DNA of 38,151 bases from Tissierellia bacterium (GTDB lineage Bacteria; Bacillota; Clostridia; Tissierellales; Tepidimicrobiaceae): contig JAAYHX010000014.1 of the NCBI GenBank assembly GCA_012735215.1, positions 1 to 38,151 on the forward strand, written 5' to 3'. The notes under the pieces were generated by a model. It searched no databases. It was not told the DNA's origin and saw nothing but the letters and a program-made list of their open reading frames with translations. Within the stretch, counting starts at the first letter, position 1, and every line of letters begins with the position of its first letter. Of the stretch, positions 1-38,151 are shown piece by piece. A program made the translations under genes and the position numbers.

Positions 1-567
1 AAGGACCAAATAATTGCAGGCACAAGTGCCAATGGTGCTAGCATGATTGAACCAGGTAAGATAAATCATGCTGGTAATGGAGGAACAGTAATTGGGGAGA
101 TAAATGGTCAAATTACAGACAGGATTAAGAAGCTTAAGGAAATGCTAGATACAGAAAAACTGGGTCCCTGTGAAGTATCAGATAATGTGATGGGGCTTAT
201 ATGGGATAAGTTGCTTGTTAATGTAGGAATAAATCCTCTAACAGCTATTACTGGCCTCAAAAATGGAGAGCTGCTGGAATATAAAGAAACTGAAGAGATA
301 CTTGAGAATCTGGTCAATGAAGGTATTCAAGTGGCCAAGGCCTTAGGAATAAAGCTAAAGTACACAGGTCCAGACCATTGTAAAAATGTATGTAAAGCCA
401 CAAGTGAAAATACATCATCAATGCTTGCAGATGTGATGAACAAGAGAAAGACTGAAATAATGAACATAAATGGCGCAATTGTTAGGGAAGGCAAAAAACT
501 TGGTATCCCTACCCCGGTAAATGAAGTAATGACTAATTTAATACTTTTGAAAGAGAAAAGGTATTAA
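1..567 (+). CDS. panE: 2-dehydropantoate 2-reductase (ketopantoate reductase), 3' part
   Basis: Ketopantoate reductase reduces 2-dehydropantoate to pantoate with NADPH in the pantothenate/CoA pathway. The frame is open from base 1, so the gene starts outside the window and the N-terminal Rossmann NADPH-binding half is missing here. About 188 residues of the helical C-terminal domain are visible. They include the conserved stretch around WDKLLVNVGINPLTAITG and a C-terminal run ending in GIPTPVNEVM, both typical of the ApbA/PanE fold. A strong terminator follows the stop at once. The next gene is a BASS-family transporter; known PanS members of that family carry ketopantoate or pantoate, which fits this neighbour. 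The exact substrate could be another 2-keto acid, because PanE-like paralogues are common. Confidence 0.85.
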   Translation, partial: KDQIIAGTSANGASMIEPGKINHAGNGGTVIGEINGQITDRIKKLKEMLDTEKLGPCEVSDNVMGLIWDKLLVNVGINPLTAITGLKNGELLEYKETEEILENLVNEGIQVAKALGIKLKYTGPDHCKNVCKATSENTSSMLADVMNKRKTEIMNINGAIVREGKKLGIPTPVNEVMTNLILLKEKRY

Positions 568-584
568 ATAATAAATGCGCTAAC

Positions 585-618
585 TTGCCAAGGATAGCTC
601 TATATCCTTGGCAGTTTT
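585..618 (+). terminator. Rho-independent terminator after panE
   Basis: A 12-bp stem (585-596 with 603-614, one G-U pair) closes a 6-nt loop and is followed by TTTT. It separates the ketopantoate reductase gene from the transporter gene. Confidence 0.85.
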
Positions 619-657
619 ACAATAATAAAAATACAACACTTAAATGAAGGAGGAGCT

Positions 658-1658
658 ATGAAAAAATTGCAAACCTAATATCTAAAAACCACGGTATAGT
701 AATAATATTATTCGTGATCATGGGGTTCGTTATGCCAGATAAGTTTACATGGGTAACCTCAAAGATTGGGGATCAGCCCGTTATTAATATTTTACTCGGT
801 TTAATAATGTTTGGTATGGGTGTAACATTAACAGTAGATGACTTTAAGGAAGTGCTTAAAAGACCTAAAGATATAGTAAAAGCAGGAGCTGCTCAGTTTA
901 CCGTAATGGCTTCCCTAGCCTTCATTCTATCAAAGCTGTTTGGCTTAGAAGAAGGCCTTATGATAGGAGTGGTCCTAGTAGGTACATGTCCTGGAGGTAC
1001 AGCATCAAATGTTATTACCTACTTAGCTGGTGGGGATGTAGCCTTGTCTGTTGCCATGACTACATTTTCTACCATACTTGCACCAGTATTAACCCCTGCT
1101 ATAACTTATATATTAATTAAGGAGTCCATAGAGTTTAGCCCAGTGGGCATGTTTATCAGCATTCTACAAGTAGTTATTCTTCCAATTGCACTAGGCTTAG
1201 TAGTTAAATATATACTAAAGGAAAAATCACAAATTATAGAAGAATATATGCCCGGATTATCATCCTTAGCAATTTCCTGTACAGTTGCTGGTGTAATAGC
1301 AGGAAATGTGGATACAATACTTAGTTCATTGGGTATAGTTGTTGTAGTGGTAATTATACACAACCTTTTAGGAATTTTCTTAGGCTACTTTATAGGCAAG
1401 ATTACAGGAATGGGCCGAAGACAGAGTATTACTCTTGGAATAGAAGTAGGATTACAAAATTCCGGATTGGCTTCATCTCTTGCAGCCACTCACTTCCCAA
1501 CAATGCCTATAGCTACAGTGCCTGCAGCATTATTTAGTGCATGGCAAAATATTGCAGGATCCATATTTGCATGGTATATGAAGAGCCGAGAAGCTAAAGA
1601 AGCATCTAAAAAAGAGAAGGTAATTGTACTTGAGAAAGAAATAACAGAAATTCAATAA
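658..1658 (+). CDS. BASS-family sodium-dependent transporter (PanS-like?), frameshifted at its start
   Basis: This is an integral membrane protein of the bile acid:sodium symporter family with about nine hydrophobic segments. It shows the family's GTCPGGTASNVITYLAGG motif and the later LGIEVGLQNSGLASSLA motif. An intact frame runs from a GTG at 714. However, the good ribosome binding site (AAGGAGGAG, 647-655) precedes an ATG at 658 in another frame, which meets a stop after six codons. Adding one A to the six-A run at 661-666 would join that ATG to the long frame and restore a normal N-terminus (MKKIANLISKNHGIVIILF). The gene is therefore read here as 658-1658 with a 1-base deletion. It could be a real mutation, a phase-variable tract or a sequencing error. 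Its position behind panE suggests ketopantoate or pantoate as substrate. Confidence 0.75.
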
Positions 1659-1685
1659 GCAGAAAATAATTTAAACAAGACCTAT

Positions 1686-1724
1686 GAGGATTGGGACCTA
1701 TAATACATAGAGCTCAATCCTTTT
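1686..1724 (+). terminator. Weak possible terminator after the BASS gene
   Basis: AGGATTG at 1687-1693 pairs with CAATCCT at 1715-1721, extended by G-U pairs, with a long loop of about 17 nt and a short TTTT. The long loop makes this uncertain. Confidence 0.35.
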
Positions 1725-1887
1725 AATATGTCTTTAGTTTTTGCTGCAATCTTTAATAATGAAAACTCTATCAACTAGCCTGATTGATTTTATATGAAAG
1801 CTCTGAATACAGTTTGATTAAGCATAAACTATCTGGTATAATGGCAGTAGCTAGGAAAGAGATAAATATTTTACAGAGGTGTTGGCT

Positions 1888-2661
1888 TTGAAAAATGAAA
1901 TTAATGCTATTAATGGTATTAATGATAAAAACATTATTAAGTCTACCATAAAGGTTTTTGAGCTGCTGGAGATATTGGCCGAACATGGGAAGTTAAGCAT
2001 AGGTAGATTAAGTGAGTTAACGGGTTTTAGCAAAAGCACCACCCAACGTATAATCAATACCCTCACCCATTTAAAGTATGTACAGCAGGACAAGTATACC
2101 CTAGAGTATTTTCCATCTATTAAGCTTTATGAATTAGGCAATAAGGTTGTAAACAACATAACAATTAAAAACATTGCCAAACCTTACTTGTTAGAGTTGT
2201 ATAATGAAATAAATGAAACGGTTAATTTAGGGGTACTATACAATAACAATATAATTTACCTAGATAAAATAGTTTCAAAATCTCCTCTAAAGGCAGAGTT
2301 GAACTTAGGAGCAGAAGTGCCAATCTATTGTAGTGCCTTAGGTAAGGTTCTGGTTGCTTTTAGTGATGATTCCTTTTCTTTTGAAGGGCAGTATGTAAAA
2401 TACACAGACAATACTATCATGTCTGACGATAGGTTACGTGAGGAGTTGTTAGAAGTTAAAGAGAGGGGCTACTCCATAGATAATGAAGAATATGTAAAAG
2501 GCTTAATCTGTATTGCTGTCCCCATACTAAATAGGTATGAGAAGGCTATTGCTAGTATAAGTGTTTCTCTTCCTACTTCGAGATTTGATAACAGCAAGAT
2601 AGAAGAATATGTATCAATCTTGAAGAAATATGCTGCTAAAATACAGAAGGAGATTTATTAA
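1888..2661 (+). CDS. IclR-family transcriptional regulator
   Basis: An N-terminal winged helix-turn-helix (about residues 10-70, with LSIGRLSELTGFSKSTTQRI) precedes the IclR effector-binding domain. That domain shows the family signature around VPIYCSALGKVLVAF and a C-terminal segment with VPILNRYEKAIASISVS. At 257 residues it is normal length. The start is read as TTG at 1888 because AGAGGTG at 1875-1881 lies six bases upstream; GTG 1879 and TTG 1882 are in frame but too close to that site. The gene stands alone between two terminators, just upstream of iorAB, so IclR control of the keto-acid oxidoreductase or of the upstream transporter is plausible but not shown. Confidence 0.85.
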   Translation: MKNEINAINGINDKNIIKSTIKVFELLEILAEHGKLSIGRLSELTGFSKSTTQRIINTLTHLKYVQQDKYTLEYFPSIKLYELGNKVVNNITIKNIAKPYLLELYNEINETVNLGVLYNNNIIYLDKIVSKSPLKAELNLGAEVPIYCSALGKVLVAFSDDSFSFEGQYVKYTDNTIMSDDRLREELLEVKERGYSIDNEEYVKGLICIAVPILNRYEKAIASISVSLPTSRFDNSKIEEYVSILKKYAAKIQKEIY

Positions 2662-2683
2662 TATCATTAAACAATGTGTAAAC

Positions 2684-2716
2684 AAGCAAGTTAGAGCTCT
2701 AACTTGCTTTTTGTTA
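2684..2716 (+). terminator. Rho-independent terminator after the IclR gene
   Basis: A perfect 26-bp palindrome (2684-2709), AAGCAAGTTAGAG and its complement, is followed by a T-rich tract. Confidence 0.85.
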
Positions 2717-2719
2717 TTT

Positions 2720-2749
2720 TTGACAAATTAAGGGTAAATTTAATATTAA
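2720..2749 (+). promoter_or_regulatory. Sigma-A promoter of iorAB
   Basis: TTGACA at 2720-2725 is followed after 18 bases by TATTAA at 2744-2749, about 20 bases upstream of the iorA ribosome binding site. Confidence 0.6.
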
Positions 2750-2770
2750 AGGTATAAAAGGGGGTATTTT

Positions 2771-4543
2771 ATGAAAGCAGTACTTACAGGTAATCAAGCT
2801 ATTGCCAGAGGTTTTTACGAAGCCGGGGGACTTGTTGCTGCATCCTATCCAGGATCTCCTACAGTGGAGATTATGGAAACCCTAAAGGGCTATGATGGAA
2901 TATATGCAGAGTTTTCTCCCAATGAGAAAGTAGCTTTAGAAGTTGCTATAGGAGGTTCACTATATGGATCAAGGGCAATGGTTTCCATGAAGCATGTGGG
3001 AGTAAATATTGCCATGGATCCACTCATGACCTTTACTCAATCACCTATAAATGGGGGATTTGTACTGGTTTCAGGGGATGACCCTGGTATGGCCAGCTCT
3101 CAAAATGAACAGGACAACAGGATAATAGGTAGATTTGCAAATATGGGTATTTTCTATCCGGGCAGCAGCCAAGAAGCTAAGGATTTCATAAAGATAGCCT
3201 TAGAATTAAGCGAAAGGTTTAAAACTCCAATGATGATGGATATTACCTCCAGAGTTTGCCACAGCAGAGGAGTAGTAGAGTTAGGGGAGAGAGAAGAGAT
3301 AAAGGCTAAGGGCTTTACCAGGGATCAGGAGAAGTATACCATGCTGCCACCAAATACTTTCAAGGCCCAGTACTTTATGAAGGAGAGAATTAAGGAATTA
3401 GAGGAATATGCCTATGATGCTTCCTTTAATATTTTAGAGGAAGTAGAAGGGGCAGACACTTTGATAGTCACATCTGGATTAATGTATTATAACCTTAAGG
3501 AATTAAACCTACCAGTAAGCATCTACAAGCTTGGAATGGTCTATCCAATCTCCACAAGACGCATGAAAGAATTAAGCCAAAAGTACAAGAACATAATAGT
3601 TCTAGAAGAAATGATGCCCTTTATTGAAAATGAGCTAAAGCTAAAGGGAATAGATTGCAAGGGCAAGGAATACTTCTCCTTCACTGGAGAATTGTTCACT
3701 GAAGACATAGAAGAAGGCTTATACAAAGCTGGTGTAATCCAGGAGAGAAAATACAAGGGAAGGGATACTGTAAAAACAGTTGCAAGACCTCCTATGTTTT
3801 GCTCCGGTTGCCCTCACAGGCCTGTATTTGACATACTAAAGAAGTTAAATGTGACTGTAATTGGAGACATAGGCTGCTACTCCATGTCAGTATTACCTGC
3901 ATGGAAGGCTTCCCATGTAATGTATAGTATGGGTGCTACCGTAGGTATTACCAAGGGCATGAACAAGGCTATGAGAAAAAGTGGAGATAAAAAACCTATA
4001 GTCTCTATCATAGGAGATGGAACCTTCTTCCACTCAGGACTTCCTGGATTTATCGATTTAATCCACCAGGTTGATGAAGAGGATAACATGACCTTTATAA
4101 TACTTAATAACAGTACTACTGCCATGACAGGTGGCCAGCACAATGCTGCCTCAGGAAGATTCAATAATAAAGATGACATGCAGGTGGATATAAAGAGCCT
4201 ATTAAATGCTATGGGCATTGAAAATATTCAGGAAGTTGATCAGTTTGAATATAAGAAGGCAAGAGATATAATCAGACAAGCAACTAGGGAAAAGGGAATT
4301 TCTGTCATAATAACCACTAGGCCTTGTGCCCTTAAGTACAAGATAAAGGAACCTCACTTCTATGTAGATCCAGAAATATGTATAAGCTGTAGAACTTGTG
4401 TTAAGGTAAACTGTCCACCTATTAGGATGAAAAAATATGAGGGAATAGATGAGCTTAAATCATCCATAGATCCTGAAGAGTGTGTTGGCTGCAGCGTATG
4501 TTCTCAAGTATGTCCTGTAGGGGCAATTAAGAGGTCACAATAG
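2771..4543 (+). CDS. iorA: Indolepyruvate:ferredoxin oxidoreductase, alpha subunit
   Basis: IorA with IorB oxidatively decarboxylates aryl (and related) 2-oxo acids to acyl-CoA and reduces ferredoxin, a step in fermentation of aromatic amino acids. At 590 residues the protein has full family length. The N-terminal pyruvate:ferredoxin-oxidoreductase-like domain comes first. The thiamine-diphosphate binding domain follows, with GDGTFFHSG at residue 415 and a GGQHN motif. Two [4Fe-4S] ferredoxin motifs sit at the C-terminus: C537, C540, C543, C548 and C571, C574, C577, C581. The ATG at 2771 has GGGGG upstream. iorB follows after 14 bases, forming one operon. Substrate preference among indolepyruvate, phenylpyruvate and others cannot be read from the sequence. 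Confidence 0.95.
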   Translation: MKAVLTGNQAIARGFYEAGGLVAASYPGSPTVEIMETLKGYDGIYAEFSPNEKVALEVAIGGSLYGSRAMVSMKHVGVNIAMDPLMTFTQSPINGGFVLVSGDDPGMASSQNEQDNRIIGRFANMGIFYPGSSQEAKDFIKIALELSERFKTPMMMDITSRVCHSRGVVELGEREEIKAKGFTRDQEKYTMLPPNTFKAQYFMKERIKELEEYAYDASFNILEEVEGADTLIVTSGLMYYNLKELNLPVSIYKLGMVYPISTRRMKELSQKYKNIIVLEEMMPFIENELKLKGIDCKGKEYFSFTGELFTEDIEEGLYKAGVIQERKYKGRDTVKTVARPPMFCSGCPHRPVFDILKKLNVTVIGDIGCYSMSVLPAWKASHVMYSMGATVGITKGMNKAMRKSGDKKPIVSIIGDGTFFHSGLPGFIDLIHQVDEEDNMTFIILNNSTTAMTGGQHNAASGRFNNKDDMQVDIKSLLNAMGIENIQEVDQFEYKKARDIIRQATREKGISVIITTRPCALKYKIKEPHFYVDPEICISCRTCVKVNCPPIRMKKYEGIDELKSSIDPEECVGCSVCSQVCPVGAIKRSQ

Positions 4544-4557
4544 GAAGGGGGATTAAT

Positions 4558-5127
4558 ATGAATAAGAATATAATACTAGCAGGAGTAGGAGGTCAGGGAT
4601 TGGTTCTAGCTACTAAGATAATATCTGAGACAGCTTTTAGAGCAGGCTTAGAAGTCAAGACCAATGACGTAATAGGCCTATCCCAAAGAGGAGGAATGGT
4701 TTGGGGTTCTGTCCGCATGGGAGAAAAGGTATATTCCCCAAATATTCCAGCAAAGGAGGGAGATATACTAGTAGGTTTAGAACCTTTGGAAGCATTTAGA
4801 TGGAGCCATCTTATGAAAGATGGAGGTCACATTATACTTAATACAAAGGAAGTATACCCAACTCCAGTTTTATTGGAAGAAGTAGACTATCCTCATGAGG
4901 AAATAGAAGGGCTGGAGAATAGATATAAGGTAGTAAAAATAAATGCTAGAGAGGAAGCAAAAGAAGCTGGAAACATAAAGGCAGCCAATACCGTATTAAT
5001 TGGGATGTTAGCCAAACTGTTAACCATACCCAATAGTATCTGGGAAGAGACTATAAGGGACAATGTTCCACCTAAAGCTATAGATGTAAATATACAAGCC
5101 TTTTATAGGGGATATAATTACTTATAA
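4558..5127 (+). CDS. iorB: Indolepyruvate:ferredoxin oxidoreductase, beta subunit
   Basis: This is the small subunit that partners IorA. It is a 189-residue protein of the gamma-type pyruvate/ketoisovalerate oxidoreductase fold, starting with the characteristic GVGGQGLVLATKII nucleotide-binding-like loop and containing VIGLSQRGGMVWGSVRMG. It lies 14 bases after iorA with its own GGAAGGGGG ribosome binding site. A strong terminator follows 7 bases after the stop, so the operon consists of iorAB only. Confidence 0.94.
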   Translation: MNKNIILAGVGGQGLVLATKIISETAFRAGLEVKTNDVIGLSQRGGMVWGSVRMGEKVYSPNIPAKEGDILVGLEPLEAFRWSHLMKDGGHIILNTKEVYPTPVLLEEVDYPHEEIEGLENRYKVVKINAREEAKEAGNIKAANTVLIGMLAKLLTIPNSIWEETIRDNVPPKAIDVNIQAFYRGYNYL

Positions 5128-5134
5128 ATAAGCT

Positions 5135-5163
5135 AGCCGGTCCGCAAGGACCGGCTTTATTTT
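5135..5163 (+). terminator. Rho-independent terminator of iorAB
   Basis: A 9-bp GC-rich stem (5135-5143 with 5148-5156) with a GCAA tetraloop is followed by TTTATTTT. Confidence 0.9.
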
Positions 5164-5219
5164 GAATACTCTTAATAGACCAGCAAACTTATAAAAATAT
5201 TCAAAATAGTAGAAAAATA

Positions 5220-5248
5220 TTGTCGATTATAAAATTATATGTTACTAT
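5220..5248 (+). promoter_or_regulatory. Promoter of the class III PLP enzyme gene
   Basis: TTGTCG at 5220-5225, a 17-base spacer, then TACTAT at 5243-5248 preceded by TG (extended -10). A TTGACA at 5272-5277 has no convincing -10. Confidence 0.55.
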
Positions 5249-5316
5249 TATAAAAAAGGGTATCTAAACTTTTGACAATCCATATATCGGATAGAAGGTA
5301 AGCTGGGGGGATTTCC

Positions 5317-6669
5317 GTGGTGTTGACGGTACAAAACTGCATAGAGATAGTAAAGGAAGATGAAAAGGTTATCTGTCAATCATCAAGACTGCCGTACTAT
5401 CCACTTGTTGTAAAAAGGGCAAAAGGGGCAATAGTTGAAGACCTAGATGGCAACCAATATATTGATCTTTTATCTAGTGCTGCAGCAGCAAATATTGGCC
5501 ATTCACATCCAAAGGTAGTTGCTGCCATCATAGAACAAGCTCAAGAATTTGTTCACTACACTCCTGTTTATATGTATCATGAACCTTTGGTTAAGCTGGC
5601 TAAAGAACTAGTTGATATAACTCCTGGGAATTTTAGAAAAAAAGTGGTTTTTGGGCTTTCTGGATCAGATGCCAATGATGGGGTAATCAAACTTGCCAGG
5701 GCTTATACTGGAAGAAGTAAAATAATAACCTATATTCAGTCCTATCATGGGGCAACCTATGGAGCTCTTTCCATGTCGGCCATAAGCACCAGCATGCGAA
5801 TTAAGGTAGGTCCATTAGTACCTGATATACATCATATTCCCTATCCTGACTGCTATCGCTGCTTATTTGGCAAGAATGAAGAAAATTGTAATATGGAGTG
5901 TTTCACATTCTTAGAAAACGCTTTCAAATACTATATACCTATAGAGGAAGTTGCTGCAATTGTAATTGAACCTATCGCAGGGGATGCAGGTATCATAGTT
6001 CCACCTAAGAGGTATATGGACCGGCTATATTCTCTATGTAAAGAACATGAGATCTTATTTGTAAGCGAAGAGGTACAGCAGGGCTTCGGCAGAACTGGTA
6101 AATGGTTTGGCATAGAACATTTTAACATCCAACCAGATATGATAGTCATGGGCAAATCAATAGCCTCAGGCTTGCCTTTAAGTGCCATTGTTGCCAGGGA
6201 AGAGATTATAGAATCTTTAGGGACTCCAGGCCACCTATTCACCACAGGAGGCAATCCTATTGCTTGCAGGGCAGCCTTAGCCACTATAGAAGTTATCAGG
6301 GAAGAAAATCTAATAGATTCTGCAAAAGAGCTGGGGGCTTATACCAAGGAGCGCTTTATTAAAATGAAGGATAAGTATCCCCTTATAGGAGATGTGAGAG
6401 GTCTAGGATTATCCATTGGAGTTGATTTAGTCAAAGATAGGCTTACCAAGGTGAAGGACAGAAATGCAGCTGCAAAAGTATGCTATAGGTGTTGGGAAAA
6501 AGGAGTATTAGTAACCTTCTTCAGCAACAATGTCCTTAGGATCCAACCTCCTCTTGTTATTAGTAGGGAACAAATAGACAAGGCCTTGGACATTATAGAG
6601 GAATCCATTATGGAATATATTGAGGGCAGTATACCAGATGAGGTATTAGAAGTAGCTAAAGGCTGGTAG
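5317..6669 (+). CDS. Class III aminotransferase-fold PLP enzyme, resembles isoleucine 2-epimerase
   Basis: This is a fold-type I PLP enzyme of the class III aminotransferase family, 450 residues. The start has a GGGGGG site at 5304-5310; GTG 5317 is used, and GTG 5320 is an alternative. The PLP lysine is K280 in MGKSIASG. The G-S-D-A-N-D motif near residue 118, SYHGATYG, and GRTGK after the cofactor-binding segment are present. From memory of the Lactobacillus buchneri isoleucine 2-epimerase, long blocks are shared (YIDLL.SA.A.N.GH.H.KVV, HYTP.Y, TPGN, SGSDAND, ARAYTGR, HLFTT.GNP, LRIQPPLV). An epimerase or racemase role is thus at least as likely as transamination. The usual Asp contacting the PLP ring nitrogen (D-E-V-x-x-G) is Glu here (E251). 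Neighbouring iorAB and an amino-acid transporter fit amino-acid fermentation. Confidence 0.82.
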   Translation: MVLTVQNCIEIVKEDEKVICQSSRLPYYPLVVKRAKGAIVEDLDGNQYIDLLSSAAAANIGHSHPKVVAAIIEQAQEFVHYTPVYMYHEPLVKLAKELVDITPGNFRKKVVFGLSGSDANDGVIKLARAYTGRSKIITYIQSYHGATYGALSMSAISTSMRIKVGPLVPDIHHIPYPDCYRCLFGKNEENCNMECFTFLENAFKYYIPIEEVAAIVIEPIAGDAGIIVPPKRYMDRLYSLCKEHEILFVSEEVQQGFGRTGKWFGIEHFNIQPDMIVMGKSIASGLPLSAIVAREEIIESLGTPGHLFTTGGNPIACRAALATIEVIREENLIDSAKELGAYTKERFIKMKDKYPLIGDVRGLGLSIGVDLVKDRLTKVKDRNAAAKVCYRCWEKGVLVTFFSNNVLRIQPPLVISREQIDKALDIIEESIMEYIEGSIPDEVLEVAKGW

Positions 6670-6689
6670 TTGTACAAGGGAGTATTATC

Positions 6690-6715
6690 GTTAGCAATTT
6701 ATCAATATTGTTAAC
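6690..6715 (+). other. Inverted repeat downstream of the PLP enzyme gene
   Basis: GTTAGCAAT (6690-6698) pairs with ATTGTTAAC (6707-6715) with one G-U pair. No T-run follows, so it may be an operator, an RNA-processing hairpin or a weak transcript end. Confidence 0.35.
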
Positions 6716-6747
6716 CTATTAACAAAATTCTAAATTGTAAAAATATA

Positions 6748-6776
6748 TTGACAAATAAATCTATTTATGATACTTA
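6748..6776 (+). promoter_or_regulatory. Promoter of the NSS transporter gene
   Basis: TTGACA at 6748-6753, a 17-base spacer, then TACTTA at 6771-6776 with an upstream TG (extended -10). It would give a 5' leader of about 355 bases. Confidence 0.5.
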
Positions 6777-6782
6777 TATATA

Positions 6783-7139
6783 AAAGGTACTATTAAAAAT
6801 ATTTTTGAAAAGTTTTAAATCAAATTAACAGAAAGTTCTATATTTTCTTTTAAGTTAATATCATATAAGTAACACCTTCCTGATATCAACAGGAAGTGGG
6901 ACAATTTAGGAAAACACACTAACAGTTTAAGTACAAAGACATAAGACTACATATTGAAAACGTTTGGACTAGGTATTGTTTAATGGTTCAGGTTATACCA
7001 AAAAGAATGAAACCACCTGTTTTGCCCCAGAGGTGGTTCACAAAAATTAATAAGTAATCCTGTAAAAAGAAAGGGGGGACATGTTTAGTTATTAATTTTC
7101 TTTATCTTTAATCATTATCAATAAAAAAGGAGGGTCATT
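6783..7139 (+). promoter_or_regulatory. Long structured 5' leader of the NSS transporter, class unknown
   Basis: About 355 bases without a gene lie between the predicted transcription start and the transporter ATG. Hairpins are visible at 6876-6896 (CTTCCTG with CAGGAAG) and at 7008-7040 (TGAA-A-CCACCT with AGGTGG-TTCA, a 10-bp stem with one bulge and a GTTTTGCCCCAG loop). A cre-like box, TGAAAACGTTTGGA, lies at 6955-6968. I recognise no known riboswitch or T-box consensus, and no terminator T-run is present. Regulation, if any, would be translational or by RNA stability. Confidence 0.35.
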
Positions 7140-8498
7140 ATGCAAGAGCAACCAACCACTCAAGGAAGAGACCAATTTCAATCAAAACTAGGTTTTATAT
7201 TTGCAGCCGCAGGATCAGCTGTTGGTTTAGGTAATATTTGGAGGTTCCCATACCTAGCAGGTAAGAATGGTGGAGGAGCATTCGTATTATTTTATCTAAT
7301 CTGTGTAATTGTGATTGGATTTGGACTTATGTTAGCTGAATTTGTTATAGGTAGAAATACGCAATTATCTTCAGTAGATGCTTTTAAGAAACTTGACAAG
7401 AGATTTACATTCGTAGGAGCCATGGGAGTATTAGCTGCCTTTGTAATCATGGGATACTACCCAGTAGTAGGTGGATGGTCAGTTGCCTATGTATTTAAGT
7501 CTATATTAGGTCAATTCTCCACTGATTCAGCAGTCATGGGAGAAGTCTTTGGTGCCTTGGCAACTGGAATTAGCCAACCAATATTATGGACTGCAGTATA
7601 CCTAATAGCGAATATAGTTATAGTTGCTAAAGGTATCAGTGGTGGTATAGAAAAAGCTTCCTTAGTAATGATGCCAACATTATTTGTACTTCTAGTAATC
7701 CTTGTCATCCGTTCATTAACTTTACCTAATGCTATAGAAGGATTAAAGTACTTATTTGTTCCAGACTTTTCTAAGTTGACAGGAGATGTAATGTTAGCCG
7801 CCTTAGGGCAAGCCTTCTTCTCACTAAGTTTAGGTATGGGCTGTATGATTACCTACTCCAGCTACTTGAGCAAGAAGGAAAATCTTGTTCAAAATGCAAT
7901 AGTTGTTCCTACAATGGATACTAGTGTTGCATTACTAAGTGGTATGGTTATTATCCCTGCTACTGTATCCTTTGGATTTGACTTAGGTCAAGGACCTGGA
8001 TTAGTATTCGTTACAGTACCTGCAATATTTGCTACAATGGGACCAGTGCTAGGAAGAATCTTTGGTATCATATTCTTCTTGCTACTAACCTTAGCAGCAT
8101 TGTCTTCATCCCTATCCTTACTAGAAGTAGTAGTTTCTTACTTAATTGACAACAGAGGCTGGGAGCGTAAGAAGGCAGTTGCAGGCAGCAGTATAGTACT
8201 ATTCATCATCTGTATAGCAGCTTCTCTATCCATGGGAGCATGGTCTGGATTCACAATCATGGGTATGAATATATTCGATTTCTTAGACTGGTTTGCTAAC
8301 AACTTGCTACTACCAATAGGTGGAATATTCATAACATTATATGTAGGATGGTTTATGGGTAAAGATAAGGTTAAGGCTGAAGTTACAAATGACGGAACTG
8401 TTAAGTTCGCAATATTTGAAGTATGGATGTTCCTATGCAGGATTGTTATCCCAGCTATCATAGCAGTAGTATTGCTATCCGGAATTGGAATAATATAG
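7140..8498 (+). CDS. Sodium-dependent amino-acid transporter, NSS (SNF) family
   Basis: A membrane symporter that uses the sodium gradient to import an amino acid. It has 452 residues and about eleven hydrophobic segments, as in short bacterial NSS members. The family's signature opens the protein: FAAAGSAVGLGNIWRFPYLAG, whose unwound first helix carries the sodium and substrate sites, followed by NGGGAFVLFYL. The ATG has AGGAGGG seven bases upstream. Bacterial relatives move tryptophan, tyrosine, leucine or similar, but the substrate cannot be fixed here. Location after iorAB and the epimerase-like gene suggests uptake of an amino acid for fermentation. Confidence 0.9.
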   Translation: MQEQPTTQGRDQFQSKLGFIFAAAGSAVGLGNIWRFPYLAGKNGGGAFVLFYLICVIVIGFGLMLAEFVIGRNTQLSSVDAFKKLDKRFTFVGAMGVLAAFVIMGYYPVVGGWSVAYVFKSILGQFSTDSAVMGEVFGALATGISQPILWTAVYLIANIVIVAKGISGGIEKASLVMMPTLFVLLVILVIRSLTLPNAIEGLKYLFVPDFSKLTGDVMLAALGQAFFSLSLGMGCMITYSSYLSKKENLVQNAIVVPTMDTSVALLSGMVIIPATVSFGFDLGQGPGLVFVTVPAIFATMGPVLGRIFGIIFFLLLTLAALSSSLSLLEVVVSYLIDNRGWERKKAVAGSSIVLFIICIAASLSMGAWSGFTIMGMNIFDFLDWFANNLLLPIGGIFITLYVGWFMGKDKVKAEVTNDGTVKFAIFEVWMFLCRIVIPAIIAVVLLSGIGII

Positions 8499-8541
8499 AA
8501 TAGAAGAGGATAGAAATCTTTTAGCTTAGCTTAGTATAAAC

Positions 8542-8597
8542 ACCTCCATTTTACAGATAATAAGCTATATAAAATCTGTAAAATGGAGGTTTTAAAT
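8542..8597 (+). terminator. Perfect 17-bp hairpin: terminator and cover of the next ribosome binding site
   Basis: 8542-8558 pairs perfectly with 8574-8590 around a 15-nt loop, followed by TTTAAATTT. As a terminator it ends the transporter transcript. Its 3' arm contains the GGAGG (8585-8589) that serves the TTG start at 8598, so the folded RNA would also hide that site. Confidence 0.75.
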
Positions 8598-9326
8598 TTG
8601 AGAAATAAACTGTTGGAAAGGATATCAAACTCTAAAGTTAAAGCTCAGGAAATCACTTCAGACATTTTGCTGTTGGATCTTGGAGAGGTTAATGCCTATC
8701 TTATAGGAGATCCTTTTGCTGATAGGAAGGATTTTGCATTGGTGGATGCTGGATTTGAAAACTCCTATGATCTTATAGTTGCTGCAGTAGAAAGAAGATT
8801 TGGAGACGATACTAAGCCCAACTCCATAATACTTACCCACGGCCATTTTGATAATCTAGGTTCAGCTATCAGCTTGTCTGAAAAATGGGATATACCAGTT
8901 TTTGTGCATCAACTGGAGCTTCCATATATTACTGGTCAGAAAGACTACCAAATGACAGATCCAAACAAATCCTTTCCTCATAACAGCTTAGATATAAACC
9001 ATAGAGTCTCAGTCCTTCCGGCAGATGGCAGCATCCCTGATATGCCAGGATGGAAATGGATACATACTCCAGGTCACACGGAAGGTCATATTTGTCTATT
9101 TAGGGAGATGGACAGGACACTTATTGCTGGGGATTCAGTACTGATACAGGAAGATGAGTTCCCCCATGACCAAATTACTGAAGATTTGATGGCTGCAAGG
9201 GACTCCTTGCTCAGCTTGAAAGCTCTTAATCCCTATATCATTGCTCCCAGTCATGGAAAGCCCCTTAGAGGCAGGGAAGCAGCGGAGACTTTGGATAACT
9301 TGATTAACAATATATATAAGATATAA
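8598..9326 (+). CDS. Metallo-beta-lactamase-fold hydrolase with an altered metal motif
   Basis: A 242-residue cytosolic hydrolase of the metallo-beta-lactamase fold. Metal-binding features are H81-G-H83-F-D85 followed by N86, H160 in TPGHTEGH, D179 in AGDSV and H219 in SHGKP. The usual motif is HxHxDH, and its last His is Asn here, which may weaken the second metal site. The start is read as TTG 8598, eight bases after GGAGG. An ATG at 8583 is in frame but lies in the hairpin stem and lacks a binding site. The substrate is unknown; relatives include glyoxalase-II-like and lactonase-like enzymes. Confidence 0.82.
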   Translation: MRNKLLERISNSKVKAQEITSDILLLDLGEVNAYLIGDPFADRKDFALVDAGFENSYDLIVAAVERRFGDDTKPNSIILTHGHFDNLGSAISLSEKWDIPVFVHQLELPYITGQKDYQMTDPNKSFPHNSLDINHRVSVLPADGSIPDMPGWKWIHTPGHTEGHICLFREMDRTLIAGDSVLIQEDEFPHDQITEDLMAARDSLLSLKALNPYIIAPSHGKPLRGREAAETLDNLINNIYKI

Positions 9327-9340
9327 AAATAAAAATCAGT

Positions 9341-9378
9341 AAAAATAAGCCTGAACTTATCTCAGGCTTATTTTTATG
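9341..9378 (+). terminator. Rho-independent terminator after the MBL-fold gene
   Basis: AAAAATAAGCCTGA (9341-9354) pairs with 9362-9375 around a 7-nt loop, ending in T5. It has U-runs on both strands. Confidence 0.9.
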
Positions 9379-9474
9379 ACAAAACAGTATAACAGATTTA
9401 TCAATAAGTACAGCATATAGTTTAGTGAGATATAATTTATGCCCATAATTTTTCTGTAAAAATAATTATTAATA

Positions 9475-9502
9475 TTGCTTTTTTGCATCCACATGATATA
9501 AT
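9475..9502 (+). promoter_or_regulatory. Extended -10 promoter of the rbsR-like gene
   Basis: TTGCTT at 9475-9480, a 16-base spacer, then TATAAT at 9497-9502 with TGA directly upstream (extended -10). The operator boxes begin at its downstream edge. Confidence 0.7.
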
Positions 9503-9503
9503 T

Positions 9504-9568
9504 TAGGTAAACGATTACCTAGGAAATCGATTACTCAAGTAAACGTTTACTTGAATAATTGATTAACC
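9504..9568 (+). promoter_or_regulatory. Four tandem LacI-type operator boxes at 16-bp spacing
   Basis: Palindromic boxes are centred at 9512.5 (TAGGTAAACGATTACCTA), 9528.5 (core AATCGATT), 9544.5 (CAAGTAAACGTTTACTTG, perfect 18 bp) and 9560.5 (TAATTGATTA, imperfect). The centres are exactly 16 bp apart. The array covers the predicted transcription start and early leader of the LacI-family gene, as expected for autorepression. Confidence 0.7.
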
Positions 9569-9590
9569 ATGAGACACTGAGGTGATATAG

Positions 9591-10574
9591 TTGCCAACTA
9601 TCAAAGAAATAGCTGAAATGGCTAATGTATCTACTGCTACCGTTTCCAAGGTCCTAAATGGTAAGGACAAGTATATAAGTGAAAAGACCAGGCAAAAGAT
9701 CCTGGAAATTGTGGAAAGGGAAGGCTATATACCCAACGGTATTGCAAAGAGCTTAAAGATAAAGAAGACCAAAACCATAGGACTTATTATGCCCGATGTG
9801 ATGAATCCCTTTTTCGCCGAATTAGCCAGAGGAGCAGAGGATGCTGCAGAAAAGAGGGGCTATATTGTCATTATTTGCAACTCTGAGAACAGGATTTCCA
9901 AAGAGGAAAAGTACCTAAATATACTTCAGGAGAAGATGGTGGATGGGATAATAATGACTGCTTCAGAAAGTATTGCTTCCCATTCTATAGAAAAATGCAA
10001 TATTCCCATAGTGTTAGTGGATAGGGATTTGGAAATGGACAAGCCCATTGGACATATTACAGTTAACAATGAGGAAGGTACATTTATGGCAACTAAATAC
10101 CTTATAGAAAAGGGATGTAAAAACATTGGCTTTATATCCTCTAAGATAGTAAACAAGCTTTCTAATGAGCGCTTAGAAGGGTATAAAAGAGCCTTAGAGG
10201 AGCATGGGTTTGCAGTAGATGAAGATAAGATATACTTGGAGAATTACAACGTAGAATCAGGCTATAATGGGGCCAGATATCTATTGGACAAGGGGGACAT
10301 AGATGGCATATGCTGCGGTAATGATATGATAGCCATTGGAGCCATTCGCTCCCTGAAGGAAAGAGGCATTAGAGTACCTGAAGATGTTAAGGTCATAGGT
10401 TTTGATAATATCTCCATATCCAAGTATATCGAACCACCCCTTACAACTATCGCTCAGCCTATATATGAAATTGGACAAGAATCTGTAAAAATGCTTTTAT
10501 CTATTATAGAAAAGAAGGATGTAAATCTAACAAAGGTTCTTGATTTAAAACTGGTTGAAAGGGGGAGTTGCTAA
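9591..10574 (+). CDS. rbsR: LacI-family transcriptional regulator, probable ribose repressor
   Basis: A 327-residue regulator. The N-terminal LacI helix-turn-helix (residues 2-50, ATVSKVLNG hinge-side motif) is followed by a periplasmic-binding-protein-like ligand domain with the usual TIGLIMPDVMNPFFAELARG start. A TTG start at 9591 is used because GAGGTGAT lies just upstream and the protein then begins PTIKEIAEMANVS, as in relatives. Ribokinase follows 52 bases downstream on the same strand, which points to ribose or a ribose derivative as inducer. No ribose transporter genes are present here. The tandem operator array just upstream suggests the protein represses its own operon. Confidence 0.85.
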   Translation: MPTIKEIAEMANVSTATVSKVLNGKDKYISEKTRQKILEIVEREGYIPNGIAKSLKIKKTKTIGLIMPDVMNPFFAELARGAEDAAEKRGYIVIICNSENRISKEEKYLNILQEKMVDGIIMTASESIASHSIEKCNIPIVLVDRDLEMDKPIGHITVNNEEGTFMATKYLIEKGCKNIGFISSKIVNKLSNERLEGYKRALEEHGFAVDEDKIYLENYNVESGYNGARYLLDKGDIDGICCGNDMIAIGAIRSLKERGIRVPEDVKVIGFDNISISKYIEPPLTTIAQPIYEIGQESVKMLLSIIEKKDVNLTKVLDLKLVERGSC

Positions 10575-10626
10575 GGGCAAACAATAGGAATGGAGGATAA
10601 TCCATATCCATGGAGGAGGAAGTTTA

Positions 10627-11544
10627 ATGGCAGATATTGTAGTTGTAGGAAGTTTGAATATGGACCTAATAGTAAGAGTACCCCATATTCCAAAGGTAGG
10701 AGAAACCATATTGGCTAAGGAGATCCATAACAATGGTGGAGGTAAAGGAGCCAATCAAGCCATAGCCGCTGCCAGGCTAGGTAGTAGTGTTGCCATGGTT
10801 GGGAAGGTTGGCCAGGATAAAAATGGACATGCCCTGTTAAATGCGCTAATGAAGGAAAATATAGATATTACAGGCGTGGAATTTTCTGAGGATATGACAG
10901 GAACTGCCTTTATACAGGTAAGCGATGAAGGTGATAACAATATAGTTGTATATTCTGGAGCTAACAGACATGTGGATATAGCCCAAATAGAAAGGAACAG
11001 ACATATTATTGAAAACAGCAAGATATGCGTTCTACAGATGGAGATTCCATTTGAAGTAGTAAAATACGTTGCCAATATATGCTACAGCAAGGGCGTTAAA
11101 GTGGTATTCAATCCTGCACCAGCCACGGCTCAAATAGATGACGACCTATTGAAAAAGTCCTATATACTAATCCCCAATGAGACAGAATTATTCTTGCTTG
11201 CTGGAGAGGATGGACTCAACCTTGACAGGATAGATGAAGTCATTGAAAAGGTCTATAGGAGAGGAGTTAATAACCTTATAGTTACCTTAGGGGATAAGGG
11301 TTCTCTTTACTATAATGGTGAGAAAAAACTGGTATTTGAAAGCAAGAAGGTAAAGGCTGCGGACACAACTGCTGCTGGTGATTCCTTCATAGGAGCCTTG
11401 GTAACTGGCCTGGTAGAAGGTAAAACTTTAGAAGATTCCATTGAGTTTGCAACCTATGTTGCTGCATTAACAGTAACTAAGTTAGGAGCTCAAAATTCTC
11501 TGCCTACTAGGGAAGAAGTGGAAAGTTTTATCATTAATAATTAG
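10627..11544 (+). CDS. rbsK: Ribokinase
   Basis: Phosphorylates ribose to ribose 5-phosphate with ATP. It is a PfkB-family kinase of 305 residues, the usual length. Motif 1 is the N-GGGKGANQAIAAARLG segment near residue 38. Motif 2 is DTTAAGDSF with catalytic base D252, preceding the anion hole. The ATG has GAGGAGGAAG upstream. It is cotranscribed with the LacI-family regulator. No D-ribose pyranase or ABC transporter accompanies it, so the sugar may come from nucleoside breakdown or a transporter encoded elsewhere. Confidence 0.93.
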   Translation: MADIVVVGSLNMDLIVRVPHIPKVGETILAKEIHNNGGGKGANQAIAAARLGSSVAMVGKVGQDKNGHALLNALMKENIDITGVEFSEDMTGTAFIQVSDEGDNNIVVYSGANRHVDIAQIERNRHIIENSKICVLQMEIPFEVVKYVANICYSKGVKVVFNPAPATAQIDDDLLKKSYILIPNETELFLLAGEDGLNLDRIDEVIEKVYRRGVNNLIVTLGDKGSLYYNGEKKLVFESKKVKAADTTAAGDSFIGALVTGLVEGKTLEDSIEFATYVAALTVTKLGAQNSLPTREEVESFIINN

Positions 11545-11829
11545 GACTATAAACTAATATAGAGATAACTTTATGAGAAAATTATTGGTTTTTTTTCAAA
11601 CCTATAAAAATATTTTCATATTTCGTCACAACCTAATAATCCTGGACAATAACTTAGAGGAAAAAGTACTTTTTTTATTTACCAGGAAATAAAATGTCGA
11701 TGTTTTTCAGAGATAGGTATTATACAAGTTTAATATGCTAAAATTAAGTTATAGAATCTAATATTTTGAAAACTATACAGCATTGTAGTTGAATTTTTAA
11801 AGCCTAATAAAAAAATTTTATTTTAGGAA
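11545..11829 (+). other. Gap between rbsK and the pyr promoter
   Basis: I see no open frame, no RNA gene and no convincing terminator; only a short GGTTT/AAACC hairpin with a T-filled loop near 11587-11602. The DNA is very A+T-rich. Confidence 0.4.
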
Positions 11830-11858
11830 TAGACATATGCTTAATAATATGTTATACT
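11830..11858 (+). promoter_or_regulatory. Promoter of the pyr operon
   Basis: TAGACA at 11830-11835, a 17-base spacer, then TATACT at 11853-11858 with TG one base upstream (extended -10). Transcription would start near 11865, just ahead of the first attenuator. Confidence 0.75.
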
Positions 11859-11879
11859 ACATCAAAATGAAACCTTTAA

Positions 11880-11992
11880 ACTGGGCCTGTGAGTCCGGTA
11901 AGGTGTTATGAGTATGCTTCATTTGTTATAGTTCTATAGAAATCAGATGAATGTTAATATTAACGCCTTACCAAACGGTATGGCGTTTTTTT
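11880..11992 (+). promoter_or_regulatory. PyrR attenuator 1
   Basis: The PyrR-binding hairpin is at 11880-11899, with stem ACTGG/CCGGT and loop GCCTGTGAGT, retaining the CC-N-GUGAG core. The antiterminator strand GGTAAGGTGTTA (11897-11908) can pair with 11961-11972. The terminator stem is 11962-11972 with 11977-11987 (one mismatch), followed by seven T. UMP-bound PyrR would stabilise the first hairpin and so favour termination. Confidence 0.85.
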
Positions 11993-12066
11993 GCTAATAA
12001 TCATTTGGTAAAAGTACATAAGTTAATAATGTGATTATATCCTAAAAGTGAAAACCACCTTTAATA

Positions 12067-12158
12067 CAGTCCCGTGAGGCTGTCAAGGGAGTGCGGATAT
12101 TTATGCTGCTTTTTGCAAATATTTGTATGCCTTGATAGCCTATATCAAGGTTTTTTTT
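12067..12158 (+). promoter_or_regulatory. PyrR attenuator 2
   Basis: The binding hairpin at 12067-12082 (CAGTCCCGTGAGGCTG) matches the PyrR loop consensus well. The antiterminator strand CTGTCAAGG (12080-12088) pairs with CCTTGATAG (12130-12138). The terminator stem is 12130-12137 with 12143-12150, followed by eight T. It lies about 75 bases after attenuator 1 with no gene between them. Confidence 0.88.
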
Positions 12159-12239
12159 ATGCCCATAAAGGAATTATGACAGTTGTAGTGATATTCATTT
12201 TATTAACATTAATAGATTGAAGAAAGGATTGGTGATTGA

Positions 12240-13184
12240 ATGACCTTATCTAAAAAGGACTTCTTGGGTTTAAGAAATATTAACTGTCACGAAATAAACG
12301 AAATATTAGAAACAGCTAAATTGATGAAGTACACTCTAGTAAAAAACAACAAGAAAACATCTTATCTTCAAGGGAAAACCATAGTAACCCTATTCTATGA
12401 AAACAGTACAAGAACCCGCTTATCCTTTGAATTAGCTAGTAAATATATGAGTGCCAGTGTAGCAAACGTATCGGCTTCCTCTAGCAGCGTAGCTAAAGGT
12501 GAAAGCCTTATGGACACAGGAAGGACTATAGAGCGGATGGGTGTAGATGTAATTATAATAAGACATCCTCTCTCAGGGGCTGCCCATCTTTTAGCCCGTA
12601 ATGTTAATGTTTCAGTTATCAATGCTGGGGATGGAATGAACGAACATCCTACTCAAGCTCTGTTAGATATGTTTACCATGTGTGAAAAAAAAGGAGGGAT
12701 TCAAGGACTTCAAGTGGCTATTATAGGTGATATACTCCATAGCAGGGTAGCTAGAAGTAATATATGGGGATTAACCACTATGGGGGCAAAGGTTCGTGTA
12801 GCAGGGCCTTCTACTTTGATGCCTCCTGGTCTTGAGGATATAGGGGTACAAGTTTTCAGCAATGTTGAAGATGCAATACGTGATGCAGATGTTGTTATGG
12901 CATTACGCCTACAGAAGGAGAGGCAGGAAAGTAGCCTTCTACCTTCTATAAGGGAATACTCAAAAGTATATGGTCTCAATAAAGAAAGAATTGCTCTCGC
13001 ACGCAAAGATGTTTTGATAATGCATCCAGGTCCTATAAATAGAGGTGTAGAACTAACTTCACATATTGCAGACTGTGTTAATTCTACTATTAATGAGCAG
13101 GTAACCAACGGAGTGGCTGTACGAATGGCGCTACTTTATCTAATAACTAGAAGGAGGCAGAATTCAAATGCTTTGTATTCATAA
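12240..13184 (+). CDS. pyrB: Aspartate carbamoyltransferase catalytic subunit
   Basis: Condenses carbamoyl phosphate with aspartate, the first committed pyrimidine step. It has 314 residues. The carbamoyl-phosphate loop S56-T-R-T-R60 is present, followed by the SSSVAKGES loop, HPTQALLD at residue 136, and HPGPINRG near the C-terminus. The start at 12240 follows AAAGGATTGGTGAT. No pyrI regulatory subunit is present, as is usual in Firmicutes. The 3' end overlaps pyrC by 17 bases, and the pyrC ribosome binding site lies within pyrB. Confidence 0.96.
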   Translation: MTLSKKDFLGLRNINCHEINEILETAKLMKYTLVKNNKKTSYLQGKTIVTLFYENSTRTRLSFELASKYMSASVANVSASSSSVAKGESLMDTGRTIERMGVDVIIIRHPLSGAAHLLARNVNVSVINAGDGMNEHPTQALLDMFTMCEKKGGIQGLQVAIIGDILHSRVARSNIWGLTTMGAKVRVAGPSTLMPPGLEDIGVQVFSNVEDAIRDADVVMALRLQKERQESSLLPSIREYSKVYGLNKERIALARKDVLIMHPGPINRGVELTSHIADCVNSTINEQVTNGVAVRMALLYLITRRRQNSNALYS

Positions 13185-14454
13185 TGGAAATATTATTGAT
13201 GGCAAAAGGAAAGATTTTTACCAGGGGGATATTCTTATAGACAAGGGGAAGATTGTGGAGATAAGCTGTAATAATCTATGCTATAAGGCAGAGAAGATTA
13301 TTGACGCTAAAAATCTATGGGTAATGCCTGGTTTTATAGATGTTCACTGCCACCTTAGAGAACCTGGATTTGAATATAAAGAAGATATTGCTTCAGGCAC
13401 TAGAAGTGCAGCAGCAGGAGGATTTACTAGTATAGCATGCATGCCTAATACAAAGCCAACCATTGATAATGCAGCTATGGTGAACTTTATAAAGATGAAA
13501 GCTGCTCAGGAAGGCAAGGTTAAAGTATATCCAATTGGGGCAATAACAAAGGGTAGGGAAGGCAAGGAATTAACTGAAATGAAGGAATTGTTGGAAGCAG
13601 GGGTTATTGCCCTATCTGATGATGGGGACCCAGTATCAGATTCCCGTATAATGCGACTAGCTTTAGAATATGCTGGGCAATGGGGGTTGCCATTAATATC
13701 CCACTGTGAAGATAAATCTTTAGCTAAGGATGGGGTAATGAATGAGGGAATTATTTCTACTATGTTAGGACTTAAAGGCATACCATCAGCTGCAGAAGAG
13801 ATAATGGTGGCTCGAGATGTGATTCTGGCAGGCACAACTGGAGCACCCCTCCATATAGCCCATGTTAGTACAAAAGGGTCAGTAGAAATCATCCGCAAAG
13901 CCAAATCTATGGGGATAAAAGTCACCTGTGAAACAGCACCCCACTATTTTTCAGCTGATGAAAAATGGGTAGATGGTTATGATACTAACGCTAAAGTAAA
14001 TCCTCCTTTGCGTACAGAAGAAGATGTGGAAGCCATTAAAAAGGGATTGCAAGATGGAACTATAGACATAATAGCAACAGATCATGCTCCCCATCATAGG
14101 GATGAAAAAGAGATAGAATACCCTTTGGCAGCTAGTGGCATATCGGGATTTGAAACAGCTTTTGCTTTATGCTATACAAATCTAGTAACAGAAAATGTCA
14201 TATCTCTAGTTGAACTAGTTAATAAAATGAGTACAATTCCTGCCCGAATATTCAAAATCCACGGGGGGACCCTGGAAGTTGGTAAAGCAGCGGATATAGC
14301 CATAGTTAACCTTAAGGAAGAGTATACAATAGATGTACAAGGCTTTTATTCAAAAGGCAAAAATAACCCTTTTCATGGGAAAAAAGTTAAGGGAAAAGTT
14401 GTATACACAATTGTCCAAGGAAAAGTTGTATATGATGATGGAAAAATTATATAG
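13168..14454 (+). CDS. pyrC: Dihydroorotase, class I
   Basis: Cyclises carbamoyl aspartate to dihydroorotate. It has 428 residues, the usual length of the Bacillus-type (class I) zinc amidohydrolase. The metal motif D-V-H60-C-H62-L-R-E-P starts the barrel. The SDDGDPV segment follows, and DHAPHH supplies the catalytic Asp near residue 306. The ATG at 13168 has AAGGAGG within the end of pyrB, and the genes overlap, suggesting coupled translation. Confidence 0.96.
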   Translation: MLCIHNGNIIDGKRKDFYQGDILIDKGKIVEISCNNLCYKAEKIIDAKNLWVMPGFIDVHCHLREPGFEYKEDIASGTRSAAAGGFTSIACMPNTKPTIDNAAMVNFIKMKAAQEGKVKVYPIGAITKGREGKELTEMKELLEAGVIALSDDGDPVSDSRIMRLALEYAGQWGLPLISHCEDKSLAKDGVMNEGIISTMLGLKGIPSAAEEIMVARDVILAGTTGAPLHIAHVSTKGSVEIIRKAKSMGIKVTCETAPHYFSADEKWVDGYDTNAKVNPPLRTEEDVEAIKKGLQDGTIDIIATDHAPHHRDEKEIEYPLAASGISGFETAFALCYTNLVTENVISLVELVNKMSTIPARIFKIHGGTLEVGKAADIAIVNLKEEYTIDVQGFYSKGKNNPFHGKKVKGKVVYTIVQGKVVYDDGKII

Positions 14455-14470
14455 AAAGAGGTAGAGATAA

Positions 14471-15394
14471 TTGATAGATCAGTTGATTACAAATATATTA
14501 AAAAAAAGAAATCCATCGGTAGTAGGGCTGGATACTAAGCTAGAATATCTGCCTGATTTTCTTATAGAAAAATATTGTTCAAAGGAGCCTAGTTTGAAAA
14601 ATGCAGTCCTGGCTATTCAAGAGTTTAACAAAAGGATAATAGATGAAGTATATGATTTAATCCCAGCTATAAAGCTACAGATTGCCTACTATGAGATGTA
14701 TGGAATTGATGGATTAAAAGCCTTTCTAGAGACTGCCAGATATGCCCGAGAAAAAGGACTTATAGTAATTTCTGATGTAAAACGCAATGATATTGGTCCT
14801 ACAGCAGAAGCGTATTCCACTGCATATCTCGGTAAGACTCAGGTAAAAGGAGTTAGACATGAAGTTTTTTCTTCAGATTTTATAACAGTTAATCCATATT
14901 TGGGAATAGATGGAATCAAGCCATTTATAGATGATTGTAACAAATATAATAAAGGGATATTCGTACTTGTAAAGACCTCTAACCCATCTTCTGGAGAGTT
15001 TCAAGACTTGCTTGTTCAAAACAAACCCTTATACCAGTATGTTGGTGAAAAAGTAAGGGAGTGGGGAAATGATAGCCTAGGAAATTTTGGATATAGTCGA
15101 GTAGGAGCTGTTGTAGGTGCTACTTATCCCAAACAATTAGCTGAGCTTAGAAAAATAATGCCCAATACATTTTTTCTTATTCCAGGGTATGGAGCTCAAG
15201 GAGGAAAGGCACAAGATATACTACAGTGTTTTGATAGGAGAGGGTTAGGGGCTATTGTAAATGCTTCTCGAAGCGTTATTTGTGCTTATAGAAGAAAAGA
15301 ATGGGAAAAAGTATTTTCTCCACAACAATTTGCCCAGGCTTCCAGAGGAGAAGTGTTAAGAATGAAAAAAGAGTTTGAAAAACTGTGGGAATAA
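14471..15394 (+). CDS. pyrF: Orotidine 5'-phosphate decarboxylase, long (type 2) form
   Basis: Decarboxylates OMP to UMP. At 307 residues it is the long form, about 70 residues longer than Bacillus PyrF. The catalytic D102-x-K104-R-N-D107 triad sits in SDVKRNDIGPTAEAY, with GLDTKLEYLP at the N-terminus and the phosphate-binding PGYGAQGG loop late in the protein. A TTG start at 14471 follows AGAGGTAGAG. In Bacillus-type operons the carA gene lies between pyrC and carB; here that slot holds pyrF. Confidence 0.94.
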   Translation: MIDQLITNILKKRNPSVVGLDTKLEYLPDFLIEKYCSKEPSLKNAVLAIQEFNKRIIDEVYDLIPAIKLQIAYYEMYGIDGLKAFLETARYAREKGLIVISDVKRNDIGPTAEAYSTAYLGKTQVKGVRHEVFSSDFITVNPYLGIDGIKPFIDDCNKYNKGIFVLVKTSNPSSGEFQDLLVQNKPLYQYVGEKVREWGNDSLGNFGYSRVGAVVGATYPKQLAELRKIMPNTFFLIPGYGAQGGKAQDILQCFDRRGLGAIVNASRSVICAYRRKEWEKVFSPQQFAQASRGEVLRMKKEFEKLWE

Positions 15395-15407
15395 AGGAGG
15401 GATAGAT

Positions 15408-18400
15408 ATGCCTAGAGATGAAAGCATACAAAAGGTATTGGTTATTGGATCTGGACCAATTGTAATAGGACAAGCTGCAGAATTTGATTATGCTGGAACT
15501 CAGGCTTGCCGCGCTCTTAAAGAAGAAGGCATTGAAGTGGTGCTTGTAAATAGTAATCCAGCAACTATAATGACAGACAGAACTATGGCAGATCATGTTT
15601 ATATTGAACCTTTAACTGTGAATACCATTAAGAAAATAATATTAAAAGAAAAACCAGATAGCATATTGCCTACCCTTGGAGGACAAACTGGTCTTAATAT
15701 GGCTATGGAATTAGCTGAAAGCGGTTTTCTTGAGGAAAATAAAGTTCGCTTTTTGGGGACATCAATGACTTCTATTAAGAAAGCAGAAGATAGGGAAGCT
15801 TTTAAACAAACTATGGTAAAAATAGGAGAACCTATAATAGAAAGCATAGTAGCAGAAGATTTACAAACAGCTTTAGAGTTTGCAGACCATATGGGTTATC
15901 CAGTGGTTGTACGACCATCTTATACTCTAGGAGGCGCTGGAGGAGGAATAGCTTATAATTCAGAAGAATTGAAGAATATTGTTTCAGATGGAATACGTTT
16001 GAGCAGGGTTCATCAAGTATTAGTTGAAAAATCAGTAGCTGGGTGGAAGGAAATAGAATATGAAGTTATGCGCGATGGATATGGAAACTGCATAGCTGTA
16101 TGTGATATGGAAAATATTGACCCTGTTGGCATCCATACTGGGGACAGCATTGTAACAGCACCATGTTATACTCTAACTTCTAAGGAAAAGCAGGTGTTAA
16201 AGAAAGCAGCTTTTAAAATCATAGATGAATTGGAGATTAAAGGAGGATGTAATGTTCAGTTTGCATTGCATCCTCATAGGATGGAATACTATGTTATAGA
16301 AGTAAACCCTCGAGTTAGCCGTTCTAGTGCTTTAGCTTCAAAGGCTACTGGGTATCCAATTGCCAGAGTATCCACAAAGATAGCAATTGGATATAGCTTA
16401 AATGAAATTGTAAAAAGGGTTGGTAAAAAATCTGGAGCTGAGTTTGAACCTTCCATTGAATATAAGGTAATAAAGATTCCAAGATGGCCCTTTGATAAAT
16501 TTGTAAAAGGAGATAAAACTTTAGACACTAAGATGAAAGCCACTGGAGAAGTGATGGCCATAGGAAGCAATTTAGAAGAGGCTCTATTAAAAGCTGTACG
16601 CTCTCTTGAAATAGGTATGGATTCTTTAGAGTCCCATATAATTGGAAAATTATCTGATGAAGAGTTAGATGAAAAATTGAATAAACGAACTTATGAACGA
16701 CTTTTTATAATAGCAGAAGCCTTAAGAAGAGGAAAATCTGTAGATAAAATACAAGAAATAACCGCTATCAGTTCTTTGTTTCTCAATAAAATCAACCACA
16801 TTGTCCAACTAGAAGAGGAGTTGAAAAGATATAGTATACAAGAGCTAACTCCAACAAAGTTGGAAGAAGCAAAAAAATTAGGTTTTTCTGACAGTGCTAT
16901 TGCAAGATTTTTGAAAGTTTCAACACGGGAGATTACTAAACTGAGAAAGAAATGGGGCATAAATCCAAGGTATAAAATAGTGGAAACATGCTCCAAAGCT
17001 TTTGGTATACAGGAATCCTATTATTATTCAACATATAATGGGGAAAACCATTTAGTACAGGACGATGGCAAAAAAATAGTAGTGTTAGGTTCTGGCCCTA
17101 TAAGAATTGGCCAAGGCATAGAGTTTGATTATTGCTGCGTTCATTGTATAAATTCATTAAGAAAATTGGGGTATGAAGTAATTACAATTAATAATAATCC
17201 TGAGACTGTAAGTACAGATTTTGATGTATCTGATCGATTATACTTTGAACCTCTTACTCCAGAGGATGTGTTAAATATACTGGATATAGAAAAGCCAGAT
17301 GGAGTAATAGCACAATTTGGTGGCCAGACAGCTATCAAGTTAGTTGAAGCTGTGTCATCAGCAGGATACCCTATAATAGGAACGAGTCCCGACTCTATTA
17401 ATAGGGCGGAGGATAGGAAGGAATTTAACAAGCTTTTAGCTGATTTGGGAATAGTTAGTCCAGAGGGAGTAACTGTTTTTACTGAAGAAGAGGCAGTGAA
17501 AGCAGCTGAAAGATTAGGATATCCAGTCCTTGTGAGACCTTCTTATGTATTAGGAGGGCAGTGGATGGAGATAGCCTATAATGAGGAAGATATTCGAGAA
17601 TATATGGGAATTATTAATCAAACTAAGCAAGAACATCCTGTATTGATAGATAAATATCTAGTAGGTAAAGAAATTGAAATAGATGCCATATGTGACGGGG
17701 AAAAGATTTTGATTCCAGGTATAATGGAGCATATAGAAAGGGCGGGGGTTCATTCTGGGGACAGCATTTCTGTGTATCCAGCCCAATCTTTATCTCAAGA
17801 AATTACAGATAAGATTATAGAATATACTCAAAAAATATGCCTGGCTTTACAGGTTAAAGGAGTTATTAATATTCAATATGTGGAATATTTAGGAGAGCTA
17901 TATGTCATAGAAGTAAATCCCCGTTCTAGCAGAACAGTACCTTATATTAGTAAAGTTACTGGAATTCCTATGATAGAACTAGCAACTAGGGGAGCATTGG
18001 GCGAGAAGTTAGAAAATATGGGATATGGTACTGGGTTGCATTCATCTAAAGATATGGTAGCTGTAAAAGTACCTGTATTTTCTTTCGAAAAACTACCTCT
18101 GGTAGAGGTTAGTTTAGGGCCAGAAATGAAATCTACCGGTGAAGTGTTGGGAATTGGGAAAAGTTTAGCAGAAGCTTTATTTAAAGGATTAATAGGAGCA
18201 GGATATATTCTGCCCCAAAGAGGAAATGTGCTTATTACAGTAGCTGATACCGACAAACAGGAAGCTATATCCATAGCTTCAACATATGAGCAGTTGGGAT
18301 TTAGCATATTTGCTACAGCTGGTACTGCCCGTGTATTTAATTGTAATTGTGTGGATTCTAATGTTGTTAGAAAAATCAGCGAACCTTCTCCTAATATCAA

Positions 18401-18617
18401 GGATTATATTGAAAGAAGAAAATTTAATATCATCATAAATACCCCTACTAAAGGTAGAAACCCTCGAAGAGATGGATTTAGGATTCGCCGAATGGCGGTA
18501 GAAAACTCTATACCCTGTTTAACTTCATTGGATACAGCTAAGGCTTTTGCTGAAAGCATAGCCTTGGGATTGACTGATGATACTGCTGAAATATATTCAC
18601 TGGAGGAAATACTATGA
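15408..18617 (+). CDS. carB: Carbamoyl-phosphate synthase large subunit
   Basis: Makes carbamoyl phosphate from bicarbonate, ammonia and two ATP. It is 1069 residues, full length, with two homologous ATP-grasp halves. The N-terminal carboxyphosphate half has GSGPIVIGQAAEFDYAGTQA and RPSYTLGGAGGGIAYN. The C-terminal half has GSGPIRIGQGIEFDYCCVH and the allosteric region at the end. ATG 15408 is chosen because AAAGGAGG lies eight bases upstream; an in-frame ATG at 15375 falls inside pyrF. In the second half the usual GGRAMEI motif reads GGQWMEI (Q718, W719). The glutaminase partner CarA is not encoded in this operon. The end overlaps pyrK by 4 bases (ATGA). Confidence 0.95.
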   Translation: MPRDESIQKVLVIGSGPIVIGQAAEFDYAGTQACRALKEEGIEVVLVNSNPATIMTDRTMADHVYIEPLTVNTIKKIILKEKPDSILPTLGGQTGLNMAMELAESGFLEENKVRFLGTSMTSIKKAEDREAFKQTMVKIGEPIIESIVAEDLQTALEFADHMGYPVVVRPSYTLGGAGGGIAYNSEELKNIVSDGIRLSRVHQVLVEKSVAGWKEIEYEVMRDGYGNCIAVCDMENIDPVGIHTGDSIVTAPCYTLTSKEKQVLKKAAFKIIDELEIKGGCNVQFALHPHRMEYYVIEVNPRVSRSSALASKATGYPIARVSTKIAIGYSLNEIVKRVGKKSGAEFEPSIEYKVIKIPRWPFDKFVKGDKTLDTKMKATGEVMAIGSNLEEALLKAVRSLEIGMDSLESHIIGKLSDEELDEKLNKRTYERLFIIAEALRRGKSVDKIQEITAISSLFLNKINHIVQLEEELKRYSIQELTPTKLEEAKKLGFSDSAIARFLKVSTREITKLRKKWGINPRYKIVETCSKAFGIQESYYYSTYNGENHLVQDDGKKIVVLGSGPIRIGQGIEFDYCCVHCINSLRKLGYEVITINNNPETVSTDFDVSDRLYFEPLTPEDVLNILDIEKPDGVIAQFGGQTAIKLVEAVSSAGYPIIGTSPDSINRAEDRKEFNKLLADLGIVSPEGVTVFTEEEAVKAAERLGYPVLVRPSYVLGGQWMEIAYNEEDIREYMGIINQTKQEHPVLIDKYLVGKEIEIDAICDGEKILIPGIMEHIERAGVHSGDSISVYPAQSLSQEITDKIIEYTQKICLALQVKGVINIQYVEYLGELYVIEVNPRSSRTVPYISKVTGIPMIELATRGALGEKLENMGYGTGLHSSKDMVAVKVPVFSFEKLPLVEVSLGPEMKSTGEVLGIGKSLAEALFKGLIGAGYILPQRGNVLITVADTDKQEAISIASTYEQLGFSIFATAGTARVFNCNCVDSNVVRKISEPSPNIKDYIERRKFNIIINTPTKGRNPRRDGFRIRRMAVENSIPCLTSLDTAKAFAESIALGLTDDTAEIYSLEEIL

Positions 18618-19408
18618 AAAAAAGGATTATAAGCCCTATTATTCAGAATATAAAAATTGCCCATGGGACTTATAAAATGACTTTATTTGCCCCATATATT
18701 GCTAGTAATGTAACTCCAGGGCAATTTGTTCACATAAAAATTCCTAGGGACTCATCGCTGTTATTACGCAGACCAATAAGCGTTAATGGTGTAGATAAGA
18801 ATAATGGAACTATAGATCTAGTTTACCGGGTAGTAGGCAAGGGAACCAGCCTTCTTTCCAAGCTAAAGCCTAATGAATTGGATTTGGATCTTCTAGGGCC
18901 TTTAGGGAATGGATATAAGGTTGAGGAAAATATAAAAAGCCTTTGGCTGGTAGGGGGAGGATGCGGTGTTGCTCCCTTAAAGCTTGCTGCACAGAAATGG
19001 AGTAATTTAGATATAACAGCTTTCCTTGGCTTTAAAAATAAATCAGAAGCTTATCAAATTGATGATTTTAAAAATCTATGCTCACAAGTTTTTATTTCAA
19101 CAGATGATGGAAGCCTAGGGGAAAAAGGATTTATCACCCATATTCTGATTAAGCACATTTCAGAACTAAGACCTAAACTTATACTAGGATGTGGACCTAT
19201 TTCCATGCTGAAGATCCTGAAGCAAATATCAGAAAGGTATGATGTACCTTGCCAGATATCTTTGGAAGAACGAATGGGCTGTGGCATGGGAGGATGTTTT
19301 GTTTGTTCATGTGCCATAGGTATAAAGGACAGCTGGGATTATAAAAAGGTATGTACTGATGGTCCAGTTTTTGACAGTAGGGAGGTTATATTTGATGAAT
19401 GGCCCTAA
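18614..19408 (+). CDS. pyrK: Dihydroorotate dehydrogenase B, electron-transfer subunit
   Basis: Passes electrons from the PyrD flavin to NAD via FAD and a [2Fe-2S] cluster. It is 264 residues. The FAD-binding segment is LLRRPISVNG (about 50-59). The NAD-binding GGGCGVAPL follows at about 114-122. The cluster cysteines are C223, C228, C231 and C247, in CGMGGCFVCSC and KVCTDGPVF. The start overlaps the carB stop (ATGA) and the end overlaps pyrD by 14 bases, so translation is probably coupled. Confidence 0.95.
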   Translation: MKKRIISPIIQNIKIAHGTYKMTLFAPYIASNVTPGQFVHIKIPRDSSLLLRRPISVNGVDKNNGTIDLVYRVVGKGTSLLSKLKPNELDLDLLGPLGNGYKVEENIKSLWLVGGGCGVAPLKLAAQKWSNLDITAFLGFKNKSEAYQIDDFKNLCSQVFISTDDGSLGEKGFITHILIKHISELRPKLILGCGPISMLKILKQISERYDVPCQISLEERMGCGMGGCFVCSCAIGIKDSWDYKKVCTDGPVFDSREVIFDEWP

Positions 19409-20309
19409 TCTATCAGTTGAGATTGCAGGTGTTACTTTAGATAATCCAATAGTGGCTGCTTCGGGAACCTTTGGATTTGGCATAGAATATTCAGATTATG
19501 TGGATCTGAATAAGGTAGGAGCTATTTCTGTGAAAGGCTTAACCCTTGAACCTAGAAAAGGCAATCCACCTTCCCGAATTGTAGAAACTCCATCTGGAAT
19601 TTTGAACAGTGTGGGACTCCAAAATCCAGGAATTGATCACTTTATCAACCATGATTTACCCATGCTTAAGCAATATAGGACTAAGGTTATTGCAAACATC
19701 AATGGGAAGACCATCCATGAATATTGTCAAATGGCCCTTAAGCTTCAAAATACTGAAGTGGATTTTATAGAACTTAACATATCATGCCCCAATGTAAGCC
19801 AAGGAGGAGTATCCTTTGGTACTGATCCAGATATGGTGTATAGGGTTACCAAGGCTGTTAAGTGTTGCTGCCAGCAGCCATTGATTGTCAAATTAACTCC
19901 TAATGTAAGGGACATAAAGGAAGTTGCTCATGCTGCAGAAGAGGCAGGAGCTGATGCCATATCCTTAATAAACACACTAGTAGGAATGGCAATTGACATC
20001 AATACAAGAAAACCTGTATTGGCTAATGTAACAGGGGGGCTATCAGGACCTGCTATAAAACCTGTAGCTTTGTATATGGTTTGGCAAGTAGCTCAAACGG
20101 TAAATATACCCATTATTGGAATGGGAGGAATTATGACCGGGGAAGATGCTGTAGAATTTATTCTAGCTGGTGCTACAGCAGTAGCTGTAGGAACAGCAAA
20201 TTTAGTATCCCCTACTGCCATGTTAGATGTTCTGGAGGAACTTATAAAGTATATGGAAAATCATGACATAGATGATATACACCAACTCATTGGAGGTTTA
20301 GTGTTATAA
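19395..20309 (+). CDS. pyrD: Dihydroorotate dehydrogenase B (NAD), catalytic subunit
   Basis: A type 1B FMN enzyme oxidising dihydroorotate to orotate in complex with PyrK. It is 304 residues from the ATG at 19395, which follows AGGGAGG at 19379-19385. An upstream in-frame GTG at 19359 would bury the N-terminus in pyrK and is not supported. The catalytic Cys is C131 in NISCPN, as in class 1 B/A enzymes. VGTANL at the C-terminus belongs to the FMN phosphate site. Confidence 0.95.
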   Translation: MNGPNLSVEIAGVTLDNPIVAASGTFGFGIEYSDYVDLNKVGAISVKGLTLEPRKGNPPSRIVETPSGILNSVGLQNPGIDHFINHDLPMLKQYRTKVIANINGKTIHEYCQMALKLQNTEVDFIELNISCPNVSQGGVSFGTDPDMVYRVTKAVKCCCQQPLIVKLTPNVRDIKEVAHAAEEAGADAISLINTLVGMAIDINTRKPVLANVTGGLSGPAIKPVALYMVWQVAQTVNIPIIGMGGIMTGEDAVEFILAGATAVAVGTANLVSPTAMLDVLEELIKYMENHDIDDIHQLIGGLVL

Positions 20310-20340
20310 ATAAATTCAAAACGATGGGAGGATTTTAATT

Positions 20341-20922
20341 ATGGATAAAGACAAGGTATTGGAAATTTTCCAAAGAACAGGAGCGCTAAAGGAAGGACAT
20401 TTTATTTTAACATCAGGACGGCATAGCTCTCAATATCTTCAATGTGCTCAAATTTTCCAATATCCAGATTATAGTGAACAGATAACTGCTCTTTTAGCAC
20501 AAAATTTTAGTGAAGATTACATTGATGTTGTCATAGGGCCAGCCATAGGAGGCATAATACTATCCTATGAAATGGGTAGGTTGTTAGGAGTTAAGACATT
20601 ATTTGCAGAGCGTGAAAATGGAATAATGACTTTAAGAAGAGATTTTAAGATTTCACAAGGTTCTAGAGTACTGGTAGTGGAGGATGTTGTTACCACCGGG
20701 GGGTCAGTAAAAGAAGTAATAGAACTGGTTGATAAAGCGGGGGGTAAAGTAGTTGGAGTAGGAGCCATTGTTGATCGCAGCAATGGGAAAGTGGACTTTG
20801 GTTGCAAATTTAGTTCAGTTATTTCTATGGAAATTCCATCTTTTGAAAAAGCTGAATGCCCTTTATGTAAACAAGGGGTACCTGCAGTTAAGCCAGGAAG
20901 TAGACACATTTCTAAAGTATAA
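20341..20922 (+). CDS. pyrE: Orotate phosphoribosyltransferase
   Basis: Adds ribose phosphate from PRPP to orotate to give OMP. It is 193 residues. The PRPP-binding motif [13 protein letters not shown] is at about 110-122, with E114, D115, T118 and T119 visible. A C-terminal CPLCKQG segment is typical of the Thermus/clostridial type of PyrE. The ATG at 20341 has GGGAGG upstream. It is the last gene of the pyr operon, followed by a terminator. Confidence 0.95.
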
Positions 20923-20941
20923 TTGTAATGAAATGAAAAAT

Positions 20942-20967
20942 AAACCCCTCTATATAGAGGGGTTTAT
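20942..20967. terminator. Bidirectional hairpin between pyrE and the purine permease
   Basis: A palindrome, AAACCCCTCT with AGAGGGGTTT around ATAT. The minus-strand copy runs into TTTATTTTC, so it ends the permease transcript well. On the plus strand the T-run is short. Confidence 0.75.
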
Positions 20968-20977
20968 AAGAATTCAA

Positions 20978-22333
20978 CTATAATATGGCAAGTATTATAA
21001 AGTTTAATATGAACAGAATGGTTGATACCCATAATACTGGGTTAATATCTTTAGTTTCCTTTTTAAAGATCTTAACTAAACAGTAGAATATAAATCCTGC
21101 AGCTATACCATAGGAAATGCTGTAGCATAGTCCCATAAATATGCCTGCAAAGAAGGCTGGAATAGCCTCATCTAGGTCAGCCCAGTCTATTTCCTTAAAG
21201 GCTGAAAGCATCATTACACCAACTATTATTAGTGCAGGAGCAGTAGCTGCTGAAGGAATAGCACTTATTACTGGTGCAAAGAATGCACTTATAACAAATA
21301 AGACCGCTACTACTACACTGGTAAGACCTGTACGTCCACCTACTCCAATACCTGCTGCACTTTCTACAAAGGTTGTAGTATTGGAAGTACCAAATATAGC
21401 ACCTATGGAAGTACCAATTGAATCTGCAAATAGGGCCTTATCCATTTTGGATGAAAAGCCTGAACTTGCTTCTAGGGCCTTTTCGTCTTCAGCTGAGAAA
21501 ATACCTGACTTACGGCCAGTACCTATGAAAGTGCCAATGGTATCAAAGGTATCAGCTAAGCTGAATGCAAAGATAGTCATCAATACTAAAGGTATTTTAG
21601 CTGGATCATTAAATAAGGATATAATTCCTGGATTTCCAAAGGCTGCAAATATTGTTTCAGGCAATTGGGCTGCAGCTTCTGAAAAGCTTATAGTATCTCC
21701 TAATTGGGTAACTCCAAAGGGAATTCCAGCAAGTGTTGTGGCAATTATTCCAATAAATAAAGCTCCCTTAACCTTTAGAACTAGAAGGATAACAGTCAAG
21801 ATTATGCCAAATAAAGTTAACAATACTGTTGGATTGTTAAAGGTTGCTATTGAAGGAACTCCTGATGAAAACTCTACAAGTCCAACATTCAATAATCCTA
21901 TATAAGCAATAAATATTCCAATTCCGCCACCAATTGCATTTTGTAAGCTTTCAGGAATTGATTTTACAATTAACTTTCTAACTCTAGTTACTGTAATAAG
22001 AACGTTTATAATACCGCATATAAATACCATAGCCAAGGCTTCTTGCCATGTAAAACCTAACTGTAGAACAACAGTAAAGGTAAAGAAAGCGTTAAGTCCC
22101 ATACCTGGAGCTAGTGCATAAGGAACATTTGCAACCAAACCCATGAAAAGGGTTCCGATAACAGATGAAATTATGGTTGCTAAAAATACTGCTCCCCAGG
22201 GCATTCCAGATTGCTCTAGTATACTTGGGTTTACCATGATTATATAAGCCATTGCAAAGAATGTAGTAAAACCAGCAAGTATTTCCGTGCGTACATCAGT
22301 ACCATTTTCCTTTAGTTTAAAGAAATTTTCCAT
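20978..22333 (-). CDS. NCS2/AzgA-family purine permease
   Basis: A membrane transporter of about 12-13 hydrophobic segments importing guanine, hypoxanthine or adenine (AzgA/PbuG-like branch). It is 451 residues. Family motifs are GFTTFFAMAYIIMVNP near the N-terminus, APGMGLNAFFTF, and SNTTTFVESAAGIGVGGRTG. The start is ATG 22333, nine bases after GGAGGG; a TTG one codon upstream is less likely. A guanine-type riboswitch with terminator lies upstream, so expression should fall when guanine is plentiful. It is convergent with the pyr operon. Confidence 0.93.
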   Translation of the reverse strand: MENFFKLKENGTDVRTEILAGFTTFFAMAYIIMVNPSILEQSGMPWGAVFLATIISSVIGTLFMGLVANVPYALAPGMGLNAFFTFTVVLQLGFTWQEALAMVFICGIINVLITVTRVRKLIVKSIPESLQNAIGGGIGIFIAYIGLLNVGLVEFSSGVPSIATFNNPTVLLTLFGIILTVILLVLKVKGALFIGIIATTLAGIPFGVTQLGDTISFSEAAAQLPETIFAAFGNPGIISLFNDPAKIPLVLMTIFAFSLADTFDTIGTFIGTGRKSGIFSAEDEKALEASSGFSSKMDKALFADSIGTSIGAIFGTSNTTTFVESAAGIGVGGRTGLTSVVVAVLFVISAFFAPVISAIPSAATAPALIIVGVMMLSAFKEIDWADLDEAIPAFFAGIFMGLCYSISYGIAAGFIFYCLVKIFKKETKDINPVLWVSTILFILNFIILAIL

Positions 22334-22365
22334 CAACTTTTCCCTCCATTTTAGTTTAATAACGT

Positions 22366-22398
22366 AAAAAGCGGTTGATTAGTGTTCAATCAACCGCT
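22366..22398 (-). terminator. Riboswitch-controlled terminator of the purine permease
   Basis: An 11-bp stem (22370-22380 with 22388-22398 on the plus strand) runs into TTTTT on the minus strand. Its loop contains AGTGTTCAA on the plus strand (22381-22389), complementary to the 3' side of the aptamer P1 (22460-22468). That supplies the antiterminator pairing. Confidence 0.85.
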
Positions 22399-22464
22399 CT
22401 AAGACAAATATCCAAAAATTGATAGATCAAATATCAGTAGGATATCTGTGCACAGCAACTTGAA

Positions 22465-22534
22465 CACTCATAGTGCAGCAATTATGGTTGCCGCGTAGAG
22501 ACTCCTGCTCCAGATTAGCAGGACTATATGAGTG
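22465..22534 (-). ncRNA. Guanine-type purine riboswitch aptamer
   Basis: Read on the minus strand, P1 is CACTCATATAG with CTATGAGTG. The J1/2-P2 region holds TATAGTCCTGC and GCAGGAGTCTCTAC, and P3 is GCGGCAA with TTGCTGC. The J3/1 sequence is ACTATG. The C at the position equal to xpt C74 predicts guanine/hypoxanthine rather than adenine. Ligand binding would lock P1 and free the terminator to form, giving an OFF switch. Confidence 0.88.
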
Positions 22535-22687
22535 GCTAACTCATATTAAATTCTCTATATGTTCTATAAATACATTAATAAACTAACATAATTAAGAAGC
22601 TTAGTCAAGAAAATATTATTGTAAATAATTGTAATGTAATAAAAAACAAAAAACGGTAAAAGGAATGCTTAGAAAGGAAGTAATGCA
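22535..22687. other. Gap upstream of the riboswitch
   Basis: A minus-strand TTGACT at 22608-22603 may be the -35 of the permease promoter, but no clear -10 follows. I see nothing else here. Confidence 0.3.
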
Positions 22688-22712
22688 GAAAATATGCTGA
22701 GCAAGCATATTT
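22688..22712 (-). terminator. Terminator of the minus-strand XRE gene
   Basis: AAATATGCT (22690-22698) pairs with AGCATATTT (22704-22712). On the minus strand the stem runs into TTTTCT. Confidence 0.6.
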
Positions 22713-22763
22713 AAGAAAAGGCCTATGATCTTTACCTATTTATTCTTCTTATGTATTAAGGGC

Positions 22764-23129
22764 TTAGCTTATATTCTTCATCTTCTTCCTTTGTGATACT
22801 TCTGCTTCCATAGTGCTTTTTTGCTCAACAATAGACCTTATAAAATCACATAACTTTTCCAACTGATCCTCTTCTAAGTGTTTGGCCACATACACCAATT
22901 CTATTAACTTATCATCTAAAGGTTCTTCCATACTCTCTGTCATGAAAAAATCCACCAAAGTGATATTAAAGGCATTGCATATTTTTTCGATAAGAGGAAT
23001 ATCAGGAGTCCTATTTCCGTTTTCCAACTTGCTAATAGTGGATTGGGACACACCACAGAGGGCTGAAAGCTCCTTAGTAGTTATATTGTGCATTTTTCTT
23101 AGCTGTTTAACTCTTGCACCTACATCCAT
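22764..23129 (-). CDS. XRE-family regulator, single gene
   Basis: A 121-residue protein. The N-terminal Cro/C1-type helix-turn-helix (about residues 5-60) includes LSALCGVSQSTISKLENGNRTPD. A short helical, charged tail (about 65-121) may dimerise or sense. The ATG at 23129 follows TAGGAG. It is not in an operon with any neighbour and its targets are unknown. Confidence 0.85.
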   Translation of the reverse strand: MDVGARVKQLRKMHNITTKELSALCGVSQSTISKLENGNRTPDIPLIEKICNAFNITLVDFFMTESMEEPLDDKLIELVYVAKHLEEDQLEKLCDFIRSIVEQKSTMEAEVSQRKKMKNIS

Positions 23130-23398
23130 AGATATTCTCCTAACCTTAAATTAATATGGGGAATGGAAAATATTCCTATTAAAGTTAATTAATTATTAAT
23201 ATATCCTTTTGCTAAACTTTTAAAACAGCCTTCTTGATAAATAATATCTTATTGGCTTTTTTGGAATTATTATAGATAAAATAATATAATAAATTTTATA
23301 AGAATTCAAGGAAAATTCAAAATATAAAGAAAATTATAGTCAGATTTTAATCGTAAATAGAATAAGAGCAAGTTACATAGCTAGGAAATAAATCTGCA

Positions 23399-23520
23399 AA
23401 AGTATTAGTGACTGGATTTGATCCCTTTGGATGAATAGATAGTTTATTAGCTACAGTAAATGTAAAAATATGTCCAAGGGGAATAGAGCTAGTTATTAAT
23501 AATATTATACCATAAGAACT
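23399..23520 (+). pseudogene. pcp: Remnant of a pyrrolidone-carboxylate peptidase gene
   Basis: The codons from 23399 read KVLVTGFDPFG, the near-diagnostic N-terminus of pyroglutamyl-peptidase I, and then stop (TGA, 23432). The start codon is lost. A weak continuation in the same frame, with RGIELVIN and later ELPYKNS, may match the next part of the family but is broken by further stops. The end coordinate is approximate. The rest of the gene is gone. Confidence 0.5.
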
Positions 23521-23595
23521 TCCATATAAGAATAGCTATATGAATATATTTTGATAATGGAATAGACATTTACAACAGAAAGCAAATAATTAATA

Positions 23596-23624
23596 TTGAC
23601 AAGGGGATATCCATTTAATATAAT
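23596..23624 (+). promoter_or_regulatory. Consensus sigma-A promoter of the fabT-like gene
   Basis: TTGACA at 23596-23601, a 17-base spacer, then TATAAT at 23619-23624. Start of transcription is expected near 23631, inside the FabT-like palindrome. Confidence 0.85.
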
Positions 23625-23638
23625 TTGAATATCAAAAT
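23622..23638 (+). promoter_or_regulatory. FabT-like operator, fabT promoter
   Basis: AATTTGAATATCAAAAT has the inverted repeat TTTGA-ATA-TCAAA. It closely matches the streptococcal FabT palindrome (TTTGAnnnTCAAA core). It overlaps the -10 end and the transcription start, so binding should block the promoter. Confidence 0.6.
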
Positions 23639-23654
23639 ATTTGAGGTGCTTAAT

Positions 23655-24098
23655 ATGGATTACAGAAAATCATTAAATGATATACTGGTAAGGCTCTTTG
23701 CCCATGTACTGGATATTGAGGAGAAATGTCTTAAAAAAGGTGAGTTTTCTGACCTAACCATTAAGGAAATGCACATTATAGATAGCATAGGAATAGAGAA
23801 AGAATCAAGCATGTCTGAAACTGCAAAGGAATTAGGCATTACATCAGGAACCCTTACAATAGCCATTGACAACCTAATAAGGAAAGGCTATGTTCAGAGG
23901 AATCGTTCCAAGGAAGACAGAAGGGTAGTACTGGTTAAGCTAACAGAAAAAGGCAGTAGAGCCTATAGGGCCCATGAGGATTTTCATAAGGACCTAGTGG
24001 CCAGCGTTTTAGAGGTCTTAGAGGACAAGGAGAAAGGGTTATTAATTAAAGTGCTCTCAAATATTGATGACTTCTTCAAGAAAAAGTATCATATATAG
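23655..24098 (+). CDS. fabT: MarR-family regulator, FabT-like
   Basis: A 147-residue winged-helix protein. From memory of pneumococcal FabT, it shares IKEMH.ID.IG near residues 36-45. It also shares the recognition-wing block NL.RKGY..R.RS..DRRVV, followed by LT.KG and R.H..FHK in the dimerisation helices. FabT represses fatty-acid synthesis genes when acyl-ACP is plentiful. ATG 23655 is used since it has GAGGTGC upstream and the promoter overlaps any earlier start. Fab genes are not here; the next gene is degV. A terminator follows, so the two genes may be transcribed separately but share an operator type. Confidence 0.78.
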   Translation: MDYRKSLNDILVRLFAHVLDIEEKCLKKGEFSDLTIKEMHIIDSIGIEKESSMSETAKELGITSGTLTIAIDNLIRKGYVQRNRSKEDRRVVLVKLTEKGSRAYRAHEDFHKDLVASVLEVLEDKEKGLLIKVLSNIDDFFKKKYHI

Positions 24099-24101
24099 CT
24101 G

Positions 24102-24124
24102 ATCCCGAATATATCGGGATTTTA
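24102..24124 (+). terminator. Terminator after the fabT-like gene
   Basis: ATCCCGA (24102-24108) pairs with TCGGGAT (24114-24120), followed by TTTTA. Confidence 0.8.
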
Positions 24125-24152
24125 AAATGGACAATACTTTTAGAATCAAAAG

Positions 24153-24167
24153 ATTTGAAAATCAAAT
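24153..24167 (+). promoter_or_regulatory. FabT-like operator upstream of degV
   Basis: ATTTGAAAATCAAAT is a perfect palindrome with 6-bp arms and matches the FabT-type core. A possible -35 (TTGAAA, 24155-24160) lies inside it, with TACTAT at 24179-24184. Confidence 0.6.
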
Positions 24168-24204
24168 TAATATTTCAATACTATGAAGTAGGAAAGGAGT
24201 AGCT

Positions 24205-25047
24205 ATGGGTATAAGAATTGTTTTTGATAGCACATCAGATATTACAAAGGAGATAATAGAAAAATATAACTTGGTGATGGTACCCCTGATAGTAAACTTT
24301 GAAGATACTTCCTACCTGGATAAGGTGGAGTTAACTACTGATGAATTCTTTGATAAATTGGGCAGATCAGAGAAGCTGCCAACCACATCTCAAGCTTCAC
24401 CCGCTGCCTTTTATGAAGTATTTACCAAGATACTGGAAGAGGGAGATGAAGTACTTGGTATATTTATAGGGTCTGAGTTTAGTGGGACCTATTCATCAGC
24501 TCAAATAGCTAAGGAAACAATAGGGGATGACAGAATCCATATTATAGATTCCAGAAGTGCTTGCTTAGGTACCTTTTCATTGATTATGAAAGCTATTCAG
24601 TTGGTAGAAGAAAAAAGGGATATAAAAGAAATAGTTGATATACTAGAAAGGGCTAAGGATAAGATAGAGGTTATAGCAGCTATAGATACCCTCAAATACC
24701 TTGTAAAAGGTGGCAGGCTTACCAAGACCCAGGCCATTGCCGGATCCCTGCTAAACATAAAGCCAATCATAACCATAAAGGACAGCAAGATATCTGTAGT
24801 GGATAAGGTTAGGGGTAACAACAATGTTCAAAAGTGGATAGACAACTGGATTCAAAGCAATGGTTTTGATCTATCAAATAAAACTGTATTCCTTTTCCAC
24901 GCTAGAGCTAAGGGTAGGCTCGATGCTTTAAGAGAAGTACTGGTAAACAAGTACAATGTGAAGGACATAATCGAATCAGAAGTAGGGGCAGTTATTGGAA
25001 CCCATACAGGGCCAGGAGTAATTGCCATAGGGTTTTTGAATGACTAG
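24205..25047 (+). CDS. DegV-family fatty-acid-binding protein
   Basis: A 280-residue DegV/FakB-type protein. Such proteins hold a fatty acid for phosphorylation by the kinase FakA, feeding host or environmental fatty acids into phospholipid. Family signatures are FDSTSDI at the N-terminus, LPTTSQASPAAF, GSEFSGTYSSA, DSRSACLG, LKYLVKGGRL and the C-terminal GVIAIGFLND. The ATG at 24205 follows GGAAAGGAG. The FabT-like site upstream fits control by fatty-acid supply. FakA is not encoded in this window. Confidence 0.92.
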   Translation: MGIRIVFDSTSDITKEIIEKYNLVMVPLIVNFEDTSYLDKVELTTDEFFDKLGRSEKLPTTSQASPAAFYEVFTKILEEGDEVLGIFIGSEFSGTYSSAQIAKETIGDDRIHIIDSRSACLGTFSLIMKAIQLVEEKRDIKEIVDILERAKDKIEVIAAIDTLKYLVKGGRLTKTQAIAGSLLNIKPIITIKDSKISVVDKVRGNNNVQKWIDNWIQSNGFDLSNKTVFLFHARAKGRLDALREVLVNKYNVKDIIESEVGAVIGTHTGPGVIAIGFLND

Positions 25048-25104
25048 GAAACATATATGTAACATGAAATAAACTCAACATATAATAAATCAAAATACAG
25101 TTAT

Positions 25105-25136
25105 GCCTCCTTTGATTAGAACAAAGGAGGCTTTTA
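25105..25136. terminator. Hairpin between degV and the convergent minus-strand gene
   Basis: GCCTCCTTTG (25105-25114) pairs perfectly with CAAAGGAGGC (25122-25131), followed by TTTTATT on the plus strand. It likely ends degV and lies 7 bases past the stop of the opposing gene. Confidence 0.88.
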
Positions 25137-25142
25137 TTATCC

Positions 25143-26021
25143 CTAACGAACTTTCACTAGATCTTTTCTTGTAACATTTTTAATTAATAACTCTTTTATA
25201 TAATCAATTTCATCATCTATTTCTTCCTTAAATTCATCCGTCTCCAAATATTTTTGAAACTGCGCTGCTTTTTCTTTTTCAGGTAGATGATTAAGTTTTT
25301 CAATTTTACATTGAACAACAATCAAATTGGCTAATTTGCCAGCTCGTTCATCAATAGACATTTCATTGACGTAATCTATTAAATTTTTAGCAGTTAGTAT
25401 GGGAGGCCTAGTATAACATGGTACAACTAAACCTTCCAGGTAGGGAATAAAGGTTTCTCCTAAGGCTTTAAACCATCTTTCCCTTTTGACTTGATCATCT
25501 TCAGATAAATGTTCAGACTCACTAGCTTCTACATAAGGATAAGGGGAAACAAATTCATATTCTTCAAAAATCTTCCTATATTCCTCTTGCTCACAAAACA
25601 AAATAGCAAGGATGTAATCCTGGCTAGGGAAGAGGACTAAATTACAATTAAAATCATATTGGCTTGACCCTTTTCTTTTAAGTTCAGCATCCCGCTCTTT
25701 ATAGTAGAGCCTAATATATGCATATGTACATGGGGTCATAGGTCTTAATTCTGATTTATTTATGCTGTCCTTAATGTAGGAAGTCATAAGTTCTTTTCTT
25801 TTATTATCAAGACAGCTAAAATCTAAATAAAAAGTTGCTTCTTTTGCTATTTCCTTAGCAACCAATTTTCTACTGGCTGCTCTAATCTTTTTCCTAAAAT
25901 CCTGAGTAAAATCTTTTAATTCCATTAAATCCATTTTTGGTAATATATATCCATCTGAAATGTCAATCATTGTCCTTAAACCTCCTATAACATTTTCCAA
26001 CTCCCTGCTCATAACCTCCAT
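25143..26021 (-). CDS. Hypothetical protein, about 275-292 residues
   Basis: I do not recognise this family. The protein is soluble in appearance, rich in charged residues, with no signal peptide or membrane segment. The C-terminal third is strongly acidic and helical. The start is uncertain. The longest frame begins at 26021 (ATG) and a second ATG is at 26012. An ATG at 25970 has AGGAGG ten bases upstream and may be the true start, giving 275 residues. The gene stands alone, convergent with degV, with a hairpin at its end. No conserved catalytic motif is evident. Confidence 0.65.
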   Translation of the reverse strand: MEVMSRELENVIGGLRTMIDISDGYILPKMDLMELKDFTQDFRKKIRAASRKLVAKEIAKEATFYLDFSCLDNKRKELMTSYIKDSINKSELRPMTPCTYAYIRLYYKERDAELKRKGSSQYDFNCNLVLFPSQDYILAILFCEQEEYRKIFEEYEFVSPYPYVEASESEHLSEDDQVKRERWFKALGETFIPYLEGLVVPCYTRPPILTAKNLIDYVNEMSIDERAGKLANLIVVQCKIEKLNHLPEKEKAAQFQKYLETDEFKEEIDDEIDYIKELLIKNVTRKDLVKVR

Positions 26022-26248
26022 TCCAAGCCCTGTTAATATACTTGCAAATATTATTCTAAAAAAGCATATACTAGACTATCTGCATATTCTTCTTACTCAT
26101 CATAGTTATTTATTAACTATTCTAATATATTTATCGAAAGGCCAATAGACCTTGTTTAGTTTAATCCATTCTAATGTATTTTCTTTCTCATGCTTTCTAT
26201 TGTTCCTATAGTGGATAAGTAACAATAAATAACAGTACTATAGATTTA

Positions 26249-26277
26249 TTGACAAGACGAAATCTACTATGTAATAC
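26249..26277 (+). promoter_or_regulatory. Promoter of the XRE-ImmA pair
   Basis: TTGACA at 26249-26254, a 17-base spacer, then TAATAC at 26272-26277. The operator palindrome starts one base before the -10. Confidence 0.75.
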
Positions 26278-26285
26278 TATATTAC
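26271..26285 (+). promoter_or_regulatory. Operator palindrome, XRE promoter
   Basis: GTAATACTATATTAC is an inverted repeat with arms GTAATA and TATTAC and a 3-bp centre. It covers the -10 and start region. The same arms occur at 27557-27571. Confidence 0.7.
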
Positions 26286-26299
26286 AAGGAGGAATTTAT

Positions 26300-26638
26300 A
26301 TGGAAAGAGAAATCGGCAAAAGGATACGTGCTTTTAGAGAAGAAAAGGGACTTAGCCAGTTGAAACTAGTAGAGGAATTAAAAAAACATAATATTAAGAT
26401 GAGCAGGGAGACCCTTAGCAAGATTGAAAACAGCAGCAGATCCATTTCAGCCCTAGAGCTAAAGGCTATATCCACTGTATTGGGTGTGGATATAGGAGAT
26501 TTCTTCCAGGAAGAGGAGGAAAGCATGGTTACCTTCTTTAGGAAGAGAAACTTTCCCAAGAATGCCCTGGAGGAAATATCCAAGCTGCAAGAGATGGTAA
26601 AGGTATTTATAGATCACGAGAAGATGTATAAGGAATAA
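26300..26638 (+). CDS. XRE-family repressor paired with an ImmA/IrrE protease
   Basis: A 112-residue Cro/C1-type regulator. The helix-turn-helix covers about residues 5-65 with LSQLKLVEELKKHNIKMSRE and ISALELKAIS; a short helical C-terminal part follows. ATG 26300 is used because AAGGAGG lies just upstream and the promoter overlaps any earlier start. The ImmA/IrrE-type metalloprotease gene follows 38 bases later. In known pairs (ImmR-ImmA, DdrO-IrrE) the protease cleaves the repressor to relieve repression. The palindrome in its own promoter suggests autorepression. Confidence 0.88.
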   Translation: MEREIGKRIRAFREEKGLSQLKLVEELKKHNIKMSRETLSKIENSSRSISALELKAISTVLGVDIGDFFQEEEESMVTFFRKRNFPKNALEEISKLQEMVKVFIDHEKMYKE

Positions 26639-26676
26639 AAGACTTATGGATAGAAGATAAGGAAGGATGAAATAAT

Positions 26677-27453
26677 TTGAAAAAAGTTATAAATATTCCT
26701 GATGAACTTTACAGGCTAAAGATTAAGGAGTTAGCTGAGGAAGTCAGAATCAAGTTTGCTAAAAAGGGCTTGTCCGACATATTCGATATACTATCGGAAA
26801 CAGCCTTCTTGATTAGAAAACCCTTGAAAATAGAAAGCCTTTCAGGCTTCATAACCTATTATGAAGACCGGTTCATAGTATATTTAAACAGCAACTTTAC
26901 CCTAGGTCATGAGCGCTATACTGGAGCCCATGAACTCTACCACATAATGTACAATGAAGACATATTAAAAAAGGAGAAAATATTTATAGATAAGGATAAG
27001 TACAAGGAAGAGGAAAATAAGGCCGATGTATTTGCTGCAGAGTTTCTAATGCCAGAAGACTATGTAAAAGAAATATTCTATAAGATGGTCAATGTTAGTC
27101 CGGATGAAATACAGCCAAAACATGTAGTTCGCATGCACAATTATTTTAAGGTAAGCTATCGGGCTATGTTAAAGAGGCTGATTCAACTTAAACTCTGCGC
27201 TGAAGATAAGTATTTTTCTCTTCTTGAAATTGCCTCATTGGAAAACAAGGATAAGCTCCAAAGCCTAACTAGAGAAGAAGGATACAGTATAGACTTAATA
27301 GTGCCATCAGAAGTAACCTATATACCGAAAGAATACCTAGTTTACGTAAAAGCCAACTATGAAAATGGGAAGATATCCTATGAGGAACTAATAAAGACCC
27401 TAGATTTCATCAACCTTAGCCCTGAAGATTTGGGATATGAACAAGTTAAATAA
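26677..27453 (+). CDS. ImmA/IrrE-family metalloprotease
   Basis: A 258-residue zinc protease of the COG2856 type. The HEXXH site is H85-E-L-Y-H89, in GAHELYH. The downstream ENKADVFAAEFLMP segment (about 114-127) gives the third ligand and the typical FAxExLMP signature. A C-terminal region of about 90 residues beyond the protease core has no match that I know and may sense a signal. A TTG start at 26677 has AAGGATG upstream. It is cotranscribed with the XRE gene, and its likely substrate is that repressor. Confidence 0.9.
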   Translation: MKKVINIPDELYRLKIKELAEEVRIKFAKKGLSDIFDILSETAFLIRKPLKIESLSGFITYYEDRFIVYLNSNFTLGHERYTGAHELYHIMYNEDILKKEKIFIDKDKYKEEENKADVFAAEFLMPEDYVKEIFYKMVNVSPDEIQPKHVVRMHNYFKVSYRAMLKRLIQLKLCAEDKYFSLLEIASLENKDKLQSLTREEGYSIDLIVPSEVTYIPKEYLVYVKANYENGKISYEELIKTLDFINLSPEDLGYEQVK

Positions 27454-27462
27454 ACATGATAA

Positions 27463-27492
27463 AAGCCTAATCGGATTGGTTAGGCTTGATTT
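27463..27492 (+). terminator. Terminator of the XRE-ImmA operon
   Basis: AAGCCTAATC (27463-27472) pairs with GGTTAGGCTT (27478-27487) around a 5-nt loop, followed by GATTT. Confidence 0.7.
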
Positions 27493-27534
27493 ATACTTAC
27501 AAACGTAATAATATAACACGAAATAATAAAATAT

Positions 27535-27563
27535 TTGACATCAATAATAATATAATGTAATAT
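27535..27563 (+). promoter_or_regulatory. Promoter of the lipoprotein gene
   Basis: TTGACA at 27535-27540, a 17-base spacer, then TAATAT at 27558-27563. The layout is identical to the XRE promoter. Confidence 0.75.
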
Positions 27564-27571
27564 ATTATTAC
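27557..27571 (+). promoter_or_regulatory. Operator palindrome, lipoprotein promoter
   Basis: GTAATATATTATTAC has the same GTAATA/TATTAC arms and 3-bp centre as the site at 26271-26285. It sits at the same distance from -35 and -10. Confidence 0.7.
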
Positions 27572-27603
27572 AATACTATAAAGGGTAAGAAAGGGAGGTC
27601 TTT

Positions 27604-28197
27604 ATGAAGGGCAAGTGGAGAAAAGTATTAATCATTATGTTAGTCTTTTCTATCATGTTACTATCAGCCTGTGGGGGTAATTCGACAGATAGTGGGGAAG
27701 AGGTATCTGCTGAAGGCAATAATGTAGCTGCAGAAGGGAATAGTGAGACGGCTAAAGCAGAACTTGGCACTAGAGAAAACCCTATTCCTATAGGACAAAA
27801 GGCAAATATTGGTTCTAATTGGGAGATCACAGTTTTAGAGATAGTTCCAGATGCTTGGTCAATTATTGAAGCGGAAAATATGTTCAATGAACCACCTCAG
27901 GATGGCTATCAATATGTAATGGCCAATATTCAGGTTTCTTATGTAGGGGAAGAGTCTGGCACACCATGGGTAGATCTAAGCATACAATATCTTGGATCTG
28001 ATGGCAATGTATATAGCCAAAGTGCTGCAGTTGTACCAAATGCATTTATAGACATAGGGGAACAATTCCCTGGGGCAACGGCTGAAGGGAATATCAGCTG
28101 GGCTATTCCTGCTGCTGCAGTAAGTGGAGGTAGAATAATGGTAGAAGAAAGCTTCAATTTTGAAGATACTCGAGTGTTCTTTGAAGGGGTACAGTAG
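27604..28197 (+). CDS. Secreted lipoprotein with a DUF4352-like domain
   Basis: A 197-residue protein. A lipoprotein signal peptide ends in the lipobox L-L-S-A-C23. A Ser/Glu/Asn-rich linker follows (about 24-60). An immunoglobulin-like beta domain resembling DUF4352 (about 60-195) starts with the usual G-TRENPIPIGQ segment. The ATG at 27604 follows GGGAGG. It would sit on the outer face of the membrane; its job is unknown. The promoter carries the same operator as the XRE-ImmA pair upstream, so it is probably under that repressor. Confidence 0.85.
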   Translation: MKGKWRKVLIIMLVFSIMLLSACGGNSTDSGEEVSAEGNNVAAEGNSETAKAELGTRENPIPIGQKANIGSNWEITVLEIVPDAWSIIEAENMFNEPPQDGYQYVMANIQVSYVGEESGTPWVDLSIQYLGSDGNVYSQSAAVVPNAFIDIGEQFPGATAEGNISWAIPAAAVSGGRIMVEESFNFEDTRVFFEGVQ

Positions 28198-28261
28198 AAT
28201 TTGTCACCTATTAGATGAGATGAAAAGCTATTATATTGATTTTATGAGATTTAAAGACAAT

Positions 28262-28296
28262 AAATTCCTTGGAAAAACTTATCCAAGGAATTTTAT
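28262..28296. terminator. Bidirectional terminator between the lipoprotein and hydrolase genes
   Basis: AAATTCCTTGGA (28262-28273) pairs with TCCAAGGAATTT (28282-28293), with TTTATTTT beyond it on the plus strand and TTTATTG on the minus strand. It touches the stop codon of the hydrolase gene. Confidence 0.85.
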
Positions 28297-29231
28297 TTTA
28301 ACTTTTCTGTTATAAAATCAGTGTCTATGAAAAAGGCCTGCCTTCTATCTTCATCTTCTATATCTTCAAAGCTTAATTGATAAACTATTGGATTGGTCAT
28401 AGATTTTACCGTCAGCAACCTATGTTTTGAATCATAAGCACAGATATATCGGGTGTAGGTGGTAGAATTATACTTTTTGTTCCTAACAAAGCCATTGGGC
28501 ATGGCCACTGCACCTAATATATTGTAAGAATAAGCAAGAGCTTCCTTATAATTATTAGGTTTAGCATGCATCTTAGTCAAATAAAAGGCCTTAATAAACC
28601 TAGAGACAGGATCATATCCTCCTGGTAAATCTTTAGCAGAATTGAAATCTTCCAACTTATCTAAATCTATAAGCTTATTTAGCTTCCTAACCTGGGATTC
28701 AAAGCCAGGGGAGTTGGTCATTACACTATAAGGGTTTTCATAGTAAACCAATTCTTTCCTCTTAGGTTCAACAACAACACACCTTTTACTAGTATCAGCA
28801 AACATAAAGTGGAAGTCTGGACATATTACATCTTTTTCACTGTGATCCTTAGTGGATATGTGGATATTTGGCAGGTCATCAATCAATTCATCCACAGATT
28901 TATAATTGGCCAGGGCATAAGTAAAATAATCCAGACTAGAAATATTTATTTTATCTGGCTTTACCTGCTTATCATATAGATTAAATCCAGAAAAAGCATT
29001 GGTAATGCCTATTAATCCATGCTCATTTACCCCATCCTTTAGTGGATCCCTGTTGTAAAAACCTATCCCTATCATTTTATATTTAGAATACAGGGGATTT
29101 CCCATTAAGTCCATGCAAAAATTATAATTCCTTGGCAAGTAGATTACATTATATTCTAATGGAACTTCATAGTCCATGTTTCTTCCCATAACACAACCAT
29201 CTTCATAGTCCATTTTTATTCCTGTACACAT
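28293..29231 (-). CDS. Linear amide C-N hydrolase, choloylglycine hydrolase/penicillin V acylase family
   Basis: An N-terminal nucleophile (Ntn) hydrolase of 312 residues. The nucleophile is Cys2, exposed by removal of Met1. The family's active-site set is visible: R17 and D20 in GRNMDYE, N78, N173 in MTNSPGF and R211 in VSRF. These line up with bile salt hydrolase C2, R18, D21, N82, N175 and R228 in rough position. There is no signal peptide. The gene has its own AAGAGGGA site and stands alone. The substrate could be a conjugated bile acid, penicillin V or an N-acyl homoserine lactone; the sequence alone does not decide. Confidence 0.9.
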   Translation of the reverse strand: MCTGIKMDYEDGCVMGRNMDYEVPLEYNVIYLPRNYNFCMDLMGNPLYSKYKMIGIGFYNRDPLKDGVNEHGLIGITNAFSGFNLYDKQVKPDKINISSLDYFTYALANYKSVDELIDDLPNIHISTKDHSEKDVICPDFHFMFADTSKRCVVVEPKRKELVYYENPYSVMTNSPGFESQVRKLNKLIDLDKLEDFNSAKDLPGGYDPVSRFIKAFYLTKMHAKPNNYKEALAYSYNILGAVAMPNGFVRNKKYNSTTYTRYICAYDSKHRLLTVKSMTNPIVYQLSFEDIEDEDRRQAFFIDTDFITEKLK

Positions 29232-29483
29232 ATTATCCCTCTTATCATTATTGTATTCTTATTTTAATCTATTAGGTTATTGTTTATAACTCATAACTTT
29301 CTATATTAGATACATATTTAAACTAGCTTTACCATCATTATCATTATACCATTTCCTTCTGAACTTGACAGGTCTTCCTAGGGAATGTACAATGAATTAA
29401 ACAAATATTCTGATATTTACCCATATTAACTTTAGACCTTTATAGCTGTTGATTTTAAGATGTTTATTTAGGGGGATGATAAA

Positions 29484-30446
29484 GTGAAAAAGCTTTTAGA
29501 CAACATATGTCAGGCTATTGGTGAAACACCTATGGTTCGTTTAAGCCGGATTACAAAGCACTACGGGGTAGAGGGCAATATATTTGCTAAACTGGAATAC
29601 TTAAATCCTGGCTTTAGTAAAAAGGATCGTATCGCACTACAGATAATTGAAGAAGCAGAAGCCTCTGGCAAACTAGTTCCAGGACAAACAGTTGTGGAGC
29701 TGACCAGCGGCAATACCGGTACAGGCCTGGCCATAGTATGTAGGGCAAAGGGATACCCCTTTATAGCCTGTATGTCTGAAGGAAACTCAATGGAAAGGGC
29801 TCGTATGATGAGAGCTCTGGGTGCTGAAGTGGTAATTGTTAAGCAAAAAGAAAGCTCAAAAAAAGGACAGGTATCTGGGGAAGATCTGGCTCTGGTAGAG
29901 GAAGAAGTTCAGAGAATAGTAAAGGAGAAAAATGCCTTTAGGGCGGATCAGTTTAAGCTGAAAGGGTCTATTAATGCACATAAGTACCATACAGCTGTGG
30001 AAATGTGGGAGCAGTGTGATGGAAAAATAGATGTGTTTGTGGATATTGTAGGAAGTGGAGGAACATTTGCAGGCTGTGCTGAAAAACTAAAGGAGTACAA
30101 TCCTTCTATAAGGTGTTACATAGTTGAACCTGAAGCAGCTGCCATATATGCAGGAAAACCAACATTAAATGAAGGTAGACATAAAATACAGGGCTGTGGT
30201 TATAACATGATATTGCCCTTAATTGATGAAACCCTTATAGATGGATGTGTTCAGGTGACAGATGATGAGGCCATTGACGCTGCAAGAAATCTAGCAAAGC
30301 TGGAAGGAACCTTTGTAGGCTTCTCATCAGGAGCAAATGTTGCAGCTGCAATAAAGCTCTTAAGAGATAAGGAGAAGGGCAAGAACATTGTTCTTTCTCT
30401 AAACGACAGCGGACTAAAGTATTTGAGCACAGACTTGTTTGAATAG
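29484..30446 (+). CDS. Cysteine synthase-family PLP enzyme
   Basis: A fold-type II PLP enzyme of 320 residues. The PLP lysine is K47 in NPGFSKKDRIA. The asparagine loop is T74-S-G-N-T-G79. The phosphate-binding glycine loop is GSGGTFAG. This fits cysteine synthase or a cystathionine-beta-synthase-like enzyme, but the usual substrate loop is altered, so the acceptor is not certain. A GTG start at 29484 follows GGGGG. It is monocistronic as seen. Confidence 0.85.
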   Translation: MKKLLDNICQAIGETPMVRLSRITKHYGVEGNIFAKLEYLNPGFSKKDRIALQIIEEAEASGKLVPGQTVVELTSGNTGTGLAIVCRAKGYPFIACMSEGNSMERARMMRALGAEVVIVKQKESSKKGQVSGEDLALVEEEVQRIVKEKNAFRADQFKLKGSINAHKYHTAVEMWEQCDGKIDVFVDIVGSGGTFAGCAEKLKEYNPSIRCYIVEPEAAAIYAGKPTLNEGRHKIQGCGYNMILPLIDETLIDGCVQVTDDEAIDAARNLAKLEGTFVGFSSGANVAAAIKLLRDKEKGKNIVLSLNDSGLKYLSTDLFE

Positions 30447-30624
30447 GGTTAAGGTGCTTATATTTTACTTATGTTTCATGGAATGTATGGTGAAGATATA
30501 TTTAGAAAATTGGAGATTTGCTTTAAAAATGAGAAGGATTTTATAAGGACCACTAAAGTAAATAGTGAATGAGACCTTTGAGTTAGAGAAAATATTAAGT
30601 TAGGGGTATTTGGAGTGGAGTATA
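30447..30624 (+). other. Gap after the cysteine synthase-family gene
   Basis: I see no clear terminator. A 33-codon frame at 30471-30572 lacks a good ribosome binding site and is not called. Confidence 0.3.
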
Positions 30625-30753
30625 ATGTATGATCTATTTAGTAATAGAGAAATAGCAACAGGGTTCTGGTTGGTTGCATTATTAATACTAGCTTTTTCTA
30701 AGAGAAATGTTAGAGAATCATTTATAAATTGTATTAAAATATTTTTTGGTTAA
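30625..30753 (+). CDS. Short membrane protein, possibly the truncated start of a larger one
   Basis: A 42-codon frame with a very good ribosome binding site (GGAGTGGAG, 30612-30620). It starts MYDLFSNREIATGFWLVALL, a short soluble end followed by one membrane segment, then a basic tail. From memory, clostridial membrane proteins of a few hundred residues begin with a similar F-S-N-R-E-I-x-x-x-x-W pattern. The piece may therefore be the stump of such a gene cut at 30753. It may also be a genuine small protein. Confidence 0.4.
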   Translation: MYDLFSNREIATGFWLVALLILAFSKRNVRESFINCIKIFFG

Positions 30754-30984
30754 ATTTAGAGAGTAATTCAAAAAAACAGGCAAATAATTTGCTAACTTAT
30801 CTGCAAAAATTTGCCTATAAAAGTATTTTTTCGTGTTTTGGTTAGTTATAGTTTAGTAACTTGAAATTGAGTTAACATACTATGATAAATTCTCTTAAGT
30901 AGCTTTAATAATATAACATATATAATTGGATTAAATAGTAAAATTCTTCAATATATGAGTGATTAAACTTATAATGAAATATCA
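30754..30984. other. Gap ahead of the restriction-modification genes
   Basis: A nested hairpin at about 30778-30816 (AGGCAAAT with ATTTGCCT, inner TTTGC with GCAAA) may be a terminator. Otherwise it is A+T-rich DNA without a gene. Confidence 0.3.
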
Positions 30985-31953
30985 TTATGGTTTACGAAAA
31001 ACAAACAGATATTCATGTGCGATGAGCAAAAAGTTATAATCTATACTTCTTTGATACCAAAAACCTGTTGCACTACAGTTATGTTGCTCTTTTATTATAT
31101 TTTCTTTTAATAAAAAACCTGCCTTTAAAAAAGATTCCATAACCCTAAAACCAAGGGGTACCATATGTTTATTTCTTCTAGTATCTCCAATTAGTACTGC
31201 ACAATACTTGTTTGGCTTAAGTATCCTGAATAATTCTATAGCTACTTTGTATATTTCTTCCAAAAACTCATCTATATCTAATAATGAGAGATCACCTTCA
31301 ATATCCTTACTATAATGTATGATATTAGCATATGGAGGATGTGCACATATTAAGTCAATGCTATTATCTTCTAAAAAATCTAAGTTCCTTGCATCTGAAC
31401 AATATAGTTTCGGTTCATATTCACTATTATAGTTGAATCTTAGATTATGTTTAGAAAGCTTTATTGAATTTGGATTTATGTCAACTCCAATGCCATGTCT
31501 TTTTAATAGCTTAGTTTCTATCAAAGTAGTTCCACTACCTAAAAATGGATCCAGAACTATATCGTTCTCCTTTGAATACCTTAGTATTAAATTACGTGGT
31601 ATATAGGGAGACCAGTTGCCTCTATATTTACCATTGTGTGTTGCCCAGTTACCTCTCTGTTTAAAGCTCCAAACAGTAGTTGCTTCTAGTTTAAAATCCT
31701 TAGGTTCCCAGGCTTTTATATTTAATGGTTCTACTATATAGTCAGGATTATTCTCTTTTATTATATTTAAATTATCAGATACCACTTTTTGAGTAACGTT
31801 CAAATAGGATGCAATATTATTGATAGTATATCCTGAATTATTTAATGATACAATTTGATCTATAAGAGATTCATATTCTTCTGGATGGTGGTTTTTATAA
31901 TGTTCTATGTAATCGTTTGATGTTAATGATTTTGAGCATATTTCACAAATCAC
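30985..31953 (-). CDS. DNA methyltransferase with N-terminal C2H2-like finger and HTH
   Basis: A 322-residue SAM-dependent DNA amino-methyltransferase. Residues 1-23 hold a possible zinc finger, C3-x2-C6-x11-H18-x3-H22. A helix-turn-helix-like segment follows (about 38-62, GYTINNIASYLNVTQKVVSD). Motif I is DPFLGSGTT at 135-143 and comes before motif IV, HPPY at 205-208. DpnA-type enzymes show the reverse order, so this is not DpnA. The block WSFKQRGNWATHNGKYRGNW is a conserved N-terminal part of its own family. GTG 31953 has GAGGATG upstream. It is the last of three minus-strand restriction-modification genes, 14 bases after the endonuclease. Confidence 0.85.
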   Translation of the reverse strand: MICEICSKSLTSNDYIEHYKNHHPEEYESLIDQIVSLNNSGYTINNIASYLNVTQKVVSDNLNIIKENNPDYIVEPLNIKAWEPKDFKLEATTVWSFKQRGNWATHNGKYRGNWSPYIPRNLILRYSKENDIVLDPFLGSGTTLIETKLLKRHGIGVDINPNSIKLSKHNLRFNYNSEYEPKLYCSDARNLDFLEDNSIDLICAHPPYANIIHYSKDIEGDLSLLDIDEFLEEIYKVAIELFRILKPNKYCAVLIGDTRRNKHMVPLGFRVMESFLKAGFLLKENIIKEQHNCSATGFWYQRSIDYNFLLIAHEYLFVFRKP

Positions 31954-31967
31954 AGAATTTCATCCTC

Positions 31968-32840
31968 TCATAGCTTTATTATTTCATCTAAGATGCCGTC
32001 AAAAATCATTTTAGTATTTATTATAAAATCATTATTTATGAAGGCTTCTTTCAAAAAAGTTTTTGCAGTAGTCCAGCCTATTCCATCTGTTATCCAAATA
32101 AATTTATCAATTATTTCATGGCTTTTTAGAAATAAATCTAATGATTGAAATTCGCCTGCTACTGATTTTAATTTAGAGCCACCACCTGAGAAAAAGTTTG
32201 TTTCAATTAGGATTAGTTTATTATTTTTTAAAATAGCAAAATCGTATTGTCTAGAACTTTTATCTAGTGGGAGATCTAAATTCCATATATTCTTAATTTT
32301 ACTCTTAGTTGCTTGATTAATATATTCAAGATTTAGTTTATTGCAAACTGACTTTATATGCCATTCAATAATATCCTCCATAATTTTTCCACTTCGATTT
32401 TTTCTACTATTTGTTCCAATGCCTACTTCTAATCCTATACAATAGTCTACTAGGTTTTTTATTTTACGTTCCTTTAATAGCTGTAGCAAACCTAAATTAT
32501 CGCAAAACTCAACTATATTATAAATTTCAGATTGAGTGTACCTTTCCTTTCTAATAAAACTGTAATTCTTATACTCCCAATCAGGGGTCTTGAAGTTTAC
32601 AAGAACTTCAAGATTTCTTTTTCTTACTGCTATTAAAATAGGAATTGTACTTACTATGTTTGGATAATTATTGATTAATTTAGCAAACTCATCCTTGATA
32701 TTGTTTTTGCCGATTAAATAATTCAAGATATTTAACTCTACTTCAATGTTCTCAACATTATGAAACACCCGGCTCCAATCAATAAAGAAATCGAAAGTCC
32801 GATTTGTTTTCTTTAGATTCTCAATAAAATAATTAAACAC
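31968..32840 (-). CDS. DpnII/MboI-family type II restriction endonuclease
   Basis: Cleaves DNA, by family at GATC. It has 290 residues from GTG 32840. From memory of R.DpnII it shares NVE.I.V.LN..N.LIG..NI, the GLEVGIGTNSRKNRSG block (136-151), and the catalytic D200 followed by E213-T-N within LILIETNFFSG; also WITDGIGW near the C-terminus. The frame stays open upstream to about 32891, where a CTG lies eight bases after GGAAAGGAG; translation may start there and add 17 residues. It lies between two methylase genes on the same strand. Confidence 0.9.
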   Translation of the reverse strand: MFNYFIENLKKTNRTFDFFIDWSRVFHNVENIEVELNILNYLIGKNNIKDEFAKLINNYPNIVSTIPILIAVRKRNLEVLVNFKTPDWEYKNYSFIRKERYTQSEIYNIVEFCDNLGLLQLLKERKIKNLVDYCIGLEVGIGTNSRKNRSGKIMEDIIEWHIKSVCNKLNLEYINQATKSKIKNIWNLDLPLDKSSRQYDFAILKNNKLILIETNFFSGGGSKLKSVAGEFQSLDLFLKSHEIIDKFIWITDGIGWTTAKTFLKEAFINNDFIINTKMIFDGILDEIIKL

Positions 32841-32907
32841 ATCTTCCTCATTATATAACCCTAACTCACCGTATAATTCAATGTATTTCAGTTTTATTTC
32901 TCCTTTC

Positions 32908-33792
32908 CTAATAATTTATTATTAATAATTCAGTTATGATACCCCTACCGCTAGATTTTGAGTTTATAACACGTTTTGCATGAACACGCATAATATTGTA
33001 TTTGCTATATAATTTATCGAAGAATTCATCATTTTCATCAATGTTTTTTGGATCTGAGTTACTCAGCATTAATTTTGCATTTTTTTCATTTAATTCATTA
33101 AAGAAATTGGCCAACCTTATTTGTTCATCGTCATTAAAATCATTATCGGAATATGAAGTAAAGTTTGAGGTTGAGTTTAATGGTCTATAAGGTGGATCAA
33201 AATAAACAAATGTTTTTTCATCTACAAAGTCTCTTACATTTGTAAAATCCCCTTGTAAAATATCAACATTAGAAAGAGCATTTGATACACTGATTAAGTT
33301 ATCTTTATCTAGAATTGTAGGATTTTTATATTTGCCATGAGGCACATTAAACTCATTTTTAGAGTTAACTCTATAAAGTCCATTAAAACAAGTTTTATTT
33401 AAAAATAGTAAATAAACTGATTTATCAATACTTCCGCTAGGCGTGTTATTGAACAATTTTCTTATATTATAATAGTACTCAGCTCTCATATCAGTATCTA
33501 AATTTAGATATTCTTCCACAATTATTTCTAACTTATTTATCAATGTGTCTACATCATATTTAATTGCTTTATATAAATTAATTAAGTCTAAATTGAAATC
33601 ATTAATTACAATTTGTTCAAATTCAAATTTTTGGATTAAATCGAATAATACTGCACCACCGCCTACAAAGGGTTCAATATATTTAGTTATTTTGCCACTT
33701 AATAATTCGGATGGCAGATTTTCATTAATTATAGGTAAAAGCTGTCTTTTTCCTCCTGCCCATTTTACAAATGGGTAAATTTTTTTGTCCAT
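32908..33792 (-). CDS. Dam-family DNA adenine methylase (GATC)
   Basis: A D12-class N6-adenine methyltransferase of 294 residues, like DpnM. Motif I is F8-V-K-W-A-G-G-K-R16. The EPFVGGGAV block follows and motif IV is D199-P-P-Y202. The C-terminus has the family's SNSD segment. It would protect GATC sites from the neighbouring endonuclease. ATG 33792 has AAAGGTGAT upstream. It is the first gene of the minus-strand set. Confidence 0.93.
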   Translation of the reverse strand: MDKKIYPFVKWAGGKRQLLPIINENLPSELLSGKITKYIEPFVGGGAVLFDLIQKFEFEQIVINDFNLDLINLYKAIKYDVDTLINKLEIIVEEYLNLDTDMRAEYYYNIRKLFNNTPSGSIDKSVYLLFLNKTCFNGLYRVNSKNEFNVPHGKYKNPTILDKDNLISVSNALSNVDILQGDFTNVRDFVDEKTFVYFDPPYRPLNSTSNFTSYSDNDFNDDEQIRLANFFNELNEKNAKLMLSNSDPKNIDENDEFFDKLYSKYNIMRVHAKRVINSKSSGRGIITELLIINY

Positions 33793-34018
33793 CTAATCAC
33801 CTTTTTATGATATTCATTTTAGCTATATATATCTTAACGTATCTTATTGTTAAAATAAAGAACTTATAAATATTTTACTGAAACTTTCACTCTGAACGAA
33901 ATGATTGTTTGTTGTAATTGATATATAATGAAATTGAGGTGATAGAATTGACCACTAAGTACAATGAAAGATGTAACAAATAAGCTGAAATCTAAAGAGT
34001 ATCCGAAAGGAGAATGGG
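33793..34018. other. Gap with a short unassigned frame
   Basis: The minus-strand promoter of the methylase gene should lie here. A plus-strand 33-codon frame (33964-34065) has no recognisable product and overlaps the XRE remnant. Confidence 0.3.
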
Positions 34019-34162
34019 ATGACACACAAATTATTGACAGAAAAAGTTGGAATAAGAATGAGTAATCTTTCAAAAGTTTATGCTGCTTATTGTAATAAGA
34101 GTTTTTTTTACATGTTCTTTTTTGATATAGCTGATGCATTAGATGTAGATATTAAAGAATAA
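34019..34162 (+). pseudogene. Degraded XRE-type regulator remnant
   Basis: A 47-codon frame with AAAGGAG upstream. Its start (LTEKVGIRMSNLSK) and end (FDIADALDVDIKE) match the two sides of a Cro/C1-type helix-turn-helix. The middle, where the ERG and PSLETL segments should be, is replaced by unrelated residues. It therefore seems to be a decayed regulator rather than a working one. Confidence 0.5.
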
Positions 34163-34453
34163 TTTTAATGTATTGGAGAGGGGTTAGATAAGGTTAGGGA
34201 AACAAGAGTGATTTTTATTATATTTATTTATAAATCAATTATTCCATTTTAGTAAAAATGTACACTGTATTAATTACATATTTGATTGTCAAAAGGTTAT
34301 CGGTTATAGTTAAAGTAAAAGGCAAGAATAGTTATAGTAATTAGTGAATCTAAAGAAGACAAATCAGCTATAGGTACATTAGGATAATATACTTAAATAT
34401 ACACTTGCAATAATAAAGTTGTTAATGATAGTTAGTATAAAAGGGGGAGAAAT
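34163..34453. other. Gap ahead of the three-gene cassette
   Basis: I see no gene. The promoter for the cassette is expected here, but no clear pair of boxes can be chosen. Confidence 0.3.
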
Positions 34454-36229
34454 ATGTATCTGTTTATAGGCTTTTTCAAAGAAGATGAAATAGATCGCAA
34501 AAGAAAGTACATATCTGAGAAAAATGTTGAACCTATAAAAAAGGTTTTCCCTGCTTTTCTAGACTTAAATCATGCACATATAAAAGCAACAATTGGCTAT
34601 TTTCTTGGAAAGGGGAATGGTCAAAAGCCTTGTTTTTTGATGGACATAGATAACATAAGTGCATCGGAAAAAAATATAATAATAGATTTCAATAAAGTAC
34701 AGGAACTTGATAAGACCAGTGAAGAGATTAGAAAAGAGATATATAAAAAATCCTGGCAGTTTGATTGGATAGATAAAGAAACCGGTTTTTGTCCATTGCT
34801 GTTAATGGTTGATAAACAAACATTTGATTCTATAAGAAAAGGCACGGCTAATATAAGGAAGCTATCGGACAAGGGGGAGAAGGTAAGGGATTTAAAAGCA
34901 AAGAATAAATGGGATGAAATATGTAAGCTCTATGAACCCCTTGAGGATATCCATAAGAATTCGGACATATGGGACAATCCTGACGAGTTATATGAAATTG
35001 GGTTTGCTTGTAGTAAGATGGGTGAACCACAAAATGGGTTGGAGAAGGATAGAGAACATTTGAAGACAATAAAGAGATATAGGGATTTGAGTTTAAGGTT
35101 CTATAAGAGATGTTTCGAACTAGAACCAACAAGCTATAGATACGCTTCTTCGGTGGCCTACAGATACTATCAAAATATAAATGAACTGACAAAACCGAAG
35201 GGTAGAAGAGACGGCAATGTCAGTGAAGAAATTGAAAATGCTCATGAATGGTTTGATAAATCTCTAAGTCTATATCCAACCAGTATCAAGGACAACTATC
35301 GCAAGGGAAAGATGATTTTGGATAAGCAGTTGCCTAACATGAAGTATTCTGGTAGGGAACTACTAAGAGAGGATTTTCAAGAGATGGACAATCTAGAAGA
35401 TAAGGCTACTAATTGTTTGAGAAAGGCTATCGGGTCCTATGAATCATTATCAGATGATAATAGAAAAAAGTATTACAGGAACGAATATATTAAGTCTTTA
35501 TATACCCTTGGTAAATTCTATATAGATCAGGTTAAGTTACCTTGGAATGAATTCCTATGTAGTAGAATTGGGAATAAATTTTATTCACCATTATTTGCTG
35601 AGACGGAATACCTGGTTTATGGTAAAGAACTGATGGAAAAATGTTATAAAGAGGTTATTGGCATTGATATGAATGATGAATTAGACCTTGGCTTATTAAC
35701 TAACATTAGCAAAAAATCAACAACTTCACCTGTTGATATACTCTATTCCCTAGGTGTTCTATATTTTAAAATGTACTTTATTAAACATGTTCAAAACAAA
35801 CAGGATAATATTCAAGTCTATCGTTCCTACGCCTATAAATTTTTGAATGGAGCAATAGATTTAAGAAAGGAGTTTAGAAAGCAGAGGATACCATTCAGAA
35901 ATACCGACTATATCAATAACTGCTTAGCCAATCTAAATATTATTGATAATAACTATAGAGAGGCTATTTATAACACTAAAAGAAGTAAGACTAGTTACAT
36001 AAAAAATACCTATGCAGCAGCTTTAATGCTAACAAATGATATGAATAACATTAGGGAAGCCACAAGGATTCTTAAACCTATAGTTAGTGATAAACACAAT
36101 CTATCCAGAAATCTTTCAATTGTCCTATTAGCCAAGGCCTACCAGTTGATTGGAGAGGAGAAAGAACAAGAAAGATTAATAAATGACAGCAATAAATCAG
36201 TAGATAGACTATTAGAATTGATATTGTAG
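34454..36229 (+). CDS. Large helical-repeat (TPR-like) protein, first gene of a cassette
   Basis: A 591-residue protein with no signal peptide or membrane segment. The first 130 residues form a domain I do not recognise. From about 160 on, the protein is helical with repeat units typical of tetratricopeptide repeats, such as YEIGFACSKMGEP, RFYKRCFELEPTSYRYASS and EWFDKSLSLYPTSIKD. Further units run to the C-terminus. It is a likely scaffold or sensor. The ATG at 34454 follows AAAGGGGGAG. The stop is directly followed by the next gene, whose ribosome binding site overlaps it. Confidence 0.8.
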   Translation: MYLFIGFFKEDEIDRKRKYISEKNVEPIKKVFPAFLDLNHAHIKATIGYFLGKGNGQKPCFLMDIDNISASEKNIIIDFNKVQELDKTSEEIRKEIYKKSWQFDWIDKETGFCPLLLMVDKQTFDSIRKGTANIRKLSDKGEKVRDLKAKNKWDEICKLYEPLEDIHKNSDIWDNPDELYEIGFACSKMGEPQNGLEKDREHLKTIKRYRDLSLRFYKRCFELEPTSYRYASSVAYRYYQNINELTKPKGRRDGNVSEEIENAHEWFDKSLSLYPTSIKDNYRKGKMILDKQLPNMKYSGRELLREDFQEMDNLEDKATNCLRKAIGSYESLSDDNRKKYYRNEYIKSLYTLGKFYIDQVKLPWNEFLCSRIGNKFYSPLFAETEYLVYGKELMEKCYKEVIGIDMNDELDLGLLTNISKKSTTSPVDILYSLGVLYFKMYFIKHVQNKQDNIQVYRSYAYKFLNGAIDLRKEFRKQRIPFRNTDYINNCLANLNIIDNNYREAIYNTKRSKTSYIKNTYAAALMLTNDMNNIREATRILKPIVSDKHNLSRNLSIVLLAKAYQLIGEEKEQERLINDSNKSVDRLLELIL

Positions 36230-36238
36230 GTGAAATAT

Positions 36239-37588
36239 ATGAGAGTAGATATGTTGGACAATACCATCATCTGTGAAGGGGATGATCTACAAAAATCTCT
36301 AAACTACATAGATGAGAATAGACAATTACCCGTTGAGATAGAGAAGATAATCTTGAATGTAATATTTAAGGAATTAGGTTTGAAATATGATAAAAGTTTA
36401 AGCATAAAAGACAATCTGGACCTATTACCAAAGGATTTGTTAACTGAGATTATTTGGGATATAAACACCATGTTTAAAGGAAACAGAACAATAGATTATA
36501 GGGATAACTACTTAGCCTATGTAATGTACTATTTGCCAGTAAACGTTTTTAAAATATGGAAACCACTATTGGATTTACATATTAATAGTACCTTAAAGAG
36601 GGATGCAAGAATTCTTGATGTAGGAACAGGGCCGGGATCAGTACCTTTAGGCATTATAGAGTTCTATAAAAAACTTGCTACTGTATATGAGGAGGTTGAT
36701 TTCAGTTTAGAATTTGTATTAGTAGATGCTCAAAATGACTTTCTTAGAATAGCCAACAAGATTATCCAATCAGTGAAAATGTACCTACCTTCCAATTTGA
36801 AAGTAAATCTAAAAGAGACTATATGTACTAAAGTAACAGCAGAAAGCGATTATAATCTAGACAAATTTGACTATATAACCATGAGCAATTTCCTTGCTAT
36901 AGGAGAGGGCAATAACTCAAAATATTCCTATGATATTGTAAGCCAATTTGCAGATAAGCTAGAAGAAGATGGATCTTTTATAATTATTGAGCCAGGAGAT
37001 AAAGAACATTGTATAAATTTGAAGAGATTGAGAAATAAATTAGTAAACAATGGAAAATTCAATGTATATTCTCCCTGCGTAGGTATATGGGAGAAAAAGG
37101 ACAACTATGAGTGTAGTTGTTTTAATACTGTAAGGTTGCGTTGGGAACTTCCTAATATATTTACATATTTTAAGAAGAATGGCTTGAAACATAGTTTGCG
37201 AAAAGATGTGCCCTTTAATTATACTGTTTTCAGAAAGGATGGATTTATTAAATATGAGCCTATAACTAATATCCAACACTTTACAAAACTATCTCAGCTA
37301 AGGGAAAACATTGGGAGTGTGATAAATATTGTTGCCTTCATCAGGACCACCATCTACAGAGGGGATTATATTAAGTTGGCATTGTGTGATGGAAGCTCCT
37401 GTTATGGTGGAAATATTGAAGGGGTATGGATAGACATACCCATGGACAGATTTGAGGGCATAGGACAAGATATCAAGCTTATTGCAGGGGAAAGGATAAA
37501 AATACTGAAAGTGCTTGTAAACAAGGGTGGAAGGAATACTTTCTATTTAAATCTAACAGAGGAAAGCAAAATAAGGATTGAATATTAA
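36239..37588 (+). CDS. Rsm22-like SAM-dependent methyltransferase with extra C-terminal domain
   Basis: A 449-residue protein. A helical N-terminal part (about 1-115) precedes a Rossmann methyltransferase domain with motif I RILDVGTGPGSVPLG, then FVLVDAQ, YITMSNFLA and GSFIIIEPGD. A cysteine-bearing stretch, SPCVGIW and YECSCFNTVRLRWE, resembles the cluster region of Rsm22-type ribosomal RNA methyltransferases, but has three cysteines where Rsm22 has four. The last 85 residues look like a small beta-barrel (OB-like) domain. ATG 36239 is used because AGGTG sits six bases upstream; GTG 36230 is in frame. The target RNA or other substrate is unknown. Confidence 0.75.
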   Translation: MRVDMLDNTIICEGDDLQKSLNYIDENRQLPVEIEKIILNVIFKELGLKYDKSLSIKDNLDLLPKDLLTEIIWDINTMFKGNRTIDYRDNYLAYVMYYLPVNVFKIWKPLLDLHINSTLKRDARILDVGTGPGSVPLGIIEFYKKLATVYEEVDFSLEFVLVDAQNDFLRIANKIIQSVKMYLPSNLKVNLKETICTKVTAESDYNLDKFDYITMSNFLAIGEGNNSKYSYDIVSQFADKLEEDGSFIIIEPGDKEHCINLKRLRNKLVNNGKFNVYSPCVGIWEKKDNYECSCFNTVRLRWELPNIFTYFKKNGLKHSLRKDVPFNYTVFRKDGFIKYEPITNIQHFTKLSQLRENIGSVINIVAFIRTTIYRGDYIKLALCDGSSCYGGNIEGVWIDIPMDRFEGIGQDIKLIAGERIKILKVLVNKGGRNTFYLNLTEESKIRIEY

Positions 37589-37602
37589 AGAGGGTGAAAA
37601 TA

Positions 37603-38151
37603 GTGATTTTAAGCGTTAGCCGCAGGACAGATATACCAGCCTTTTATTTGGAATGGTTTATTAATAGGATAAAAGAAGGACATGTTCTTGTTAGAAACCC
37701 CATGAACTATAATATGGCAAGCAAGGTAAGTTTAGATCCTAAGGTGATCGATTGTATAGTTTTTTGGACCAAAGATCCTACCAACTTTTTAAAGCGAATA
37801 GATGAATTTAGTGACTATAATTATTATTTTCAAATTACTGTAACTCCTTATGGTAGGGATATTGAAAAACATATTAGAGATAAGAATCAGATTATCCACT
37901 CTTTTAGGGAATTATCCAAAAGGATTGGTAAAGAGAGAGTTATATGGAGATATGATCCTATAATCATAACAGATAATATGCAAATTGAATACCATAAAAA
38001 AGAGTTTAAAAGGTTAGCAGAAGAGTTCTCTGGCTATACTGATGTATGTGTTATAAGCTTCCTTGATATGTATAGCAAAACCCAACGAAACATGAGGGAG
38101 GTCAATCCATTAAATATAACAGAAGAAAAAATGTATGCTATTGCTGGAGAA
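37603..38151 (+). CDS. DUF1848 protein, 5' part
   Basis: The frame is open to the window edge (183 codons). It matches DUF1848 in its typical start, ILSVSRRTDIPAFYLEWF, and in the later VRNPMN, CIVFWTKDP, TVTPYGRDIE, ERVIWRYDPI and VISFLDMY. The family has an unassigned biochemical role; a C-terminal cysteine cluster known from relatives would lie past the edge. GTG 37603 follows AGAGGGTG. It lies 14 bases after the methyltransferase gene, so the three genes appear to be one operon. Confidence 0.85.
   Translation, partial: MILSVSRRTDIPAFYLEWFINRIKEGHVLVRNPMNYNMASKVSLDPKVIDCIVFWTKDPTNFLKRIDEFSDYNYYFQITVTPYGRDIEKHIRDKNQIIHSFRELSKRIGKERVIWRYDPIIITDNMQIEYHKKEFKRLAEEFSGYTDVCVISFLDMYSKTQRNMREVNPLNITEEKMYAIAGE

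Follow-up and report, generated by a model that had tools for sequence, protein, structure and literature searches.

Results

Genes at the end of the window

The stretch of DNA analysed here (the window, 38,151 nucleotides) ends in three genes on the + strand. The first (34454..36229) encodes a TPR protein of 591 aa, a putative sensor or scaffold (PADLOC TPR, 5.1e-16; AlphaFold2, Foldseek). The second (36230..37588) encodes an Rsm22-like SAM-dependent methyltransferase (MT) of 452 aa, identified by hhalign, alignments and a tree. The third (37594..38151) encodes the first 186 aa of a DUF1848 protein (Pfam, 4.8e-72), since the contig ends at 38151 and cuts the gene; this piece is the sole DUF1848 match in the whole genome. 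The gaps between the three ORFs are 0 and 5 nt, in line with the close packing that the sequence-only reading had described. It had also placed a restriction-modification set next to the trio, and a set of DpnII type does adjoin it at 30985-33792: an N6/N4 methyltransferase (30985-31953), a DpnII nuclease (31968-32840; 1.3e-90) and a Dam-type methyltransferase (32908-33792). All three lie outside the trio and on the - strand, and are therefore divergent from it. An Rfam search of 33000-38151 returned no matches.

A conserved, rare and patchy operon

The full trio is visible in 8 loci, always in the order TPR protein, MT, DUF1848 and with intergenic gaps of -14 to +22 nt, and a DUF1848 gene follows every intact MT that we found (9/9). 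Intact trios include those of Sedimentibacter acidaminivorans DSM 24004 (L027) and of UBA3930 (L025). Such tight packing, recurring in 8 loci, is more than chance would produce, and several bacteria that are distant relatives of one another share the trio. We conclude that the genes are real and form a unit, as the proposal of a three-gene system had it.

Within the order, the operon occurs in 4/249 genomes, one of these copies being broken. Broken copies are present in four genomes (G029, G063, G179 and G1004), all of them drafts, so that sequencing errors may account for some. Loss of the MT or the TPR gene is frequent. DUF1848 is intact without the TPR gene in G029 and G063, and G041 has the TPR gene without MT or DUF1848, while its congener G025 has the full trio. 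The operon is best explained as an accessory one of Bacillota that is rare and horizontally patchy in distribution; its rarity, patchiness and frequent breakage make it unlikely that the MT/DUF1848 pair has a housekeeping role. The sequence-only reading had named genes found mostly apart as evidence against a system. This is the case for DUF1848, which exceeds the Pfam cut-off in 40/196 genomes of the class, mostly without the other two genes; it is not the case for the MT, and it holds for the TPR protein only in G041.

A profile scan for the MT in genome contigs gave 11 loci, seven of trio type and four of Rsm22 type; scanning the genome contigs with a single MT protein sequence gave none. 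The MT scan found no match in viral contigs or plasmids and one in phage records.

The methyltransferase is related to Rsm22 and METTL17

Pfam matches of the window MT (Methyltransf_31, 1.2e-5; Rsm22, 0.0083) are both under the curated cut-off. For the Rsm22 family (PF09243) it scores 16.0 bits against a gathering cut-off of 23, which its kin also miss (22.1 bits in L018, 20.6 bits in L015). Aligned by hhalign with an Rsm22-type alignment, the MT matches over 301 columns (probability 99.9, E 2.1e-31). A PDB search with the Rsm22 profile recovers METTL17, mt-SAF1 and yeast Rsm22; the same search with the trio MT profile retrieves no Rsm22 or METTL17 structure (best E 0.29).

The SAM motif is intact (LDVGTGPGSVP), and C283, C295, C297 and C386 are candidate Fe-S or Zn ligands. 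An APCHxxCP motif, a loop-end Cys and an OB-domain Cys are among the Rsm22 features that PMC8171064 describes. In the trio MTs the first Cys (SPC) and the last (LCDG) are invariant (9/9); compared with APCHxxCP, the middle cysteines are present at a different spacing and the His is not kept. The profile alignment bears out the Rsm22-like cysteines of the sequence-only reading; its OB-like domain is predicted by Rsm22 homology only, by which the C-terminal domain would be of OB type.

The trio MTs share with Rsm22/METTL17 a Rossmann methyltransferase fold, the Y..YYLPvN helix motif, GxGPG, a cysteine region towards the C-terminus and, late in the C-terminal domain, one more Cys. They differ in a longer N-terminus, in their cysteine spacing (SPC-x11-CxC), in forming a separate clade (97/94) and in always occurring with DUF1848. 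The MT forms a branch that is sister to Rsm22/METTL17. The catalytic role of METTL17/Rsm22 is disputed.

Two relatives of the MT are fused to helicases, one to RecQ (L022) and one to a Cauli_VI-UvrD helicase (L098), and both loci also contain DUF1848; in the alignment, the MT of L098 is missing the cluster region. We considered and rejected the MT as a substitute for a housekeeping Rsm22. A clear Rsm22 is found in 1/61 relatives (G033, 2.2e-72), and Rsm22 exceeds the cut-off in 5/61, four of them marginal, with none in the window genome; Rsm22 being so scarce, there is little for the MT to replace. In G063 a housekeeping-type Rsm22 does coexist.

The TPR protein and the DUF1848 protein

Pfam TPR matches of the first protein are below threshold. 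Its AlphaFold2 model (pLDDT 87.4) predicts an alpha/beta N-terminal domain (about residues 1-130) followed by a TPR superhelix. With the whole model, the best Foldseek matches are TPR superhelices of generic TPR proteins; a PDB search with the N-terminal domain found no relatives.

The DUF1848 relatives in trios are 311-333 aa long and carry CxxxCxxC in the C-terminal part. The motif, invariant in 14/14 aligned relatives, lies beyond the cut end of the window copy, so that for the window protein it is known from relatives alone. For a relative (L025) modelled by AlphaFold2 (pLDDT 90.5), the first 30 rows of VIA structural matches are all radical-SAM enzymes (Z 8.2-10.2); Foldseek ranks other TIM barrels on top, with low TM-scores, and radical-SAM enzymes from ranks 48-49. 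Pfam Radical_SAM matches 1/14 members, below the cut-off (E 0.0029, 18.2 bits versus 29.5), and a PDB search with DUF1848 found no relatives. DUF1848 probably adopts a radical-SAM barrel in circularly permuted form, and seven of its cysteines are invariant. It resembles radical-SAM enzymes such as spore photoproduct lyase, RlmN and viperin in its CxxxCxxC and predicted barrel fold, and differs from them in the C-terminal position of the cluster motif (254-261 of 315), as the predicted permutation has it, and in four further invariant cysteines (198, 214, 240, 242), which make up a second set.

Among stand-alone DUF1848 genes, one has an HhH-GPD glycosylase as its neighbour (L053), another adjoins Sir2 and a protein-ADP-ribose hydrolase, and a third, on a Planktothrix plasmid, lies near AlkB. 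Since DUF1848 is common outside trios beside such macro/Sir2 or DNA-repair genes, its basic job may be repair. We also rejected a single MT family for all DUF1848 partners, as hhalign comparisons with the trio MT are weak (probability 22%, 9%). By eye, the partners in L043, L045, L051 and L086 and the C-terminal part of that in L084 look like Rossmann methyltransferases; Pfam assigns no family to the first four, and for the L084 partner it gives RnlA_toxin (1.1e-5, below the cut-off) and Methyltransf_34 (0.024).

Defence genes near the trio

We counted a defence gene near a trio when a PADLOC match reached E<=1e-50. Six of the seven trio loci with usable flanks have one, as the sequence-only reading anticipated: DpnII in the window (3.7e-93), PbeA in Sedimentibacter (4.9e-232), a DruE-like helicase 22 nt downstream in Desulfosporosinus (DruE, 1.2e-88), DruE in AS21 (7.3e-59), DpdE within 10 kb (8.6e-251) and DruE about 12 kb away (5.3e-102) in UBA3930, and the GmrSD-type Orf5 in DTU074 (8.3e-99). 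The neighbours comprise DpnII, ARMADA-like YprA/DruE or DpdE/DrmD helicases, PbeA/PbeC and GmrSD. The seventh trio (G025) lies amid ordinary genes, with no PADLOC match at 1e-10 among 6 flanking proteins scanned out of 19 non-trio ORFs of at least 90 aa. Two further loci (L029 and L030) were excluded because their contigs are only about 5 kb long.

The controls were 12 regions taken from five genomes, eleven spanning 20 kb and one 15.5 kb, in which we scanned all 105 ORFs of at least 280 aa. Tallied by family, these gave one RtcR-type match, or at most three proteins: in each of three families of RtcR type a single member passes 1e-50, probably the same protein every time. The excess at trio loci, 6/7 versus 1 (at most 3) of 12 regions, has a one-sided Fisher p of 0.0017 (0.017 in the worst case), where the trio neighbours scanned were chosen by eye and the control ORFs were not. 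DruE-like helicases occur in 8/199 genomes of the order, yet at three trio loci. The defence association of the trio is thus supported by a small control.

Comparison with known defence systems

TOTE systems are defined by TPR, OB, TBP and effector components (PMC12458937, in its definition). Like TOTE and TALON, the trio combines a TPR protein with nucleic-acid enzymes; an AEP-TOTE primase-helicase follows the AS21 trio, and in a locus on a viral contig (L084) a TPR-DUF7017 gene, an RnlA-like/MTase-like gene and a DUF1848 gene follow one another. Unlike TOTE, the window trio has no TBP-like protein (by Pfam) and no separate cold-shock protein, the OB/cold-shock feature entering only through homology with the Rsm22 C-terminal domain. 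Three trios resemble ARMADA/Druantia in having YprA/DruE-like helicases in neighbouring operons; the trio is nevertheless absent from the ARMADA genes as published and can occur without them, as in the window, whose genome has no DruE at 1e-40. The window DUF1848 also matches PADLOC RTasDUF1848 (DRT-associated DUF1848) at 6.1e-25, but we found no reverse transcriptase among the trio neighbours examined.

Discussion

Starting from the conserved operon, the family relations, the defence proximity and the MT-helicase fusions, we infer what the trio may sense and target, by what chemistry, in what order and to what antiviral effect. We give about even weight to the possibility that the operon is an accessory module protecting against phages or mobile genetic elements through nucleic-acid modification. 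The TPR protein, with its alpha/beta domain and superhelix, would sense infection or dock the enzymes; the MT would use its Cys-cluster/OB region to bind nucleic acid, which it would methylate with SAM; and the DUF1848 enzyme would then perform a radical step at the same or a nearby site, adding a further modification or causing damage. The RecQ, UvrD or YprA helicases at these loci suggest that a DNA helicase often presents the substrate. It is thus plausible, as the sequence-only reading proposed, that the trio senses, modifies and processes RNA or DNA: the helicases, whether fused or neighbouring, suggest DNA or RNA-DNA hybrids, and the kinship with Rsm22 suggests RNA. That kinship would favour ribosomal RNA over invading DNA, which speaks against a defence role.

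An accessory operon for translation control or ribosome modification is an unlikely alternative. The MT would act on 16S rRNA or tRNA, as its Rsm22/METTL17 kin are presumed to do, a further modification would come from DUF1848, and both would be regulated under stress by the TPR protein, the defence location reflecting shared mobility only; if triggered by infection, the same activity would amount to abortive defence. The profile kinship with Rsm22-type proteins, the structures recovered by the Rsm22 profile and the retained APC/SPC and VCNG/LCDG cysteines argue for it, as does the four-Cys [4Fe-4S] cluster by which METTL17 binds the small subunit (PMC11046306). Against it stand the DNA-type partners (RecQ/UvrD fusions beside DUF1848, YprA helicases adjoining trios), the failure of the trio profile to retrieve such structures and the missing cluster region in L098.

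We think it quite improbable that the trio is a repair or damage-tolerance module carried by islands as mere vehicles, in which DUF1848 would reverse a lesion by radical chemistry, assisted by the MT and TPR protein. Spore photoproduct lyase is a structural match (4k9r, Z 9.3, rmsd 3.2, 177 aligned); the match is not specific, however, because the first 30 VIA rows span many unrelated radical-SAM reactions. The glycosylase, AlkB and Sir2/hydrolase neighbours also favour repair, but they belong to stand-alone DUF1848 rather than to trios, and repair leaves the MT-TPR pairing and the broken copies unexplained. Least probable of all, in our judgement, is a toxin-antitoxin-like or selfish cassette, with a toxic MT and DUF1848 restrained by the TPR protein. 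The tight operon, the frequent loss of MT or TPR and the lone TPR gene of G041 beside the full trio of G025 would suit such a cassette; DUF1848 kept intact without TPR in G029 and G063 would not, and no known toxin family appears among the matches.

If the operon does defend by modifying nucleic acid, a bolder and rather doubtful extension is that an MT paired with a permuted radical-SAM enzyme forms a new class of effector against phages and mobile elements, which would hypermodify or break nucleic acid and be portable across sensors and motors. Our literature search for radical-SAM plus methyltransferase chemistry in phage defence found no description. Were this extension true, phage defence would gain that chemistry, DUF1848, a large family without assigned role, would acquire a testable cofactor and partner, and METTL17/Rsm22 would have bacterial, non-ribosomal relatives. 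The partners would include the TPR protein, RecQ, Cauli_VI-UvrD, TOTE-like TPR/RnlA elements and perhaps reverse transcriptases, with the window trio as one architecture.

Conservation of the trio

In the window, ORF reading places all three genes on the forward strand: the TPR protein at 34454-36229, the Rsm22-like methyltransferase (MT) at 36230-37588, and DUF1848 from 37594 to the window end at 38151, with spacings of 0 and 5 nt. The contig end truncates DUF1848, leaving 186 aa, and a whole-genome search of this 1.9 Mb draft returned that piece as its sole match, with no second copy. A DpnII-type restriction-modification set, assigned by family matches, lies at 30985-33792, divergent from the trio. 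At 26249-27453 we also note a gene that looks by eye like an HTH-type regulator, and after it one for an ImmA/IrrE-like peptidase (Peptidase_M78, 9.9e-15; PADLOC PDC-M69B, 1.4e-34).

The sequence-only reading proposed that these genes form a system and suggested a search for the trio in other genomes, where it does recur. ORF comparison finds the full trio, in identical order and with gaps of -14 to +22 nt, at eight loci: the window, L015 (genome G025), L025 (=L017, UBA3930), L028 (=L018, DTU074), L031 (=L020, Clostridiaceae AS21), L027 (Sedimentibacter acidaminivorans DSM 24004, genome G569, of the same order as the window genome), L029 and L030. At L026 (Desulfosporosinus) the contig begins 65 nt upstream of the MT, and MT and DUF1848 are visible. 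Across the eight full trios and this pair, DUF1848 is the next gene downstream of every intact MT (9/9). Identity to the window proteins is 28-46% for the MT and 20-43% for the TPR protein.

Properties of the three proteins

The AlphaFold2 model of the TPR protein (pLDDT 87.4) comprises an alpha/beta domain to residue ~130, which was the N-terminal part that the earlier reading had marked for structure prediction, and then helical repeats. These repeats, together with Foldseek matches to general TPR superhelices, bear out the TPR-like repeats proposed from sequence.

Aligned by hhalign to an Rsm22-type alignment (one Pfam Rsm22 protein, L024, 2.3e-78, plus four relatives), the trio MT scores a probability of 99.9 (E 2.1e-31). 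In the PDB, the Rsm22-type profile matches METTL17 (3.8e-16) as well as the trypanosome protein mt-SAF1 and Rsm22 of yeast; the trio MT profile by itself found none of these three in its PDB search. The SAM motif is intact, and the SPC and LCDG cysteines are invariant in 9/9 MTs. One clade has the middle cysteine pair as CxC; in the other clade this pair is displaced. Four such cysteines hold a [4Fe-4S] cluster in METTL17, according to the accessible part of PMC11046306; Rsm22 family features used for comparison come from the accessible part of PMC8171064. In a tree that carries long-branch warnings, trio MTs group with RecQ and UvrD fusions, separate from Rsm22 (97/94).

Seven cysteines (198, 214, 240, 242, 254, 258 and 261) are common to 14/14 aligned DUF1848 relatives, and the last three form CxxxCxxC. 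For a relative modelled by AlphaFold2 (pLDDT 90.5), the best 30 VIA structure matches are all radical-SAM enzymes (Z 8.2-10.2), of which those with Z of 9-10 barely exceed the usual best of 7-8. Among them is spore photoproduct lyase, aligned over 177 residues with an rmsd of 3.2 A; the alignment starts at lyase residue 134, downstream of the lyase cluster motif. Since CxxxCxxC lies at the opposite end in DUF1848, we infer a circular permutation, and the protein may be a circularly permuted radical-SAM barrel. Against this reading, Foldseek ranks other TIM barrels ahead of radical-SAM, and the Pfam Radical_SAM match is below cut-off.

Rarity and decay

The trio operon is rare and decaying. The MT profile matches 4/249 genomes of the order, and a single-protein MT search matches 9/391 of the class, which we read as four intact trios (the window genome G000, G356, G287, G436), two broken (G063, G179), an MT-RecQ fusion (G144), a remnant beside DUF1848 (G366) and an ordinary Rsm22 (G392). 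The matches in the phylum (3/398 genomes) are the window genome itself and two weak ones. Within the UBA3930 family 6/7 genomes match, as two intact trios, three broken and one Rsm22 only; the trio of genome G029 is likewise broken. At the same place in two congeners, G025 (L015) has the trio and G041 (L080) the TPR gene only.

Other architectures

In genome G144 (L022:4999-10217) the MT-RecQ fusion (1154 aa) is followed by a coiled-coil gene (260 aa, with a hydrophobic stretch at the C-terminal side) and then DUF1848. The faecal 'phage' record MT837669.1 (L098:1449-6424) encodes a TPR-DUF7017 protein, a Cauli_VI-UvrD-Cauli_VI-MT fusion (1216 aa) and a DUF1848 truncated by the record end. An IMG/VR contig (L084:5367-8939) carries a TOTE-like row of TPR-DUF7017 protein, RnlA-like/MTase-like protein and DUF1848. 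At L043, L045, L051, L086 and L099 an MTase-like gene (by eye) lies 0-2 nt upstream of DUF1848. Also by eye, tyrosine-recombinase-like ORFs lie farther out at L022, a tyrosine integrase at the opposite record end of L098, and a serine recombinase downstream at L084.

Defence neighbourhood

Enrichment near defence genes, a check that the earlier reading proposed, is supported by a small control: six of the seven trio loci with usable flanks have a PADLOC match at <=1e-50 nearby, versus one (at most three) of 12 control regions (Fisher one-sided p 0.0017 or 0.017, respectively). Among the 105 control proteins only RtcR-type matches reach 1e-50. The window flank has DpnII (PADLOC); that of Sedimentibacter has PbeA and PbeC (PADLOC) and GmrSD_N (Pfam); DTU074 has a GmrSD-type protein 3.3 kb upstream. 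In Desulfosporosinus a DruE-like helicase lies 22 nt downstream of DUF1848. The AS21 trio is preceded by a DruE-like part and, nearer to it, by a GajB-like UvrD protein whose end is 12 nt from the TPR gene; on the other side, DUF1848 is followed by an AEP-TOTE primase-helicase. In UBA3930 the upstream flank has a DpdE/DrmD-like helicase (~9 kb), a DruE-like helicase (~12 kb) and, closer to the trio than either, a IIG-type MTase, a gene order that is that of ARMADA type I in the accessible part of PMC12458937. On the genes present, some of them identified by eye, these neighbours are putative ARMADA or RelE-GajB fusions. DruE-like helicases occur in 8/199 genomes of the order. None of the six flanking proteins scanned in G025 gave a PADLOC defence match.

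MT-DUF1848 recurs alongside a range of sensors and helicases, in surroundings that are rich in defence genes or mobile. Our preferred reading is that the two proteins are paired effectors of conflict systems, their target and chemistry left to inference, and that the TPR trio is one version of this pair. PADLOC already ties a DUF1848 family to DRT. The literature searched, from which subscription papers are mostly absent, contains no mention of 'DUF1848' and, among the papers listed, no antiphage system that pairs radical-SAM and methyltransferase chemistry in this way.

Stand-alone DUF1848

DUF1848 exceeds the cut-off in 40/196 class genomes, and in the 30 loci read it is mostly alone. At L064 and L101 (Roseburia plasmid NZ_CP135163.1) it lies beside macro-domain/protein-ADP-ribose hydrolase and Sir2 genes, neighbours that suggest it may act in ADP-ribosylation or in the repair of stress damage. 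Elsewhere it lies near an HhH-GPD glycosylase (L053) and, on Planktothrix plasmid NZ_LR882935.1 (L100), near AlkB, on the opposite strand with one gene between.
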